From Parvibaculum sp. (GTDB taxonomy: Bacteria; Pseudomonadota; Alphaproteobacteria; Parvibaculales; Parvibaculaceae): a DNA stretch of 64,000 nucleotides. Under the pieces are notes generated by a model. It did not search any database, was not told the origin of the DNA, and was given only the letters and a program-made list of their open reading frames with translations. The first letter of the stretch is position 1; each line of letters starts with the position of its first letter. Positions 1 through 64,000 of the stretch are shown piece after piece. The stretch spans positions 1-64,000 of the forward strand of contig NZ_JAUYUS010000120.1 of NCBI RefSeq assembly GCF_030694575.1, written 5' to 3'. A program made the position numbers and the translations under genes.

Positions 1-123
1 CCGGTTGAGTTTTCGGGGGTTCGGCGCTATAAGGCGCGCAATCCCGCACTTCCACACCCCTGGAGGAGACTTGCGGGTTTTCACGCGGGCCGCTAAGACC
101 CCGTTTTCATTGGAGAATTTGTC

Positions 124-774
124 ATGGCCGAGACCCAGACGCTCAAGGCCGAGGCGCGCGAAAAAGGCAGCAAGGGGGCTGTCCGTTCGCTCCGCCGCGA
201 AGGCCGCGTTCCCGCCGTCATCTATGGCGACAAGCAGTCGCCCGAACTGATCGCGATCAGCTACAAGGACGTTTCCGCGCTCTACCAGACCGGTACCTTC
301 ATGAGCCATGTGCTCGATGTCGAGATCGGCGGCAAGACCGAGCGCGTCATTCCGCGCGACGTGCAGTTCGAACCCGTGCGCGACTTCATCATCCATGTCG
401 ACTTCCTGCGCCTCGGCAGGAACGCGACGGTGACGGTCGACGTGCCTGTGCACTTCCACAATCACGAAGCCTCCCCCGGCATCAAGGCCGGCGGTGTGCT
501 GAACATCGTGCGCCACGAAGTCGAACTCGTCTGCCCGGCCGACGCGATCCCCGAGCAGCTCGACATCGACCTCGCTGGATACGAGATGGGCGTGTCGATC
601 CACATCTCGGCGGTGACCCTGCCGAAGGGCGTGGCGCCGACCATCACCGACCGCGACTTCACCATCGCGACAATCGCGGCGCCTGCCGCTGTCGTCTCGG
701 CGGACAATGAAGCCAAGGCTGAAGGCGCTGCGGAAGTGAAAGCCGAAGCGAAGCCCGCCGGCAAGGAATCCTGA
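124..774 (+). CDS. rplY: 50S ribosomal protein L25/Ctc
   Basis: Long (TL5/Ctc-type) form of ribosomal protein L25, which binds 5S rRNA in the large subunit. The 216 residues comprise an N-terminal L25 beta-barrel (about 1-95, with the conserved run [12 protein letters not shown] near 24-35), a C-terminal TL5 domain (about 100-190) and an Ala/Glu/Lys-rich tail. E. coli L25 is only about 94 residues, so this is the two-domain version usual in alphaproteobacteria. The ATG has GGAG upstream. It is followed after 26 bp by pth and then ychF in the same direction, a common translation-linked grouping. Confidence 0.96.
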
Positions 775-800
775 TCCCGCTTGCCTGAAAGGAGCCGGCG

Positions 801-1415
801 ATGATCCTGCTCGTCGGTCTCGGAAATCCAGGCGAGAAGTACGCGCGGAACCGGCACAACATCGGATTCATGGCGGCGGACGAAATCGTTCGCCGCCATT
901 CCTTTTCGCCGCCGCGCGCGCGCTTTCAGGGCATCGTCTCGGAGGGCACGCTCGACGGCGAGAAGGCGATCGTGCTGAAGCCGACCACCTACATGAACGA
1001 GAGCGGCCGCGCCGTCGGCGAGGCGATGCGCTTCTACAAGCTGACGCCCGCCGACATCGTCGTCTTCTACGACGAACTCGACCTCGAAGCGGGAAAGCTC
1101 CGCATAAAGACGGGCGGCGGCGCGGCGGGACACAACGGCATTCGCTCCATCGCCGCGCATATCGGATCGGAGTTTCGCCGCGTGCGGCTCGGCATCGGCC
1201 ATCCGGGCGTGAAGGAACGGGTTCTCGGCCACGTGCTGGGCGACTTCGCGAAGGCGGACGCGGCATGGCTCGAACCGCTGCTCGACGCGATTGCCGACGC
1301 GGCGCCGCTGCTCGCGACAGGCAAGGATGCGACATTCGCAAACAAGGTGCATCTCGCGCTCAATCCCGAGCCCGAAAAAAAGACGAAGACAAAAGAGAAA
1401 GACGGAGACAGTTAG
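801..1415 (+). CDS. pth: Peptidyl-tRNA hydrolase
   Basis: Cytosolic enzyme that hydrolyses the ester bond of peptidyl-tRNAs released from stalled ribosomes. Visible family features are the start LLVGLGNPG, the catalytic His19 in RHNIGF, the MNESG Asn loop, the YDELDL Asp and [12 protein letters not shown]. At 204 residues it is slightly longer than E. coli Pth because of a Lys/Glu-rich C-terminal tail. The start has AAAGGAG ten bases upstream. ychF begins 3 bp after the stop, so the two are probably cotranscribed, as in many bacteria. Confidence 0.97.
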
Positions 1416-1418
1416 GTC

Positions 1419-2528
1419 ATGGGATTCAAGTGCGGCATCGTCGGTCTGCCCAATGTCGGCAAGTCCACCCTCTTCAACGCGCTGACACAGACGGCGAGCG
1501 CGCAGGCCGCGAACTATCCCTTCTGCACCATCGAACCGAATGTCGGCGAGGTCGCGGTGCCGGACCCGCGCCTTGAAAAACTCTCTTCGGTTGCGAAGAG
1601 CAAGGAAATCATTCCGACGCGCCTTACCTTCGTCGACATCGCGGGCCTCGTGAAAGGCGCGTCGAAAGGCGAAGGCCTCGGCAACCAGTTCCTCGCGACG
1701 ATCCGCGAAGTGGACGCGGTGGCCTATGTGCTGCGCTGCTTCGTCGATGACGACATCACGCATGTCGAGAACCGCATCGATCCGCTTTCCGATGCCGAAA
1801 TCGTCGAGACGGAATTGATGCTCGCCGACCTCGACAGCCTCGAAAAGCGCGTCGTCGCGAACGAGAAGAAGGCGAAGGGCGGCGACAAGGAAGCGAAGCT
1901 GCAGGTGGAGCTGATGAATATCGCGCTCGGCTATCTGCGCGACGGCAAGCCCGCCCGGCTTGCAACGGCGGAGAAGAAGATTTCCGACGACGACATGAAG
2001 GTGTGGGAGGGACTGAACCTCCTCACATCGAAGCCCGTGCTCTATGTCTGCAACGTCGAAGAGGCGTCCGCCGCGACGGGCAACGATTATTCGAAGCGCG
2101 TGGAAGAAAAGGCGAAAGCGGAAGGCGCGCAGTCCGTCGTCATCTCCGCGCGCATCGAGGAAGAAGTGGCGCAGCTTCCGGCCGAAGACCGCAACGAATA
2201 CCTGGAAACGCTGGGCCTGACGGAGCCCGGCCTGTCGCGCCTCATCCGCGTCGGCTATGCGCTGCTCGACCTCATCACCTATTTCACGGTGGGACCGAAG
2301 GAGACGCGCGCATGGACGATCACGCGCGGCACGCGCGCGCCGGCGGCCGCCGGCGTCATCCACACGGACTTCGAAAAGGGTTTCATCCGTGCAGAGACGA
2401 TCGCCTATGACGACTACATTTCGCTGGGTGGCGAACAGGGCGCGAAGGACGCGGGCAAGATGCGTCTCGAGGGCAAGGAATATGTGGTTCAGGACGGCGA
2501 TGTGATGCATTTCCGCTTCGCGAACTAG
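1419..2528 (+). CDS. ychF: Redox-regulated ATPase YchF (Obg family)
   Basis: P-loop NTPase of the Obg/YchF family that hydrolyses ATP rather than GTP, binds ribosomes and is linked to oxidative stress responses. The 369 residues show the P-loop GLPNVGKS (9-16), the G3 motif DIAGL and the G4 position reading NVEE instead of NKxD, which explains ATP preference in this family. A C-terminal TGS domain follows, ending in the typical GDVMHFRFAN. Starts 3 bp after pth. No good rho-independent terminator is visible after the stop. Confidence 0.97.
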   Translation: MGFKCGIVGLPNVGKSTLFNALTQTASAQAANYPFCTIEPNVGEVAVPDPRLEKLSSVAKSKEIIPTRLTFVDIAGLVKGASKGEGLGNQFLATIREVDAVAYVLRCFVDDDITHVENRIDPLSDAEIVETELMLADLDSLEKRVVANEKKAKGGDKEAKLQVELMNIALGYLRDGKPARLATAEKKISDDDMKVWEGLNLLTSKPVLYVCNVEEASAATGNDYSKRVEEKAKAEGAQSVVISARIEEEVAQLPAEDRNEYLETLGLTEPGLSRLIRVGYALLDLITYFTVGPKETRAWTITRGTRAPAAAGVIHTDFEKGFIRAETIAYDDYISLGGEQGAKDAGKMRLEGKEYVVQDGDVMHFRFAN

Positions 2529-2594
2529 AGGACGGAAACGGCATTTCGACACGGATGCAAAGGGCGGGGACAAGATTTTCGAAGGCGCGAAAGC

Positions 2595-2809
2595 GGGGAT
2601 AAACAGGGCGTCTGTCATCGAACTGTTACATTACTGTCACAAATGAAAAACGGCCCGCCGGAGAAATTTGTTATCCCCGGTTTTGAGGAAAACGGCGGAC
2701 TGCTTTTTCGAGTCGCGCGGTGGAGCAATTCCCGGTTCGGAGAGACGATGAACGGCGGGGATAAATAAAAAGCGGAAGAGGAAAAACTAATCCCCGGCGC
2801 TTTATCCCC
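2595..2809. repeat. Cluster of TTATCCCC octamers
   Basis: Exact octamers GGGGATAA at 2595-2602 and 2757-2764, TTATCCCC at 2671-2678 and 2802-2809, and a one-mismatch copy TAATCCCC at 2788-2795. Orientation is mixed. The outer members of the last group form a 9-bp inverted repeat, GGGGATAAA (2757-2765) with TTTATCCCC (2801-2809). Could be binding sites of an unknown regulator. No adjacent gene identifies it. Confidence 0.45.
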
Positions 2810-2816
2810 TCTTCCG

Positions 2817-2901
2817 TGATTGCCGGGCTTGACCCGGCAATCCAGGGCGGCGCGCTCCGAACCGGTGGCCCCTGGATGCCCGGATCAAGTCCGGGCATGA
2901 C
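2817..2901. repeat. REP-type paired palindrome
   Basis: Two hairpin-forming units in head-to-head arrangement: ATTGCCGGGCTTGACCCGGC on the left and its diverged inverse, ending GTCCGGGCATGACA, on the right, separated by about 25 bp. Both units carry the GCCGGxxTTGAxCCGGC core typical of alphaproteobacterial intergenic REP palindromes. It sits just upstream of the first MaoC gene. Confidence 0.7.
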
Positions 2902-2934
2902 ATATTGTTGAGAAAAACGGGACGGCGAGGCCGC

Positions 2935-3414
2935 ATGACCACTCCAAAATATTTCTGGGAAGATTTCCCCGTCGGCGAAACCGTCGAATTCGGCGAGAAG
3001 CATGTGACGAAGGAAGAAATCCTCGAATTCGCGTCGGAATTCGACCCCCAGCCCTTCCATCTCGATGAGGAGGCGGCGAAGCAGTCGATCCTGGGCGGGC
3101 TCTGCGCGAGCGGCTGGCACTCCTGCGCCATGCTGATGCGGATGATGTGCGACGGCTACATCCTCGAAAGCGCCTCGATGGGCGCGCCGGGCGTCGACGA
3201 GGTCAGGTGGAAGAAGCCGGTCTATGTCGACGATGTGCTCCGTGTACGGCGGACCTGCGTCGAAGCCCGCGCCTCGAAGAGCCGCCCCGACATGGGCCTC
3301 ACGAAATTCCGCATCGAGATGCTGAACCAGAAGGACGAGGTGGTGCTGACCTCGATCGGCTGGGCGATGTATGGCCGCCGCCATCCGGGCGCGCCGGCCG
3401 GGGAGGCAAGCTGA
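2935..3414 (+). CDS. MaoC-like hot-dog dehydratase, first of a pair
   Basis: 159-residue single hot-dog-fold protein of the MaoC/(R)-specific enoyl-CoA hydratase family, expected to add water to enoyl-CoA or a related thioester. The active-site signature is FDPQPFH, with Asp37 and His42 as the likely catalytic pair, followed by the ASGWH helix motif. I chose ATG 2935 because CGAGG lies just upstream and the sequence starts with the family's usual W-E-D-F-x-V-G. An upstream TTG (2905) falls inside the repeat. The stop overlaps the next start (ATGA), so the two genes are translationally coupled and may form a heteromer. Confidence 0.85.
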   Translation: MTTPKYFWEDFPVGETVEFGEKHVTKEEILEFASEFDPQPFHLDEEAAKQSILGGLCASGWHSCAMLMRMMCDGYILESASMGAPGVDEVRWKKPVYVDDVLRVRRTCVEARASKSRPDMGLTKFRIEMLNQKDEVVLTSIGWAMYGRRHPGAPAGEAS

Positions 3415-3896
3415 TGCCCTGGTTCGAGGACATAGAGATCGGCACGCGGACGGAACTCGGCACCTATACCTTCACCGAGGAGGAGATCGTCGCCTTCGCG
3501 AAGAAATACGATCCGCAATATTTTCACACGGACCCGGAAGCGGCGAAGAACGGCCCCTTCGGCGGGCTGACGGCGAGCGGCTGGCACACCACCGCGACCT
3601 GGATGAAGATGATGATCCGCGCGCGGGCGGGACGCGAGGAACCCGCGGATGCCGACGGCCGCAAGCCGCCGGCGGGCGGCCCCTCCCCCGGCTTCCTCGA
3701 TCTCAAATGGCCGGCGCCCGTGCGCCCCGGCGACCGGATCAGCTATTCTTCGACCGTGAGCGAGAAGCTGGACATGCGGTCGCGGCCGGACTGGGGCATT
3801 GTGAGAAGCCATAATGTGGGCGTGAACCAGAACGGCGAGACGGTGCTGACATTCACCGGACAGGGACTGGTCCAGCGCCGCAATCCCGCCAAATGA
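3414..3896 (+). CDS. MaoC-like hot-dog dehydratase, second of a pair
   Basis: 160-residue MaoC-family protein clearly paralogous to its upstream partner. It opens with W-F-E-D-I-E-I-G and carries the signature YDPQYFH (Asp33, His38) and TASGWHTTATWMKMM. A Pro/Gly-rich insertion near residues 72-87 (EEPADADGRKPPAGG) distinguishes it from the first copy. Its ATG overlaps the preceding stop by one base. Both copies keep Asp and His, so both could be active. A heterodimer is an inference from coupling alone. The substrate is unknown. Confidence 0.85.
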   Translation: MPWFEDIEIGTRTELGTYTFTEEEIVAFAKKYDPQYFHTDPEAAKNGPFGGLTASGWHTTATWMKMMIRARAGREEPADADGRKPPAGGPSPGFLDLKWPAPVRPGDRISYSSTVSEKLDMRSRPDWGIVRSHNVGVNQNGETVLTFTGQGLVQRRNPAK

Positions 3897-3939
3897 TTTT
3901 GCGACAGGAAACGCGAACGCGAAGAGAGGGAGAAACGAG

Positions 3940-4617
3940 ATGGCGCACAAGGGCAAGACGATCACGCTGAAGAGCGGCGATGGCGCGGACATCCTCTGCT
4001 ACCACGTGAAGGCGGACGGCACGCGAAAAGGCGGCCTCGTCCTCATCATGGAAATCTTCGGCGTCACCGCGCATATCAAGGACCTCTGCGACGGCTATGC
4101 GGCGCGCGGCTACGATGTGCTGGCACCGCAGCTTTACGACCGGCAGGTGAAGGACTTTCAGGCGAGCTACAGCCAGGAAGACATCCAGAAGTCGCTGGAG
4201 CTGCGCGCGAAGAACCCTTACGAGAACACGGTGCTCGACGCGCAGATGTGCATCGACAAGCTGCGCGCCGACGGCAACAGCAAGGTTTTCATCACCGGCT
4301 ATTGCTATGGCGGCACGGTGAGCTGGGTGGCGGCCTGCCGCGCGAGCGGCCTCGACGCCGCATCCTGCTACTACGGCGGCGCGATCAAGGACTTCATCTC
4401 CGAAGTGCCGAAATGCCCGACCATCTGCCATTTCGGCGAGAAGGACCACGGCATCCCGATGGACGACGTGCGCCGCATCGACGCCGCGCATCCTGAAGTG
4501 AAGGTCTATGTCTACGACGCCGACCACGGCTTCAACTCGGACCGCCGCAACAATTACGACAAAGCCTCGGCGGAACTGGCGCTGGAACGGACACTGGCGC
4601 TGTTCGACGGGGCGTGA
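3940..4617 (+). CDS. Dienelactone hydrolase family protein
   Basis: 225-residue alpha/beta hydrolase of the dienelactone hydrolase family, which opens cyclic enol-lactones in aromatic catabolism or acts on other esters. The Cys-Asp-His triad can be assigned as Cys122 (GYCYGG), Asp169 (GEKDHGIP) and His196 (DADHGFN). The early LVLIMEIFGV block with its conserved Glu is also typical. GAGAGGGAG precedes the ATG. No other aromatic ring-cleavage genes are nearby, so the natural substrate is open. It may be cotranscribed with the MaoC pair 43 bp upstream. Confidence 0.88.
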   Translation: MAHKGKTITLKSGDGADILCYHVKADGTRKGGLVLIMEIFGVTAHIKDLCDGYAARGYDVLAPQLYDRQVKDFQASYSQEDIQKSLELRAKNPYENTVLDAQMCIDKLRADGNSKVFITGYCYGGTVSWVAACRASGLDAASCYYGGAIKDFISEVPKCPTICHFGEKDHGIPMDDVRRIDAAHPEVKVYVYDADHGFNSDRRNNYDKASAELALERTLALFDGA

Positions 4618-4634
4618 GGGGCGCCTCCCCAGAG

Positions 4635-4760
4635 TGTCATCCCGGCGCCTGTCCCGGCGAAAGCCGGGAACACCGGGATCCATGAGCCTTCCCGCAGTTT
4701 CCGTCCGGCGCCTTCATGCCGGGCCAATGCCCATGGGCCCCGGCTTTCGCCGGGGTGACA
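4635..4760. repeat. REP-type palindromic element
   Basis: About 126-bp element whose ends are inverted copies: TGTCATCCCGGCG at the left and CGCCGGGGTGACA at the right (12 of 13 bases pair). The left half has an internal hairpin CCCGGCGAAAGCCGGG, and the right half CCCCGGCTTTCGCCGGGG. It resembles the element at 2817-2901 in plan but not in sequence. Confidence 0.65.
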
Positions 4761-4761
4761 C

Positions 4762-4818
4762 TTTTATTTGAGGCGATGCCTTTTATTTGAGGCGGTGTCG
4801 TTTGTTTGAGGCGGCGTC
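4762..4818 (+). repeat. Three tandem 19-bp repeats
   Basis: Three head-to-tail 19-bp units at 4762-4780, 4781-4799 and 4800-4818, with consensus TTTTATTTGAGGCGGTGTC. They differ only in a few positions near the ends of each unit. They lie directly between the REP element and the larger palindromic element, in front of ohrR. Confidence 0.75.
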
Positions 4819-4860
4819 TTTCACTCCCCCTCGCAGCCCTCATCAGTTCTCCGCTCTCTC

Positions 4861-5018
4861 TTCCCACCCTCCCCCTGTGGGAGGGTCGAAATTTGCGAAG
4901 CGAATTTCGGGGAGGGGTTGCAGGGGCAAATTGGACGAGAGCATTCGCGACTGCCTCCCCTACCCCTCCCCAAACCGCTTTCAGCGGTTTGACCCTCCCA
5001 CAGGGGGAGGGTGGGAGA
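4861..5018. repeat. 158-bp palindromic element, copy 1
   Basis: Intergenic element with near-perfect terminal inverted repeats of about 25 bp (CCCACCCTCCCCCTGTGGG... at the left, its inverse at the right). Inside are two nested hairpins, CGAAATT...AATTTCG and AAACCGCTTTCAGCGGTTT, plus complementary GGGGAGGGG and CCCCTCCCC arms. A second copy lies at 7246-7409 and a single-arm fragment at 15100-15127. It carries no open frame of interest. Confidence 0.85.
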
Positions 5019-5104
5019 AGAGCGCATCTTCCTCCCCCGCACAATTCCATTGCGTCATCGATGATCGCGCCCATATTGAGGGGACGTGATGCAAGGAACA
5101 CCCG

Positions 5105-5542
5105 ATGGCCAAGACCGACGATCCCCTTTTGCTCGACAACCAGCTCTGCTTCGCGCTCTACTCATCGTCGCTGCTGATGACGAAGCTCTACAAGCCGCTG
5201 CTGGCGGAGATCGGGCTGACCTATCCGCAATATCTGGCCATGCTGGCCTTGTGGGAAGAAGACGGCGTGACCGTGGGCGCGCTGGGGGAGCGGCTTTTTC
5301 TCGATTCCGGCACGCTGACGCCGCTGCTGAAGCGGCTGGAGGCGGCGGGGCTTTTGAGCCGGGAACGGAACGAGGCCGATGAGCGCCAGGTGCTGGTGCG
5401 GCTGACGGGCGCCGGCCGGGCGCTCAAACGCCAGGCGGCGGGCATCCCGAAAAAGGTCGGGATGGCGGCAGGAATGCCTCTGAGCGAGATCGCCGCCTTA
5501 CGGAAAAGACTGACGAATTTGCGCGATACGCTGGCGGAATGA
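5105..5542 (+). CDS. ohrR: MarR-family organic-peroxide sensor OhrR
   Basis: 145-residue MarR-type winged-helix repressor. The N-terminal LLLDNQLCFALYSSS places the redox-sensing Cys at position 15, the hallmark of OhrR. The winged helix runs roughly 30-110, including LDSGTLTPLLKRLEAAGLLSR. In the family, organic hydroperoxide oxidises this Cys and releases the protein from the ohr promoter. ohr follows directly (5657) with overlapping palindromes in the gap, so regulation of ohr and perhaps of itself is likely. Only one Cys is visible, suggesting the one-Cys type. Confidence 0.92.
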   Translation: MAKTDDPLLLDNQLCFALYSSSLLMTKLYKPLLAEIGLTYPQYLAMLALWEEDGVTVGALGERLFLDSGTLTPLLKRLEAAGLLSRERNEADERQVLVRLTGAGRALKRQAAGIPKKVGMAAGMPLSEIAALRKRLTNLRDTLAE

Positions 5543-5584
5543 AGGTGCGCCCTGCCCGCCTCACGGAACCGTGAACGAACTTAT

Positions 5585-5603
5585 ATTGCGCACAATCTAA
5601 TTG
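5585..5603. promoter_or_regulatory. Probable OhrR operator
   Basis: Two overlapping inverted repeats upstream of ohr: ATTGCGCACAAT (5585-5596) and CAATCTAATTG (5593-5603). The ATTG/CAAT half-sites resemble the AATTG-type half-sites of known OhrR boxes. Position in the ohrR-ohr gap supports the call. Binding is inferred. Confidence 0.6.
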
Positions 5604-5656
5604 CTCCCTATATGATGATCGCAACGGACATTCACTCTCATCGAAGGAGCATCCCC

Positions 5657-6079
5657 ATGAACATTCTCTACAAGGCACGCGCGAGTTCTTCCGGCGGCCG
5701 CACGGGCGAAGCGAAGACGGATGACGGCAGGCTCGACGTGAAGCTCGACACCGTGAAGGAATTCGGCGGCGCGGGCGGACCGGGCACCAACCCGGAACAG
5801 CTTTTCGCGGCCGGCTATGCCGCCTGCTTCCACTCGGCGCTGAAATTCGTCGCCGGGCAGAAGAAGGTGAAGGTGCCGGCGGCATCCGCCGTGACGGCGG
5901 AAGTCGGCATCGGCCCGCATCCGAAGGGCAAGGGCTTCGCGCTCGACATCGACCTCGTCGTATCGCTGCCCGGCCTCGACCGCGCGGAGGCCGAAGCCCT
6001 CGTTGCCGAGGCGCATGAAGTGTGCCCCTATTCCAATGCGACGCGGGGCAATGTCGAGGTTCGGCTGAGCATCGCGTAA
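5657..6079 (+). CDS. ohr: Organic hydroperoxide resistance protein Ohr
   Basis: 140-residue OsmC/Ohr-family thiol peroxidase that reduces organic hydroperoxides, normally with lipoylated partners as reductant. The two catalytic cysteines are Cys57 (AAGYAACFHSAL) and Cys123 (HEVCPYSNAT). Arg15 and Glu48 match the residues that activate the peroxidatic Cys. ATG 5657 has GAAGGAG seven bases upstream and gives the standard family length. An upstream in-frame ATG at 5612 would place the protein start too close to the operator. Forms a stress cluster with ohrR and a glutathione peroxidase. Confidence 0.96.
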   Translation: MNILYKARASSSGGRTGEAKTDDGRLDVKLDTVKEFGGAGGPGTNPEQLFAAGYAACFHSALKFVAGQKKVKVPAASAVTAEVGIGPHPKGKGFALDIDLVVSLPGLDRAEAEALVAEAHEVCPYSNATRGNVEVRLSIA

Positions 6080-6105
6080 CCAAAGAGCAAGGCAGGAGCC
6101 GACCC

Positions 6106-6594
6106 ATGGCCGAGAAAACCGCTTACGACTTCGATTTCCAGAGCCTGAAGGGAAAGCCCCTGCCGCTCGCCGGGTTTGCGGGCCACCCGCTGCTGATCGT
6201 CAACACGGCCTCGAAATGCGGCTTCACGCCGCAATACAAGGAGCTGGAGGCGATCTGGCAGAAATATCGGGATGAGGGCCTTGTGGTGCTCGGCGTGCCG
6301 TCGAACGACTTCGCCGGGCAGGAGCCGGGCAACGCCGCCGAGATCGCGAATTTCTGCGAGATCAATTTCGGCGTCGATTTTCCGCTGACCGAGAAGGTGC
6401 ATGTGAAGGGACCGGCCGCGCATCCCCTCTTTCAGTGGCTGGCGAAACAGGGCGGCTTTCTCTCGCAGCCGCGCTGGAACTTCTACAAATATGTGATCGG
6501 CAGGGACGGCAAGCTCGTCGACTGGTTCGCCAGCACGACGACGCCGGGCTCGGCGAAGGTCGAGCGGGCACTGAAGAAGGCGATGGGGGAGTAG
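6106..6594 (+). CDS. Glutathione peroxidase (Cys type)
   Basis: 162-residue thioredoxin-fold peroxidase of the GPx family. It has the active-site block NTASKCGFTPQY with Cys38 in place of selenocysteine, Gln72 (NDFAGQEPG) and the WNF Trp-Asn motif, completing the Cys-Gln-Trp-Asn tetrad. A second Cys (Cys84 in IANFCEINFG) may be the resolving Cys used by thioredoxin-dependent homologues. Reduces hydrogen peroxide and lipid hydroperoxides. It follows ohr by 26 bp and AGGAG lies upstream of the ATG, so cotranscription with ohr under peroxide control is likely. Confidence 0.93.
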   Translation: MAEKTAYDFDFQSLKGKPLPLAGFAGHPLLIVNTASKCGFTPQYKELEAIWQKYRDEGLVVLGVPSNDFAGQEPGNAAEIANFCEINFGVDFPLTEKVHVKGPAAHPLFQWLAKQGGFLSQPRWNFYKYVIGRDGKLVDWFASTTTPGSAKVERALKKAMGE

Positions 6595-6661
6595 CATCTA
6601 TCTGTTGCCAGCGAAGCCGCGTCCTGCGACCCTATCCGTGCATCAACATGGGGGCATAGAG

Positions 6662-7186
6662 ATGCGGAAAATCATTCTCCTTCTCGCCGCGGCCTTTGCG
6701 CTTGCCGGCTGCGTCAGCAAATACAAACCGATAGCGACGGAGGCGCCCGCGTCCATACTGTCCTCCGGGGCAAGCTTCTACGTGATGCAGCCGGCCGACG
6801 GGAGATATGGCAGCCATTCCTATCCGGACTCCGGCGAGCAGACCGCCGTCGCGGTTCAATCGGCGCTGATACCGCGCGCGGGACGGGTCATCAGGGCACA
6901 GAGGCCCGAAGAACTCGAAACAGCCCTTTCCACCGCTCGAGAGAAGAACCTCGATTATGTCCTGCAGACAAGAATTCTGAACTGGGAAGACCGGGCAACC
7001 GAGTGGTCGGGAATCCCCGACAAGCTTTCTCTCAACTTTGAAATCTACGACGCTGCGACCGGAGAGAGGGTCGCATCGCAGACGTCGAAGGCGAGCAGCA
7101 AATGGGCAACGTTCGGCGGCGATCACCCGCAGGATTTGCTGCCGCTGCCCATTGGCGAATTCATGAAGACCGTCTTCGGTAGTTAA
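6662..7186 (+). CDS. DUF4823-type lipoprotein
   Basis: 174-residue predicted outer- or inner-membrane lipoprotein with a short signal peptide and lipobox LAGC (Cys17). The mature part has the pattern seen in DUF4823 proteins: YVMQPADGRYG, a DYVLQTRILNWEDRATEWSG strand-rich block and LSLNFEIYDAATGERVASQTSKASSKW, reminiscent of small proteins with a TolB-N-like fold. Function is unknown in the family. No operon partner downstream: a palindromic repeat and a convergent gene follow. Confidence 0.75.
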   Translation: MRKIILLLAAAFALAGCVSKYKPIATEAPASILSSGASFYVMQPADGRYGSHSYPDSGEQTAVAVQSALIPRAGRVIRAQRPEELETALSTAREKNLDYVLQTRILNWEDRATEWSGIPDKLSLNFEIYDAATGERVASQTSKASSKWATFGGDHPQDLLPLPIGEFMKTVFGS

Positions 7187-7245
7187 GGGCGGGTAGTATT
7201 TTCCTCAACGGTCATCCCAGCACTTGTTGCCGGGACCCAATCCCC

Positions 7246-7409
7246 TTCCCACCCTCCCCCTGTGGGAGGGTCAAAATTTGCGCAGCGAATTTTGGGGAGG
7301 GGTTGCAGACCTGGATACGAGTAGGGGCGGCCGAGATTGCGGTGGATTCCCCTACCCCTCCCCAAACGGTCTTCGACCGTTTGACCCTCCCGCAGGGGGA
7401 GGGTGGGAA
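7246..7409. repeat. 164-bp palindromic element, copy 2
   Basis: Second copy of the 4861-5018 element in the same orientation, with terminal arms TTCCCACCCTCCCCC... and ...GGGGGAGGGTGGGAA. Internal hairpins are conserved in shape but not in sequence: AAACGGTCTTCGACCGTTT here against AAACCGCTTTCAGCGGTTT in copy 1. It lies between the convergent lipoprotein and aldolase genes. A half-REP (GGTCATCCCAG... at about 7210-7236) precedes it. Confidence 0.85.
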
Positions 7410-7423
7410 GAAGAATGCCTCGT

Positions 7424-8070
7424 CTACCCGCGCCTTCCGTAGTTTTTGAACTTCTCCACATTCACCGCCATTTCCTCGTCGGAGAGCAGGTCCGGTTCGC
7501 CGATTTGCAATGCGCGCCAGTATTGGGCGGAGAGCGTTTCGACTTCGTGGGCGAGGTGGAGGGCGGTTTCGACGGTGGGGCCCAGTGCGATCTGGCCGTG
7601 ATGGGCGAGGAGGCAGGCGCGGCGGCCTTCGAGCGCGGCGACGGCATGGGCGGCCAGTTCCGCCGTGCCGAAGGTGGCGTAGGGCGCGCAGCGGATGTCG
7701 TTGCCGCCGATGACGGCGACCATGTAGTGGAAGGCGGGGATGGATCGCTTCATCACCGCGAGCACGGTGGCGAAATCGGAATGGGCATGGACGATGCCGC
7801 CCGCTTCCGGCCGCGCGCGATAGACGGCGCAATGCATGTGCCATTCGCTGGAGGGCGGGAAGGTGCCGGAGAGGATGCGCCCGTCGAGCGCGATCTCGGC
7901 GATGTCGGCGGGCAGAAGATCGGTATAGGCCACGCCCGACGGCGTGATGAAGACGCGGTCCCCTGCCCGTGCCGAGACATTGCCCGACATTTGCGGCGAG
8001 AGGCCGGTGGAAGCGAGATCGAGCGCGGCGTCGATGACGCGCTGGCGCAGCCAGTCTTCGTCGGCCTCCG

Positions 8071-8074
<4 letters not shown>
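7424..8074 (-). CDS. FucA-like class II aldolase, probable methylthioribulose-1-P aldolase
   Basis: 216-residue zinc class II aldolase very close in pattern to L-fuculose-1-phosphate aldolase. It has the substrate-phosphate loop SGNVSAR (30-36), PSG near 45-47, catalytic Glu77 (PPSSEWHMH) and zinc ligands His96, His98 (VHAHSD) and His158 (LLAHHG). The tail [17 protein letters not shown] also matches FucA. Its ATG overlaps the mtnA stop, and it is last in mtnP-apt-mtnA-aldolase. That context matches the Ald2 enzymes that split 5-methylthioribulose-1-phosphate into DHAP and methylthioacetaldehyde. MtnB dehydratase is the alternative, but the sequence looks more like FucA. The substrate is inferred. 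Confidence 0.75.
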
Positions 8075-9165
<1,091 letters not shown>

Positions 9166-9184
9166 CGCCGCCTCCCCCTGAAGG

Positions 9185-9712
9185 TCAGTGTCCGTCGAAC
9201 GAGCAGAGCGAGAGCACCTCGATGTCGAGCGCTTCGAGGCGGGCGCGGCCGCCAAGCTCCGGCAGTTCGATGACGAAGCTCGAGGCGAGGACATTGCCGC
9301 CCGCCCGCGCGATGAGCTTCACGGCCGCCTCCGCCGTGCCGCCGGTCGCGATCAGGTCGTCGATCAGCAGCACGCGCTCGCCTTCCTTCACCGCGTCGGT
9401 GTGGATTTCGACCATGTCGGTGCCGTATTCGAGATCGTATTCCTGGCCGATGGTGGTGAAGGGAAGCTTGCCCTTCTTGCGGACGGGAATGAAGCCGAGG
9501 CCGAGCTGATGTGCGACGGCGCCGCCGAGAATGAAGCCGCGCGCCTCGATGCCGGCGACGACGTCGAACTTCGCCCCCTTGTGCAGCGCGACCAGCGCAT
9601 CGACCGCGCCGCGAAAGCCGACGGGATCTGACAGCAGCGTGGTGATGTCGCGGAAAAGGATGCCCGGCTTCGGATAATCCGGGATGGTGCGGATGAACTG
9701 CTTCACGTCCAT
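9185..9712 (-). CDS. apt: Adenine phosphoribosyltransferase
   Basis: 175-residue type I phosphoribosyltransferase that joins adenine to PRPP to form AMP. The PRPP-binding motif is [16 protein letters not shown] in the C-terminal half. The N-terminal block [19 protein letters not shown] and the [14 protein letters not shown] segment identify the adenine-specific enzyme. Placed between mtnP and mtnA on the same strand with gaps of 9 and 19 bp. It would recycle the adenine released from methylthioadenosine by mtnP, so the cluster salvages both halves of the nucleoside. Confidence 0.96.
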
Positions 9713-9721
9713 ATGTCTCCC

Positions 9722-10615
9722 TTAGGCCTGGCCGAGCACGCGGCCGGCGACGGCGTCGAGTTTACTCACAAGGGCCGGATCGCGCTTCGCGGGCGATGTG
9801 ATGAGCGCCGTATCGAGTACGCGGTCGAGGCCCTGCGGCGAAGGCGTGCGCTCCGGCCCGAAACTTTCCGCGACCGCGCGGATGACGGCGCGGGCATGGC
9901 CGGCATTTTCCTCCAGCACGCGGATCACGTCCGTAACTTCCACATGCGCATGCGTCGGATGCCAGCAATCGTAGTCGGTCACCATCGCGACGGTCGCGTA
10001 GCAGATCTCCGCCTCGCGGGCGAGCTTCGCCTCCGGCATGTTGGTCATGCCGATGACCGAGCAGCCCCATGAGCGGTAGAGATTGCTTTCGGCGAGCGTC
10101 GAGAATTGCGGGCCTTCCATGACCATGTAGGTGCCGCCGCGCGTATAGGCGATATTGTTGTCCTTGCAGGCGGCCTCGATGTGATCGCCGAGGCGCGGGC
10201 AGACCGGATGCGCCATCGAGACATGGGCGACGAAGCCCTCGCCGAAGAAGCTCTTCTCGCGCGCGAAAGTGCGGTCGATGAACTGGTCGACGATGACGAA
10301 ATGGCCCGGCGGCAGCTCTTCCTTCAGCGAACCGACGGCGGAGACGGAGATGATGTCGGTGACGCCGACGCGCTTCATGGCGTCGATATTGGCGCGGTAG
10401 TTGATGCTGGTGGGGGAATGCGGATGGCCGCGTCCGTGGCGCGGCAGGAAGACCATCTGCACGGTCTTGCCGTCGCCGAGCGGCAGCTCGCCGAAATGAA
10501 GCTCGTCCGACGGCTCGCCCCAGGGCGTCTCCACGCGCTCCCAGCGCTCGTTGCGGAGCCCGGGAAATTCATAGACGCCGCTGCCGCCGATTACGCCCAG
10601 AACTGTTTTCGTCAT
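9722..10615 (-). CDS. mtnP: S-methyl-5'-thioadenosine phosphorylase
   Basis: 297-residue PNP/MTAP-family phosphorylase that cleaves methylthioadenosine with phosphate to adenine and 5-methylthioribose-1-phosphate. Family blocks include LGVIGGSGVYEFPG, FLPRHGRGHPHSPTSINYRANIDA, and GMTNMPEAKLAREAEICYATVAMVTDYDCW with the conserved TDYD. The ATG at 10615 begins the usual TKTVLGVIGGSG. The frame upstream to 10849 runs into the petC terminator and is not coding. First gene of the mtnP-apt-mtnA-aldolase operon. Confidence 0.95.
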   Translation of the reverse strand: MTKTVLGVIGGSGVYEFPGLRNERWERVETPWGEPSDELHFGELPLGDGKTVQMVFLPRHGRGHPHSPTSINYRANIDAMKRVGVTDIISVSAVGSLKEELPPGHFVIVDQFIDRTFAREKSFFGEGFVAHVSMAHPVCPRLGDHIEAACKDNNIAYTRGGTYMVMEGPQFSTLAESNLYRSWGCSVIGMTNMPEAKLAREAEICYATVAMVTDYDCWHPTHAHVEVTDVIRVLEENAGHARAVIRAVAESFGPERTPSPQGLDRVLDTALITSPAKRDPALVSKLDAVAGRVLGQA

Positions 10616-10674
10616 GCCATGCCCTTCTTCCGGAAATCCGCGCGACATTAACAAACCACGGCGTCGGCGCCATG

Positions 10675-10701
10675 AAAAAGGGCTCCCGAAGGAGCCCTTT
10701 T
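10675..10701. terminator. Rho-independent terminator after petC
   Basis: Stem AAAAGGGCTCC (10676-10686), loop CGAA, stem GGAGCCCTTTT (10691-10701). Read on the minus strand it ends in TTTTT, matching the end of petABC 25 bp upstream. It insulates the bc1 operon from mtnP. Confidence 0.88.
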
Positions 10702-10725
10702 CCGTTTGTTTCAGCCGCGAAACGC

Positions 10726-11517
10726 CTAGTGGGCGCCGGCCCAGACCTTGCGCATCGTGAAGTAGAGAATGCCGGTCAGCGCCAGGAGATAGATCAGCAC
10801 CTGGAAGCCCATGCGGTGACGCTGCTCGAGCTTGGGCTCGGCGGCCCACATCATGAAATGGGCGACGTCCTTCGCCATCTGGTCGACCGTGTTGGGCGTG
10901 CCGTCCTCGTAATCGACCTGGCCGTCCGACAGGGGCGGCGGCATGGCGATCTGGTGGCCGGGGAAATAGAGGTTGTAGGAGCCGGTGGCGAGGTGGAAAT
11001 CCTCCGGCGCATCCACATAGCCCGTCAGCAGCGAATAGATGTAGTTCGTCCCGCCGGGGCGTGCCTTGGCCATCAGCGAAAGATCCGGCGCCGCCGCACC
11101 GAGCGCGGCCGCCGAGGCTTCCGGGTTCGGATAGGGCGACGGGAAGGCGTCCTTGGGCTCGCCCGGACGCTCGAACATCTCGCCGGAGGAGTCAGGACCG
11201 TCCGTGACGGTGATTTCGGCGGCAAGCGCCTTCACCTGGCCTTCGGAGAATTCCGGCCCGCCCGGCTCGGCGAGGTTGCGGAACTTCACGTACTCCATCG
11301 AATGGCAGACCGCGCAGACTTCCTTGTAGACCTTGTAACCGCGGCGCAGCGCATCGCGGTCGTAAACGCCGAAGACGCCTTCGAAGGACCACTCGGCGTG
11401 TTTCAGTGCGACCTCGCCTTCGGCGGCCCCGGCCGGCGCGGTGGCCGCGAAGGCGAGACCGGCGGCAAGAGCTGCGAGCGACAAGGCGCGGGAGATGCTT
11501 TTCATTGTGCTTTTCAC
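10726..11517 (-). CDS. petC: Cytochrome c1 of the bc1 complex
   Basis: Membrane-anchored c-type cytochrome that passes electrons from the Rieske protein to soluble cytochrome c. It has a signal peptide (about 1-32, AGA-AE), the heme motif Cys68-Ala-Val-Cys71-His72, a candidate axial Met in HQIAMPPPL and one C-terminal membrane anchor (about 238-256, LIYLLALTGILYFTM). As a free-standing gene it differs from the fused fbcH type. The longest start is GTG 11517 with GGGGAA upstream. ATG 11505 is an equally plausible start, shorter by four residues. Lies 14 bp after petB. Confidence 0.95.
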   Translation of the reverse strand: MKSTMKSISRALSLAALAAGLAFAATAPAGAAEGEVALKHAEWSFEGVFGVYDRDALRRGYKVYKEVCAVCHSMEYVKFRNLAEPGGPEFSEGQVKALAAEITVTDGPDSSGEMFERPGEPKDAFPSPYPNPEASAAALGAAAPDLSLMAKARPGGTNYIYSLLTGYVDAPEDFHLATGSYNLYFPGHQIAMPPPLSDGQVDYEDGTPNTVDQMAKDVAHFMMWAAEPKLEQRHRMGFQVLIYLLALTGILYFTMRKVWAGAH

Positions 11518-11531
11518 TTTCCGCGTTCCCC

Positions 11532-12809
11532 TTAACTCGTGGCCTTATCCTGCCTCGTTCCCGGCAGCACCGAAGCGGCGATGCTTTCCGGCAGAGGCTT
11601 CGGCTTCTCAATCAGTCCCAGAACGGGGAAGAGAATGATGAAGTGAGCGAAGTAGTAGACCGTCAGGATGCGCGACAGGTCCGTGACGTCGAAACCGCCA
11701 TCGCCCACTGCGAGCAGGATCTTGTCCGGCGACTGGCCGCCGCAATAGCCCAGCCCGATGCAGACCGCGACGAAGATCCAGAAGAACTGCTTGAACAGCG
11801 GACGGAACCGCGCCGAGCGAACCTTGGACGTGTCGAGCCAGGGCAGCACGAAGAGGATCGCGATAGCGCCGAACATCAGCACCACGCCGCCGAGCTTGTC
11901 CGGCACGGCGCGCAGGATCGCGTAGAACGGCAGCAGATACCATTCCGGCACGATATGCGCGGGCGTCGAAAGCGGGTTGGCGACGATGTAGTTGTCGGGT
12001 TCGCCGAGACCGTTCGGATTGTAGAAGACGAAATAGGCGAACAGGATCGCGAAGAGCGCGAGGCCGAAGGCATCCTTGATGGTCGCATAGGGCGTGAAGG
12101 GGATCGTGTCCTTCGCCGGGTCCTTGACCTCGATGCCCGCCGGATTGCCCTGCCCCGACACATGCAGCGCCCAGACGTGAAGGATCACGACGCCGGCGAT
12201 GAGGAAGGGGAAGAGGTAATGCAGCGAGAAGAAGCGGTTGAGCGTCGGATCGCCGACCGAGAAACCGCCCCAGAGCCAGGTGCGGAGCGCTTCGCCGACG
12301 AACGGGATCGCGCCGAAGAGGTTGGTGATGACGGTGGCGCCCCAGAAGCTCATCTGGCCCCAGGGAAGCACATAGCCGAAGAAGGCGGTCGCCATCATCA
12401 GCAGGTAGATCAGCACGCCGAGAATCCACAGCACTTCGCGCGGCGCTTTGTAGGAGCCGTAATAGAGACCGCGGAACATGTGGATGTAGACGGCGATGAA
12501 GAACATCGACGCGCCGTTCGAATGAACGTAGCGGATGAGCCAGCCGTAGTTCACGTCGCGCATGATGTGCTCGACGCTGGCGAAGGCGAGTTCGGTGGTC
12601 GGCACGTAGTGCATCGCAAGCACGATGCCGGTGACGATCTGGACCGCGAGGCAGAAGGTCAGGATGCCGCCGAAGGTCCACCAGTAATTGAGGTTACGCG
12701 GCGTCGGGTAATCGACGAAGCTGTCGTTCACGAGACGCATGACCGGCAGGCGCGCATCGAGCCAGCGCGAAAAGCCGTTGCCGGGTGTGTATGTGCTTTG
12801 ATGGCTCAT
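11532..12809 (-). CDS. petB: Cytochrome b of the bc1 complex
   Basis: 425-residue integral membrane subunit carrying both b hemes and the quinol oxidation (Qo) and quinone reduction (Qi) sites. Eight membrane helices are apparent. Recognisable elements are LAMHYVP, the His-bearing [21 protein letters not shown] helix, [43 protein letters not shown] and the Qo loop [14 protein letters not shown]. The full-length protein (not split into b6 plus subunit IV) is normal for proteobacteria. ATG 12809 removes a spurious upstream frame overlapping petA. Middle gene of petABC. Confidence 0.97.
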
Positions 12810-12820
12810 CTTTATGCCCC

Positions 12821-13360
12821 TCAGCCGATCTTGATCTTGGTGTCGGAGATGAACGCATAGGGCGGCACCTCCAGGTTGAGCGGCGCGGGGCCTTTGCGGA
12901 TGCGGCCCGACGTGTCGTAGACCGAGCCGTGGCACGGGCAGAAGTAGCCGTCATACTCGCCGCGATAGGAGAGCGGCACGCAACCTAGATGGGTGCAGAT
13001 GCCGATGACGACGAGCCACTGCTTTTCCAGCGTGCCCTCGGGGCCCGTGATGACACGGTCGCTGTCGGCCTGCGGATCGGGCAGCGTCGAGATGTCGACG
13101 CTATCCGCCGCGGCGATTTCCTCTTCCGAGCGGTGACGCACGAAGACCGGCTTGCCGCGCCACTTGAAGGTGGTTTCCTGGCCGACCGGGATGTTGGAAA
13201 TATCGACTTCGATCGACGCGAGCGCCAGAACCGAGGCGTCCGGGTTCATCTGGTCGATGAGGGGCCAGACGGCGAACGCCGCGCCGACGGCGGCGAGCGA
13301 TCCGGTGGCTACATAAAGGAAATCGCGCCGTGTCGGCTCGACCGCGTGGATATCTGCCAC
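12821..13360 (-). CDS. petA: Rieske iron-sulfur subunit of the bc1 complex
   Basis: 179-residue ubiquinol-cytochrome c reductase Rieske protein. An N-terminal twin-arginine type signal anchor ([24 protein letters not shown], Arg11-Arg12) holds it in the membrane. The [2Fe-2S] cluster is bound by Cys122/His124 (CTHLGC) and Cys141/His144 (CPCHGS), with the Cys127-Cys143 disulfide also present. GTG start at 13360 with GAGGAGA eight bases upstream. First gene of petABC. Its promoter must lie in the 316-bp gap shared with trmL. Confidence 0.96.
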
Positions 13361-13676
13361 GGTTCAGGTCTCCTCGTTGAATAGGTCGAACGCCGCGTGG
13401 CCGCCGCTGATCGGAGTACGGCGCGGCGCTTCAAAACACCCGTTACATGACACGAAAGCTCGACGAATCCCCTGCTTTCGCCCCATGCGTCGCGTGGTTT
13501 TGTGGCATCCAATCGGTACATTGTCCAGCCCCGCCGTCCCTGTGGCAGGATGACGCATCGCCGCACCTCGAAGGGCGGCATTCAAGTTGAGCGAAGAAGG
13601 TCATCTTTGCTCTTTTCAGCCGCCACCCCCCTCCCCGCGGGCGGGTGCCATTCGCGGACAATCGGTAGGCTTTCCC
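13361..13676. other. Divergent intergenic region petABC/trmL
   Basis: 316 bp between the divergent petA and trmL starts. It must hold the petABC promoter. I see no clear inverted repeat, terminator or credible short gene. Open frames on both strands here lack ribosome-binding sites or recognisable sequence. Confidence 0.5.
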
Positions 13677-14135
13677 ATGCGTCTTACGCTTTATGAACCG
13701 GATATTCCGCCGAATGTGGGAACGCTGATCCGGCTCGGCGCCTGTCTCGGCGTTCCGGTCGACATCATCGAGCCTTGCGGCTTCCCCTGGGGCGACCGCG
13801 ACCTGAAACGCGCGGCGATGGACTATGGCGCGCTGGCCGAGGTGACCCGGCATGCCTCCTGGGCCGCCTTCGGCGAGGCGCGGGAGCCGGTGTCGCGGGT
13901 GATTCTACTGACGACAAAAACACAGGATAATTTTGTGGATTTCAGCTTCCGCCCCGCCGACATCCTGCTGGTCGGACGCGAAAGCGCGGGCGTGCCCGAC
14001 GCCGTCCACGAGGCCGCGGATGCAAGGGTGACGATCCCGATGCGGCCCCCTGCCCGCTCGCTCAACATGGCCGTGGCGGCCGCGATGGTGCTCGGCGAGG
14101 CGCTGCGGCAAACCGGCGGCTTTCCGAAGCCCTGA
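13677..14135 (+). CDS. trmL: tRNA (cytidine(34)-2'-O)-methyltransferase
   Basis: 152-residue SPOUT-class enzyme that 2'-O-methylates the wobble nucleotide of certain tRNA-Leu species using SAM. Motifs are [13 protein letters not shown] (motif 1), [11 protein letters not shown] (motif 2) and the trefoil-knot motif [26 protein letters not shown] (motif 3). The length matches E. coli TrmL. ATG 13677 begins the standard [14 protein letters not shown] 30-residue extension to 13587 is Pro-rich and unsupported. Confidence 0.93.
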
Positions 14136-14190
14136 GCGGCAGGTAAACAGGACGGCACAGAAACGATCCCGCGACAGAAAAGAGAAGGCA

Positions 14191-15075
14191 ATGCAGGACG
14201 AGACGCAGACGGACGAGCGAAAGCTGCGCGCGGAGACATGGTTCCGCGAATTGCGCGACCTGATCTGCGCCGAGTTCGAGAGGCTCGAGGATGAACTGAC
14301 CGGCACCTATGCCGGGCAGGCGCCGGGCCGCTTCGTGCGCACGCCCTGGACGCGCGGCGACGGCTCGAAGGACGAAGGCGGCGGCGAAATGTCGGTGATG
14401 CATGGCCGCGTCTTCGAAAAGGTCGGCGTCCATATCTCGACCGTCTACGGTGAGTTCTCCGAAGAATTCCGCAAGCAGATGCCCGGCGCGGACGAGGACC
14501 CGCGCTTCTGGGCGAGCGGCATTTCGCTGATCGCGCATATGCAGAACCCGCGCGTGCCCGCCGTCCACATGAACACGCGGCATGTCTACACCACGAAGAG
14601 CTGGTTCGGCGGCGGCGGCGACCTCACGCCCGTGCTCGACGTGCAGCGGCGCGCGGATCATCCCGACACGGCGGATTTCCACGCGGCCTACAAGCACGCC
14701 TGCGACAAGCACGATGCGGACTATTACTCGCGCTTCAAGAAGTGGTGCGACGAATATTTCTTCCTGCCCCACCGCAACGAACCGCGCGGCACGGGCGGCA
14801 TTTTCTACGACCACCTGAACAGCGGCGACTGGCAGAAGGACTTCGCCTTCACGCAGGATGTCGGCAGGGCATTTCTGGAAATTTACCCGCAGCTTGTCCG
14901 CCGCCACATGAACGAGACGTGGACGGAGGAAGAGCGCGAGGAACAACTCGTGCGGCGCGGCCGCTATGTCGAGTTCAACCTGCTCTACGACCGGGGGACG
15001 GTCTTCGGGTTGAAGACGGGCGGCAATGTGAACTCGATATTGTCGTCGATGCCGCCGACGGTGAAGTGGCCGTGA
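14191..15075 (+). CDS. hemF: Oxygen-dependent coproporphyrinogen III oxidase
   Basis: 294-residue aerobic enzyme that decarboxylates two propionates of coproporphyrinogen III to vinyls in heme synthesis. Signature blocks include [26 protein letters not shown] and [27 protein letters not shown], plus the C-terminal [32 protein letters not shown] precedes the ATG. The oxygen-independent isozyme HemN is encoded 1.5 kb downstream on the other strand, so the organism can make heme with or without oxygen. Confidence 0.97.
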
Positions 15076-15099
15076 GGATTTGAAGCGCTGAACCGACTT

Positions 15100-15127
15100 C
15101 TTCCCCACCCTCCCCTGTGGGAGGGTG
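15100..15127. repeat. Fragment of the 160-bp palindromic element
   Basis: One arm only: TTCCCCACCCTCCCCTGTGG followed by GAGGGT, matching the terminal arm of the elements at 4861 and 7246 with a shortened C-run. It lies between the convergent hemF and merR genes. No opposite arm follows. Confidence 0.7.
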
Positions 15128-15145
15128 AAGAGAAGACGGGGCCGT

Positions 15146-15595
15146 TCACGCTCTTCGCTTCGGTGCCTTCTTCGCTTCTTTCCTCGGCGCCTTGGCCCGG
15201 TGATGCGGCATGACCGCCGGACGCTTTCCCTTTTTCATCCACTCGCCGTAGAAATCGACCTTCGCGTCGATCAGCGCCAATGCCTCCGTCCAGTCGGCGA
15301 TGGTTTCGCGCACGCGCACGCCATGCGCCGCGAGCAGCGCGCGCTGCTCCTTCAACGCGGCCTTGCCCTGCCTTGTCAGCGCCGTGTACTGGCGAAGCTG
15401 CGCGATCGACATGCCGGTGCGGCGCAGGCGGTCGATGAGATCGAGCCAGGCGACGTGGTTTTCGGTATAGACGCGGCGCCCGCCCGCATCGCGCGCGACG
15501 CCGGGGATGAGCCCCTGCTTCTCGTACCAGCGGATGGTATCGACAGTGCGGCCGGTGCGGCCGGCAAGTTCGCCGATGTGAAAATCCGTCGCCAT
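15146..15595 (-). CDS. MerR-family transcriptional regulator
   Basis: 149-residue MerR-type regulator. The N-terminal winged helix reads HIGELAGRTGRTVDTIRWYEKQGLIPGVARDAGGRRVY, the family signature, followed by a coiled-coil dimerisation region (about 75-120) and a basic Lys/Arg/Ala tail (about 125-149). I see no CxnC metal or sensor cysteines; the sensor signal is unknown. It follows the SnoaL gene by 17 bp on the same strand, and a MerR-type dyad lies in the operon promoter at 16073-16104, so it probably autoregulates both genes. Confidence 0.9.
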   Translation of the reverse strand: MATDFHIGELAGRTGRTVDTIRWYEKQGLIPGVARDAGGRRVYTENHVAWLDLIDRLRRTGMSIAQLRQYTALTRQGKAALKEQRALLAAHGVRVRETIADWTEALALIDAKVDFYGEWMKKGKRPAVMPHHRAKAPRKEAKKAPKRRA

Positions 15596-15612
15596 GGCTC
15601 GTTCCCGGAGCG

Positions 15613-16026
15613 TTACGCGGCTACCTGCGGCGGCTGCAACGCCTCATTCATATGCGCCGTGTCCATGTACTCGATCAACTCCGTCAGCTTGCCATTCTCG
15701 ATCCGGCAAACCCAGCAGTAAGTATTGGCGTAGGTCTTTCCCTCCGTCGTGGTGACGCGGCCGCGGCATTCGACGGCAACGCGGTCGCCCTCGGCGATGA
15801 GGCCGACGAGACGGTTCACATATTGGTCCGCGAATTGCGCGAAGAGCGGGTCGAGCAGTTCCCGCCGCACCGCCGCCTTGCCGCGATAGGTGCCGGACCA
15901 GGCCGTGTTGCCGATGATCGTCCAGCAGAAATCGTCCGCCAGGCTTCTGACGAAGGGCCCGCCATCGCCTTTTTCAAGCCCGGCAAAAATATCTTCGACA
16001 AGCTTCCTGTTTTCAGTCGCACTCAT
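15613..16026 (-). CDS. SnoaL/NTF2-like protein
   Basis: 137-residue cone-shaped alpha+beta-barrel protein of the NTF2-like superfamily (SnoaL/ketosteroid-isomerase type). Visible are the N-terminal helix ENRKLVEDIFAGLEKGDGGPFVRSLADDFCW, a GTYRGKAAVRRELLDPLFAQF helix and the strand pair NTYCWVCRIENGKLTELIEYMDTAHMNEAL. Family members range from isomerases to binding proteins, so no reaction is assigned. AAGGA lies eight bases before the ATG. First gene of an operon with merR. A long-spacer MerR-type promoter precedes it. Confidence 0.8.
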   Translation of the reverse strand: MSATENRKLVEDIFAGLEKGDGGPFVRSLADDFCWTIIGNTAWSGTYRGKAAVRRELLDPLFAQFADQYVNRLVGLIAEGDRVAVECRGRVTTTEGKTYANTYCWVCRIENGKLTELIEYMDTAHMNEALQPPQVAA

Positions 16027-16072
16027 GAGGTTGTTCCTTGTAGTGAAATGTCGCCCGAAGGGGCGTTTCCAG

Positions 16073-16104
16073 ATTGAACATCCTTGAGTGCACTCCAGCT
16101 CAAG
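16073..16104 (-). promoter_or_regulatory. MerR-type promoter of the SnoaL-merR operon
   Basis: On the minus strand a -35 box TTGAGC (16103-16098) and a -10 box TTCAAT (16078-16073) are separated by 19 bp, the overlong spacer typical of MerR-activated promoters. The spacer region carries the dyad CTTGAG-N10-CTCAAG (16083-16104) and a perfect inner palindrome GAGTGCACTC (16086-16095). The ATG follows after about 46 bp. Confidence 0.72.
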
Positions 16105-16125
16105 CGGAAATTTCGAGGGCCGGTA

Positions 16126-16602
16126 ATGGCAAAAGGCGAGACGGCGGCGCAGCGCTTCGTGCGGCTGAACGGAATTGCCGGCACCTTCCGCGAAATCGAC
16201 GTGCCGAAGGACCGCAAGACCTCCGCGCTCGACATGGCGGCGGCGAGCGGCATCGATCCGGCGCGGCTTTTCAAGACGCTGATCGTGGAGACGGATGAGG
16301 GGAAATTCGCGGTCGCCGTCGTGCCGTCCGATCGCGACCTCGACCGCAAGGCGCTCGCCCGCACGATCGGCACGAAGCGCATCGACCTCGCACCGAAGGA
16401 CAAGGCCGTGAAACTCACCGGTTACGAGATGGGCGCCTGCAGTCCGCTCGGCCAGAAGAAGAAGCTGCCGGTCTTTATCGACGAAAGCGCGAAGGCATTC
16501 GAGACGATCCATGTCTCGGGCGGCGGCTTCGGGATCGAGCTGGAGATTGCGGCGGCGGAACTGGCGAAGGCGGCGGAGGGAACGTTCGCGGCGATTTGCT
16601 AG
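16126..16602 (+). CDS. ybaK: Cys-tRNA(Pro)/Cys-tRNA(Cys) deacylase YbaK
   Basis: 158-residue YbaK/ProX-like editing protein that clears mischarged Cys-tRNA(Pro). Family landmarks are TSALDMAAASGIDPARLFKTLIVE, VVPSDRDLDRKALARTIGTKRIDLAP, and the GYEMGACSPLGQKKKLPVFIDESA block with the conserved GxCSPxG. ATG 16126 is preceded by GAGGG. Divergent from the SnoaL-merR operon across a 99-bp gap that carries the MerR-type dyad. Its TAG stop shares the bases CTAG with the stop of hemN on the other strand. Confidence 0.93.
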   Translation: MAKGETAAQRFVRLNGIAGTFREIDVPKDRKTSALDMAAASGIDPARLFKTLIVETDEGKFAVAVVPSDRDLDRKALARTIGTKRIDLAPKDKAVKLTGYEMGACSPLGQKKKLPVFIDESAKAFETIHVSGGGFGIELEIAAAELAKAAEGTFAAIC

Positions 16603-17948
16603 ACCGCTTTCGAGTGCCGCGCTTCGCCTCTGGCCAGATAGGTGTCGAACACGGCGCAGACGGCGCGCACCAGCGGCTTGCCCTCCTCCGTCATGGCGAG
16701 GCGGTGGCCGTTACGGGTGACGAGGCCGTCGGCTTCGAGCGGCGAGAGAAGTTCTAGTTCGGCTTCGAAGGCATCCGGCGCCGCGCCGTGATGGGCCGCG
16801 ACCTCGTCGAGATCGACCCCCATGTCGCACATCAGCCGCTCGATGACGGCGCGGCGGAGACCGTCTTCGTCCGTGACGGCGATGCCGCGCGTCACCGGCA
16901 ATTCGCCCGCGCGGACGCACGCCTTGTAGCGGCCGATATCGAGTTCGTTCGCGACATAACCCTGCGGCAGCGCGCCGATGGCGGAGGCGCCGAGGCCGAT
17001 CAGCACCGGCGCGTCGTCGGTCGTGTAGCCCTGGAAGTTGCGGTGGAGCGTGCCGGCGCCGCAGGCCCGCGCCATCGGATCGTCCGGCAGCGCGAAATGA
17101 TCGAGGCCGATGGCGACATAGCCGCGCTCCGCGAGCCGCGCCGAGGCCGCCTCGTATTGCGCCCAGCGTTCGGCGATGCCGGGGAGCGAGGCTTCCGGGA
17201 TGAGGCGCTGATGCGGCTTCATCCACGGCACATGCGCATAGCCGAACAGCGCGATGCGCGCGGGCCGCAGCGCCGCCGCCTTGTCCAGCGTGTCGAGAAG
17301 GCTTTCCACCGTTTGCCAGGGAAGCCCGTAGCAGAGATCCATGTTGATCGCGGAGACGCCCGCCGCGCGAAGCCATTCGATGACGCGCGCCGTCACCTCA
17401 TAGGGCTGGATGCGGTTGATCGCCTGCTGCACGCGCGGATCGAAATCCTGCACGCCGACGGACGCGCGCGTGACGCCCGCCCGCGCCATTGCGGCGACAT
17501 AGGCCTCGTCCGCCGTGCGCGGATCGAGCTCGACCGCGATGTCGGCGTCCAACTCGACATTGTAGTATTCGCGGAGCACCTCAAGCGTCCGCGCGAGATC
17601 GGCGGGCCTCAGGAGCGTCGGGCTGCCGCCGCCGAAATGGATGTGGTCGACCTTCATCCGCGAGGGGAGAGCATGCGCAACGAGACGCGCCTCGGCGAGC
17701 AGCGCATCGAGATAGTCGGCGACGGGCGCGTATTTCTTCGTCGCCTTGGTGTGGCAGCCGCAGAACCAGCACATCTCGGCGCAATAGGCGATGTGGAGAT
17801 AGAGCGAGACGGGAAGCGACGGATCGAGCGCGCCGAGCCAGCGCGCATGACACGCGGCATCGACCGCGGGCCCGAAATGCGGCGCTGTCGGATAGGATGT
17901 GTATCGCGGCACCCTGAGATCGTACCGCTCGATGAGATCGTGGCGCAT
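16599..17948 (-). CDS. hemN: Oxygen-independent coproporphyrinogen III oxidase
   Basis: 449-residue radical-SAM enzyme performing the HemF reaction without oxygen. The [4Fe-4S] motif is Cys56-x3-Cys60-x2-Cys63 with the extra HemN cysteine Cys65 (YCAEMCWFCGCH). RVPRYTSYPTAPHF near the N-terminus and the GGGSPT SAM-binding motif distinguish true HemN from HemW-like proteins. The length is normal. No FNR/Anr box (TTGAT-N4-ATCAA) is visible upstream. It follows a lipoprotein gene by 71 bp on the same strand. Confidence 0.95.
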   Translation of the reverse strand: MRHDLIERYDLRVPRYTSYPTAPHFGPAVDAACHARWLGALDPSLPVSLYLHIAYCAEMCWFCGCHTKATKKYAPVADYLDALLAEARLVAHALPSRMKVDHIHFGGGSPTLLRPADLARTLEVLREYYNVELDADIAVELDPRTADEAYVAAMARAGVTRASVGVQDFDPRVQQAINRIQPYEVTARVIEWLRAAGVSAINMDLCYGLPWQTVESLLDTLDKAAALRPARIALFGYAHVPWMKPHQRLIPEASLPGIAERWAQYEAASARLAERGYVAIGLDHFALPDDPMARACGAGTLHRNFQGYTTDDAPVLIGLGASAIGALPQGYVANELDIGRYKACVRAGELPVTRGIAVTDEDGLRRAVIERLMCDMGVDLDEVAAHHGAAPDAFEAELELLSPLEADGLVTRNGHRLAMTEEGKPLVRAVCAVFDTYLARGEARHSKAV

Positions 17949-18019
17949 GGGGAAAGGCTAGGCGCGGGCCCCGCTCCGCACTACCCGCGCAAATGTCGCA
18001 GGGAAATTTGTCGCAGCCG

Positions 18020-18547
18020 CTATTCTTCCTGCGCGGCGACGGATTTCAGCATCGCCTGAAGCGTGCCCTTCGGCGCGAAGTCCCAGCCGCCGCCATACAT
18101 GATGTCGTCGACGAGCCAACGGTCGCCTTCGCGGACGAGCAGCACGCGATCGGTCCATTGCACCGGCTCCTCCGCCTCATGCGCGAGCAGCACCTCGCAT
18201 TGCACGACTTGCTCCCTGCCCTCGCAGGTGCCGATTTCATAGGCGGTCGGCCCTTCGAACAGGGAGGAGAAGATGTCGCCCTGCAGATAGGGCGGCTCTT
18301 CGTTGTTCACGCGCGCGGTGTGGCGGCTCTCCGCCTCGGCGGCCTGCGCGAGCAAGCTGTCAAGATCGGGCGAGATGACGGGACGGAGACGCAGACGCAA
18401 ATCCTCGTCCGGCACGCCGCCCTGCTTCTCGCTGAGCGCGATGTCGTAGAAGACCCGCGCGGCCCCCGCCGCATCGCCCTCGGGGCCTGCGTCGCCGCAA
18501 CCGGCGAGAGGGAGGACGAGAAGGAGGGAGAGGATGAGTGTGCGCAT
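18020..18547 (-). CDS. Small lipoprotein of unknown function
   Basis: 175-residue predicted lipoprotein: signal MRTLILSLLLVLPLAGCGD with lipobox LAGC (Cys17). The mature region starts with an acidic/Gly/Ala linker and then an alpha+beta sequence with four or so hydrophobic strands (YEIGTCEGREQVVQCEVLLAHEAEEPVQWTDRVLLVREGDRWLVDDIMYGG) typical of small NTF2-like export proteins. I do not recognise a specific family. The ATG overlaps the cca stop as TGATG, so it is translationally coupled to cca. Confidence 0.78.
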   Translation of the reverse strand: MRTLILSLLLVLPLAGCGDAGPEGDAAGAARVFYDIALSEKQGGVPDEDLRLRLRPVISPDLDSLLAQAAEAESRHTARVNNEEPPYLQGDIFSSLFEGPTAYEIGTCEGREQVVQCEVLLAHEAEEPVQWTDRVLLVREGDRWLVDDIMYGGGWDFAPKGTLQAMLKSVAAQEE

Positions 18548-19800
18548 CAATACACCGTTGCCTGAACGATCGCCTTCAGCCGCTCGATGATCGAGAATTC
18601 GTCGTCGATGAAATCCGAGTCGATCCACCATTCCTCGACTTCGTCGCGGATGCGGCCGATCTGCGGGCCTTCGGGGACGCCGGCGGCCTTGATCATCTCG
18701 CCGGTGAGCGGCAGGACCGGCTTTTCCCAGCTGTCCGCCATCGCCAGCATGGCGCGCCATTGGAAGGCATTGTGGCCGCGCTTGTCGTCCGCCCAGCCGA
18801 GCGAAACGCGATCCTTGAAAAGCTGCAGGCCCATCAGATAGAGCGCGCGGCGCACCTCGCGCATGGAGAGGTAGCAGACGATCTTCGTGCTGTCGGTGAG
18901 CATGGCGGCAAGGCGGTCGCGGTCCCGGTTGGAAAGCTTCAGCCGCGCGGCCAGCGCCTCGATGCCCGGTTTGTCGAGATCGAGCATGGCGCCGAGACGG
19001 AGGATGGGGTCCACCTTCTGCACGAAGAGCTGCTGCGTCTCGATCTCGACCAGCTTCTCGAAACGGTCGAGGCGGCTCGCCTCCGGCAAGACGAGCTGGA
19101 GGATGCCCGCCGCCGCCATCTGGCGGAAGGCCGCGGCCGCATTGTCGGCGGAGGCGGTCTTCAGAAGTTCGTCGCGGACGCGCTCGCCCGACAATTGCCG
19201 TAAGCCCTCGCGTTCCTCGGCGCAGGCGCGGAGCCCCGCCTCGTCCGGCTCGCCCTTGCCGTACCAGGCATGAAGACGGAAGAAACGGAGGATACGCAGA
19301 TAATCCTCGCGGATGCGCTCATGCGCGTCGCCGATGAAGCGGATGCGGCGGGCTTTCAGGTCCGCAAGGCCGCCCAGCGGATCGTGGATGGTGCCGTCGG
19401 CGTCGCAGTAGAGCGCGTTCATCGTGAAGTCGCGGCGCCCGGCATCGGCGGCCCAGTCCCCCGTGAAGGCGACGTCGGCGCGGCGGCCATCCGTCTTCAC
19501 ATCGACGCGGAGCGTGGTGATCTCGAAATGGCGGGTGGGCGTGACGGCGGTGATCGTGCCGTGGTCCATGCCGGTCGGCACGACCTTGATACCCTTCGCT
19601 TCGAGGAGCGCCTTCGCCGCTTCCGGCGTCTCTGTGGTGGCGATGTCGATGTCGGAAACGGGCTCGCCCATGAGCGCATTGCGGACCGCCCCGCCGACGA
19701 AACGTGCAGCCCCGCCCTTCGCGGCAAGCGCCGCCATGACGGCGCGTGTGTCGGCTTCGTTGAGCCACGGGGCGCGGGCAAGTTCCTTGTCGGCAGTCAT
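18547..19800 (-). CDS. cca: CCA tRNA nucleotidyltransferase
   Basis: 417-residue class II nucleotidyltransferase adding or repairing the 3' CCA of tRNAs. The head-domain motif GGAVRNALMG and the metal-binding DIDIATTETPE are clear, followed by RRDFTMNALYCDADGTIHDPLGG and the neck motif ERIREDYLRILRFFRLHAWYG. No C-terminal HD phosphohydrolase motif is evident. A poly(A)-polymerase role is less likely because the enzyme has the short alphaproteobacterial CCA layout. The start chosen is ATG 19800. A longer frame to 19854 lacks support. Confidence 0.92.
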   Translation of the reverse strand: MTADKELARAPWLNEADTRAVMAALAAKGGAARFVGGAVRNALMGEPVSDIDIATTETPEAAKALLEAKGIKVVPTGMDHGTITAVTPTRHFEITTLRVDVKTDGRRADVAFTGDWAADAGRRDFTMNALYCDADGTIHDPLGGLADLKARRIRFIGDAHERIREDYLRILRFFRLHAWYGKGEPDEAGLRACAEEREGLRQLSGERVRDELLKTASADNAAAAFRQMAAAGILQLVLPEASRLDRFEKLVEIETQQLFVQKVDPILRLGAMLDLDKPGIEALAARLKLSNRDRDRLAAMLTDSTKIVCYLSMREVRRALYLMGLQLFKDRVSLGWADDKRGHNAFQWRAMLAMADSWEKPVLPLTGEMIKAAGVPEGPQIGRIRDEVEEWWIDSDFIDDEFSIIERLKAIVQATVY

Positions 19801-19889
19801 TGGGCGAAGCCTCCAGCAGTTTTTTATATTGCGCCTAGATATAAGGCGCGCCAACCGCCCTGTCTCGGCCGGTGGCCGGTATGGGGCAT

Positions 19890-20540
19890 TCAGTCGCCAT
19901 AGAGCCGGTCATACATGTTTTTGAGCATGCCCGCCGTCGCGCCCCAGATGTAGTGGCCATTATAGGGCATGGCGTAATATTCGCGCCGCCGCCCGCGCCA
20001 CACCGCACTGTGGCGCTGGTGATTGCCGGCATTCATGAGGAAGTCGAGCGGCACCTCGAACGCCTCCGCCACCTCGTCCGGCGAGATGGTGAGGGTGAAG
20101 CCGGGCCGCACGAAGGCGACAACGGGGAGAATGCGGAAGCCCGTGCCGGTCTCATAGGCGTCGAGATAGCCCGCCACCTCGACATGGGCGGGATCGAGGC
20201 CGACTTCCTCCTCCGCCTCGCGGATGGCCGCCTCCGCCGGCGTCTCGTCGGGTTCGATCTTGCCGCCCGGAAAGGCAACCTGACCCGAATGGGTGCCGAG
20301 ATGATCGGCGCGGCGGGTGAGCAGGATATGCGGCCCATGCGCGTGTTCGATGACACCGACAAGAACGGCAGCGGCCCGCAGCGTCACGCGCTCCTCCGGC
20401 TCGACCCAGACATTGGCGTCCGGCGGATTGAGATCGTGATCGCCCCTGAGGCGCGGCATGCCGTCCGGCGCCAGCAGCGCGGCGAGCGGCGGCGGCTCCC
20501 GGTCGGTCCGGGCGAGGATGCGGGTGCGGTATGTCTGCAT
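19890..20540 (-). CDS. Nudix hydrolase, CoA-pyrophosphatase type
   Basis: 216-residue Nudix protein with the box GGKIEPDETPAEAAIREAEEEVGL (GX5EX7REUXEEXGU intact) around residues 93-116. The preceding LLTRRADHLGTHSGQVAFPGGK matches the NudL/CoA-pyrophosphatase group, which hydrolyses CoA or acyl-CoA to 4'-phosphopantetheine and 3',5'-ADP. C-terminal YNGHYIWGATAGMLKNM is also typical. Lies between cca and DUF1285 on the same strand, 9 bp from DUF1285, so probably cotranscribed. Substrate inferred from family. Confidence 0.88.
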   Translation of the reverse strand: MQTYRTRILARTDREPPPLAALLAPDGMPRLRGDHDLNPPDANVWVEPEERVTLRAAAVLVGVIEHAHGPHILLTRRADHLGTHSGQVAFPGGKIEPDETPAEAAIREAEEEVGLDPAHVEVAGYLDAYETGTGFRILPVVAFVRPGFTLTISPDEVAEAFEVPLDFLMNAGNHQRHSAVWRGRRREYYAMPYNGHYIWGATAGMLKNMYDRLYGD

Positions 20541-20549
20541 GGGAGGGAC

Positions 20550-21185
20550 CTAGAACGCCATCTCCTCGGCCGGGGTGACCGGGAAGAAGATGCCGCCGGA
20601 CCAGATGCCGAACCATCTGCGGCCTTCATGCTCCTCTTCCACGCCGAGTTCCACGAGATCGTAGAAGACCGCTCGGTTGATGAGGGCGTCGAGACGGGCG
20701 CGGACATGGACGTAAGGGGCGGGCTCGCTGGTCTCCGCGTCGATTTCGAACCGCATCGGGTGATCGGAGCCGACCACCGTGTCGTCGCCGACATTGGTGG
20801 TGAAGGTGAGAACCTGCTCGCGCCCCTCGCCCTCCACTTTCATGGCGACGGCGAGGAAGGGCGCGTCGTCCACCATGATGCCGACCTTCTCGACGGGGGT
20901 GACGAGATAATATTTCCCGTCCTCGTCATGGCGCAGCACGGTCGAGAAAAGCCGGACCAGCCGTTCGCGGCCGATGGGCGTGCCCATATAGAACCAGGTG
21001 CCGTCCCGCGCGATCCGCATGTCGAGATCGCCGCAAAATTCCGGATTCCACAGATGAACCGGCGGCAGGCCTTTTGCCTTCTTGCCCGCATCCTCGGCGG
21101 CGGCGAGCCCCTTCAGGCCTCCGGGCGCGCTGCCCGACACCGACTTTTCGGCTTTTGCGGCTGTCTTTCCGGTCGAGGCGGCCAT
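20550..21185 (-). CDS. DUF1285 domain protein
   Basis: 211-residue protein of the DUF1285 family, unknown function. After a low-complexity Ala/Lys-rich start (1-40) comes the conserved [63 protein letters not shown] block, then [24 protein letters not shown] prefer ATG 21185 because GGAGGAGACGG sits ideally upstream; the ATG at 21203 would place that site inside the gene. Divergent from moxR, a neighbourhood I recall as conserved in alphaproteobacteria. Confidence 0.88.
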
Positions 21186-21349
21186 ATTTCCGTCTCCTCC
21201 CATTAACTTGATCGCGAATTACTGCCGTAAGGCCGGGAATCCGGCCATATTATCGTCAAGAAACCCCGCGCCAATGGCGGCGCGGTAAACGATACAGGAT
21301 GTGGCACGGTGACGGGCGGCGAAGCACGTCACTCCTCTTATGTAGGTCA

Positions 21350-22348
<999 letters not shown>

Positions 22349-22361
22349 ACAAGAGACAGAA

Positions 22362-23321
22362 ATGAGCCTTATCCGATCAAACGCGGCTCCTTCCGGCGCG
22401 GCCGGTCTGCGCGAGCAGGCCGAGGCGCTGTCGGAAGCCATGCCCCCGCTGGTGACGGAGGCGGAACATGTCGCCTCGACCGTCGCGCAGGGCGTGCATG
22501 GCCGCCGCCGCATCGGCATGGGCGAAACCTTCTGGCAGTTCCGCCGCTACCGCGAGGGCGACACGGCCTCGTCGGTCGACTGGCGGCATTCGGCACGCTC
22601 GGCGCATCTCTTCGTCCGCGAGACCGAGCGGGAAGCGGCCGAAAGCGTCTGGATATGGCGCGACGGCTCGGCCTCGATGGATTACGCCTCCGAGTTCGCG
22701 CCCTGCACCAAGAAGGATCGCGCGACCGTGCTTGCACTGGCGCTGTCCTCGCTTCTCGTCCAGGGCGGCGAAAGCGTCGCCCCGCTCGGCGGCGGCCTCG
22801 CGCCCGTACCGGGCCGCGTCGCGCTGCGCCGCATGGCCCATGCGCTGCTCGATGCCCCCCGGAACGACGACAAGGCAGCCGGCGAAGGCGCGGAACGCGA
22901 AAGCCTGCCGCCGCCGGAACACCTGCCGCGCTATGCGCAGATCGTCCTCATCAGCGACTTTCTCTCGCCCGCCGAGGAAATCGTTTCGCGCATCAAGAGC
23001 TATGCCGCCGAAGGCATTCGCGGTCACATGATCCAGGTGCTCGATCCGGCCGAAGAAGATCTGCCTTTTACCGGCCGCACCGAATTCGAAGGCGTCGAGG
23101 AAGACATCCGCCTGATGGTCGGCCGCGCGCAGAACCTTCGCGAGGCCTATCACCAGCGGCTGGAAATTCACCGCAACCGCATTCTCGAAACGGCGCGGCG
23201 CATCAACTTCACCTTCGCGACGCATCGCACGGACCGTGTGCCGCAGACGGCATTGCTCGCGCTTTATGGCGCGTTGTCGGGCGCCATCGCCGCGCGCAAG
23301 CCGCCCCGGGCGGGCGTCTAA
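22362..23321 (+). CDS. DUF58 domain protein
   Basis: 319-residue protein of the DUF58 family, the standard partner of MoxR ATPases. The diagnostic block is RRIGMGETFWQFRRYREGDTASSVDWRHSARSAHLFVRETE, followed by a VWA-like fold starting SVWIWRDGSASM (a DGSAS metal site resembling MIDAS DxSxS). The protein has no membrane anchor and is likely cytosolic or peripheral. It starts 13 bp after moxR and the next gene begins 3 bp after it, so a single transcript is near certain. Confidence 0.9.
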   Translation: MSLIRSNAAPSGAAGLREQAEALSEAMPPLVTEAEHVASTVAQGVHGRRRIGMGETFWQFRRYREGDTASSVDWRHSARSAHLFVRETEREAAESVWIWRDGSASMDYASEFAPCTKKDRATVLALALSSLLVQGGESVAPLGGGLAPVPGRVALRRMAHALLDAPRNDDKAAGEGAERESLPPPEHLPRYAQIVLISDFLSPAEEIVSRIKSYAAEGIRGHMIQVLDPAEEDLPFTGRTEFEGVEEDIRLMVGRAQNLREAYHQRLEIHRNRILETARRINFTFATHRTDRVPQTALLALYGALSGAIAARKPPRAGV

Positions 23322-23324
23322 ATC

Positions 23325-26129
23325 ATGCTGCAACTCGGGCCCCTCGCCTTCGCCAGCCCGTGGATGCTGCTCGGCCTCGCCGCACTGCCGGCGATCTGGT
23401 GGCTGCTGCGGATCAGCCCGCCGCTGCCGAAACGCGTGCGCTTTCCCGCGATCCGGCTGCTGGTAGGCCTCGCGCGGGAAGAGGAGACGCCCGCGCACAC
23501 GCCGTTCTGGCTGCTGCTGCTGCGGATGCTGATCGCCGCGCTCATCGTGTTCGCGCTCGCCGAGCCGTTGTGGAATCCCGCGCCGCGCGTGGCGGGCTCG
23601 GGACCGCTTCTCATTGTGACCGACAATAGCTGGGCGGCGGCCGCGCACTGGAACGAACGCCGCGCCGCGATGGATGGACTGATCGCCGAAGCGCGCCGCA
23701 CCGACCGCCCCGTCCTGGTCGTCGGCACGGCGCCGGAAGCGAACGCGCCGGACCTGAATTTCGAATCCGCCGACGATGCCGCCGCGCGGGCGCGCGCGAT
23801 GGTGCCCGAACCGATCGAGCCCAACCGCATCGCACTGGTGGAGAAGCTCGAAGGCGGTACGACGCTCGCAAGCCGCAACGTCCAAACGGTGTGGATCAGC
23901 GACGGGCTCGACTACGGCGCCGCCGCGCAGTTCGCGGAACGCCTGTCCGCGCTGGCGGGCGCCGGCGGCCTGACGCTGGTCGAACCCGGGCCCGGCACAC
24001 GCGCGCTCGCCCTGCTGCCGCCCGACGACGAAGGCGGCGCCTTCGCGGCCACCGTCATTCGCGCCGAGACGCAGGGCACGCGGGAAGGCGGCGTCCGCGC
24101 GGTGAGCAGCGAAGGCAGCGTGCTGAGCGAAGTGCCCTTCGCCTTTGCGGAGGGAGAGACGCGCGCAGCCGCCCGTTTCGACTTGCCGCTCGAACTGCGC
24201 AACCGCGTGGCGCGTCTCGAAATCACGGGCGAGGCCTCGGCGGGCGCCGTGGCGCTCGCCGACGAACGCTGGCGCCGCCGCAGTGTCGGCATCGTTTCCG
24301 GCGCGAGCGCAGAAGAAGCGCAACCGCTGCTCTCCGATGTCTATTATCTGCGCCGTGCGCTCGCGCCCTATGCCGAACTTCGCGAAACGCACGCGGGCAG
24401 CACTACAAGCGAGACGATCGAGGATCTTCTCTCCTCGCCGCTCTCCGTTCTCATTCTCGCCGATATCGGCAATCTGACCGGCGACGACCGCGAGCGCGTG
24501 AGCGACTGGGTGGAGGCCGGCGGCCTGCTGATCCGCTTCGCGGGGCCCCGCCTCGCCGAAAAGAGCGACGACCTCGTGCCCGTGCCGTTGCGGAGCGGCG
24601 GCCGCGCGCTTGGCGGTGCATTGTCGTGGAGCACGCCGCAAAACCTCGCCGCCTTCGAGGAAGACAGTCCCTTCTTCGGCGTCGATGTGCCTGAAGACGT
24701 AACCGTGTCGCGCCAGGTGCTCGCCGAGCCGACGCCCGACCTTGCAGGCGGAACATGGGCGCGGCTCAGCGACGGCACGCCGCTCGTCACCGCCGCGAAA
24801 CGGGGAAGCGGCACCATCGTCCTCTTTCATGTGACGGCAAATCGCGACTGGTCGAACCTGCCGATCTCCGGTCTCTTCGTCGAGATGCTTCGCCGCACGG
24901 TTGCGCTGTCGCAAGGAACGCCGATATCGGGCGACGGCGCGGCAACGGCGCGCGGGCGCGAATTGCTGAACCCCGTCGCGACGCTCGACGGCTTCGGCCG
25001 GCTCGGAACGCCGCCCGCGACCGCGACGGCGATTTCCGTCGAACAGTTCCAAAGCGCCGAGCGGAGCCCGCGCCATCCGCCGGGCCTTTACGGCACCGCC
25101 GCCGCGCCGCGCGCACTCAATCTCGCAACGGCTTCGCTTGAGCTCGCACCTATCCTCGATGCACCTGGCGCCGCCAGCCGCCGTCATTTCGCGGGAAGTT
25201 CGGAAGTGCAGCTCGCCTCCCTGGCATTCGCGCTCGCCCTCGCGCTCGTCATTCTCGACACCGTGGCGGCGCTCTGGGTGACGGGACTTTTCGAGACGGA
25301 GAAAATCCGGCGGGTCCGCTTCGGCACGCGCATCGCGCCCGTGCTTCTCGCCGCTTTGTTCGCGCTGCCCTCGTTCGATGTCCGCGCGCAAGAGGGTCGC
25401 GACGCTTTCGTCCTGGAAGCGACGCTGGAAACGCGGCTTGCCTATGTCATCACCGGCGACCGCGAGATCGACGAGACGAGCGCGGCGGGACTTGCCGGAC
25501 TGAGCGAGGTGCTGCGCTCTCGCACCGCCTTCGAGCCGGCCGACCCGATGGGCGTCGACGTGACGCGCGACGAGCTTGCGTTTTTCCCCGTGCTCTATTG
25601 GCCGATGTCGCCGCGCCAGGACAATCTCGCGCCGGAAGTGCTGGGCAAGATCAACGCCTATATGAAGAACGGCGGCACCATATTGTTCGACACGCGCGAT
25701 CAGGACCGCGCGGTGGGCGGGGCGGTCACGCCCGGCACCGAGACGCTGCGCCGCCTGCTCGGGCGCCTCGACCTGCCGCAGCTCGAACCGGTGCCGGCCG
25801 ATCACGTGCTGACGAAATCCTTTTACCTGATGCACAGCTTTCCCGGCCGCTGGGACGGCGGACAGCTCTGGGTCGAGGCTTCGCTCGCCGATGCCGGCAG
25901 CCTCACCAATGACGGCGTGACGACCATCCTTGTCGGCTCCAACGACTATGCCGCCGCGTGGGCGCGCGACGCGCGCGGGCGGCCGCTCTTTCCCGTATCG
26001 CCCGGCGGCGAACGCCAGCGCGAAATGGCAGACCGCTTCGGCGTCAATCTCGTGATGTATGCGCTGACCGGCAACTACAAGGCCGATCAGGTCCATGTCC
26101 CCGCGCTTCTCGAGCGCCTCGGTCAGTAG
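23325..26129 (+). CDS. BatA-like/DUF4159 membrane protein
   Basis: 934-residue membrane protein. N-terminal BatA/aerotolerance-type segment with two helices (about 8-28 and 61-78), a VWA-like region whose metal site is degenerate (LLIVTDNSWAAAAHW), a long periplasmic or cytoplasmic middle part, another helix pair near 625-690, and a C-terminal DUF4159 domain (about 700-934: FPVLYWPMSPRQDN, GGTILFDTRDQD, GSNDYAAAWARD). DUF4159 is a class-I-glutamine-amidotransferase-like fold without a known activity. It is the third gene of the MoxR operon. Confidence 0.86.
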   Translation: MLQLGPLAFASPWMLLGLAALPAIWWLLRISPPLPKRVRFPAIRLLVGLAREEETPAHTPFWLLLLRMLIAALIVFALAEPLWNPAPRVAGSGPLLIVTDNSWAAAAHWNERRAAMDGLIAEARRTDRPVLVVGTAPEANAPDLNFESADDAAARARAMVPEPIEPNRIALVEKLEGGTTLASRNVQTVWISDGLDYGAAAQFAERLSALAGAGGLTLVEPGPGTRALALLPPDDEGGAFAATVIRAETQGTREGGVRAVSSEGSVLSEVPFAFAEGETRAAARFDLPLELRNRVARLEITGEASAGAVALADERWRRRSVGIVSGASAEEAQPLLSDVYYLRRALAPYAELRETHAGSTTSETIEDLLSSPLSVLILADIGNLTGDDRERVSDWVEAGGLLIRFAGPRLAEKSDDLVPVPLRSGGRALGGALSWSTPQNLAAFEEDSPFFGVDVPEDVTVSRQVLAEPTPDLAGGTWARLSDGTPLVTAAKRGSGTIVLFHVTANRDWSNLPISGLFVEMLRRTVALSQGTPISGDGAATARGRELLNPVATLDGFGRLGTPPATATAISVEQFQSAERSPRHPPGLYGTAAAPRALNLATASLELAPILDAPGAASRRHFAGSSEVQLASLAFALALALVILDTVAALWVTGLFETEKIRRVRFGTRIAPVLLAALFALPSFDVRAQEGRDAFVLEATLETRLAYVITGDREIDETSAAGLAGLSEVLRSRTAFEPADPMGVDVTRDELAFFPVLYWPMSPRQDNLAPEVLGKINAYMKNGGTILFDTRDQDRAVGGAVTPGTETLRRLLGRLDLPQLEPVPADHVLTKSFYLMHSFPGRWDGGQLWVEASLADAGSLTNDGVTTILVGSNDYAAAWARDARGRPLFPVSPGGERQREMADRFGVNLVMYALTGNYKADQVHVPALLERLGQ

Positions 26130-26141
26130 GGGACAAGGACA

Positions 26142-28217
26142 ATGGCCTGGAACATCGTTTTCGAACCCGTCCTGCCGGTCTACCTGATCCTTCTGCTCGC
26201 CGTGCCGGGCGTCGCGGCGCTGCTCTATTCCGCCTATCGCCGCGCGCGCGGTGCGCCGTGGCGGACGGCCGCGCTCGGCATTCTCGTGCTCGCGCTGCTC
26301 AACCCTACGGTCCGCCGCGAAGCACGCGAGGCGGTGCCCGACGTCGCGGCCATCGTGGTCGACCGCAGCCAGAGCCAGGAGATCGGCGCGCGGCCGGAGG
26401 AAACCGCCGCCGCGCTTGCCCGCATCTCCGAACACCTCGAACGGGAAGACGGCATCGAGACGCGCATCGTCACGGCGGAAAACAATCCCGACGACGAGAA
26501 TGGCACCGCCCTTTTCGCCGCCCTGGAAGAAGCCTTCGCCGATGTGCCGCGCGAACGCATCGCGGGTGCGATCTTCATCACCGACGGACAGGTCCACGAC
26601 GTGCCCGCGAATGCCGCCGCGCTCGGCTTCGACGCGCCGGTGCATGGGCTCGTGATCGGCCGCAAGGGCGAGAAGGACCGGCGCCTCCGCGTGACCGAGG
26701 CGCCGCGCTTCGGCATCGTCGGCGAGCCGGTGAAGCTCTCCTTCCGCGTCGACGAAACTTCCGCCGAGGACCGGCCGACCGGCGAGACGGCGACCGTCAC
26801 CGTGACGGTAGACGGCGTGAGGACGGCAAGCACCGAAGTCGGCATCGGCGAGCCCGCCAGCGTGACGCTGGCGCTGACGCATGGCGGTCCGAACGTCATC
26901 GAGATCGACGTGGAGGAAGGGCCGGATGAACTGACCATGCTCAACAACCGCGCGGTGGTGGTGGCGAACGGCATCCGCGACCGGCTGCGCGTGCTGCTCG
27001 TCTCCGGCGAGCCGCATCCCGGCGAGCGGACATGGCGCAACCTGCTGAAATCCGATCCCTCCGTCGACCTCGTCCACTTCACGATTTTGCGCCCGCCCGA
27101 AAAGCAGGACGGCACGCCCATCGGCGAGTTGTCGCTGATCGCCTTTCCGACGCGCGAACTTTTCGACGAGAAGCTCGACCAGTTCGACCTCATCGTCTTC
27201 GACCGCTACAAGCGGCGCGGCGTGCTGCCGCTCGCCTATTTCCTGAACATCGTGGACTACGTCGAGAACGGCGGTGCCTTCCTCGCCGCGACAGGCCCCG
27301 CCTTCGCCTCGCCCTATTCGATCTACCGGACACCCCTCGCCGCAATCCTGCCCGCGCAGCCGACGGGCGGGATCAGCACCGGCGGCTACAGGCCGGAGAT
27401 CACCGAAACCGGCACGCGCCACCCGGTGACGGCGGCACTGCCGGGCGGCGAAACCTCGCCACCCTCATGGGGCCGCTGGTTCCGTTCGATCGACGTGACC
27501 GCGGATCAGGGCGACGTGCTGATGGACACGCCGGACGGCAAGCCGCTGATGGTGCTCGCCCATGCCGGCAAGGGCCGCGTGGCGCAACTTCTCTCCGACC
27601 AGATATGGCTCTGGTCGCGCGGCTATGAGGGCGGCGGTCCGCAGGCGGAACTTCTGCGCCGCCTCGCGCACTGGCTGATGAAGGAGCCCGATCTCGAGGA
27701 GGAAAACCTTTCGGCCTCCGCGCAGGGCGGCACGCTGACGGTGCGCCGGCGCACCATGGCGGACGAAACCCCGCCCGCCAGTATCGTCATGCCCTCGGGC
27801 GCAACGCGGGAACTGGTGCTGGAGGAAACGGCGCCCGGCCGCTTCGAGGCCATCATGGAGACGAGGGAACTCGGCCTTTACCGCATATCCCAGGGCGACC
27901 TCAGCGCCGTGGCGGCGGCAGGGCCGCTCAACCCGCGCGAATTCGCCGATGTGCGCGCCACCGAAAAACTGCTGCGGCCAATCGCGGACGCGACCGGCGG
28001 CGGTATCTGGTGGGCGGGCGAGAATGCGGAAGACACGCCCGGCATCCGTTCGGTGCGGGCGGGCCATGACGCGGCGGGCGCGAACTGGATGGGACTCCGG
28101 CGGAACGAACAATATCTCGTCCATGCCGTGCATCAGGTACCGCTGCTGACGGGCCCCCTCGCCCTCTTCCTCATTCTCGGCGCGCTGGCGCTCGCCTGGT
28201 GGCGCGAGGGGCGCTGA
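26142..28217 (+). CDS. VWA-like membrane protein of the MoxR operon
   Basis: 691-residue protein with two N-terminal helices (about 10-32 and 40-55), a VWA-like domain carrying an intact DxSxS (IVVDRSQSQ, about 68-76) and a distal TDGQ motif (FITDGQVHDVP), then an Ig-like region and a glutamine-amidotransferase-like part (FDRYKRRGVLPLAYFLNIVDYVENGGAFLAATGPAF). A final helix (PLALFLILGALALAWW) anchors the C-terminus. Fourth gene of the operon, 12 bp after DUF4159. It probably forms a membrane complex with its two neighbours, driven by MoxR (inferred). Confidence 0.84.
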   Translation: MAWNIVFEPVLPVYLILLLAVPGVAALLYSAYRRARGAPWRTAALGILVLALLNPTVRREAREAVPDVAAIVVDRSQSQEIGARPEETAAALARISEHLEREDGIETRIVTAENNPDDENGTALFAALEEAFADVPRERIAGAIFITDGQVHDVPANAAALGFDAPVHGLVIGRKGEKDRRLRVTEAPRFGIVGEPVKLSFRVDETSAEDRPTGETATVTVTVDGVRTASTEVGIGEPASVTLALTHGGPNVIEIDVEEGPDELTMLNNRAVVVANGIRDRLRVLLVSGEPHPGERTWRNLLKSDPSVDLVHFTILRPPEKQDGTPIGELSLIAFPTRELFDEKLDQFDLIVFDRYKRRGVLPLAYFLNIVDYVENGGAFLAATGPAFASPYSIYRTPLAAILPAQPTGGISTGGYRPEITETGTRHPVTAALPGGETSPPSWGRWFRSIDVTADQGDVLMDTPDGKPLMVLAHAGKGRVAQLLSDQIWLWSRGYEGGGPQAELLRRLAHWLMKEPDLEEENLSASAQGGTLTVRRRTMADETPPASIVMPSGATRELVLEETAPGRFEAIMETRELGLYRISQGDLSAVAAAGPLNPREFADVRATEKLLRPIADATGGGIWWAGENAEDTPGIRSVRAGHDAAGANWMGLRRNEQYLVHAVHQVPLLTGPLALFLILGALALAWWREGR

Positions 28218-28265
28218 CCGCGAGGCCACGCTTGCCACGGCCCGCGATCCCGCCTAGTTTCGCGA

Positions 28266-28280
28266 TGTTATAATATTACA
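28266..28280. promoter_or_regulatory. Zur-type operator/promoter of the znu operon
   Basis: TGTTATAATATTACA, an almost perfect dyad that matches the alphaproteobacterial Zur consensus (ATGTTATAATATAACAT type). A perfect -10 hexamer TATAAT (28269-28274) lies inside the box, so bound Zur would block RNA polymerase. It is placed 14 bp before the small ORF that leads the znuCBA operon. Confidence 0.82.
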
Positions 28281-28293
28281 AGCCAGCGAAATC

Positions 28294-28434
28294 ATGAGCC
28301 ATCCGGCGCCTTCCCGCCCCCCCGCGACCGCACCGCGCACAACCGCTTTCGGTGTGGGCATCCGCGCGCGGCTGGTCGTCGCCCTTGCCGCCATTGCCGC
28401 GCTGTGGCTCGCCGTGTTGTGGGCGCTGGCCTGA
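28294..28434 (+). CDS. 46-residue single-helix membrane protein leading znuCBA
   Basis: Short frame missed by length cut-offs. The 46-residue product has a Pro/Ala/Arg-rich N-terminus ([20 protein letters not shown]) and one predicted transmembrane helix (about 26-45, rich in Leu, Val, Ala and Trp). Third codon positions are mostly G/C, as in neighbouring genes. Its TGA overlaps the znuC ATG as ATGA, implying translational coupling. The Shine-Dalgarno is weak (AGCGAA). It lies just after the Zur box. Function unknown; a role as an accessory subunit of the zinc transporter is a guess. Confidence 0.55.
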   Translation: MSHPAPSRPPATAPRTTAFGVGIRARLVVALAAIAALWLAVLWALA

Positions 28435-29171
28435 TGCGCCCGTTCGCGCTCCCCGTGCCCGCCATCCGCGTCGAAGACCTGACCGTCGCCTATGAGCGCG
28501 TGCCGGCGGTCCACCACCTCTCCGGCAGCTTCGCGCCCGGCAGCCTGACCGCCGTGGTCGGCCCGAACGGCGCGGGCAAGAGCACATTGCTGAAGGCGAT
28601 TGCCGGTCTCATACCGCCGAGCGAGGGCCGCATCGACACCGGCGCGGGCGCACGCGGCGGCATCGCCTACCTGCCGCAGCTCGCGGAAATCGACAGGAGC
28701 TTCCCGATCAGCGTGATCGATGCCGTGTCGCTCGGCCTCTGGCGCGAGATCGGGCTGTTCCGCCGCCTGACCGCAGGCCATACGGAGCGCGCGCGCGCCG
28801 CGCTCGCCGCCGTCGGCCTCGACGGTTTCGAGATGCGTCAGGTGGGCAGCCTGTCGGCCGGACAGTTGCAGCGCGCGCTCTTCGCGCGGCTGATGCTGCA
28901 GGATGCGGGCATCGTGTTGCTCGACGAGCCTTTCGCGGCGGTCGACGAGCGCACCAGCGCCGACCTGATGCAGCTCGTGGCCCGCTGGCATGGCGAAGGG
29001 CGCACCGTGATCGCGGTGCTGCACGACCTCGAACGTGTGCGTGGCTCATTTCCGCAGACGCTGCTGCTGGCGCGCGAGCCCGTGGCCTGGGGCGAGACGG
29101 AAACCGTTCTGACGCCCGACAATCTCCACCGTGCCCGCTACATTTCCGACGGCTGGAGCGACGCGGCATGA
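28434..29171 (+). CDS. znuC: Zinc ABC transporter, ATP-binding protein
   Basis: 245-residue ABC ATPase of the metal (Zn/Mn) family. Walker A GPNGAGKST (43-51), signature LSAGQ, Walker B IVLLDEPF and the H-loop VLHD are all intact. It powers zinc import with ZnuB and ZnuA. ATG 28434 overlaps the small upstream ORF stop, and its own TGA overlaps znuB (ATGA). Zinc rather than manganese is indicated by the Zur-type operator and the His-rich ZnuA. Confidence 0.92.
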   Translation: MRPFALPVPAIRVEDLTVAYERVPAVHHLSGSFAPGSLTAVVGPNGAGKSTLLKAIAGLIPPSEGRIDTGAGARGGIAYLPQLAEIDRSFPISVIDAVSLGLWREIGLFRRLTAGHTERARAALAAVGLDGFEMRQVGSLSAGQLQRALFARLMLQDAGIVLLDEPFAAVDERTSADLMQLVARWHGEGRTVIAVLHDLERVRGSFPQTLLLAREPVAWGETETVLTPDNLHRARYISDGWSDAA

Positions 29172-30037
29172 TCTACGCAACGCTCATCGAACCCTTCGTC
29201 GAATACGGCTTCATGCGCCGCGCGCTGATCGCCTGCCTCGCATTGGCGCTGGGCGGCGGACCCATCGGCACCTTTCTCGTGCTGCGCCGCATGAGCCTGA
29301 TGGGCGATGCCATGAGCCACGCCATATTGCCGGGCGCCGCCATCGGCTTTCTCGTCGCGGGACTTTCCATCTGGGGAATGAGCGTGGGCGGCCTCGTGGC
29401 CGGGCTTGCGGTCGTTTTGCTTGCGGCGCTGATCAGCCGCGCGACGGCGCTGCGCGAGGACGCGAGTCTCGCGGGCTTCTATCTCATCAGCCTTGCGCTC
29501 GGCGTTCTGATCGTTTCGGTGCGCGGCTCCAACATCGACCTCCTGCATGTGCTGTTCGGCACGATCCTCTCCGTGACGGACGATGCGCTGATACTGGTCG
29601 CCTCGATCGCCAGCGTAACGCTTGTCGCGCTTGCGGTGATCTACAGGCCGCTGGTCATAGAGAGCTTCGACCCGGCCTTCCTGCGCGCCACCACAGGCGG
29701 CGGCGCGGCCTGGCACGTCGTCTTTCTCGTGCTGGTGGTGGTGAACCTCGTGGCGGGCTTCCAGGCGCTCGGAACGCTGATGGCCGTCGGCCTCATGATG
29801 CTGCCGGCGGCGGCGGCACGCTTCTGGGCGGGCGCCGTCTGGTCGCTTTGCGCACTCTCGACGGCGCTGGCCTTCCTGTCGGGCTTCGCCGGCCTTCTCG
29901 TTTCCTACAATTTCAGCCTGCCCTCCGGTCCCTCAATCATCCTGACGGCAGGCATCCTTTACCTGGGTTCGATCGTTCTCGGGACACGCGACAGCTTGCG
30001 CACGCGCTATTTCCCGCGGGCTCATTTCCACGACTGA
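29168..30037 (+). CDS. znuB: Zinc ABC transporter permease
   Basis: 289-residue inner-membrane permease of the ABC-3 family with about eight hydrophobic helices. The conserved RRMSLMGDAMSHAILPGAAIGFLVAG segment near residues 41-66 and the LHVLFGTILSVT block identify the Zn/Mn permease. Coupled to znuC by a 4-bp overlap and followed by znuA after 13 bp, so the three genes encode a complete importer. No unusual features. Confidence 0.92.
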   Translation: MIYATLIEPFVEYGFMRRALIACLALALGGGPIGTFLVLRRMSLMGDAMSHAILPGAAIGFLVAGLSIWGMSVGGLVAGLAVVLLAALISRATALREDASLAGFYLISLALGVLIVSVRGSNIDLLHVLFGTILSVTDDALILVASIASVTLVALAVIYRPLVIESFDPAFLRATTGGGAAWHVVFLVLVVVNLVAGFQALGTLMAVGLMMLPAAAARFWAGAVWSLCALSTALAFLSGFAGLLVSYNFSLPSGPSIILTAGILYLGSIVLGTRDSLRTRYFPRAHFHD

Positions 30038-30050
30038 GGAGCCGAAGCTC

Positions 30051-31016
30051 ATGACACCTGTGAAAATGCTTTGCGCCGCCCTTGCCCTGCTGCTGACGGG
30101 AGCGGCGGCGCCCGCCCGGGCCGAACCGCTGAAAGTGGTCGCGAGTTTCAGCATTCTCGGCGACATTGCGCGCGAGGTGGCGGGCGACAGGGCGGAGGTG
30201 ACCGTGCTGGTGGGCCCAGACGGCGACGCGCATTCCTTCGAGCCCAAGCCGTCCGACGCCAGCGCGCTGGCGAACGCGGACGTCCTCATCATGAACGGCC
30301 TCGGCTTCGAGCCGTGGATGATACGTCTCGCCGCCGCGGCGAAGACGAAAGCGAAATATGTGACCGCAAGTTTCGGCGCCAATCCACGCCGTCTGGAGGA
30401 AGGCGGACACAACCACGCCGAAAACCATGACCATGATCGCGGCGAAAAGGGTCACGACGCGGACGGTTATCCGAAAGCGGCGCGCGATTTCGACCCGCAT
30501 GTCTGGCAGAACCTCGCAAACGGCATGATCTACGCGCAGAACATCGCGGACGGTCTCGCCGAGGCCGACCCGGAAGGTGCCCTCGTCTACAAGGCCAATG
30601 CCGAGACCTATATCGCCGAACTGAAGAAGCTCGACCTCTGGGTGAAGTCCGAAATCGCGAAAGTGCCCGCCGGCAAGCGCAAGGTCATCACCACGCATGA
30701 CGCCTTCGGCTATTTCGGCGATGCCTATGGCGTCGAATTCCTCGCCCCCGCCGGTGTGAGCAACGAAGCGGAACCGAGCGCGCAGGCGCTGGCGCGGCTG
30801 ATCGACCAGATCCGCCAGGAGAAGATCAAGGCGCTCTTCATCGAGAACATGTCGGACCCGCGCATGATGGAAACCATCGCGCGCGAGACCGGCGCCGAAA
30901 TGGGCGGCGAACTCTATTCGGACGCGCTGTCGCCTCCGGACGGCCCCGCCCCCACATACATGGACATGTTCCGGCACAACGTGCCGGTCCTCGTCGGCGC
31001 GATGCAGAAGAACTAG
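30051..31016 (+). CDS. znuA: Zinc ABC transporter substrate-binding protein
   Basis: 321-residue periplasmic cluster A-I binding protein. Signal peptide about 1-24 (ARA-EP). The metal-binding residues are expected at His (AHSFEPKPSD), His (FDPHVWQN), His (THDAFGYF) and a C-terminal Glu or Asp (LYSDALS). A His/Asp/Glu-rich loop (GGHNHAENHDHDRGEKGHD, about 122-140) is diagnostic for zinc-specific ZnuA rather than manganese PsaA/MntC. Its TAG shares CTAG with the stop of the convergent acetyltransferase. Confidence 0.93.
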   Translation: MTPVKMLCAALALLLTGAAAPARAEPLKVVASFSILGDIAREVAGDRAEVTVLVGPDGDAHSFEPKPSDASALANADVLIMNGLGFEPWMIRLAAAAKTKAKYVTASFGANPRRLEEGGHNHAENHDHDRGEKGHDADGYPKAARDFDPHVWQNLANGMIYAQNIADGLAEADPEGALVYKANAETYIAELKKLDLWVKSEIAKVPAGKRKVITTHDAFGYFGDAYGVEFLAPAGVSNEAEPSAQALARLIDQIRQEKIKALFIENMSDPRMMETIARETGAEMGGELYSDALSPPDGPAPTYMDMFRHNVPVLVGAMQKN

Positions 31017-31534
31017 GAGGTCGCGCTTTCCGCCTGCGGAGGCTTGGTAACCGCCCCCCTCGCCCGGCCGAAGGCGCCGATGTCGAGTTCGCGGTAGAGC
31101 AGCCGCGACGGATCGACCGGCCCCGGCATGGTGAGGCGGCCGGGCGGCACGGGGCCGAAACCGACCCGCGCATAATAGGGCGCATCGCCGACGAGAATGA
31201 CGAGCCGGTAGCCGAGCTTCTTCGCGTCGGCGAGCCCCTTTTCCATCAGCTTGATGCCGCAGCCCTTGCCGCGCAGCCGCGGCTCGACCGCGAGCGGCCC
31301 AAGCATGAGCCCCGGCACGCCGCCGATCACGACCGGCCAGAAGCTCAATGAGCCCACCATGTGGCGCTCGCCGCCCTCGTCCGAAAAGGCGACATAGCAA
31401 AGCTCCGGCACCGGACGGTTGCCCTCGCGCAGGCGCTGCGCCGTCTTGGCGTAGCGGCCGGGCCCGAAGGACAGGTCGAGCAGCGCTTCGATGGCCGGCC
31501 CGTGCTCGGGCCGCTCGGCTTCGATCTCAAACAT
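31013..31534 (-). CDS. GNAT-family N-acetyltransferase
   Basis: 173-residue GNAT protein. The acetyl-CoA pyrophosphate loop reads LAVEPRLRGKGCGIKLMEKGLADAKKLGY, the classic Q/RxxGxG/A motif, followed by VILVGDAPYYARVGFGPV typical of the YhbS group. The substrate, small molecule or protein, is unknown. ATG 31534 is chosen because it begins the conserved MFEIEAERPEHGPAIEALLDLSFGP; an in-frame extension to 31687 is low-quality. Stop overlaps the znuA stop by 4 bp. Confidence 0.85.
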   Translation of the reverse strand: MFEIEAERPEHGPAIEALLDLSFGPGRYAKTAQRLREGNRPVPELCYVAFSDEGGERHMVGSLSFWPVVIGGVPGLMLGPLAVEPRLRGKGCGIKLMEKGLADAKKLGYRLVILVGDAPYYARVGFGPVPPGRLTMPGPVDPSRLLYRELDIGAFGRARGAVTKPPQAESATS

Positions 31535-31895
31535 GGAAAAATCTCTCAAGGCAGCAACAGACGACCGGGACCTGCCCGTCGCCGCCGCTTCCGCGCTCAG
31601 GCGAAAAGGGGATCGGTCGTGCGGGCAGACGCGAAACCGAGAGCCGCGCGGCCCTCGTCCATCATTCGTCGTCGCTGCGAGACGCACCGCGCCATGTTGC
31701 CGACCTCGATCCCGGGCGGGCCCCAGCGGCCCGCTCCTCCCTTGAAGGACAAGGCGGTAGCACGGGAAAATCCGTGCGTAAAGCGGCTTTGAGAGGCCGC
31801 CTTGGCGTGGGCAGGACTAAAAAGGCTGGAACGGGCCACCGTCCTTCGGCTAGCTTCCCCGCCAACAAGGACAATCAGGATCAAGGGAGAACGTC
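31535..31895. other. 361-bp divergent intergenic region
   Basis: Gap between the divergent GNAT and SDR genes. Frames on both strands are open but carry no recognisable sequence or ribosome-binding site. A 95-codon minus-strand frame (31597-31884) reads as Arg-rich filler. The promoter of the SDR gene should lie here; AAGGGAGAA directly precedes its ATG. I see no clear dyad or terminator. A small RNA cannot be excluded by eye. Confidence 0.4.
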
Positions 31896-32810
31896 ATGGG
31901 ATTCCTCGAAGGCAAGGTCGTGCTGGTCACCGGCGCGGCGGGCGGCATCGGCCGCGAATGCGCGCTGATCGCTGCCGCACAGGGCGCGAAGGTCGTGGTG
32001 AACGATCTCGGCGGCAGCGTGAAGGGCGGCGATGCGGGCGATGCAAGCGCCGCGCAGAAGACCGTCAACGAGATCAAGGCGGCGGGCGGCGAAGCCGTCG
32101 CCAATTCCGACAGCGTCTCGATGAAGTCCGGCGCGGAAAACATGATCGCGCAGGCGCTCGACACCTTCGGCGGCCTGCACTCGATCATCAGCCCGGCCGG
32201 CATTCTCCGCGACGGCATGTTCCACAAGATGCCGGACGAGGACTGGGACGCCGTTCTCGAAGTGCATCTGAAGGGCAGCTACAACATCACCCGCGCGGCG
32301 ATCAATCATTTCCGCGAACAGGAAGAAGGCAGCTTCGTCCTCTTCACCTCGACCTCCGGCCTCATCGGAAATATCGGCCAGGCGAACTACGCCGCCGCCA
32401 AGATGGGCATCGCCGGCCTTTCGCGCATCATCGCGATGGAAGGCGCCATGAAGAACGTCCGCTCCAACATCATCGCGCCCTTCGCCTGGACGCGCATGAT
32501 CGCCACCATCCCGGTGAAGGACGAAACCTCCGCGAAGCGCGTCGAGCGCATGAAGAACGCGATGCGCGCCGAACAGGTCGGCAATTTCGCCGTCGCCCTC
32601 GCCGCGCCTTCCTGCACCGCCAATGGCCAGATCTTCGCCGTGCGCGGCAACGAGCTGGTGCTGTTCTCGCAGCCCCGCCCCGTAAAGTCGGTCGCCCGCA
32701 TCGACGGCTGGACGCCGGAAACGATCCTCTCCCACGCCTTCCCCGCAATGGAAGGCGGCTACACCGACCTCGGCAACACGGGTGCCGTGTTCACCTGGGA
32801 ACCGGTGTAA
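31896..32810 (+). CDS. Short-chain dehydrogenase, MFE-type
   Basis: 304-residue NAD(P)-dependent SDR closest in layout to the (3R)-hydroxyacyl-CoA dehydrogenase part of multifunctional enzyme 2. Cofactor motif TGAAGGIG (13-20), VVVNDLGG, the catalytic Ser in FTSTSGLIGNIGQ and the pair YAAAK are present. The structural NNAG motif is replaced by SPAG in IISPAGILRDG. The C-terminal extension after the Rossmann core (about 230-304) is typical of the family. Likely oxidises hydroxyacyl-CoA or a hydroxysteroid. No partner genes flank it. Confidence 0.87.
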   Translation: MGFLEGKVVLVTGAAGGIGRECALIAAAQGAKVVVNDLGGSVKGGDAGDASAAQKTVNEIKAAGGEAVANSDSVSMKSGAENMIAQALDTFGGLHSIISPAGILRDGMFHKMPDEDWDAVLEVHLKGSYNITRAAINHFREQEEGSFVLFTSTSGLIGNIGQANYAAAKMGIAGLSRIIAMEGAMKNVRSNIIAPFAWTRMIATIPVKDETSAKRVERMKNAMRAEQVGNFAVALAAPSCTANGQIFAVRGNELVLFSQPRPVKSVARIDGWTPETILSHAFPAMEGGYTDLGNTGAVFTWEPV

Positions 32811-32838
32811 GCGCGCTGAAGAAAAAACTGACGGAAAA

Positions 32839-32866
32839 GGCGGGCCGCAGCAGGGCCCGCCTTTTT
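32839..32866. terminator. Bidirectional terminator SDR/lysR
   Basis: Hairpin GGCGGGC(C)...GCCCGCC flanked by AAAA on the left and TTTTT on the right. It can terminate both the SDR gene from the left and the lysR gene from the right; the lysR stop codon begins in its T-run. Confidence 0.82.
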
Positions 32867-33783
32867 CATTTCAGCCTGTGCCAAGGCGCCTTCCCCGGTC
32901 CGAACTTTTCCACCGTGAAATCCACGAAGGCACGCACCTTTGCCGCGAGATGCCGCGCATGCGGATAGATGACGTGAAGCGTCAGCGGCGGCACGAACCA
33001 GTCGGGCAATATCCGCACAAGCGCGCCGCTGGCGAGCGCCTGATGGCAGATGAAGTCCGGCGAGAGCGTGATCCCCCCGCCCGCCAGCAGGATGCCCTCC
33101 ATCGCATCGGCATTGTTGCAGAGAAATTTTCCCTTCAACTGCACGTGCTGACGCTCGCCCGCTGCATTTTCCATTTCGAGCAGGTTCGGCCGCGCGAGCA
33201 GCGTGTAGAGAAGAAAGTCATGATCCGCGACGTCGGCCGGGTGTTTCGGCATGCCATGCTTTTCGAAATAGGCGGGCGCCCCGACCAGATAGCGCTCCAC
33301 CGGCGCGAGCTGCCGCGCGATCAGGCTTGAATCCGTAAGCGCCGAAACGCGCAAGCTTACGTCGAAGCCTTCCTCGATGAGATCGACACGCCTGTCATTG
33401 AGCGTGAGGTCGACATTGAGATCGGGATATCGGGCGAGAAATTCCGGCATGACGGGCCCGAGCTGCCGGATACCGAAACTCATCGGCGCGTTGACCCTGA
33501 GAAGGCCGCGCACAGCGCCCTCGACGCAGGTGGCCTCGTTCGCCGCCTCTGCCGCCTCCGCGACGATCCGCTGGGCGCGCTCGAACACCACGCCCCCCGC
33601 CTCGGTGACGCTGATGCGCCGCGTGGTGCGGTTCAGCAGGCGGACGCCGAGTTCGTCCTCGAGCGTCGCGACCTGCCGGCTGACCATGGATTTGGAAAGG
33701 CCGAGCGCATCGGCGGCGGCCGTGAAGCCGCCAAGCTCCACGACCTTGGCATAAACCGCATAGCCGTTGAGATCGACCGCCAT
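32866..33783 (-). CDS. LysR-family transcriptional regulator
   Basis: 305-residue LTTR. N-terminal HTH: GYAVYAKVVELGGFTAAADALGLSKSMVSRQVATLEDELGVRLLNRTTRRISVTEAG. The effector domain begins LLRVNAPMSFGIRQLGPVMPEFLARYPDLNVDLTLNDR, which places it in the large AaeR/DmlR-like group. I chose ATG 33783 because GAGAGGGATA precedes it; the frame to 33813 is shorter on support. Divergent from wrbA across 119 bp, so it probably controls wrbA and the pirin and reductase genes behind it in response to quinones or related electrophiles (inferred). Confidence 0.92.
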   Translation of the reverse strand: MAVDLNGYAVYAKVVELGGFTAAADALGLSKSMVSRQVATLEDELGVRLLNRTTRRISVTEAGGVVFERAQRIVAEAAEAANEATCVEGAVRGLLRVNAPMSFGIRQLGPVMPEFLARYPDLNVDLTLNDRRVDLIEEGFDVSLRVSALTDSSLIARQLAPVERYLVGAPAYFEKHGMPKHPADVADHDFLLYTLLARPNLLEMENAAGERQHVQLKGKFLCNNADAMEGILLAGGGITLSPDFICHQALASGALVRILPDWFVPPLTLHVIYPHARHLAAKVRAFVDFTVEKFGPGKAPWHRLK

Positions 33784-33804
33784 TATCCCTCTCACGGAAA
33801 CAAT

Positions 33805-33817
33805 CTGTTCCAAACAG
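33805..33817. promoter_or_regulatory. Candidate LysR operator
   Basis: Perfect interrupted palindrome CTGTT-CCA-AACAG in the lysR-wrbA divergent gap, 21 bp upstream of lysR. LTTR sites usually centre on T-N11-A dyads; this one has T-N7-A at its core, so the assignment is tentative. Confidence 0.4.
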
Positions 33818-33902
33818 GGCTATTTGTATCACCAGAGAGGCTAATTAGATAGATCGCATCGAAGCCAACACGTTCCCCAGCGGACAGTTCACGGAGGGTA
33901 AA

Positions 33903-34514
33903 ATGACCGAAAAGACCAAAATCCTGGTGCTCTATCACAGCTCCTACGGCCATATCGAAACGCTCGCCAAGGCCGTCGCCGAAGGCGCCGCCTCGCAGGC
34001 CAACACCGAGGTCGCCCTGAAGCGCGTACCTGAGACCATGCCCGCCGAAGCGATGAAGAATGCCGGCATGAAGGTCGAGCAGGAAGCGCCCGTCGCCACC
34101 CCGCAGGAACTCGGCGACTACGACGCCGTGATCTTCGGCACGCCCACCCGCTTCGGCAACATGACAGGCCAGATGCGCACCTTCCTCGACCAGACGGGCG
34201 GGCTCTGGGCCAAGGGCGCGCTCACCGGCAAGGTCGGCAGCGTCTTCACCTCAACCGGCACCGGCGGCGGCAACGAGACGACCATCACCTCGTTCCACAC
34301 CAACCTCTTCCATCACGGCATGGTCGTTGTCGGCCTGCCTTATTCCGTCGGCACCGAACTCTTCGACGTCTCGGAAGTGCGCGGCGGTTCGCCCTACGGC
34401 GCATCGACACTGGCGGGCGGCGACGGCAAGCGCCAGCCGAGCGAGAAGGAACTGAGCCTTGCGCGGAAGCAGGGCGCCCATGTGGCGGCCATCGCGGCGA
34501 AGCTGAAGGCATGA
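33903..34514 (+). CDS. wrbA: NAD(P)H:quinone oxidoreductase WrbA
   Basis: 203-residue flavodoxin-like enzyme that reduces quinones by two electrons using FMN, avoiding semiquinone radicals. FMN phosphate loop [13 protein letters not shown] (10-22), the middle loop [25 protein letters not shown], and [24 protein letters not shown] match type IV WrbA. GGAGG lies eight bases before the ATG. It leads a quinone/electrophile cluster with pirin and a GHR-like reductase, opposite a LysR gene. Confidence 0.95.
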
Positions 34515-34539
34515 CCGCCTCCAACCAATCGTAACCAAA

Positions 34540-34605
34540 GGGGTCCGCGAGTATCGGACCCCGGACCCGGCCGGCTGGCTTCCCCCCTCCCCGAGGCCGG
34601 CCGGG
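34540..34605. repeat. Two adjacent perfect hairpins
   Basis: First hairpin GGGGTCCG-CGAGTAT-CGGACCCC (34540-34562, 8-bp stem). Second hairpin CCCGGCCGGC (34566-34575) with GCCGGCCGGG (34596-34605), a perfect 10-bp stem around a 20-nt loop. Neither is followed by a T-run, so classical termination is unlikely. Lies between wrbA and the pirin gene. Confidence 0.6.
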
Positions 34606-34637
34606 CCCCCAATTGAAGCCTCGAAAGGAGGCACACC

Positions 34638-35348
34638 ATGATCGACATTCGCGATTTCAACAGCCTCGGCGGCGCCGACCACGGCTGGCTCACCGCAAAG
34701 CATCACTTCTCCTTCGCGAACTACCGCGACCCGGAAAGGTTCGGCTGGGGCAAGCTCCGCGTCTGGAACGACGACCTCATCCGCGCCGGCACCGGCTTCC
34801 CGCCGCATGGCCACCGCGACATGGAAATCGTCACCTATGTCCGCGAAGGCGCGATCACGCATCGCGACCACCTGAACAATGAAGGCCGCACCGTCGCGGG
34901 CGACGTTCAGGTCATGTCGGCCGGCACCGGCATCCGGCACGAGGAATGGAACCTCGAAGATGTGGACACCCGCATCTTCCAGATCTGGATCGAGCCGGCG
35001 AAGCAGGGTCTCCGTCCCCGCTGGGAAACGGCCTCCTTCCCCAAGGAAGACCGCAAGGGCAGGCTCGTGCCGCTCGCCAGCGGCAAGAAGGACGCCGTCG
35101 CGGAAGCGCTCTGGATCGCCCAGGACGCCGAGATCCTCGGCGCAACCCTGGACGCGGGCGCCGAAGTGACCCATCTCCTTGGCAAGGACCGCCTCGCCTA
35201 TCTGGTGCCCGCAAAGGGTCGCGTCGAGGTGAATGGCGTCGAAGTGACCGAGCGCTCCGGCGCCGCGATCCGCGATGTGGAAACGCTGACGATCCGCGCG
35301 CTCGACGATGCGGAATTCCTGCTGGTCGATCTTCCGCCGGAAGACTGA
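34638..35348 (+). CDS. Pirin family protein
   Basis: 236-residue bicupin of the pirin/YhhW family. The metal-binding residues His-x-His (FPPHGHRDMEIVTY, His57 and His59) and His/Glu (GIRHEEWN, near 101-103) are intact in the N-terminal cupin. YhhW-type pirins have quercetin 2,3-dioxygenase activity in vitro; the physiological substrate is not known. AAAGGAGG precedes the ATG. Lies between wrbA and a glutathionyl-hydroquinone reductase, consistent with a role in quinone or phenolic metabolism. Confidence 0.9.
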   Translation: MIDIRDFNSLGGADHGWLTAKHHFSFANYRDPERFGWGKLRVWNDDLIRAGTGFPPHGHRDMEIVTYVREGAITHRDHLNNEGRTVAGDVQVMSAGTGIRHEEWNLEDVDTRIFQIWIEPAKQGLRPRWETASFPKEDRKGRLVPLASGKKDAVAEALWIAQDAEILGATLDAGAEVTHLLGKDRLAYLVPAKGRVEVNGVEVTERSGAAIRDVETLTIRALDDAEFLLVDLPPED

Positions 35349-35373
35349 CCGCGCGACAACGAAAGGAAAGAAA

Positions 35374-36372
35374 ATGGGACTGCTGGTGGATGGAAAATGG
35401 AGCGACAAATGGTACGACACAAAGTCGACCGGAGGCCGCTTTGTCCGCCAGGAGTCCTCTTTCCGCAACTGGGTGACGAAAGACGGCGCGCCCGGCCCCT
35501 CAGGCGAAGGCGGCTTCAAGGCCGAGGCCGGGCGTTACCATCTCTATGTCTCCCTCGCCTGCCCCTGGGCGCACCGCACATTGATCTTCCGCAAGCTGAA
35601 AGGCCTTGAGGACAAGATTTCCCTCTCCGTGGTCGATCCGTTGATGCTGGAGGAAGGCTGGACGCTCCGCGACGCGGGCGGGGACGGGGCCACCATCGCC
35701 GACTTCGTGAACCACAAGACGCGGCTCTACGAGGTCTACCAGCTCGCCGATCCCGCCTATACCGGCCGCGTCACCGTGCCCGTCCTCTGGGACAAGAGCA
35801 AAGGCACCATCGTCTCGAATGAGTCCGCCGACATCATCCGCATGCTGAACTCGGCCTTTGACGGCATCGAAGGCATGAACGCCGCGCTCGATTTCTGCCC
35901 GGCGGATCTCGTCGAAACGATCGACGCGATCAACGCCGCCGTCTACGACAAGGTGAACAACGGCGTCTACAAGGCCGGCTTCGCCACAGAGCAAAAAGTC
36001 TACGAGGACGCCGTGACGGCGCTCTTCGACCAGCTCGACCGGCTGGAGAACCTGCTCTCCGAACAACGCTATCTCGCAGGCTCGCGTCTCACCGAAGCCG
36101 ACTGGCGGCTCTTCACGACGCTGGTCCGCTTTGACGCCGTCTATCACGGCCACTTCAAATGCAACCTGCGCCGCATCGCCGACTACCCCAACCTCTCGAA
36201 CTACCTGCGCGAGCTTTACCAGGTGCCGGGCGTCGCGGAGACGGTGAACTTCCGCCACATCAAGCTGCACTATTACGGCAGCCACAAAACGATCAACCCC
36301 ACCGGCATCGTGCCCGCAGGACCGATCCTCGATCTCGACGCGCCGCATGACCGCGGCAGGTTCGGCGCCTGA
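35374..36372 (+). CDS. Glutathionyl-hydroquinone reductase (GHR, YqjG type)
   Basis: 332-residue GST-superfamily xi-class protein. The catalytic Cys63 sits in the signature LACPWAHR. The length, the YETK-like VYQLADPAYTGRVTVPVLWDK segment and the C-terminal RYPNL-like DYPNLSNYLRELYQ block match YqjG/PcpF enzymes that reduce glutathionyl-hydroquinones. ATG 35374 has AAAGGAAAG upstream; the upstream frame to 35308 is not needed. Lies 25 bp after pirin, probably one operon with wrbA. It gives the cluster a complete quinone-conjugate detoxification route. Confidence 0.92.
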   Translation: MGLLVDGKWSDKWYDTKSTGGRFVRQESSFRNWVTKDGAPGPSGEGGFKAEAGRYHLYVSLACPWAHRTLIFRKLKGLEDKISLSVVDPLMLEEGWTLRDAGGDGATIADFVNHKTRLYEVYQLADPAYTGRVTVPVLWDKSKGTIVSNESADIIRMLNSAFDGIEGMNAALDFCPADLVETIDAINAAVYDKVNNGVYKAGFATEQKVYEDAVTALFDQLDRLENLLSEQRYLAGSRLTEADWRLFTTLVRFDAVYHGHFKCNLRRIADYPNLSNYLRELYQVPGVAETVNFRHIKLHYYGSHKTINPTGIVPAGPILDLDAPHDRGRFGA

Positions 36373-36375
36373 GCT

Positions 36376-36741
36376 TCACTCCACGTAGATTTTGCGCTGC
36401 TTCAGAACATGCTGAACGGCGAAGCCCTGATTGCGCGTTTCCTGATAGCGCAGCGAGCGCGGCAACGCGAAGTGATAGGCGCGCAGCGCCGCATCGTCGC
36501 TCTGCCTCATGACGCGGTCGACATCGGTGAAGACACATGGGTTTCCCTGATGGCTCGACCGCAGGAACGCGTTGCAATGACGAACCGCCGCCCGTACCGC
36601 GCGCGATTGCTCCGTATCCAGCTTCGTCAGCGCGGCTTCATCCGTAGGCAGTGCGAGCCAGTTGACTTCATTCTGTGCCCAGGCATTGGCGCCGAGCAGG
36701 ACGGTCACCGCGATAACGCCACCGGTCAGAATATGTTTCAT
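36376..36741 (-). CDS. Small secreted protein of unknown function
   Basis: 121-residue protein with a signal peptide (about 1-22, cleavage after ANAWA). The mature part is a mostly helical domain with two cysteines (HCNAFLRS and GNPCVFTDVDRV) that could form a disulfide in the periplasm. I do not recognise the family. GGAGGATGCC precedes ATG 36741. Its end is only 3 bp from the end of the convergent GHR gene, and it is divergent from the amidase. Confidence 0.72.
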   Translation of the reverse strand: MKHILTGGVIAVTVLLGANAWAQNEVNWLALPTDEAALTKLDTEQSRAVRAAVRHCNAFLRSSHQGNPCVFTDVDRVMRQSDDAALRAYHFALPRSLRYQETRNQGFAVQHVLKQRKIYVE

Positions 36742-36874
36742 GGCATCCTCCTGAAACATCCAGCCCCCGAAAGTCAGCCATAGGCGGAGAATGTGGCGGA
36801 AAAAAAGTATTGGCCGGTCTTCACGCCGCGCCTCTAAGATCGCGCCCAAAGAAAATTCAGACAGGGGGCGGAAA

Positions 36875-38305
36875 ATGGGCGGTTTCTTCGACTACGACAA
36901 ATATGACGGTCTCGGCCTCGCCGCGCTGGTGAAGCGCGGCGACGTGACGCCGGCGGAACTTCTCGATGAAGCCATTGCCCGCACCGAAGCCCTCAATCCG
37001 AAACTCAACGCCGTCGTGATGAAGCATTACGACGAGGCCCGGGCGCAGATCGCGCACGGCCTGCCGGAAGGCATGTTCCGCGGCGTACCGTTCCTGCTGA
37101 AGGACCTCCACCTGCTGCTGAAGGGCACGGTCACGACCTATGGTTCCGCGCTCTTCCGTGACAGCGGCGAGGCAGACCACAACTCGACATTGACGGAGCG
37201 CTACCTGAACGCGGGCCTCGTCATCTTCGGCAAGACCAACTCGCCGGAGTTCGGTCTCGCGGGCACGACGGAACCGAGACTCTATGGGCCGACGCACAAT
37301 CCGTGGAACCTCGCACATTCGCCGGGCGGTTCGTCCGGCGGCGCAGCGGCAGCCGTCGCCGCAGGCATTCTCCCGGTCGCCAATGCGAGCGACGGCGGCG
37401 GCTCGATCCGCATCCCGGCCGCTGCCTGCGGCCTCTTCGGCATGAAACCGACGCGCGGCCGCACGCCGATGGGCCCCGACCGGGGCGAAGGCTGGGCCGG
37501 CATGTCCATCGCCCATGTGGTCTCGCGCTCGGTGCGCGACAGCGCCGCCATGCTCGACGCGACGGCGGGCGCGGCACCGGGCGATCCCTATGCGGCGCCG
37601 CCGCAGGCGATGCCTTATCTGCAGGAACTGGACCGCAGGCCCGGCCGCCTTCGCATCGCCTTCACGACGAAACGGCCGAACGGCACGGCCTGCCACCCCG
37701 ATGTCGTGCAGGCGGTGGAAGACGCGGCAAAACTTTGCGAGACCCTCGGCCACGAAGTCGTGGAAGCGTCGCCCGCCTTCGACCAGGAAGAGTTGAGCAA
37801 ACATCAGGGAACGATCGTCGGCGCCAATGTCGCGCTCACGCTTCGCCAGCGCGGCGCGGCGCTCGGCCGCGACGCAAGTGCGAACGACGTCGAGCACATC
37901 ACCTGGCTGATCGCACAAGCGGCCGCCCTGCGCAGCAGCACCGACTATGCGGAAGCGACGCTCTTCATCCACCGGCTCGGCCGCCGGATGGCGGCCTTCC
38001 ATGAAAGCCACGACGTCTATCTGAGCCCGACGCTCGGCATCCCCCCGATCGAACTCGGCAGGCTCGACATGATGGGCAAGGATGTCGGCGCCTATCTGCG
38101 CCTCTCCGGCGAATACATGCCGGGCACCGCGATCTTCAACATGACGGGACAGCCCTCCATGTCGGTGCCGCTGCACTCGAACGGCGACGGGCTGCCCATC
38201 GGCACGATGTTCACCGCCCGCTTCGGCGACGAAGCGACATTGTTCCGGCTCGCGGCCCAACTGGAAGAAGCACACCCTTGGGCGGACAAGCGGCCGAAGC
38301 TGTAA
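36875..38305 (+). CDS. Amidase (amidase-signature family)
   Basis: 476-residue amidase-signature hydrolase. The Ser-cisSer-Lys triad is assignable: Lys76 (PFLLKDLH), cis-Ser154 (PGGSSGG) and nucleophile Ser177 ([10 protein letters not shown]). The order [12 protein letters not shown]...GGSSGG...[13 protein letters not shown]...HVVSRSVRD matches 6-aminohexanoate-cyclic-dimer hydrolase/NylA-like and aryl amidases. Natural substrate unknown. ATG 36875 is preceded by GGGGGCGGAAA. Stands alone before a kinase gene. Confidence 0.92.
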
Positions 38306-38496
38306 AACCCGCTTTCGGCCCGGTTTCCCGCGGAAAAGCCTCGAAGGGCAAAGTAAAACCGCAGTCTCGCGGCCACACATGCTATGGTTCTCCCGGCTTG
38401 AAGACATGGGGTGACATTCAAACTGCTCAACAAATGCACTGTCAGTCTCGAGTAAGCCTCCGCGCCGCAGGTCCGCGGTCATCAAGGAAGGCGAAA

Positions 38497-39546
38497 ATGC
38501 CAGTCACAGGCACTCAAACCGATGCCGCGCTGAGCTTGTCTCGCGCCCTCATGAACACGTCCCACCTTCCCCTGCTTCTCTTCGACGGCGATCTGCGGGT
38601 GGTGAGCGCGACGCCGTCCTTCTGCGCCAACTTCGATCTCGCCTCCGACCAGACCAGCGGCCGCACTCTGTCCGAACTCGGAGCAGGCGAATGGAACATT
38701 CCGCAGTTGCACACCCTTCTGGAGAACGCGCTTTCGGACGAATCGGAAATGGGAGACTACGAAACCGACCTGCTGCGCCCCGGAGCCGAGCCGAGGCGGC
38801 TGATACTGCATGTCCAGAACCTCATCTACGAAGACAAGCAGAATGCCCGGATTTTGCTCACCATCGACGACGTGACCGATGCGCGGCGCACGGAGCAAAT
38901 GAACGTGGCGCTCCTTCTGGAGAAGGACGACCTGCTGCGGGAGCGCGCCGTTCTGTTGCAGGAAATGCAGCATCGGGTCGCCAACAGCCTGCAGATCATC
39001 GCAAGCGTTCTTCTGCTCAAGGCACGCACGGTGAAATCGGAAGAAACCCGGCTCCATTTGCAGGATGCGCATGACCGCGTCATGTCGGTTGCCGCCGTGC
39101 AGCAACATCTGCAGGCCAGCACAGGCGATGTCGAGGTCGGTCCTTACCTGGTGAAGCTGTGCGAGAGCCTTGCTTCGTCGATGATCCGGGAATCGCGTCC
39201 GCTCGCGCTCAAGGTTCATTCCGACGACGCGACGATCAGTTCGCAGAAGGCCGTCAGCCTCGGCCTGATCGTCACCGAACTGGTCATCAACGCCTTGAAA
39301 CACGCATTCCCGGACAGCCGGGGCGGGCTCGTCGACGTAAGCTATCGTGTCGACCGGCAGGACTGGAGCTTGACGGTCACCGACAACGGGATCGGAAGGC
39401 ATTCCGCTTCTCCGGACGCCAAGGTCGGCCTCGGCACGAGCATCGTCGAAGCGCTCGCCAAGCAACTGAACGCCCATATCGTTATTTCGGAGGCATCCCC
39501 GGGAGCGAAAATCTCGGTGATAAGCGAAGCCGCTGCCGTTCAATAG
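38497..39546 (+). CDS. PAS-containing HisKA_2 sensor histidine kinase
   Basis: 349-residue soluble kinase with no membrane helices. An N-terminal PAS-like sensor (about 22-130, LPLLLFDGDLRVVSATPSFCANFDL) precedes the HisKA_2 phosphoacceptor domain with His159 (QEMQHRVANSLQIIASVLLLKA) and a HATPase domain (N-box ELVINALKHAF, G1 VTDNGIG, G2 GLGTSIV). HisKA_2 kinases commonly feed alphaproteobacterial general-stress or light/redox pathways. No response regulator is adjacent; the RR-Hpt-RR trio lies 2.5 kb downstream. ATG 38497 has AAGGAAGG upstream. Confidence 0.87.
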   Translation: MPVTGTQTDAALSLSRALMNTSHLPLLLFDGDLRVVSATPSFCANFDLASDQTSGRTLSELGAGEWNIPQLHTLLENALSDESEMGDYETDLLRPGAEPRRLILHVQNLIYEDKQNARILLTIDDVTDARRTEQMNVALLLEKDDLLRERAVLLQEMQHRVANSLQIIASVLLLKARTVKSEETRLHLQDAHDRVMSVAAVQQHLQASTGDVEVGPYLVKLCESLASSMIRESRPLALKVHSDDATISSQKAVSLGLIVTELVINALKHAFPDSRGGLVDVSYRVDRQDWSLTVTDNGIGRHSASPDAKVGLGTSIVEALAKQLNAHIVISEASPGAKISVISEAAAVQ

Positions 39547-39573
39547 CGTCCGGCGCCCGAATCTCCGCCGGCC

Positions 39574-40050
39574 TCACCACAAGTCAGGCGCGTTGAGCCC
39601 CTCGGTAACTTCGAGAATCCGTGCCCGCGTGGAAGCGGATGTGCCTTCAGGCAATGCGCCGGCGGCAAAGAAGCCGCTTTCGGCGATTTCCGGCGACCGG
39701 CGCGGCACGCGCTCGTAGGTGCCATACGCGACGACATAAAGCGCGACGTGATCCGATTTGAATTCCCGGAAATTGGCGTAGAGGCCCGCCAGCCTGACTT
39801 CTCCTCTCAGGATCACGCCCACCTCCTCGTCGAGCTCGCGGCGGAGCGAGGTGAGCATGGTTTCGCCGCGCTCCACCCCGCCGCCCGGCAGATACCAGCC
39901 CGGAATATAGGTATGGCGAATGAGAAGAACGCGGCCTTCTGCGTCGAAAACCATGCCCCTCACGCCGGCCGTCAGCGGCCGTCTCAACCGCCAGTAGAGG
40001 CGGAGGAGCGGACGGACGGTCATCCAGAGAAGGGCGCGCGGGTGAGGCAT
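39574..40050 (-). CDS. Nudix hydrolase
   Basis: 158-residue Nudix protein. The box GGGVERGETMLTSLRRELDEEVGV contains the GX5EX7RE and EEVG elements, though the pattern is RRELDEEVG. The front LLIRHTYIPGWYLPGG and N-terminal RPLTAGVRGMVFDAEGRVLL are typical of small Nudix enzymes with nucleotide or sugar-nucleotide substrates; the substrate is not predicted. ATG 40050 is used; a TTG start at 40089 is possible, with a strong GGGGGAGGG directly against it. Divergent from the flagellin-like gene. Confidence 0.84.
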   Translation of the reverse strand: MPHPRALLWMTVRPLLRLYWRLRRPLTAGVRGMVFDAEGRVLLIRHTYIPGWYLPGGGVERGETMLTSLRRELDEEVGVILRGEVRLAGLYANFREFKSDHVALYVVAYGTYERVPRRSPEIAESGFFAAGALPEGTSASTRARILEVTEGLNAPDLW

Positions 40051-40151
40051 CGGCGCGAGCTTACCGTACCCGCCTTTAGATGTCGTCAACCCTCCCCCTT
40101 TAGTCTCGGGCGCGACGGCGCCGGGCGCGCCGGGGTTTGGACAATCGGGTA

Positions 40152-40943
40152 ATGGGCATTCTGTCGCGACTGAGGGGCAAGGCGAAACTGGAGCCGCCGC
40201 CCGCCGAGGAAACGCCGTCGGTGACGCCGGCGGCGCTTCAGCGCGCGCTGCGCGCCACGGCCCAGGCCTCCGGTTCCCTCACGGCCGCCGAACTCGGCCA
40301 GCGGATCGCAACCGCGCTCAGCACGATAGAGACCTCGGTGCTGGCAATCGATGCGGTCACGGAGCGGCTGCGCGAAGCGGCGGACCTCGTGGCGGATGCC
40401 GGCCGGAACGACGATGTCGGCCGCCGCGCGCTTCTCGCGGGCCGCTACGACGACCTCCGCTCCGAAATCGACGCCATCGTCGGATCGGCGTCGCACAACC
40501 GCATCAACCTCATCTCCGGCCGCCGCATCGGCGGCCAGCATATGACATTCGACATCGCGCTCGACGATGACGGTCGCTCGGGTATCGCGATCCAGGTCGT
40601 AAACCTCACGACCGGCGAAGGCGGCCTTGCGCTCTCGCCGCCCCGCGAGGCTTTCGCGGACGATGCCGAAATCGCCGCCATCTCCGGCGAGATCGAGACC
40701 GCGCGGACAAGGGCCGCCGCCGTCAGCGAGCGTTTCGCCGACCATGCGGCGCTGATCTCCGACCGGCTCTCGCGGCTCCGCGACATGGCCGGGCCGCGCC
40801 CCATCGACAGCCACCTTCCCACCGGCGCCGACGCCATGGATATCCCCGAGGCCGGCGAATACGAACTCGGCATGGCCGAAGTCGAGGACAAGCTCCGCGC
40901 GCTGGCCGACCGCCTCAACAGCCGGACCGGCGGCGAAAGCTGA
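40152..40943 (+). CDS. Flagellin-like protein, orphan
   Basis: 263-residue protein whose middle segment (about 58-125: STIETSVLAIDAVTERLREAAD...DDLRSEIDAIVGSASHNRINLISG) follows the flagellin N-terminal D0/D1 helix pattern, ending in the characteristic Asn-phi-Asn-phi-Leu/hook sequence. Unlike real flagellins it starts with MGILSRLRGKAKLEPPP rather than the MAxxINTN export start, is only half the usual size and ends in an amphipathic helix (DKLRALADRLNSRTG). No flagellar genes lie in the window. It could be an assembly or accessory protein. Function unknown. Confidence 0.6.
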   Translation: MGILSRLRGKAKLEPPPAEETPSVTPAALQRALRATAQASGSLTAAELGQRIATALSTIETSVLAIDAVTERLREAADLVADAGRNDDVGRRALLAGRYDDLRSEIDAIVGSASHNRINLISGRRIGGQHMTFDIALDDDGRSGIAIQVVNLTTGEGGLALSPPREAFADDAEIAAISGEIETARTRAAAVSERFADHAALISDRLSRLRDMAGPRPIDSHLPTGADAMDIPEAGEYELGMAEVEDKLRALADRLNSRTGGES

Positions 40944-40992
40944 ACCCTTTCGCGGGATGTGCTAAACAAGGCGCCCCATCAGGAGGTGCCCT

Positions 40993-41865
40993 ATGTCCAC
41001 GCCCGTTTCCCAACAGACCATCGCCTCGACCGGCCCCAATGCCGAACAGATCGACTACTGGAACGGCGATGCCGGCGGCAAATGGGCCCGCAACCAGGAC
41101 CGGCTCGACGCGATGCTGCAGCCTTTCTCGGACGCGGTGCTGAAGCTCGCGGCCGCAAGGCCGGGCGAGCGCGTCCTCGATATCGGCTGCGGCTGCGGCG
41201 CCACGACATTCGAACTCGCGGCGCAAACCGGAAATGCGCTCGGCGTCGATATATCGGCGCCCATGATCGCCCGCGCGCGGGAACGCGCAGCGGCGATGAA
41301 GAGCGCCGCCGGCTTCATGCTGGCCGACGCCGCCACGCATGCCTTCGAGCCCGGCTCGTTCGACCTTCTCGCCTCGCGCTTCGGCATCATGTTTTTCGCG
41401 GATCCCGTCGCGGCCTTCGCGCATCTGCGCAAGGCGCTCGCACCCGGCGGCCGCACGGCCTTCGTCTGCTGGCGTCCCCTGAAGGAGAACCCGTGGTTCG
41501 CCGTGCCGCTCTTCGCCGCTCTCGCCCACGTTCCCGCGCCGGAGCCGGCCGTGCCCGGCGCTCCCGGCCCGTTCGCCTTCGACGACCCGGACCGCTTTCG
41601 CCGTATCCTGACGGAAGCGGGCTACAGCTCCATCGGCATCGAGCCTCACGATGCCCTTCTGTCGATGGGACGGGACGATGACCCCGTGGAAGCGGCGCTC
41701 CGCCAGTCGCTCGAAATCGGCCCGCTCTCGCGGCTCATGGCCGATCTCGGCGACGAACATCGTGCCCGAGCCGCCGATGCTGTGCGCGAGGCGCTCGCCC
41801 GCCACGTTAAGGATGGCCAGGTGATGCTTGGCGGCGCGGTGTGGCTCGTTACAGCGCAGGCTTGA
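40993..41865 (+). CDS. Class I SAM-dependent methyltransferase
   Basis: 290-residue methyltransferase. Motif I is VLDIGCGCGATTFELA (about 61-76), with LGVDISAPMIARARE and FDLLASRFGIMFFADPVAAFAHLRKALAPGGRTAFVCW as motifs II-III. The EQIDYWNGDAGGKWARNQDRLDAMLQPF start is typical of the UbiE/CrtF-like group of alphaproteobacterial proteins annotated only as methyltransferases. AGGAGG precedes the ATG. Acceptor not predictable. Follows the flagellin-like gene by 49 bp; co-expression is possible. Confidence 0.86.
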   Translation: MSTPVSQQTIASTGPNAEQIDYWNGDAGGKWARNQDRLDAMLQPFSDAVLKLAAARPGERVLDIGCGCGATTFELAAQTGNALGVDISAPMIARARERAAAMKSAAGFMLADAATHAFEPGSFDLLASRFGIMFFADPVAAFAHLRKALAPGGRTAFVCWRPLKENPWFAVPLFAALAHVPAPEPAVPGAPGPFAFDDPDRFRRILTEAGYSSIGIEPHDALLSMGRDDDPVEAALRQSLEIGPLSRLMADLGDEHRARAADAVREALARHVKDGQVMLGGAVWLVTAQA

Positions 41866-42040
41866 GCGGAAAATTCGGCATTTCAGGTAGAAATCGGAGT
41901 TGGCGGACTTCCCCCGCGCTTCCGTTTTCTTAAGACCTCGCCGTTAAGGTTGACGCACGCAAAGCTCCGTCTCCGGACGGGGCGGGCACGGAGCATTCCG
42001 TGCCGCGTGTGTTTCGGGGCGTGGTTCGGGGGAAGACGGT

Positions 42041-42538
42041 ATGAGCCGTTCTGTATTCAATTCATTGAGCGTTCTCGTTGTCGACGACAGCGCCTATATG
42101 CGTCACCTGCTGATGACGCTTCTGCAGGCGCTCGGCGTGCCGGAAGTGCATGTCGCGGTCGACGGCGACGAGGCATGGGAAATATTTCGCCACCACGAGC
42201 CGGACCTCGTCATCACCGACGCCGCCATGATGCCGGTCGACGGCTTCGACCTCGCCAAGCGGCTTCGCAGCCTCAATGGCCGCGCCCTCGGCACCGTGCC
42301 GATCATCATGATTTCGGGACATACCGACATGGCCTCCGTCGAGCGGGCGCGCGACATCGGCATCACCGAATTCCTCTCCAAGCCGATTTCCGCCCGCGGC
42401 CTCTATGAGCGGCTGATCCAGGTGGTCGACCGGCCGCGCCAGTTCGTCGAAACCCCGACCTATCGCGGTCCCGACAGGCGCCGCCGCGACCGTCCCTTCG
42501 ACGGCGCGGATCGCCGCGGCCCGGTCGAACTCATATAG
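42041..42538 (+). CDS. CheY-like response regulator, first of a trio
   Basis: 165-residue single receiver domain with an extra tail. Acidic pair VDDS (15-16), phosphoacceptor Asp60 (LVITDAAMMP), Thr/Ser switch (MISGH) and Lys114 (LSKP) are intact. The tail carries FVETPTYRGPDRRRRDRP, closely similar to the tail of the third gene, so the two are paralogues. No DNA-binding output domain. Leads a three-gene set with an Hpt-like protein and a second receiver. Confidence 0.9.
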   Translation: MSRSVFNSLSVLVVDDSAYMRHLLMTLLQALGVPEVHVAVDGDEAWEIFRHHEPDLVITDAAMMPVDGFDLAKRLRSLNGRALGTVPIIMISGHTDMASVERARDIGITEFLSKPISARGLYERLIQVVDRPRQFVETPTYRGPDRRRRDRPFDGADRRGPVELI

Positions 42539-42549
42539 GGAGCGCCGCC

Positions 42550-43095
42550 ATGATCGAGCGCAGAAGCACTTCCAGACTGGCGGGGGCCGCCGACGAGAAC
42601 ATTTCGCCGCCGGATGTCCGCTTCGTCCGGGTACCCTCGATTGCCGAACGCAAGCTCGGCGCCGACTACGTGGCGCCCATGCGGCTCGACCCGCGCGTTC
42701 TCGACCAGATGCAGGCCACGATCAAGAGCCTCGAAAGCCGCTACGCCGAAGCGCTCAAGGCGCAGGCCGCCATGCTCCGGGTTCTCGTCGAACCGGCCTG
42801 CAAGGGCGACGCGGAGGCGCGCGGCCGCATCTACTCCATCGTTCACGATATGCGCGGTCTCGCCGGCACGTTCGGCCATCCGATGCTGGGCCGCTTCGCG
42901 GACTCGCTCTGCGGATATCTCGAGCAAAGCGAGATCGTCGAGTGGAAAGAAGGCGCCGTCATCCGCTTTCACATCGACGCCATCTACGACGCGCTTGAAA
43001 ACCCGGCCGCCGACCCGACCATCACGATGGAAACGCTCAACGCGCTCGAACGCCTCGTGACGACTGCCGCGAGAAGTCGGAGGCGGATCGGATGA
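42550..43095 (+). CDS. Hpt-domain protein between two receivers
   Basis: 181-residue mostly helical protein. Residues about 75-165 contain IYSIVHDMRGLAGTFGHPMLGRFADSLCGYL, which fits the Hpt phosphotransfer motif (H-x-L/M-K/R-G-x-A-x-x-x-G) with the phosphoacceptor His99. The N-terminal 45 residues are low-complexity. It overlaps the downstream receiver gene start by 4 bp and lies 11 bp after the upstream receiver, so all three are cotranscribed and coupled. It probably relays phosphate between the receivers (inferred). Confidence 0.75.
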   Translation: MIERRSTSRLAGAADENISPPDVRFVRVPSIAERKLGADYVAPMRLDPRVLDQMQATIKSLESRYAEALKAQAAMLRVLVEPACKGDAEARGRIYSIVHDMRGLAGTFGHPMLGRFADSLCGYLEQSEIVEWKEGAVIRFHIDAIYDALENPAADPTITMETLNALERLVTTAARSRRRIG

Positions 43096-43604
43096 GCGGC
43101 GCGCCGACAGGGGCCGACGCGGAATTATTCCGTAAGCTGAAGGTGCTCGTCGTCGACGACAGTGCCGAAATGCGGCGGCTGCTGAAGGCACTGCTCGAAT
43201 CCATGCATGTCGGCGAAATCATCGAAGCGCGCGACGGCGCGAAAGGCCTCGACGCCTTCGCCGCGCACCGCCCCGACATCATCGTCACCGACGGCGCCAT
43301 GCAGCCGATGGACGGCTACGAGATGACGCGCCGGATACGCGCCGCCACCGCCGGCGAAAGCGCCAATCCCGACGTCCCGATCCTGATGATTTCCGGCCAT
43401 GTCGGGCGCGAGAATGTCGTCCATGCCCGCGACCAGGGCGTCACCGACTATCTGCCCAAGCCGCTCTCGGCGTCGGTCCTTTATGAAGCGATCGTCGCCG
43501 CGGTCTCGAAGCCGATCCATTTCGTCGAGAAGGCCGGTTATCGCGGGCCTTCGCCGAAGCGAACGCTGGAAGCCCGCCGGCCGGACGCCGATCCGCTGTC
43601 CTGA
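43092..43604 (+). CDS. CheY-like response regulator, third of a trio
   Basis: 170-residue receiver protein with no output domain. Conserved VVDDSAEMRR (acidic pair), phosphoacceptor Asp67 (IIVTDGAMQP), MISGH switch and Lys123 (LPKP). The C-terminal FVEKAGYRGPSPKR resembles the tail FVETPTYRGPDRRR of the first receiver, indicating duplication of the receiver gene around the Hpt gene. Ends 2 bp before the convergent hydrolase stop. Confidence 0.9.
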   Translation: MSGAPTGADAELFRKLKVLVVDDSAEMRRLLKALLESMHVGEIIEARDGAKGLDAFAAHRPDIIVTDGAMQPMDGYEMTRRIRAATAGESANPDVPILMISGHVGRENVVHARDQGVTDYLPKPLSASVLYEAIVAAVSKPIHFVEKAGYRGPSPKRTLEARRPDADPLS

Positions 43605-43606
43605 CC

Positions 43607-44419
43607 TCAGGTCACGTCGGCGAGGAACCGGCTCAGCAGCGCGTTGATCTCGTCCGGCGCCTGCCAGAACGGCATATGCCCCTGCCCCTTCAGGATATGA
43701 ACCTTGCCGTCCCACAGGTTGCGGTAGGCGACGCTCGCGAGAAACGCATTGTTGACGAAGGGCTCCAGCTCGCCAGAAACGACGGCAAGCGGCAGCGGCG
43801 ACGTTTCCGCAATCTTCCGCCCGTCGAGATCGAGCCCCGCCGCCACCGATTGCAGCATCAGCGGACGGAAGCGGCCGTCCGCGCGGCTGCAGCTCGCAAC
43901 CATCCACGGTTCGGGCGCCACGTCCGCGCCGATGGTCTCGGCCGCGTAGATCGTCGCTTCCTCCGCCGTGAACGCATCCTTGAACGTCAGGTTCATGTGC
44001 TCGCCCGGCAGGAACGCCTCGCCCATGTCGGCGCCCCCGGCGGGCGGCGTGCCCGTGATCCAGGCGGCGGCGGTGCCGGGCCAGCGGGCCATCATCTCCA
44101 GCGCCGCATGGCCGCCCAGCGACCAACCGACGACAACGGCCCTTTCGATGCCGAGCGCGTCGAGAAGCGCCATCGACGCATCGGCGAAGCCGTGAATGGA
44201 GTAGGTCTTTTCCGGCTCCGGCGCGTTCGTGCTCTCGCCATGCCCCGGCAGGTCGAACGCGATGCAGCGATAGCCGCGGCCGATCCCGCTCTCGAGTTGC
44301 CGCCCGAATATTTCCTTGCACGACGAATTGCCGTGAATGAACAGAACGGCCGGCCCTTCGCCCCCGCTCTCCACATAGCTCAGCGTGCCATGAGCCGTTT
44401 CGGCGCTGCCTTTTTTCAT
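43607..44419 (-). CDS. Alpha/beta hydrolase
   Basis: 270-residue hydrolase. Oxyanion-hole segment LFIHGNSSCKEIF (27-39), nucleophile elbow GWSLGG with Ser100, and the C-terminal His in GQGHMPFWQAPDEINALLSRFL. Cap region around residues 125-190. Family members are esterases, dehalogenases or C-C hydrolases, so the substrate is not assigned. ATG 44419 has GGGGGCGAA upstream; an in-frame start at 44515 adds 32 low-quality residues. Divergent from the diiron protein. Confidence 0.85.
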   Translation of the reverse strand: MKKGSAETAHGTLSYVESGGEGPAVLFIHGNSSCKEIFGRQLESGIGRGYRCIAFDLPGHGESTNAPEPEKTYSIHGFADASMALLDALGIERAVVVGWSLGGHAALEMMARWPGTAAAWITGTPPAGGADMGEAFLPGEHMNLTFKDAFTAEEATIYAAETIGADVAPEPWMVASCSRADGRFRPLMLQSVAAGLDLDGRKIAETSPLPLAVVSGELEPFVNNAFLASVAYRNLWDGKVHILKGQGHMPFWQAPDEINALLSRFLADVT

Positions 44420-44486
44420 TTCGCCCCCGGATTTTGGCCGGTTTTCGGCCGTTCTTGCCGCCTGTATGACCCTGCTACCCGCTAAA

Positions 44487-44504
44487 AATGACAGCGGCGT
44501 CATT
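44487..44504. promoter_or_regulatory. Palindrome in the divergent gap before the diiron gene
   Basis: AATGAC-AGCGGC-GTCATT, a perfect 6+6 bp dyad in the gap between the alpha/beta hydrolase and the diiron gene. The surrounding sequence is A/T-rich (AAAAA to the left, TTATTTTTT to the right). A candidate operator for an unidentified regulator. Confidence 0.4.
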
Positions 44505-44630
44505 ATTTTTTGCAACCATTAACCCCTGCCCCTATATTGATATTCAGGAAGCCGGAGCCGGGAGGGCTTGTCCCTTCCTTGTCCGGGCACGGGAGAGCCA
44601 AGGGCATTCTGCACAAGGGTAGGAGGAACG

Positions 44631-45764
44631 ATGACGAAGATCACGACCAATATTACGGTGGACGCGGCTTATGAAGCCGTAGCCCCCGACGATTTCCCCG
44701 CAATGATGGAAGTGGACCGCTACGGCAAGCGCTCGACCGCCTTCGACAAGATCATCTCGGCGACCCACGATCATTTCTGGGACCCGATGGACAAGAAGTA
44801 CATCGACTTCTCCGTGCCCTTCGACATGGAAAACGAATACCTGATCGACCCCGAGCAGAACACCGACCTCAAGACCGCCGTCAAGGACAAGCTCGACGAA
44901 AAGCAGAAGATCAAGCTCGTCAATCTCGACGTGCAGTGGGGCCTCTCCTCCATCCTTCACGGCGAAGCAGGCGCGCTGGCCTTGTCCGCGAGCCTCTGCC
45001 ACATCCTCAAAGATCCGGGCGCGCAGGAATACGCCGCCAACCAGACGCGCGAGGAAGCCCGCCACGTCGCCGGCTTCTCCAACTACATCAAGGCCCGCTG
45101 GGGCAAGCCCGTGCCCGTCGGCCCGGCGCTCGGCAACGTGCTGACCGAACTCGTCAACACGCCGCTCGTCTGGAAGAAGCTCGTCGGCATGCAGATGCTG
45201 GTCGAAGGCCTTGCGATGGGCGCTTTCGCCTCATTCTACAAGTGGGGCCGCGATCCGCTGATGGTGAAGCTGATGCAGCTCACCATGACGGACGAAGCCT
45301 TCCATCACAAGTTCGGCAAGATCTGGGCGGACCGCACCATTCCGAACCTGAAGGCGGAAGAGCGCGACGCGATCGAGGACTGGGCCTGGGAAGTTTTCCA
45401 GATCCTGCTCTTCAACCTCGGAAGCCCTGAGCAGAAGAAGCACATCTATGCCGCGGTCGGCCTCGACTGGGAATGGGTGCAGGGCGCGTTCATGGAAGCG
45501 CTGACGGACGTGCATATCCGCGAAAGCATGCAGGAATCCTCCAACATCTTCCGTGTGCTTATCAAAACGCTCCTGAAAGCCGGCATCATCACGGGCCGCA
45601 CGGCGCCGAACTACGCCGCCTTCATCGACATGAAGGAACTCTACGGCGAGAGCGACCGCATGATCGGCGACGACATCGCGGAAGAAGGCATCAAATACCT
45701 TCTCCAGCTCAACGGTCAGGGCAACCGCTCCTACTCGCTCGACAAGATGTCCGCCGCCGAATAA
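44631..45764 (+). CDS. Orphan diiron-carboxylate (ferritin-like) protein
   Basis: 377-residue soluble protein with a ferritin/R2-like four-helix core. The metal ligands can be assigned: Glu112 (LHGEAGA), Glu142 and His145 (EEARH), Glu192 (LVEGLAM), Glu222 and His225 (TMTDEAFHHK), which is the four-Glu/two-His diiron set. It is not ribonucleotide reductase R2, R2lox or a known monooxygenase by context; there is no reductase or electron-transfer partner. AGGAGG gives a very strong start at 44631, and a strong terminator follows. Expected to be well expressed. Substrate unknown. Confidence 0.72.
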   Translation: MTKITTNITVDAAYEAVAPDDFPAMMEVDRYGKRSTAFDKIISATHDHFWDPMDKKYIDFSVPFDMENEYLIDPEQNTDLKTAVKDKLDEKQKIKLVNLDVQWGLSSILHGEAGALALSASLCHILKDPGAQEYAANQTREEARHVAGFSNYIKARWGKPVPVGPALGNVLTELVNTPLVWKKLVGMQMLVEGLAMGAFASFYKWGRDPLMVKLMQLTMTDEAFHHKFGKIWADRTIPNLKAEERDAIEDWAWEVFQILLFNLGSPEQKKHIYAAVGLDWEWVQGAFMEALTDVHIRESMQESSNIFRVLIKTLLKAGIITGRTAPNYAAFIDMKELYGESDRMIGDDIAEEGIKYLLQLNGQGNRSYSLDKMSAAE

Positions 45765-45783
45765 CGGCAGCGCAATCGAAACG

Positions 45784-45812
45784 AAAGGGCGGCCTTGCGG
45801 GCCGCCCTTTTT
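45784..45812 (+). terminator. Terminator after the diiron gene
   Basis: Stem AAAGGGCGGC, loop about CTTGCGG, stem GCCGCCCTTT followed by TTG and further T's. Strong rho-independent terminator 20 bp after the stop. Confidence 0.9.
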
Positions 45813-45825
45813 GTTTTTCCACCCA

Positions 45826-46035
45826 TCATTCGATGGGGCCGCCGGGTGCCGTTCCCGGATCCGGCGCCGGTCCCGGTTCGCAGGTGTCGCAGCCCGGAAG
45901 TTCGATCGGAACGGGTCCGCAATCGGCGGGGTCGCAAGGTAGCGGAACCGGCGTCTCATCCTCGGCCAGGGCCGGAACCGGCGCCACTATGAGCAGGCCC
46001 GCCAGAATGGCGGCCGCCGGTATGCCAAACTTCAT
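45826..46035 (-). CDS. Small secreted Pro/Cys-rich protein
   Basis: 69-residue protein with a signal peptide (about 1-25, cleavage after PALA). The mature peptide is acidic, Pro-rich and has four cysteines in a C-x-P-A-D-C...C-D-T-C pattern: PCDPADC and GCDTC, followed by EPGPAPDPGTAPGGP. Could be metal-binding or disulfide-crosslinked. GAGGGAG lies six bases before ATG 46035, preferred over ATG 46041 and GTG 46050. It follows another small secreted protein by 11 bp. No family recognised. Confidence 0.62.
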   Translation of the reverse strand: MKFGIPAAAILAGLLIVAPVPALAEDETPVPLPCDPADCGPVPIELPGCDTCEPGPAPDPGTAPGGPIE

Positions 46036-46046
46036 TTTCATCTCCC

Positions 46047-46250
46047 TCACTCACCCGTGGACGGAGTATCGAAGCCTTGACCCGACAGGTCCTTGGCATC
46101 CTCGTCGCTCGGCGCAACGACGGCTTCCTGCGAACTCTCCTCAATCTGCTCGAGTTGTTCCTCGGCATCTTCTTCGGCACTCACGGTCACAGGCACAAAC
46201 GCAAGAATGAAGAACGCGGCGACGGCCGCGATACCGATCCGGTATGTCAT
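46047..46250 (-). CDS. Small secreted acidic protein
   Basis: 67-residue protein with a signal peptide (about 1-25, MTYRIGIAAVAAFFILAFVPVTVSA). The mature part is highly acidic (EEDAEEQLEQIEESSQEAVV) and contains no cysteine. GGGAGGAACTCAG precedes ATG 46250. First of a two-gene minus-strand unit with the Pro/Cys-rich protein. Function unknown. The gap to the TetR gene is about 90 bp. Confidence 0.62.
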   Translation of the reverse strand: MTYRIGIAAVAAFFILAFVPVTVSAEEDAEEQLEQIEESSQEAVVAPSDEDAKDLSGQGFDTPSTGE

Positions 46251-46340
46251 CTGAGTTCCTCCCTGCATGCGGCGGAGGGCGAATGCCCGCCTCCACGGGT
46301 GACGCTGCGCTCACGGAGAAGGCGCGTCAAGCCGCCGCGC

Positions 46341-46967
46341 TCATGCGGGTTGGGCGGCCGCCGTCTCCGGGCTGCGGCGCATGAGCCCGGCGATAAGCCG
46401 ATCGAGGCCGAGCGCATATCCGGCACGCGCATCCTGAGGATTTTCGGCACTGGCTATCCCCAACGCGGCCTGTTGCAGGGCACCCGACAGCAACTCGTTC
46501 ACCGGCCGCATCTCGTCCGCGGCGATGAACCCTTCGTCGACGAGATGTTGCAGCGCATGATCGAGAAACAGCGTGCTGAGCGGCGCCTGAAGCGCCTTCC
46601 AGTCCGCGAGCCCCAGTACGGCAGGCCCCTCGATCAGGAACAATCGCCTGACCTCGGGATCGGTATAGATGCCGAGCAGCACCTGACACCCGACCTGAAG
46701 ATCGTCGCGGTCATGCGCGATGCGCGCCATTGTCTCCTCGAACAGCCGCTGTCCGATTTCCGGCAGCATCTGCTCCAGCAGGGCGCGAAAGAGATCGCGC
46801 TTGTCGGCAAACTGGTGGTAGAGCGCCCCCCGCGTGACCCCTGCTTCCCGCACGATGTCTTCGGTACCCGTATCCGCATATCCCCGGTCGGCAAACAGCC
46901 GGCGCGCGGCAGCGAGCAGCTTGTCGCGGTTTTTCGAGGGGCGTTTGGCCTGGGACGTACGGGTCAT
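46341..46967 (-). CDS. TetR/AcrR-family repressor
   Basis: 208-residue TetR-type regulator. HTH: RDKLLAAARRLFADRGYADTGTEDIVREAGVTRGALYHQFADKRDLFRALLEQM, a textbook TetR_N domain. The rest is the ligand-binding helical domain, with the LLGIYTDPEVRRLFLIEGPAVLG block seen in the TetR_C33-like group. Divergent from the heme-type membrane protein; two identical 17-bp palindromes lie between them. ATG 46967 is preferred; in-frame ATG 46979 lies in the operator. Confidence 0.9.
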   Translation of the reverse strand: MTRTSQAKRPSKNRDKLLAAARRLFADRGYADTGTEDIVREAGVTRGALYHQFADKRDLFRALLEQMLPEIGQRLFEETMARIAHDRDDLQVGCQVLLGIYTDPEVRRLFLIEGPAVLGLADWKALQAPLSTLFLDHALQHLVDEGFIAADEMRPVNELLSGALQQAALGIASAENPQDARAGYALGLDRLIAGLMRRSPETAAAQPA

Positions 46968-46975
46968 ATCCTCAT

Positions 46976-46992
46976 TCATACAGCTTGTATGA
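46976..46992. promoter_or_regulatory. TetR operator, copy 1
   Basis: TCATACAGCTTGTATGA, a palindrome with 7-bp arms (TCATACA/TGTATGA) and a 3-bp centre, next to the TetR start. Identical to copy 2. Confidence 0.82.
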
Positions 46993-47022
46993 AACACGAT
47001 TTCGAATTATACAGGCTGCATA

Positions 47023-47039
47023 TCATACAGCTTGTATGA
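47023..47039. promoter_or_regulatory. TetR operator, copy 2
   Basis: Identical TCATACAGCTTGTATGA 47 bp from copy 1 (centre to centre), 20 bp before the membrane-protein ATG. A degenerate third site (TATACAGGCTGCATAT at 47008-47023) lies between them. Confidence 0.82.
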
Positions 47040-47058
47040 AAAATTCGGGAGCGAAACG

Positions 47059-47703
47059 ATGACCGATGGCACTCTGCAACACCCGTCCATGCCTCGTGCC
47101 GGCGGGCGGCGGATACCGTGGTGGCTCTTCGGGTCCGTTCTGGCCGTCGTCGGCGCCATCGTGGCGGCAAGCATCGCCGTCTATGGCCCCGGCGAGGACG
47201 GTCTGCTGCACATCACGCGCTACACGGCCCGCTTTGCGTTTCTGATCTTCATCACCGTCTTCGCGAGCGCCGCGCTGGCGCAGCTCTTCCCCTCTCCGCT
47301 CACGCGCTGGCTCAAGCGCAACCGGCGCTACATGGGCCTCTCCTTCGCACTCGCCCACTTCCTGCATCTCGGCGCCATCGTCGCTTACCACCGCGCCATC
47401 GGCGAGATGCCGGGCGTCGTAACGATTGTCGGCGGCGGCGGCGCCTATCTCTTCATCGCGCTCCTGGCGCTGACCTCCAACGACTGGTCGGTCCGCAAGC
47501 TCGGGCCGAAGACCTGGCGGCGCCTCCACCTCACCGGCATCTCCTATGTCTGGCTGATCTTCATGAACTCCTATGTCGGCCGCCTGATGAGCGAGACGCC
47601 GCCCGAACCGAAACCGATCTTCGCCGTGACGGCCGGTCTCGGGTTTCTCGCTCTCGGCCTGCGCATCGCCGCGTGGCTGAAACGGCGCAAAGCCGCCGCC
47701 TGA
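47059..47703 (+). CDS. Ferric-reductase-like heme membrane protein
   Basis: 214-residue integral membrane protein with six hydrophobic helices. His-bearing helices (SFALAHFLHLGAIVAYHRA, WRRLHLTGISYVWLIFMN) and RRYMGLSFALAHFLH match the ferric-reductase-like transmembrane/MsrQ domain that binds b-type heme. GGGAG precedes ATG 47059. It stands alone, opposite a TetR gene, and is probably repressed by it. No MsrP molybdoenzyme or flavin domain is adjacent, so the electron acceptor is unclear. Confidence 0.78.
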   Translation: MTDGTLQHPSMPRAGGRRIPWWLFGSVLAVVGAIVAASIAVYGPGEDGLLHITRYTARFAFLIFITVFASAALAQLFPSPLTRWLKRNRRYMGLSFALAHFLHLGAIVAYHRAIGEMPGVVTIVGGGGAYLFIALLALTSNDWSVRKLGPKTWRRLHLTGISYVWLIFMNSYVGRLMSETPPEPKPIFAVTAGLGFLALGLRIAAWLKRRKAAA

Positions 47704-47792
47704 CCGGATCACGACCTCTTGTTCGTTGGCGCAGCGTCGCCCGTGCTATTCTGGTCGGATCATCGGCTTGATTGCTTCCGAGGTTTCCCGGA

Positions 47793-48677
47793 ATGCACGG
47801 CACGAAAGCGACAACGGGCTATCGGGCTTCTGCGGCAGGGCTCTTTCTGCTGACGTTGATGCTTGTCGGCCCGGCCCACGCGAACATCTTCGGCCATGAC
47901 GACCGGCGCGACATCCTTCCCGGGGACGGGTTGAGCGGCGTCGGCACCATCGTCTGCGAGGGCACGACGCGCCGCCCCACGGCATCGCTCGTGACCCTGC
48001 CCGGCGGCTCCCCCTCGCCCTATTACGATGTCATCGCAACCGTCGCCCACGCCTTCATCGGCTCCAACGGACAACTTCTCCGGCAATGCGAATTCTGGCC
48101 GCAGGCCGATGCCGCCCTCGCCGCGAAAATCGTCTTCCTGGAAACGGGCACGCTCTCGCCTTACGGCAACTGGCACAACGACTGGGCGGTCGCCATTCTG
48201 GAGCGCCGCCTGCCGGAGAATTTCTCGCGCCTCCTGCCCCGCGTCGTGGACGAAGCCGAGGCTTACGAACTGAGAACGCGCAAGGCGCGCTTCCTGCTCG
48301 CCGGCCACAATGGCGAACGCGGCCCGCTGCAGGTGTCGGAAAATTGCGGCCCCGTGCCGAAGCTCGGTTCGCACCTGAACCGCTTCGACCCCCGCGTCTT
48401 CAATCACGATTGCGACATGATGCCGGGCTGGTCGGGCGGCCCGCTCATCCTTCGGGAAGGCGGCGCGAGCTACCTCGTGGCGGTGAACTCGACCGAGGTG
48501 AACGCCATCACGCATATCTCCGGCCGCCCCTATAATGGCCGCATGAACCCCAATACCGCCGTCCGCCTCGACGGCCGGTTCCTGGCAACGGTGGAGAACC
48601 TGCTGCGCGCCGGCGCGCCCGGCACCGTAAAATGCCTCGTAGTGAGCATGGACGAGACCCCCGCCCTCCCCTGCTGA
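47793..48677 (+). CDS. Secreted trypsin-like serine protease
   Basis: 294-residue exported protein (signal about 1-30, GPAHA-NI). The chymotrypsin-fold triad is His86 (ATVAHAF), Asp130 (WHNDWAVA) and Ser214 (GWSGGPL), correctly ordered and spaced. Several cysteines (Cys55, Cys99, Cys185, Cys207) could form disulfides. No PDZ domain, so it is not DegP-like. Substrate unknown. The start chosen is ATG 47793; an in-frame TTG at 47772 is weaker. Single gene. Confidence 0.83.
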   Translation: MHGTKATTGYRASAAGLFLLTLMLVGPAHANIFGHDDRRDILPGDGLSGVGTIVCEGTTRRPTASLVTLPGGSPSPYYDVIATVAHAFIGSNGQLLRQCEFWPQADAALAAKIVFLETGTLSPYGNWHNDWAVAILERRLPENFSRLLPRVVDEAEAYELRTRKARFLLAGHNGERGPLQVSENCGPVPKLGSHLNRFDPRVFNHDCDMMPGWSGGPLILREGGASYLVAVNSTEVNAITHISGRPYNGRMNPNTAVRLDGRFLATVENLLRAGAPGTVKCLVVSMDETPALPC

Positions 48678-48809
48678 CGCAGGGAAAGCGGCGTCCGCCC
48701 GGTTGCGGGTGACCGGCCGGAGATTCCCTGTATATTGTCGCCAAAAGAATGGCCCCAGCCGCCGGAGAAGCGGAGGGGCAAGTAAATTTTGCTTTCTGGG
48801 AGGAAAGAA

Positions 48810-50420
48810 ATGCCTTGGAATTTCGGGGACATCCTCGACGCCATTTCACCTGTCTTGCCGCAGGACGCGCCCGCCTTCGTTCACGGCGATCGTCGCATCA
48901 CCTGGGGCGAAACGACGAAGCGCAGCAACAATCTCGCCCGCGCGCTCATCGAACGCGGCGCGAAGCCGGGCGACAAGCTCGCCTTCTACATGCGCAACCG
49001 GCCCGAATACACGGAGCTCCTCGCCGCCGCCTACAAGGCGCGTCTCACGCATGTGAACGTCAATTACCGCTACAAGCCCGACGAAGTCTTCTACATCTTC
49101 GACAACTCGGATGCGCAGACCGTCGTCTACGGCACCGAGTTCCGCGACATCATCGAGGAAATCCGCCCGCGCCTGACGAAGGTGCAGACCTTCGTCGAAG
49201 TGAATGACGGCGGCGACATCGCGCCTTTCGCCGAACGCTACGAAACGCTGGCGGCATCGGGCAGCGGCGAACAACTCGACATCAAGCGCTCGCCCGACGA
49301 TCTCCTCTTCATCTACACGGGCGGCACCACCGGCATGCCGAAAGGCGTGATGTGGCGCCACGACGATCTGCGCGAGGTGCAGCTTTCGGCATTGCGCCGC
49401 CTCGGCCCCGTGCCGGAGTCGCTGGATGCGCTCGTCGCCTCCATCAAGGAAGTCGGTCCCGCCGGCCCCATGATCCCCGCCTGCCCGCTCATGCACGGCA
49501 CCGGCCTTCTCACCGCGAACGGCAACATGCTCTCGGGCGGCTGCGTCGTCACCCTCGACAATCAGTCGCTCGACCCGCACGAGCTTTGGGCTGCGGTCGA
49601 CCGCAACAAGGTCCAGCAGGTCGCGATCGTCGGCGACGCCTTCGCCAAGCCCATGCTCCGCGCGCTCGAGGAAGCACCGGGCAAATACGACCTCTCCAGC
49701 ATCGTCACCATCATCTCGTCGGGCGTCATGTGGTCGACCGAGGTGAAGCGCGGCCTGCTGAAATACATGCCGAACGCGATCATGACCGACAGCTTCGGCG
49801 CGTCGGAAGCCGTCGGCCTCGGTTCGTCGCTGATGACGAAGGACGGTGAGATCGCCACCGCGAAATTCCAGATCGGCGAACGCTGCAAGGTCTTCGACGA
49901 GAACGACGAACCCGTCGAGCCCGGCTCCGGCATCCCGGGCTTCATCGCCCTCGGCGCGCCGATCCCGGTCGGTTACTACAAGGACCCGGAAAAGAGCGCC
50001 CGCACCTTCAAGACCGTGCGCGGCGAGCGTTATGCGATCCCCGGCGACTGGTGCACCGTCGAAACCGACGGCACGCTGACGCTGCTCGGCCGCGGTTCGG
50101 CCTGCATCAACACGGCCGGCGAAAAGGTCTATCCGGAAGAAGTCGAGGAAGTGCTGAAGCGGCACCCCTCGATCGAGGACGCGCTCGTCGTCGGCCTGCC
50201 CGACGAGAAATGGGGACAGGCCGTTACCGGCGTCGTCAAGCTCAGCAACGGCGCCGCCTTCGACGAGGACGCCCTGCGCGCCCATGTGCGCGCGGCGCTT
50301 GCCGGCTACAAGACGCCGAAGCGCATCCTGATCGGCACGGTCCCCTTCCGCGCTCCGAACGGCAAGGCCGACTACAAGACGGTCACCGAATTCGCAAAGC
50401 GCGAACTGGGCGCCGCCTGA
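48810..50420 (+). CDS. Acyl-CoA synthetase (AMP-forming)
   Basis: 536-residue adenylate-forming enzyme activating a carboxylic acid to its CoA thioester. The P-loop motif LLFIYTGGTTGMPKGVMWRH, SFGASEAVG and the GDWCTVETDGTLTLLGR hinge with GEKVYPEEVEEVLKRHPSIEDALVVGLPDEKWGQAV are conserved, as is the C-terminal catalytic Lys in PNGKADYK. The LRRLGPVPESLDALVASIKEVG insertion is typical of long-chain/sterol-acid type synthetases (FadD3/FadD19-like). GGAGG upstream. A strong terminator follows, so the downstream dehydrogenases may be transcribed separately. Confidence 0.92.
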   Translation: MPWNFGDILDAISPVLPQDAPAFVHGDRRITWGETTKRSNNLARALIERGAKPGDKLAFYMRNRPEYTELLAAAYKARLTHVNVNYRYKPDEVFYIFDNSDAQTVVYGTEFRDIIEEIRPRLTKVQTFVEVNDGGDIAPFAERYETLAASGSGEQLDIKRSPDDLLFIYTGGTTGMPKGVMWRHDDLREVQLSALRRLGPVPESLDALVASIKEVGPAGPMIPACPLMHGTGLLTANGNMLSGGCVVTLDNQSLDPHELWAAVDRNKVQQVAIVGDAFAKPMLRALEEAPGKYDLSSIVTIISSGVMWSTEVKRGLLKYMPNAIMTDSFGASEAVGLGSSLMTKDGEIATAKFQIGERCKVFDENDEPVEPGSGIPGFIALGAPIPVGYYKDPEKSARTFKTVRGERYAIPGDWCTVETDGTLTLLGRGSACINTAGEKVYPEEVEEVLKRHPSIEDALVVGLPDEKWGQAVTGVVKLSNGAAFDEDALRAHVRAALAGYKTPKRILIGTVPFRAPNGKADYKTVTEFAKRELGAA

Positions 50421-50444
50421 CGCTTCCGCGAAAGACAGGGTTAA

Positions 50445-50475
50445 AAAGAGGCCGGTCCATGACCGGCCTCTTTGC
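50445..50475 (+). terminator. Terminator after the acyl-CoA synthetase gene
   Basis: Perfect 13-bp stem AAAGAGGCCGGTC (50445-50457), loop CAT, stem GACCGGCCTCTTT (50461-50473), with T's at its 3' end. Confidence 0.87.
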
Positions 50476-50632
50476 TTCCAGGCCGCCGGCTGCCCGAAAC
50501 GGGACGGAAAAGCATCTGCCTGAGCCCTCACCCGAAAGACCGCCTTGTCTACCCCTCCGATGCCGGTTGCCTGGCCGGAGGCTGTTGATATTGTGTCAGC
50601 CACAAGCAACTGACTTCGGAAAGAGAAAAGAC

Positions 50633-51826
50633 ATGGAAGCGCTGGAAAAATTCCGCGAGGAGACAAGGGCATGGCTTGAAGAGAATTGCCCGGCCTCCAT
50701 GCGGACTCCGATGCCCGAGGAGGAAACGCCCTGGGGCGGCCGCAATGCGAAGTGGCCCAATCCGGATTCGAAAGTCTGGCTCGACCGCATGGCCTCGCGC
50801 GGCTGGACCGCTCCTACCTGGCCGAAGGAATATGGCGGCGGCGGCCTGAGCAAGGAGGAAAACCTCGTCCTTCATCAGGAAATGCGGCGCATCAAGGCGC
50901 GCGCGCCGCTGTCGAGCTTCGGCATCTGGATGCTCGGGCCGGCCCTTCTCGAATTCGCGAACGAAGAGCAGAAGAAAGAACATCTGCCGAAAATCGTGCG
51001 CGGCGAAATCCGCTGGTGCCAGGGCTATTCCGAGCCGGGCGCGGGCTCGGACCTCGCCGGCCTGCAAACCAAATGCGAGGACAAGGGCGACCACTACCTC
51101 GTCAACGGCCAGAAGATCTGGACCTCCTATGCCGACAAGGCCGACTGGATTTTCTGCCTCGTCCGCACCGACCCGACGAAGAAGCATGACGGCATCAGCT
51201 TCCTGCTTTTCGACATGATGTCGCCCGGCGTCGAGGCGCGGCCCATTTCCATGATCTCGGGCGCCTCCCCCTTCTGCGAAACCTTCTTCACCGATGTGAA
51301 GGTGCCGAAGAAGAATCTCGTCGGCGAGTTGAACAAGGGCTGGACCATCGCGAAGCGCCTGCTGCAGCACGAGCGCGAAATGATCTCCGGCATGGGCCTC
51401 GGCGGCGCCGGTTCGGGCGCCGGTCTCGGCGGTCTGGAACAGGTCGCCAAGGAATATTACGGCGAGGCGAACGGCCGTATCGCCAGCCCGTCGCTGCGCG
51501 ACCACATCACGCGTCAGAAGATGGACGGCAAGGCTTTCGCGCTGACGCTCCAGCGTTCGGCGGAAGAAGCCAAGGCGGGACAAGGCCCCGGCGCCGCGAC
51601 ATCGATCTTCAAATATTACGGCACGGAGCTGAACAAGCGCCGCTTTGAACTTCTCCTCGAAGTGATGGGCACCAAGGCGCTCGGCTGGGAGGGCGAAGGC
51701 TTCAGCGAGGACGAAATCGCCGTCACGCGCTCATGGCTTCGCTCCAAGGGCAACTCGATTGAAGGCGGCACGAGCGAAGTTCAGCTCAACGTCGTCTCGA
51801 AGCGGGTGCTCGGTCTTCCCGACTGA
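50633..51826 (+). CDS. Acyl-CoA dehydrogenase, large subunit type
   Basis: 397-residue FAD-dependent acyl-CoA dehydrogenase. ACAD signatures: CQGYSEPGAGSDLAGLQTKCE (FAD/substrate loop), DYLVNGQKIWTSYA-like HYLVNGQKIWTSYAD, and the C-terminal IEGGTSEVQLNVVSKRVLGLP. The N-terminal EALEKFREETRAWLEENCP and GGRNAKWPNP insertion are features of the group active on bulky side chains (steroid or isoprenoid). The catalytic base cannot be placed with certainty by eye. It is followed 81 bp on by a second, shorter ACAD, suggesting a heteromer. Confidence 0.9.
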   Translation: MEALEKFREETRAWLEENCPASMRTPMPEEETPWGGRNAKWPNPDSKVWLDRMASRGWTAPTWPKEYGGGGLSKEENLVLHQEMRRIKARAPLSSFGIWMLGPALLEFANEEQKKEHLPKIVRGEIRWCQGYSEPGAGSDLAGLQTKCEDKGDHYLVNGQKIWTSYADKADWIFCLVRTDPTKKHDGISFLLFDMMSPGVEARPISMISGASPFCETFFTDVKVPKKNLVGELNKGWTIAKRLLQHEREMISGMGLGGAGSGAGLGGLEQVAKEYYGEANGRIASPSLRDHITRQKMDGKAFALTLQRSAEEAKAGQGPGAATSIFKYYGTELNKRRFELLLEVMGTKALGWEGEGFSEDEIAVTRSWLRSKGNSIEGGTSEVQLNVVSKRVLGLPD

Positions 51827-51907
51827 CGCCGCCTTGCATGAAATCCGGGCATGCCGCCGGCATGCTCTTCGCTTTTTATATAGAAACAGCAAACAATCCG
51901 GGATGAG

Positions 51908-53047
51908 ATGGCACTTGTACTGACTGAGGAGCAGCAGCTTCTCCGCGACACGGCAACGCAGTTCTTTCAGGAGCGGCTGCCGATCGCCAACCTTCGCAAA
52001 CTGCGCGACACGCAGGACCAGACAGGCTTCGACCGCGCGGCATGGAAGGAAATGTCCGATCTCGGCTTCGCCGGAATCATGATTTCCGAAAAATACGGCG
52101 GCACCGATTTCGGTCCCGTCGGCCTCGGCCTCGTGCTCGAACAGGCGGGCCGCACGCTCGCCGCGACCCCGCTGGTCTCCACCGTGCTGCTTTGCGGCTC
52201 CGCCGTCCAGCTCGCGGGCAACGCGACGCAGCGGCAGGACATCCTCTCCGCCATCGCGGCGGGCGACCGCGTGATGGCACTCGCGCTCGAGGAAGGCCCG
52301 CACCACAACCCGACCCGCATCGCGACAAAGGCCGTCGCGGAGGGCTCTTCCTATCGCATCACCGGCGCCAAGACCTTCGTGCTCGACGGCCACGTCGCCG
52401 ACCAGCTCGTCGTCGTGGCGCGGACGAGCGGCGGCGACAACGACCGCTCCGGCATCACGCTCTTCCTGGTCGATCCGAAATCCGAAGGTGTCAAGGTCAC
52501 GCGCACCCGCATGGTCGATAGCCGCAACGCCGCCAACATCGAATTCCGCAATGTTGCGGTGCCGGGCACGGCCGTGCTCGGCTCGGTCGATGGCGGCAAC
52601 GACGTCCTCGAAGAGGTGCTCGACATCGCGCGGATCGGCCTCGCCGCCGAAATGCTCGGTCTCACGCAGGAAGTCTTCGACACCACGCTCGCCTACCTCA
52701 AGGAACGCAAGCAGTTCGGCAAGGTGATCGGCTCCTTCCAGGCGCTGCAGCACCGCATGGCGACACTCTTCGCCGAAATCGAACTGTGCCGCTCCGTCGT
52801 CCTCGACGCGCTTTCCGCGCTCGAGGGACGCCGCAACGACGTGCCCCAGGTCGCAAGCCTCGCGAAATCGCGTCTCTCGGACATCGCGACCCTGATGACC
52901 AACGAGGGCTTGCAGATGCATGGCGGCATGGGCATGACCGATCAGTTCGACGTCGGCCTCTTCATGAAGCGTGCCCGCGTCGCGGCGGCAAGCTTCGGCG
53001 ACGGCAACTTCCATCGCGACCGCTACGCAACACTCGAAGGCTACTGA
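51908..53047 (+). CDS. Acyl-CoA dehydrogenase, small subunit type
   Basis: 379-residue ACAD paralogue, dissimilar to its neighbour. Blocks include the N-terminal LVLTEEQQLLRDTATQFFQERLPIANLR, GFAGIMISEKYGGTDFGPVGLGLVLEQAGRTLAATPL, and HGGMGMTDQFDVGLFMKRARVAAASFGDGNFH near the C-terminus. The motif GTSEVQ of catalytic subunits is not seen at the expected place. In actinobacterial FadE pairs an unlike second subunit forms an alpha2beta2 complex; here that is an inference from the tandem arrangement. Confidence 0.88.
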   Translation: MALVLTEEQQLLRDTATQFFQERLPIANLRKLRDTQDQTGFDRAAWKEMSDLGFAGIMISEKYGGTDFGPVGLGLVLEQAGRTLAATPLVSTVLLCGSAVQLAGNATQRQDILSAIAAGDRVMALALEEGPHHNPTRIATKAVAEGSSYRITGAKTFVLDGHVADQLVVVARTSGGDNDRSGITLFLVDPKSEGVKVTRTRMVDSRNAANIEFRNVAVPGTAVLGSVDGGNDVLEEVLDIARIGLAAEMLGLTQEVFDTTLAYLKERKQFGKVIGSFQALQHRMATLFAEIELCRSVVLDALSALEGRRNDVPQVASLAKSRLSDIATLMTNEGLQMHGGMGMTDQFDVGLFMKRARVAAASFGDGNFHRDRYATLEGY

Positions 53048-53053
53048 AGGCGT

Positions 53054-53081
53054 GGGCGGCCGGGCAATTCCCCGGCCGCCC
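53054..53081. repeat. GC-rich hairpin after the ACAD pair
   Basis: GGGCGGCCGGG (53054-53064), loop CAATTC, CCCGGCCGCCC (53071-53081): an 11-bp perfect stem 7 bp after the ACAD stop. No T-run follows, so it is not a standard terminator. It may stabilise the mRNA end or attenuate read-through into the DUF1007 gene. Confidence 0.6.
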
Positions 53082-53114
53082 ATCCGCCGTCGCAAACCGG
53101 AACAAAGGCAGCAG

Positions 53115-53792
53115 ATGACAGGCAAGTACCTTCCGGGTTTCACAGCGCTCGTCGCGCTGGCCTTGGCCGCTGTCTTTTCAGCCGTCCCCTTGTCTTCCGC
53201 CTCCGCGCATCCGCATGTCTGGATCGACATGACGACGGCCCTGCAATTCGACGACAAGGGCCGTGTCGCCGCCATAGAGATCAGCTGGACCTTCGACGAG
53301 TTCTATTCCGCCTTCGCCGTCGAGGATGCGCAGAAGAAAAACGGCACCTATGACGAGGCGCTGCTCGCCGGATTGACCTCGGTGAACCTCGAAAATCTTG
53401 CCGAATACAATTACTTCCTCGAAGTGATCGCGGATGGCGCCCCGGTGAAGACCGGCGAGGCGCGCGACGGAAAATCGACATGGGACGACACGGCCGGGCG
53501 GCTGACCCTCGCCTTCACCGTGCCGCTCGCGGAGCCGCGTCTCGCAACTGCCGCGTCGCCCGTGAAATTCCGCGTCTACGATCCCTCCTATTACATTTCG
53601 ATCGACTACGTGAAGGACGACCCGATCCGTCTCACCGGCGGGCCGCATGACGGCTGCACCCTGACGACCGAGGTTCCGAACGCCGAGAACGTCTGGACTT
53701 CGTTGCCCGAAACCGCCTTCACGAGCGCAACGTCGCAGCTTGGCGCCTATTTCGCGACCACGGCCTCGCTGACATGCGCGCCGCGAACATGA
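53115..53792 (+). CDS. DUF1007 family exported protein
   Basis: 225-residue protein with a signal peptide (about 1-31, cleavage after SASA) exposing HPHVWIDM, the hallmark His-x-His start of DUF1007. These periplasmic proteins almost always accompany NicO-type nickel/cobalt transporters, as here, and the N-terminal His-Pro-His may chelate metal. Two cysteines are near the C-terminus (DGCTLT, LTCAP). GCAGCAG-type weak ribosome-binding sequence. Stop overlaps the NicO start. Confidence 0.88.
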   Translation: MTGKYLPGFTALVALALAAVFSAVPLSSASAHPHVWIDMTTALQFDDKGRVAAIEISWTFDEFYSAFAVEDAQKKNGTYDEALLAGLTSVNLENLAEYNYFLEVIADGAPVKTGEARDGKSTWDDTAGRLTLAFTVPLAEPRLATAASPVKFRVYDPSYYISIDYVKDDPIRLTGGPHDGCTLTTEVPNAENVWTSLPETAFTSATSQLGAYFATTASLTCAPRT

Positions 53793-54814
53793 TGCGCCGG
53801 CGAGCCGCATTGCTGATCCTGTTGACGCTTGGCGCGCTCGCGGCCATGCAGGAACCGGCGCTCGCGCAAAGCCCCTTCGCCGTCCCCGGTCAGGAAGCGG
53901 CGCCCGCCGCGCCCGAGCCCGGCCTCTTCTCCGGCATGACGCGCTACATCATGGCGATGCAGCAGGAATATTACCGCGCCATGGCGGGTGCCCTGCGCGC
54001 GGTCAACCTTCAGCAGTCGATGGCGGCGGTCTGGGGCCTCGTCTCGATTTCGTTTCTCTATGGCGTTTTTCATGCGGCGGGGCCGGGCCACGGCAAGATC
54101 GTCGTGACCTCCTACATCCTCGCCGACGAGCGCGAGGTGAAGCGCGGCATCCTGATCGCTTTTCTCTCCGCCTTCGCACAGGCGGTAACGGCAATCCTCG
54201 CGGTCGGCATTCTCGCTATTCTCATCGGGCTCACCCATCGCGCCACGGCGGATGCGGTTCCGCTGATCGAGCGGGCAAGCTTCGCGCTCATTGCGGGCGT
54301 GGGCGCATGGCTGCTCTGGCAGGCCTTCCGGAACGAACCCGCCGGCCACGGCCATCACGGTCACGAGCACGGCCATGATCATGACCATCACCATGACCAC
54401 CCCGGCCACGATGACCATGACCACGACCATGCCCATATCCCGACACCGGCGGAAATCCGCGCCGCTGGAAACAGGGGCATCCGCGGCATGGCCGCCATGA
54501 TCCTGTCGGTCGGCTTGCGGCCCTGCACGGGCGCTGTCCTCGTGCTCCTCTTTTCGGTCACGCAGGGTGCGTTTCTTGTCGGCGTCATGTCGGCGGTGGT
54601 CATGTCGGTCGGCACCGCCATCACCGTTTCGGTGCTGGCGCTCCTCACCGTCTTCTCGAAGCGGCTCGCGCTTCGGGTGGCGGGCGGCGTGGACAGTCCC
54701 TGGGCCATACGCCTGGAACGCGGCCTGAAGATCGCGGGCGGCGCCGTGATCCTGCTGTTCGGCCTGGTGCTTCTTGTGGGCTCCTTCACCCTGCCGCCGC
54801 AGCCCTTGCTTTAG
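53789..54814 (+). CDS. NicO-family nickel/cobalt transporter (efflux type)
   Basis: 341-residue membrane protein. After a signal-like helix come about six further helices, with the NicO signature FLYGVFHAAGPGHGKIVVTSYILA (His-x4-D-like GHGK) and LSVGLRPCTGAVLVLLFSVTQG. Between them lies an extraordinary His/Asp loop (residues about 188-225) with over twenty His, expected to bind Ni, Co or Zn. Related to RcnA. Start uncertain: ATG 53774, 53789 or 53792; 53789 overlaps the DUF1007 stop as ATGA. The metal exported is not determinable. Confidence 0.85.
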   Translation: MMRRRAALLILLTLGALAAMQEPALAQSPFAVPGQEAAPAAPEPGLFSGMTRYIMAMQQEYYRAMAGALRAVNLQQSMAAVWGLVSISFLYGVFHAAGPGHGKIVVTSYILADEREVKRGILIAFLSAFAQAVTAILAVGILAILIGLTHRATADAVPLIERASFALIAGVGAWLLWQAFRNEPAGHGHHGHEHGHDHDHHHDHPGHDDHDHDHAHIPTPAEIRAAGNRGIRGMAAMILSVGLRPCTGAVLVLLFSVTQGAFLVGVMSAVVMSVGTAITVSVLALLTVFSKRLALRVAGGVDSPWAIRLERGLKIAGGAVILLFGLVLLVGSFTLPPQPLL

Positions 54815-54913
54815 GCAGGGCGCCTATCGACAAGCCCCTGCCCCCGCCCCATACTGCCCCGCAACCGCCGGGGATTCCCGGCATTCAGTCGAATAAACGA
54901 GCTAGAGAGACCG

Positions 54914-55153
54914 ATGGCCGAAGAGACCAGCACAAGCGACCTGCCCGAGCGCATCACCGTTCTTGCGCGCGACTTCACGCCCGCCGCAATGGAATTCCAT
55001 CGCCGGAACATGAGCGAGAAGGGCTATCGCATGGAAGGCCAGATCGTGCAGCGCAAGTTCCAGATGATCGAAGGCATGGGCGCACCGAAGGATCTGTTCG
55101 AGGGCGAACTTTTCTACGCCGTGACCTTCGTCCGCAAGAACATCGAGAAGTAG
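54914..55153 (+). CDS. Conserved small protein of unknown function
   Basis: 79-residue soluble protein without signal or membrane segment. It is compact alpha+beta: ITVLARDFTPAAMEFHRRNMSEKGYRMEGQIVQRKFQMIEGMG...FEGELFYAVTFVRKN, a strand-helix-strand-strand layout. The FHRRNMSEKGYRMEG helix suggests possible nucleic-acid or protein contacts. Good codon use and GAGAGACCG before the ATG support a real gene. I do not recognise the family. The next gene, also unknown, starts 26 bp on. Confidence 0.7.
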   Translation: MAEETSTSDLPERITVLARDFTPAAMEFHRRNMSEKGYRMEGQIVQRKFQMIEGMGAPKDLFEGELFYAVTFVRKNIEK

Positions 55154-55179
55154 GCGCCGTCCGGCGCGGGAGCGAAACG

Positions 55180-55626
55180 ATGACAGCGCACCGCGACGGG
55201 CTGCACCCCGACCGGGAGCGGAACGAGCCCGCGGTTACACGCTGGGTCTTGCTGCGCGACGTCACCGTCTTCCAGGGCAAGCTGGTCCTCGACAGCGTGA
55301 AGGACATCTTGCTGAGCCCGGTCTCGCTCGGCGCGGCGGTCATCTCCCTTTTCAATCGCGAAGGCGAAACCGGCCGGCAGTTTTACGACACGCTGCACGC
55401 CGCGCGCCGCGTCGAGGACTGGATCAACAAATATGGCGACGCCGATCGCGTCGCCCCGCCCGACTTCGCCGTGAAGCGTGACGGCGAAAGTATCGACGGC
55501 ATGGTGAACCGGCTCGAAGAACTGGTGAAGCGCCAATACGAGCGCGGCGGCCTGACCGCAAGTGCGAAAGACGCCATCGATCGCGCCCTCGACGCCGTCC
55601 ATGAAAAGCTGCGGGGACGCGGCTGA
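55180..55626 (+). CDS. Hypothetical protein
   Basis: 148-residue protein, no signal peptide. A central hydrophobic stretch (DILLSPVSLGAAVISLF, about 44-60) could associate with a membrane or be buried. The C-terminal third is a charged amphipathic helix (NRLEELVKRQYERGGLTASAKDAIDRALDAVHEKLR) suggesting a coiled-coil or oligomer. Similar to DUF-type proteins near stress genes, but I cannot name a family. Codon use is normal. Probably cotranscribed with the preceding small protein. Confidence 0.7.
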   Translation: MTAHRDGLHPDRERNEPAVTRWVLLRDVTVFQGKLVLDSVKDILLSPVSLGAAVISLFNREGETGRQFYDTLHAARRVEDWINKYGDADRVAPPDFAVKRDGESIDGMVNRLEELVKRQYERGGLTASAKDAIDRALDAVHEKLRGRG

Positions 55627-55864
55627 GACACGCGGATTTCCTGAGGATTTCGATCTGAATCGCGGGTCGTCTCTGGACAAACCGTCAGACAAATGGATTG
55701 ACTCATCCCGGCATATCCTGTTGTCTTGGCCCGCAATCTATATTTTTTGGCCTGCCTTGGCTGCTTCGCCCTCAGGGCCTTTCAAGACTCCAAAAACAGG
55801 TTGTGCACGCCGCGCGATGGGCGCGCGGTCAATCACGCATGCAAGTGCGTCAGGAGACTTAGAA
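55627..55864 (+). promoter_or_regulatory. Long leader upstream of cspA
   Basis: 238 bp of non-coding sequence before the cold-shock gene. It contains a hairpin-prone segment (CGCGCGATGGGCGCGCG at 55812-55828) just upstream of the ribosome-binding site CAGGAG. cspA-type mRNAs often have long structured 5' leaders that change fold with temperature; that role is inferred. The promoter is not identifiable by eye. Confidence 0.4.
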
Positions 55865-56068
55865 ATGGCTACAGGTGTTGTGAAGTGGTTCAACACGCAG
55901 AAGGGCTACGGCTTCATTCAGCCGTCCGATGGCGGTCGCGATGTGTTCGTGCATATCAGCGCCGTTGAGCGCGCCGGGATGAGCACGCTGAACGAAGGCC
56001 AGAAGATCAATTACGAACTCGTGACGGAAAAAGGCAAGACCTCGGCGGCCAATCTCTCCGTCGCGTAA
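55865..56068 (+). CDS. cspA: Cold-shock domain protein (CspA family)
   Basis: 67-residue OB-fold nucleic-acid chaperone. RNP1 is KGYGFI (with FNTQKGYGFIQP) and RNP2 VFVHI, both intact. It binds single-stranded RNA/DNA and prevents unwanted structure. CAGGAG seven bases before ATG 55865. A long leader precedes it and a strong terminator follows, so it is monocistronic. Paralogues are common; the symbol denotes family, not strict orthology. Confidence 0.94.
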   Translation: MATGVVKWFNTQKGYGFIQPSDGGRDVFVHISAVERAGMSTLNEGQKINYELVTEKGKTSAANLSVA

Positions 56069-56093
56069 GTTCTTCCAAGCCGACAATATTTCG

Positions 56094-56126
56094 ATGGCCG
56101 GGCCTCACGCCCGGCCATTTTTCTTT
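56094..56126 (+). terminator. Terminator after cspA
   Basis: Stem ATGGCCGGGC, loop CTCAC, stem GCCCGGCCAT, then TTTTCTTT. Strong rho-independent terminator 26 bp after the stop. Confidence 0.92.
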
Positions 56127-56262
56127 GCCCGGTGATTGTTCGTGAAGGATGGATGGCACTCTCGTCCGGGGCCGATTGGCCCCTTCAAAGTTGTGATGTG
56201 GAACCCTACATGGTTGCATGAGTTATGAGTTGAATGGGCGAAGAAGATGGCGAGGCACCTTC

Positions 56263-57555
56263 ATGGCGGAATTCACCACTCGCGCGAGCGGCGATCCGCG
56301 CAATGAAGCACCGTCTCGCAACGGAACGGGAAGTCCGGCCGAACTGAAGGAACGCTACATCGCCATCCGCGCCGCGACCGAAGCGCTGGCCGCCCCGCTC
56401 ACCCCCGAAGATCAAACCATCCAGTCGATGCCCGAAGCGAGCCCCACGAAGTGGCATCGCGCGCACACGACATGGTTCTTCGAGACATTCCTCCTGCGCC
56501 CCTTCGTGGAGACCTACCGGGTTTTCGACGAGAGCTACAATTACCTCTTCAATTCCTATTACGAGGCGGTCGGCGAACGGCATCCGCGGCCCGCGCGCGG
56601 CATGATCACGCGACCGGGCGCAACCGCGATCGGCGCCTATCGCGCGCATGTCGACGAGGCCATGTCGCGCTTCCTCGACGATTGCCCGGACGAGGCCGCC
56701 TTCCTCGTCGAGCTTGGCCTCAATCACGAGCAGCAGCACCAGGAATTGCTGCTGACCGACATCAAGCACGCCTTCTCCCTGACCCCCCTCCATCCGGTCT
56801 ACATCCCCTCCGAACGAAACGCCGCCGCGAACGACGCCGCCCCCGGACAGCGCTGGCACGGCATCGCCGCCGGCATCCACGCCATCGGCCACGACGGCGG
56901 CGGCTTCGCCTTCGACAATGAAGGCCCCGCCCACACCGTCTTCCTGCACGACGCGAAAATTGCCGGCCGTCCGGTCAGCGTCGGCGAGTATCTCGATTTC
57001 ATCGCCGATGGCGGTTACAGTCGGCCCGATCACTGGCTCTCGGATGGATGGGACGCCGTCCGGCGGAACGGCTGGGAAGCCCCTGCCTATTGGGAACGGG
57101 AGGGCGCCGTCTGGATGACCTACACGCTGCACGGACGCCGTCCCGTGCGCGAGGACGAGCCGGTCGCGCATGTCAGCTTCTACGAGGCCGCCGCCTACGC
57201 CGCCTGGGCCGGCAAACGCCTTCCCACGGAAGCGGAATGGGAAGTCGCCGCGCGCGCCCATGCGCCTGAAAACGGCCAGACGCCCGCGCTCAATCCCCAT
57301 CCCCGCCCGCTGGTGCCCGGCTTCTCGCAGGACGTCTGGGAATGGACCGGCAGCGCCTATCTGCCCTATCCCGGCTTCCGGGCGGCGAAGGGCGCGGTCG
57401 GCGAATACAACGGCAAGTTCATGGTCAACCAGATGGTCCTGCGCGGCCGTTCCTGCGCGACGCCGCCCGGCCATGAACGCCTCACCTACAGAAACTTTTT
57501 CGGGCCCGCCGCACGCTGGCAATTCAGCGGGTTCCGTCTGGCGGAGGACGCATGA
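56263..57555 (+). CDS. egtB: Ergothioneine biosynthesis protein EgtB
   Basis: 430-residue iron-dependent sulfoxide synthase. N-terminal DinB-like domain with the 3-His iron site: one His in TKWHRAHTTWFFETF and two in LNHEQQHQELLL. C-terminal formylglycine-generating-enzyme (FGE-sulfatase) domain: GPAHTVFLHD, PVAHVSFYEAAAYAAWAGKRLPTEAEWEVAAR and the final FFGPAARWQFSGFRLAED. It couples hercynine to a thiol with oxygen. ATG 56263 has GAGG seven bases upstream; ATG 56218 lacks a site. The stop overlaps egtD (ATGA). Confidence 0.94.
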   Translation: MAEFTTRASGDPRNEAPSRNGTGSPAELKERYIAIRAATEALAAPLTPEDQTIQSMPEASPTKWHRAHTTWFFETFLLRPFVETYRVFDESYNYLFNSYYEAVGERHPRPARGMITRPGATAIGAYRAHVDEAMSRFLDDCPDEAAFLVELGLNHEQQHQELLLTDIKHAFSLTPLHPVYIPSERNAAANDAAPGQRWHGIAAGIHAIGHDGGGFAFDNEGPAHTVFLHDAKIAGRPVSVGEYLDFIADGGYSRPDHWLSDGWDAVRRNGWEAPAYWEREGAVWMTYTLHGRRPVREDEPVAHVSFYEAAAYAAWAGKRLPTEAEWEVAARAHAPENGQTPALNPHPRPLVPGFSQDVWEWTGSAYLPYPGFRAAKGAVGEYNGKFMVNQMVLRGRSCATPPGHERLTYRNFFGPAARWQFSGFRLAEDA

Positions 57556-58532
57556 GCAAGAGCAGCGAAACACGGCTGGAGGAACTCCAGGATCTGGAAC
57601 CGTCTGTTGCGGAGTTTCGCGCGAGCGTCGTCGAGGGTCTCTCGGCGCCGCAAAAGACACTGCCCTGCAAGTTCCTGTACGACCGCCGCGGCTCGCAGAT
57701 CTTCGACGACATCTGCGACCTGCCGGAATATTACCCGACCCGCACCGAGCGCCGCATTCTGGAGCGGCACGCGCGCGACATCGCCGCTCTTGTCGGCCCG
57801 GAAGCGCGGCTCGTCGAATTCGGCTCGGGCGCGGGCATGAAGATCCGCCTGCTCCTGAAGGCGCTCGACCGCCCGGCCGCCTACCTGCCGGTCGACATCT
57901 CGCGCGAACACCTGATCGCGGCCAATACCGATCTGGCCCGCACCTTCCCCGATCTCTGCATCGCGCCCGTCTGCGCGGATTACACCGCCCCCTTTGCGCT
58001 GCCCGACCTGCCCGGCATCGCGCACAAGGCGACCGCCGGCTTTTTCCCGGGCTCCACCATCGGCAATTTCACGCGCGACGAAGCCGTGAGCTTCCTCGCC
58101 GGCGCGCGCGATCTGCTGGGGCGCGGCGCGGTGATGATCGTCGGCGCCGACCTCGTCAAGGACACCGGCATTCTGCGGGCGGCCTATGACGATGCCGCCG
58201 GCGTCACGGCGGCCTTCAACCTCAACCTGCTGCGGCGCATAAACCGCGAACTCGGCGGTACCTTCCAACTCGCGCATTTCCGTCACGAGGCGCGCTGGAA
58301 CGCCGCTCTCGAACGCATCGAAATGCATCTCGTCAGCCTGCGCGATCAGGAGGTGATGGTGGGGGGTCGCCGGTTCGGCTTCGACAAGGATGAAACCATC
58401 CATACCGAAAGCTCGCACAAATACCGGCTGGAGACTTTCCGGGTCCTCGCGGCCGAAGCGGGCTACGAACCTCTGGAAGTCTGGACGGACGACAAGCAGC
58501 TCTTCAGCGTGCACGCCCTGCGGACCCTGTAA
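57552..58532 (+). CDS. egtD: L-histidine N-alpha-methyltransferase EgtD
   Basis: 326-residue SAM-dependent enzyme that trimethylates histidine to hercynine. Motif I FGSGAGMKIRLLLKAL (about 96-111), PVDISREHLIAANTDLARTFPDL and FFPGSTIGNFTRDEA are highly conserved. C-terminal YRLETFRVLAAEAGYEPLEVWTDD is also typical. Overlaps egtB by 4 bp, forming the two-gene egtBD operon common in proteobacteria; the C-S lyase EgtE and EgtC are not in this window. Confidence 0.96.
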   Translation: MSKSSETRLEELQDLEPSVAEFRASVVEGLSAPQKTLPCKFLYDRRGSQIFDDICDLPEYYPTRTERRILERHARDIAALVGPEARLVEFGSGAGMKIRLLLKALDRPAAYLPVDISREHLIAANTDLARTFPDLCIAPVCADYTAPFALPDLPGIAHKATAGFFPGSTIGNFTRDEAVSFLAGARDLLGRGAVMIVGADLVKDTGILRAAYDDAAGVTAAFNLNLLRRINRELGGTFQLAHFRHEARWNAALERIEMHLVSLRDQEVMVGGRRFGFDKDETIHTESSHKYRLETFRVLAAEAGYEPLEVWTDDKQLFSVHALRTL

Positions 58533-58568
58533 GTCCGCCGGAGCGCGCACGCCGTCGAAAAGCTGGAA

Positions 58569-58709
58569 TTACTTCTTGCCCTTGCCCGGCGCGCCGGACT
58601 TTGCAGTATCGGCGAACGGAGAAGCAGGCGCTGCGCCTGACTTCTTTTTGTTCTTGTCCGCCTTGGGCTTCTTCGCCTCGCGATTGCTCTTCTTCTGACC
58701 TTTGGCCAC
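58569..58709 (-). CDS. Lys-rich small protein
   Basis: 46-residue frame too short for standard gene calls. It begins MAKGQKKSNREAKKPKADK (GTG start) and ends SGAPGKGKK; about one third of residues are Lys. GGGAGG sits six bases before the GTG, a near-ideal ribosome-binding site. The MAKGQ...SNREAKKPK start resembles a small Lys-rich protein family I recall from many proteobacteria, of unknown function, possibly RNA- or ribosome-associated. It lies convergent to egtD. Confidence 0.62.
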   Translation of the reverse strand: MAKGQKKSNREAKKPKADKNKKKSGAAPASPFADTAKSGAPGKGKK

Positions 58710-58853
58710 AATCGGCCTCCCGATGTAGCGCAGACCCTGTGCGCGAACTGCCGACGCCGGTATCGATGCGCGTGACGATCTCGATCATACGCTTCGGACT
58801 GCAACAAAGCTCCTCAATTTTTCTCCACTCTCCCCAAATGCAAAGGCGCCGCA

Positions 58854-59477
58854 ATGATCACCGTCCACCATCTCAACAATTCCCGCTCGCAGCGCATTCT
58901 CTGGCTTCTGGAGGAGCTCGGTCTCGGCTACGGCATCGTCGGCTACGATCGCGACGCAACCACGAACCTCGCTCCCGACAGCCTGAAGGAGATACATCCG
59001 CTCGGCAAATCGCCGGTCGTCGCGGATGACGGCACCGTGATCGCGGAGTCGGGCGCCATCGTCGAATATCTGATCCGCAAATATGGCCGCGGCCTGATGC
59101 CAGCGGAAAGCTCGCCGGACTTCGTGCCCTATCTCCACTGGATGCACTACGCCGAAGGATCGGCCATGCTCCCCGTCATGCTGTCGCTCTACGTGATGCG
59201 TCTCGGCGATGCGGGCGCACCCCTCCACCCCCGCATCGAAAGCGAGACGAAGAACCATTTCGGCTACATCGAGAAAGCATTGGGAGAGCGCGACTTCTTC
59301 GTCGGCGGCAGCCTGACCGGCGCGGACATCCAGATGTCCTTCCCCCTCGAAGCCGCGAAGTCGCTCGGCCTGCTCGCGGGTTTCCCGAACCTCAACCGCT
59401 ATCTCTCGGCCATTCACGACCGCCCCGCCTACAAGCGCGGCATCGAAAAGGGCGGCCGGTACGATCTCGGGAAATGA
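58854..59477 (+). CDS. Glutathione S-transferase
   Basis: 207-residue GST. N-terminal thioredoxin-like domain with NNSRSQRILWLLEELGL (active-site Ser/Asn region near 8-11), PLGKSPVVADDGTVIAESGAIVEYLIRKYG (cis-Pro54, ESGAI glutathione-binding motif), then an all-helical C-terminal domain with SLTGADIQMSFPLE. Conjugates or reduces electrophiles with glutathione. Class looks like the broad bacterial beta/theta-like set; the substrate is unknown. Single gene, 5' gap of 144 bp. Confidence 0.92.
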   Translation: MITVHHLNNSRSQRILWLLEELGLGYGIVGYDRDATTNLAPDSLKEIHPLGKSPVVADDGTVIAESGAIVEYLIRKYGRGLMPAESSPDFVPYLHWMHYAEGSAMLPVMLSLYVMRLGDAGAPLHPRIESETKNHFGYIEKALGERDFFVGGSLTGADIQMSFPLEAAKSLGLLAGFPNLNRYLSAIHDRPAYKRGIEKGGRYDLGK

Positions 59478-59483
59478 CGGCCT

Positions 59484-60092
59484 CTATGCGGCCGCGTAGT
59501 TGATGCCGAAATAGATGGCGAAAACCATCGCGACGCCGATCGCAATCGCCGCGAGCGCAATCGCAATTCCGAGGCCCACGATCGCGCCGTCATGCTCGAC
59601 AAGCCCCAGTCCCGTGACGAAGAGCGAGATGGCGGGAAGCCAGCCGGTGAGCGGAATGGGAAGGCACAGCACGATGCCCGTAACGAGCAGAAGCAGGCCG
59701 AGCGGCTGTTCCGCCTTCCCCTGAAAGACGCCGAGAAGACGAACCCGCGTGATCCGGGACAAAGGCCGCGCCAGCGGCAGCGCGCTCAGCGCTCCGGCGC
59801 GCCAGCGCTTGCGCGCAATGACCCGCTCGGTGATGAATGCCGGCAGCCACAGCGTTTTCATGCCGAACATCATCTGCGTGGCAAAGAAAAGGATCGGCAA
59901 GCCCAGCACCATGTTGGTCCCGGGCGGCAGGGGCAGCATGTTCATGAAACCGACAAGCATGAAACCCCAGCCGAAGCTGCGATCGCCAAGCGATTCCAGC
60001 ACGTCGCCAAAGGAACTGCCGTCAGGCTTCTTCCGCGTGCCCACCTGGGCGAGACCGCGAAGCGCGCCGCTTCGTCTTTTCTTCATTGCCAT
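59484..60092 (-). CDS. ExoD-family membrane protein
   Basis: 202-residue protein of the exopolysaccharide-synthesis ExoD family. Blocks SFGDVLESLGDRSFGWGFMLVGFMNMLPLPPGTNMVLGLPILFFATQMMFGMKTLWLPAFI and LLGVFQGKAEQPLGLLLLVTGIVLCLPIPLTGWLPAISLFVTGLGLVEHDG are characteristic. About four to five membrane helices. ExoD was linked to exopolysaccharide and alkaline tolerance in rhizobia; the biochemical role is unknown. ATG 60092 is preferred over 60119. Ends 7 bp from the convergent GST gene. Confidence 0.86.
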   Translation of the reverse strand: MAMKKRRSGALRGLAQVGTRKKPDGSSFGDVLESLGDRSFGWGFMLVGFMNMLPLPPGTNMVLGLPILFFATQMMFGMKTLWLPAFITERVIARKRWRAGALSALPLARPLSRITRVRLLGVFQGKAEQPLGLLLLVTGIVLCLPIPLTGWLPAISLFVTGLGLVEHDGAIVGLGIAIALAAIAIGVAMVFAIYFGINYAAA

Positions 60093-60153
60093 GCCAATAC
60101 TGCGCCGGACTGGCGGCATCTAACACTTTTTGAAGCGGCCCGTCACCGTGGCA

Positions 60154-60861
60154 TTAGGCGCCTTGCGCCTGAACGGCGCCCCGCGCCGGCTCACGGTAAA
60201 GGTCCCAGAGAATGGCAAGCGAACGCCGGATGAAGAAGAAGGCGACAACGGCAAAACTGGCGATAAAGGACCTGTAGAGCAGAACGGCGCCCGAGAAAAC
60301 CGGATTGGCCGGGTTGTTCCTGATCTCGCCCCATCCGAGGTCGAAAACCTCGGCTATATCCATGAAAGCCCCATGCGTGAATTGATCGAGCACGAAAACG
60401 GACAGAAGCCACGCATCGGGGTTCGACAGATACGCCCCGCCCTCCGCCACGAAGGCCGGCACATGCGGATCGAACCAGGAATACCAGGCCGCGCCGAAAT
60501 AGAGACAGACGGAGGGAACGGCGAACCCGAAAACGACAAGCCCCGTGAAGCTCCCTGAGAGCTTTCTCCATTTCGCCGCCCGAAAATCCTCCACTTTCTT
60601 TCGCCGCGCTTCCACCTTGGCGGGATCCCCCGGCTTCGGCCCCGGAAAGCGGTGTTCGAAAGCGCTCCTCTTCAGGTCTTTCAGGTCCCGCATCATCCGG
60701 AAGGCCGCCCCGATCGACAGGCCCAGAAGGACCAGCCCGCCCAGCAGCACATAAATCTTGAAAGCCGTTTCCGAGCCCAGCTCCGCCAGCAGCGGCTCCA
60801 GGTGCCGCCGGACACCCAGATAAGCCTCGCCCACATATTTCAGGCTACTATGCCCGTTCAT
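60154..60861 (-). CDS. Membrane protein of unknown function
   Basis: 235-residue protein with four hydrophobic helices: FKIYVLLGGLVLLGLSIGAAF (about 36-56), FTGLVVFGFAVPSVCLYFGAAWYSW, LLSVFVLDQFTHGAFM and SFIASFAVVAFFFIRRSLAIL. A charged cytosolic linker (KPGDPAKVEARRKKVEDFRAAKWRKL) separates the first two. No family recognised. ATG 60861 is preceded by GGGGGGCAGGGG; ATGs at 60897 and 60954 would overlap the divergent gene start region. Divergent from the GIY-YIG gene and 61 bp upstream of exoD. Confidence 0.74.
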   Translation of the reverse strand: MNGHSSLKYVGEAYLGVRRHLEPLLAELGSETAFKIYVLLGGLVLLGLSIGAAFRMMRDLKDLKRSAFEHRFPGPKPGDPAKVEARRKKVEDFRAAKWRKLSGSFTGLVVFGFAVPSVCLYFGAAWYSWFDPHVPAFVAEGGAYLSNPDAWLLSVFVLDQFTHGAFMDIAEVFDLGWGEIRNNPANPVFSGAVLLYRSFIASFAVVAFFFIRRSLAILWDLYREPARGAVQAQGA

Positions 60862-60952
60862 CCCCTGCCCCCCGACAAGTATCCCCGGCCCGATCATAGC
60901 CGGACAGGCGCGGGGCGCGGGAGAGAAAACGCAGCGACCGGACAGGAAGCCC

Positions 60953-61462
60953 ATGCCGCCCCAAATCCCGAAGCCGTGGTATCTCTATATTCTGGAATGT
61001 GCCGGCGGACGGCTCTATACCGGCATCACCGTGAACGTGGAAAATCGCTTCAAGGCCCACACTTCCGGCAAGGGCGCCAAATTCACCCGCAGCTATCCGC
61101 CGGAGCGGCTGGTCCTCGTGCAGGATTTCGCGGACCGTGCCGCCGCATCGAGGGCGGAATACGCCATCAAGAAATTATCGCCGGCCGCAAAGCGAAATCT
61201 CATCCGCGCGGCCGCGACGTCTGGAAATGAAGATCGGCTCATGACAGGTAACAAGACGCCCGATGCCAGGATCGACGAACTCGAGATTCGCCTCGTCCAT
61301 CAGGACAAGGTGATCGACGATTTGAACGAAGTGATCGCACGGCAATGGAAGGCCATCGACGAACTGAGCCGCAAGCTCGCCGCCCTGAGCGGACGCATGC
61401 AGGCGGTCGAGGAAAATTCGGATGCGCCCCCGCCGGTCGAACCGCCCCCGCCGCACTACTGA
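60953..61462 (+). CDS. GIY-YIG nuclease domain fused to SlyX-like coiled coil
   Basis: 169-residue two-part protein. Residues 1-92 are a UPF0213/YhbQ-type GIY-YIG domain: WYLYILECAGGRLYTGITVNVENRF, with the GIY/YIG motifs at about 10-14 and 22-26, and FTRSYPPERLVLVQDF. Residues about 100-160 match SlyX: ARIDELEIRLVHQDKVIDDLNEVIARQWKAIDEL, then the Pro/His tail PPPVEPPPPHY typical of SlyX. There is no stop between them. An in-frame ATG at 61241 could also start a free SlyX. Function of both parts is poorly known. Confidence 0.82.
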   Translation: MPPQIPKPWYLYILECAGGRLYTGITVNVENRFKAHTSGKGAKFTRSYPPERLVLVQDFADRAAASRAEYAIKKLSPAAKRNLIRAAATSGNEDRLMTGNKTPDARIDELEIRLVHQDKVIDDLNEVIARQWKAIDELSRKLAALSGRMQAVEENSDAPPPVEPPPPHY

Positions 61463-61473
61463 CGCGAAACGCA

Positions 61474-62133
61474 ATGTCCTCGCCCTTCCGTTACGAGCCC
61501 CCGATGGAGCCTCACCTCACGGTGCTGCATCGTGACGCCGACATTCTCGTGCTGGACAAGCAGAGCGGCCTGCTCTGCGTCGCGGGCAAGCCGGCCGAAC
61601 ACGGCGACTGTCTGGAGCGGCGCGCGCGTGACGCTTATCCCGACGCGCGCATCGTCCACCGTCTCGACCGCGACACCTCCGGCGTCATCGTGATGGCGAT
61701 GAACCCGAAGGCGCACCGCCATCTCGGTCTCCAGTTCGAGCGGCGGAAAATCCGCAAGACCTATGTGGCGCGCGTCTGGGGAGATGTCGTGGGGGAAAGC
61801 GGCCGCGTGGACCTGCCCATCGCCTGCGACTGGCCCAACCGGCCGAAACAGATGGTGGACATGGAGGCGGGGCGGCCGGCTCAAACGGAGTGGGAAATTC
61901 TGGCGCGCGAGGAAACCACGACGCGCCTGCGTCTCTCGCCGCTCACCGGCCGCTCGCATCAATTGCGCGTCCACATGCTGAGCCTCGGCCATCCGATACT
62001 CGGCGACAACTTCTATGCAACGGGCGAAGCCTTCGCCGCGGCGGACCGCCTGCAGCTCCACGCCGAAACCCTGACCCTCCACCATCCGGCGGACGGCACC
62101 GTCCGCACCTACTCCGTGCCCTGCCCGTTCTAG
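61474..62133 (+). CDS. RluA-family pseudouridine synthase
   Basis: 219-residue enzyme with the catalytic motif HRLDRDTSGVIV (Asp65), the KQSGLLCVAGK start and the late LSPLTGRSHQLRVHMLSLGHPILGD block. The short size, without an S4 domain, resembles RluA itself (23S rRNA position 746 and tRNA position 32), but the exact target cannot be assigned. ATG 61474 follows the SlyX stop by 11 bp; ATG 61504 is an alternative. Its TAG shares CTAG with the convergent Asn-rich gene. Confidence 0.9.
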   Translation: MSSPFRYEPPMEPHLTVLHRDADILVLDKQSGLLCVAGKPAEHGDCLERRARDAYPDARIVHRLDRDTSGVIVMAMNPKAHRHLGLQFERRKIRKTYVARVWGDVVGESGRVDLPIACDWPNRPKQMVDMEAGRPAQTEWEILAREETTTRLRLSPLTGRSHQLRVHMLSLGHPILGDNFYATGEAFAAADRLQLHAETLTLHHPADGTVRTYSVPCPF

Positions 62134-62372
62134 CCGGAAACGGTGGTGCGGATCGTCGTCGTCGTGGAGTTGGAATTGCTGTTTGAATTGTAGTTGTAGT
62201 TGTAGTTCTCGTTGGAATTGAAGTTCAGGTTCTCGTTGAAATTGTAATTGCCGCCCCCGCTGTTGCAGGCATAGGCGGGCGTCGCGCTGGCGACGGCATA
62301 AAGAAACGTCGCTCCGGCAACGGCGGCGGCACCGCCGAGAGCAAGCCAGCGCCGGGAAAATTTGGTCATCAT
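62130..62372 (-). CDS. Small secreted Asn-rich protein
   Basis: 80-residue protein: signal peptide or anchor (about 1-34, MMTKFSRRWLALGGAAAVAGATFLYAVASATPAYA), then a mature part of near-pure low complexity: GGGNYNFNENLNFNSNENYNYNYNSNSNSNS followed by TTTTIRTTVSG. The DNA is correspondingly repetitive (AAYTWC-type units at 62172-62250), unlike the GC-rich surroundings. AGGA lies eight bases before ATG 62372; ATGs at 62381 and 62393 are alternatives. Possibly an extracellular or adhesive protein; function unknown. Confidence 0.62.
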   Translation of the reverse strand: MMTKFSRRWLALGGAAAVAGATFLYAVASATPAYACNSGGGNYNFNENLNFNSNENYNYNYNSNSNSNSTTTTIRTTVSG

Positions 62373-62549
62373 TCGTTTCATCCTGTGACACATCGGCCCG
62401 TTCCGGGGCGAAAACACGCCTCGTCGCGGGAAGTGGGACCTCACAGGCTTTGTACGAGCAGGAACCGTGCCGCCTGTCTCCAGGGGATGCGAGCGGGGTT
62501 CCCGCCCGCATCCCGGAGACAACTCCTCATCGAGATCGATGGCTCAAGA

Positions 62550-63170
62550 TCAATGGCGGCCCTTGAGCATGTCGCCGCGCGCCTGTTCGGCCCGCGACGC
62601 GCCGATGGCCGTCTCGACATTCTTCACTTCTTCCGGCGGCGGCAGCACGGCGGGGAAGCCGAGCGCGTCGATCCACAATTCCCGGGTCCAGCCCGTCGTG
62701 TGGTAGAGGTGGTGGTCCTCGTCCTTCTCCACCGCCTCATAGGCTTCCTTCAGCACCTTGGCCGTCGGCCCGGATGTCTTCTCCGCGACAAGCCCGATCA
62801 GCTCCCAGTTCATGTGGTCCTTGGTTTCCGCGTGAACCACGCATTCGCCCGCCACAAGCTGGGCGGCGTCGGGATCGCCCGCGCTCTTCGCCATTTCCAT
62901 CGCCTTGACGAGCGACGAACCGATATGCGCAACGACTTCGCGCCCCGGCGTCATCGCGGCCGGGTCGAGCCCCAGCGCCTCGAAAACGCCGAGCAGGATG
63001 CGGTGATGGTTCTTCGTCTCGCCGAGATACTCGGTCCATTCCTCCCGCAGGTCGTCGTTCACCGCGCACCCGATCGCGGTCTCGTAAACCTTGATCCCGC
63101 CCGCTTCCGTTTCGAGAGCCTGATACAGAAGTTCGTTCAGGTGGTTCGTGTCGGCTGCTTTCTTTCCCAT
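62550..63170 (-). CDS. Ferritin-like domain protein
   Basis: 206-residue protein with a four-helix ferritin-like pattern. Likely metal ligands: Glu (ALETEAGGIKVYETAI), Glu/His (YLGETKNHHRILL), Glu (AGECVVHAETKDHMNWE) and Glu/His (VEKDEDHHLYHT). GGGAGAGGTC precedes ATG 63170. No secretion signal. Could store iron, protect DNA or act as an oxidoreductase; family members lack assigned function. Not related in sequence to the larger diiron protein at 44631. Confidence 0.78.
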   Translation of the reverse strand: MGKKAADTNHLNELLYQALETEAGGIKVYETAIGCAVNDDLREEWTEYLGETKNHHRILLGVFEALGLDPAAMTPGREVVAHIGSSLVKAMEMAKSAGDPDAAQLVAGECVVHAETKDHMNWELIGLVAEKTSGPTAKVLKEAYEAVEKDEDHHLYHTTGWTRELWIDALGFPAVLPPPEEVKNVETAIGASRAEQARGDMLKGRH

Positions 63171-63286
63171 GACCTCTCCCTTTACGCATTCATAAGGCCC
63201 GGCCCGTCGCCGCACCTGGAAGCCATGAAACGCGCCAACGCCCGGCGGGTGCCGCGGGAACTTTTTTATTTATCGGAAAGGGAAAG

Positions 63287-63363
63287 TGGTAGCGGAGGAC
63301 GGATTCGAACCGCCGACACGCGGATTATGATTCCGCTGCTCTAACCAACTGAGCTACTCCGCC
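63287..63363 (-). tRNA. tRNA-Met (anticodon CAT)
   Basis: 77-nt cloverleaf on the minus strand, 5' GGCGGAGTAGCTCAGTTGG... with T-loop GGTTCGAATCC and encoded CCA. Acceptor stem GGCGGAG/CTCCGCT (one G-U at the end). Anticodon loop ATCATAA gives CAT. The anticodon-arm sequence GCGGAATCATAATCCGC is that of elongator tRNA-Met; a lysidine-modified tRNA-Ile is less likely because the acceptor lacks its pattern. Confidence 0.9.
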
Positions 63364-63452
63364 CCAGGGGCGAAAAGGCGGGGAATTGCGTGGGCCCCGC
63401 CCTTCGGGAGACCCGGATATAAGGGTCGGCGGGAAGCCCTGTCAAGCAAGAG

Positions 63453-63480
63453 GGCGGCCTCCCCGCAAATGGAGGCCGCC
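63453..63480 (-). terminator. Possible terminator of the methyltransferase gene
   Basis: GGCGGCCTCC (63453-63462), loop, GGAGGCCGCC (63471-63480): a 10-bp perfect stem 30 bp beyond the methyltransferase stop. On the minus strand it is followed by CTCTTGCTT, a poor T-tract, so termination strength is doubtful. Confidence 0.5.
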
Positions 63481-63509
63481 TCCTCGAATTTTCCGGGAAT
63501 GCCGGCCTC

Positions 63510-64000
63510 TCAGACGGCGGCCGCGGCCTCCGGCGCGACGGCCGTCTCCGCCGCTTCCGGCTTGTGGAACCGCAGCATCGTGAAGAGGCTGAAGGGCTTC
63601 AGCTTGACCGTCTCGACGAGGTCGAGCGTCGTGATGTCGGTGATCGTCTCGACGCGGAAATCCGGGTGCCAGCCGAGCGCCCGGGCGGCGGGCGCCATGA
63701 AGCTCTCGACCCAGCCGCGAACGCCGTGATCCTGCGCGAAGTGATTGACGATCACCACCTCGCCGCCCGGCGCGCAGACGCGCTCGAGTTCCCTCAGCAC
63801 CTGCACGGGGTCCGGCACCACGGTCATCACATACATCGCGACGACGGTGTCGAACGACGCATCCTCGAAGCGGAGTTCGGAGGCGTCCATCTCGTAGATG
63901 CCGGCAATATTCGTCAGCTTGCGTTCGCGCACGCGCTGGCGCGCGATCCGCAGCATGTCCGGCGAGAGATCGATGCCGGTCACGGTGAGATGCGGCGCGT
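63510..64000 (-). CDS. SAM-dependent methyltransferase, PmtA-like (partial, 5' end beyond window)
   Basis: At least 163 codons of a class I methyltransferase that continues past the window end. In-frame residues before the apparent GTG at 63983 read APHLTVTGIDLSPDML, so the true start lies outside. Motifs VTGIDLSPDML, DASFDTVVAMYVMTVVPDPVQVLRELERVCAPGGEVVIVNHF and GWHPDFRVETI strongly resemble alphaproteobacterial phosphatidylethanolamine N-methyltransferase PmtA. The C-terminus carries a variable Ala/Glu tail. The substrate call is family-based. Confidence 0.6.
   Translation of the reverse strand, partial: APHLTVTGIDLSPDMLRIARQRVRERKLTNIAGIYEMDASELRFEDASFDTVVAMYVMTVVPDPVQVLRELERVCAPGGEVVIVNHFAQDHGVRGWVESFMAPAARALGWHPDFRVETITDITTLDLVETVKLKPFSLFTMLRFHKPEAAETAVAPEAAAAV

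Follow-up and report, generated by a model that had tools for sequence, protein, structure and literature searches.

Flagellin is an exported building block, whose D0 domain bears the signal for export and makes up the core of the filament. Besides the alphaproteobacterial flagellins, three described systems come closest to the locus considered here. FljJ of Caulobacter is presented as a flagellin paralogue with a regulatory role, to which FlbT binds; it is itself an exported flagellin and sits beside the hook (PMC7591256). HP1076 of H. pylori is a small, membrane-associated protein with a flagellin D1-like fold that binds FliS and, as a D1-like protein, is able to compete with flagellin for the chaperone; its null mutant had no flagellation or motility defect, and it is described there as restricted to H. 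pylori and related species/epsilonproteobacteria (PMC7248283). The Cle proteins of Caulobacter carry the tandem motif [Y/F]XGP[D/E][R/K]R in a tail after the receiver domain, which binds c-di-GMP, and the flagellar motor is an interaction partner of two of them, CleA and CleD (PMC5677366).

The gene under study, P0001, lies in a window of 64,000 nucleotides from Parvibaculum sp. (contig NZ_JAUYUS010000120.1, positions 1 to 64,000) and very probably encodes a conserved flagellin relative that has been reduced to D1, with D0 gone from both ends. Its reading frame (40152..40943, + strand) is genuine, opening with the ATG at 40152 and encoding 263 aa, as supported by translation, orthologues, and profile and model matches. 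A start of the form M-G/K/R-hydrophobic is common to 35 of the 36 orthologues written out (their starts being the nearest ATG, picked by script), and the exception is a broken copy. That copy (L007:1-774 / L030, genome G037) is a Parvibaculum orthologue interrupted by a stop codon in frame, at the edge of its contig, attributable to either an assembly error or a recent loss.

In residues 1–39 of P0001 (40152..40268, +), a short start and a variable linker occupy the position that the N-terminal D0 helix has in flagellin, residues 40–213 (40269..40790, +) form the flagellin D1 core, as assigned from the model secondary structure, the FljL alignment, and the family profile, and residues 214–263 (40791..40940, +) comprise an LPTGAD linker and a predicted helix (241–260) where flagellin has its C-terminal D0 helix. 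The core consists of helices 45–85 and 89–115, the NLISG turn, strands 131–136 and 144–149, and the C-side helix 171–213. A further helix is predicted at 26–37 in the AlphaFold2 model, which has pLDDT values below 50 at residues 1–24 and 28–43. An N-terminal membrane helix, comparable to the membrane association of HP1076, was considered and rejected, as in a simple amphipathic-helix test the hydrophobic moment beat shuffles at the 0.1 level in none of 24 family members.

A sequence-only reading of this DNA had recognized the flagellin helix pattern, up to the NLISG motif, in the middle third of the protein. The pattern is real, whereas its extent was understated: D1 is more complete than claimed, spanning residues 40–213 and including the beta hairpin and C-side helix, and only D0 is missing. 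Against P0001 alone, Pfam Flagellin_N aligned residues 25–123 to model positions 40–136 (E 0.0026, below the curated cut-off), NCBIfam LafA matched at E 2.1e-4 (far below its cut-off), and a single-protein phmmer search of the PDB returned no flagellin. Profile A1 (21 orthologues) found flagellins at E 0.0057, and profile A4 (24 more diverse members), searched against the PDB, found Caulobacter FljN at E 1.1e-9, in an alignment that takes in the N-side helices, the hairpin, and the C-side helix; the best 49 of 55 rows from the A4 search were all named flagellin or flagella. The AlphaFold2 model of P0001 is of low confidence (pLDDT 55.5), and VIA-align superposed residues 40–213 of this low-confidence model on FljL 56–221 with a Z of 15.1 and an rmsd of 2.9 over 159 residues, all 50 rows listed being flagellin-containing entries. 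An AlphaFold model of the core only reached a pLDDT of 66.6, and Foldseek with that model gave E 8.9e-3 at best, with flagellins filling the best 12 rows. Because the AlphaFold models are weak and the Foldseek E-values poor, the structural claim leans on the VIA Z-scores and the profile. Both checks proposed at the outset, namely structure prediction against flagellin D1 and profile searches that could have reduced the likeness to generic helix composition, pointed to flagellin, the former through the FljL superposition of a low-confidence model and the latter through the family profile match to FljN. Flagellin_N was matched at E ≤0.01 by 4 of 24 family members (Pfam), which would explain such genes staying unnamed.

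The export N-terminus had been reported as missing, which we confirmed: no part of P0001 aligned to Flagellin_N positions 1–39. Similarly, Flagellin_C had no match in P0001 at E up to 1, and none of the 24 family members matched it at 0.01 (all Pfam). The two true flagellins of the same genome (L095:16286-17404 and 17597-18778) match both Flagellin_N and Flagellin_C. In each of these two flagellins, the match to the D1 profile is split into two pieces by an insert. Since D0 is absent from both ends, P0001 would not be expected to undergo export as a flagellin or to polymerise, and we infer that it is a cytoplasmic, non-exported protein.

Named relatives of P0001 come from Parvibaculum species and related MAGs, with 55%–73% identity in the best tblastn segment (8 loci). 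Some match to P0001 at E ≤0.001 was detected in 37 of the 40 genomes of the order, and strong orthologues (E <1e-25) in 35 of the 40, distributed as 26/27 genomes in the genus, 7/7 in g3, 2/2 in g5, 0/2 in g2, and 0/2 in g4. In one g4 genome (G011), an open frame of 243 aa encodes a diverged protein without D0, and G002, a genome of the same family (100% complete, FlhA present), had no match to P0001 at 0.001. Across the class, 133 of 385 genomes matched A4 at 1e-6, and D0-less members were found, with a patchy distribution over families f1, f4, f91, f116, and f121, in at least 18 of the 385 (G000, G003, G006, G009, G011, G042, G129, G154, G159, G177, G239, G257, G262, G275, G330, G345, G347, and G407), D0-less status being judged from the reading frames and the remaining frames read being true flagellins; this count is a lower bound, as the places listed were capped, up to seven candidates were scored per genome, and some frames were left out (e.g., G085:C3, 245 aa). 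Two more D0-less members within the class were found in G757 (f183) and G677 (f180), and D0-less relatives occur in six Alphaproteobacteria families beyond that of P0001. At the level of the phylum, 18 of 398 genomes matched at 1e-12, and the sole match outside the class (G663) was a full flagellin. One f91 genome, G239, carries two D0-less flagellin-like genes, L055 (contig C170) and L071 (contig C243). Among the matches listed from the open PMC literature, no description of the D0-less family turned up, which is weak evidence of absence.

In a tree based on 163 D1 columns, 30 D0-less proteins (classed by reading their sequences) and 20 flagellins were split by one branch with support of 99/90; the tree is unrooted, its alignment follows the D0-less profile, several of its branches are long, and the flagellins sampled are those that the searches returned. 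Ratios of dN/dS were 0.05–0.26 in 13 of 14 pairs, with distant pairs near synonymous saturation (dS 1.9–4.0 in f4), and the fourteenth pair (G257/G345) was saturated (pS 0.80, pN 0.18); for G042/G177, the ratio was 0.24 at a dS of 2.4. The D0-less family is under purifying selection, and its interpretation as pseudogenes was rejected by the dN/dS values. These data suggest that the family is a flagellin D1 relative outside the filament, and, within the reach of sequence data, the earlier proposal of a flagellin paralogue that has been repurposed or is regulatory gains support from the reduction to D1, the conservation, the purifying selection, and the separate branch.

P0001 had further been described as an orphan without flagellar context, which is accurate for the window and wrong for the genome as a whole, since flagellar genes, when sought elsewhere in the assembly, were found on contigs C13 and C74, and a CheY-like gene with a Cle motif lies two genes downstream of P0001. 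Contig C13 encodes the two flagellins, FlgK, an FlgL-like gene (a name inferred from its position beside FlgK and its flagellin domains), and, adjoining the true flagellins, FlaF (E 1.3e-29) and FlbT (E 4.3e-43). Contig C74 encodes a flagellar-type ATPase, FliJ, FlhA, a sigma-54 activator, FliN, FliG, FliF, FlgD, and FliK. In a close relative assembled as a single contig of 3,914,745 bases (G013), which we take to be P. lavamentivorans DS-1, the region at 2370–2394 kb is collinear with 36–64 kb of the window and that at 2355–2368 kb with the C74 cluster, and the flagellar cluster lies ~24 kb from the flagellin-like gene. Based on this collinearity and on the end of the window's contig at 65.9 kb, the C74 cluster probably lies just beyond it. 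In the 17 genomes that carry both the gene and flhA on the same contig, the gap between them was 29–98 kb (median 53 kb), and it was 32–66 kb in the five of these that are single-contig genomes (G013, G006, G009, G347, and G159), although these observations are non-independent because the genomes share an inherited order.

Adjacent to P0001 are a divergent Nudix gene (39574..40089, − strand; NUDIX E 4.9e-17) and, 49 bp downstream on the same strand, a class I SAM methyltransferase gene (40993..41865, +; generic class I), both neighbours having been named in the sequence-only reading and now confirmed by family matches. The methyltransferase gene is followed by a CheY-like receiver with a C-terminal arginine-rich YRGPDRR (Cle-like; 42041..42538, +; Response_reg E 1.3e-25 plus the motif), an Hpt-like protein gene (42550..43095, +; Hpt E 0.0014, below cut-off), and, overlapping the latter by 4 bases, a second CheY-like receiver with a degenerate arginine-rich tail (43092..43604, +; Response_reg E 1.8e-24). 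The first of these receivers, in its tight cluster with the Hpt-like gene and the second receiver, is a candidate c-di-GMP-responsive regulator. In its tail, the first repeat is exact (YRGPDRR) and the second degenerate (FDGADRR); both repeats are exact in L094, L079, and L080.

We compared 29 loci by called genes only, and the calls miss genes at some loci (the Nudix gene at L075, and genes at L134 and L155). A related Nudix gene immediately adjoins the flagellin-like gene in 20 of the 29 loci and is one gene off in 2 more, and receiver genes likewise occur nearby in 20. The motif [YF]xGP[DE][RK]R was found in the neighbouring receiver at 16 of the 20 loci having a receiver, and in those 16 alone among 585 called proteins; the exact motif was missing in L097 and in three f121 loci, the f121 form being degenerate. 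No receiver or Hpt genes were detected at the locus in f4 (0/3), f116 (0/3), or f91 (0/2) (short contigs). In the synteny evidence, which covers families other than f91 and f180, the order typical of the genus is Nudix, gene, methyltransferase, receiver, Hpt-like, receiver, and the shorter orders are Nudix, gene, receiver in f121 and Nudix, gene, methyltransferase in f116, where G154 has a 477-aa gene ahead of the Nudix gene and a 377-aa-type gene after the methyltransferase. The gene and the 377-aa gene are kept in f4, with the Nudix gene in 2 of 3 loci, and in G757 the gene adjoins genes found in the wider neighbourhood elsewhere. The 377-aa gene itself (window 44631-45764) is 98.9% identical in G013, is frequently close to the flagellin-like gene in the loci compared and occurs near it in several families, and had no match to Pfam at 1e-4. 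Just upstream, at 38551-39546, a HisKA_2 histidine kinase with a PAS-like part was found, with no relative among the proteins called at the other loci examined.

Our main reading, to which we assign a probability of about 0.4, is that P0001 is a non-exported flagellin mimic that would bind the proteins handling flagellin and, in some lineages, would have a role independent of flagella. The mechanism that we propose for it, in which a soluble flagellin mimic would contact flagellin-handling or signalling partners, is in its specifics rather unlikely. Without D0, P0001 would stay in the cytoplasm and could not build a filament; its D1 surface would contact flagellin handlers (here FlaF and FlbT) or the adjacent Cle-like CheY/Hpt-like module, and the protein could report or buffer the flagellin pool in flagellated cells. 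In lineages without flagella, the same protein would keep a second, flagella-independent partner. The D1 homology, the loss of D0, the 99/90 branch, the purifying selection, the Cle-type neighbours, and the FlaF and FlbT genes of the genome would suggest such a mimic, whereas the missing association with FlhA, four flagella-less drafts, loci without receivers, patchiness, and absence from G002 suggest otherwise. A conserved, probably non-exported D1-only relative beside Cle-type receivers would be either a component so far lacking from the picture of flagellin homeostasis in some Alphaproteobacteria or a rare instance in which a protein of the filament became an adaptor in the cytoplasm.

Alternatively, the D1 fold may have been wholly taken over for a non-flagellar cytoplasmic job, as a scaffold or adaptor, the nearness to flagellar genes being inherited gene order, and this explanation, while short of probable, has to be taken seriously. 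FlhA was present in 221 of the 385 class genomes and in 38 of the 40 genomes of the order, and its presence was not associated with that of the D0-less gene (12/18 D0-less genomes vs. 209/367 others; Fisher p 0.47, with G177, G257, G345, and G407 counted as without FlhA on account of their absence from the rows with matches). Counting as flagellated G330, which has no FlhA match yet has rod and flagellin genes, gives 13/18 (p 0.23). Four drafts of two families, namely G042 (97% complete), G177 (91%), G257 (87%), and G345 (83%), had no FlhA, Flg_bb_rod, or Flagellin_N match, and yet keep the gene, whose frames are open and whose dN is low compared with dS. Since the flagellar genes of G154 span six contigs, chance loss of all such genes in four drafts is unlikely. 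The conservation of relatives in several families, including a few draft genomes without detectable flagella, indicates that the protein probably functions within the cell. In G407 (77% complete), the Flagellin_N match came only from the D0-less gene, and in the third f4 genome, G275, flagellar genes were present (8% contamination). The most widely shared neighbours (the Nudix gene, the 476-477-aa gene, and the 377-aa gene) are also non-flagellar as annotated here. However, flagella are present in most carriers sampled (12 or 13 of the 18 from the class, in addition to the FlhA frequency in the order), Cle-like CheY neighbours occur in f1 and, with a degenerate motif, in f121, and the flagella-less genomes are all drafts, at 83%–97% completeness. 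Because the protein persists under purifying selection, with partly the same neighbours, where no flagellar gene was found, it is possible, though short of probable, that P0001 is an old flagellin relative whose ends for export and polymerisation were lost within the Alphaproteobacteria and which now works, as a cytoplasmic D1-only protein, independently of flagella. Draft genomes with the gene but without flagellar genes make this non-flagellar explanation and the flagellin mimic separable.

That P0001 is an exported minor filament, hook-junction, or cap-associated subunit is improbable. The D1 fold is common to flagellin, and FlgL structures appeared among the lower Foldseek rows, but D0 is missing at both ends, the family profile reached the genome's own FlgL-like protein only at E 0.89, and the gene is kept in genomes without an FlhA match. 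It is still less probable that P0001 is a substrate of the neighbouring methyltransferase, and the earlier suggestion that this enzyme modifies it proved unsupported. Despite the short spacing on one strand and the recurrence of the gene–methyltransferase pair in g1 (13/14 loci), g5 (2/2), and f116 (3/3), 17 of the 29 loci have a related methyltransferase next to the flagellin-like gene and 12 have none there (at one of these, L086, the contig ends just downstream), and the family matches of the enzyme, which are generic class I with the nearest NCBIfam models (DVU_1556-type, BioC, and UbiE) all far below cut-off, give no pointer to a protein substrate. A decaying flagellin remnant or mere generic helix similarity, for which the single-sequence Pfam match below cut-off and the phmmer search without PDB flagellins might be cited, is hardly credible and already contradicted by orthologues with shared neighbours across families, by purifying selection, and by flagellins throughout the best 49 profile rows and the 50 listed structural rows, generic helix similarity being ruled out by the A4 profile, VIA-align, and the 99/90 tree branch.

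FljJ and HP1076 may, by analogy, serve as precedents for P0001 as a flagellin mimic. Like Caulobacter FljK/L/M/N, P0001 has the D1 fold with its NL turn, beta hairpin, and C-side helix; unlike them, it is without D0 helices and has its own N- and C-terminal tails. It further differs from flagellins in lying on the opposite side of the supported branch, its gene being apart from flagellin genes. The likeness to Cle proteins belongs to the neighbouring receiver rather than to P0001, through the [Y/F]XGP[D/E][R/K]R tail motif; unlike them, this receiver has an Hpt-like gene and another receiver as neighbours, and its binding of c-di-GMP or the motor switch is putative. With FljJ, P0001 shares the status of a flagellin paralogue (in FljJ with a role beyond filament building), and its genome also has FlbT and FlaF; FljJ is exported and located next to the hook, whereas P0001 is without D0. 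When the PDB was searched with profile A4 at E ≤10, no HP1076 chain was found, nor was one among the 50 structural rows listed. Both HP1076 and P0001 are small proteins with a flagellin D1-like fold, HP1076 being described as confined to H. pylori and related species/epsilonproteobacteria, whereas the family of P0001 is found in Alphaproteobacteria.
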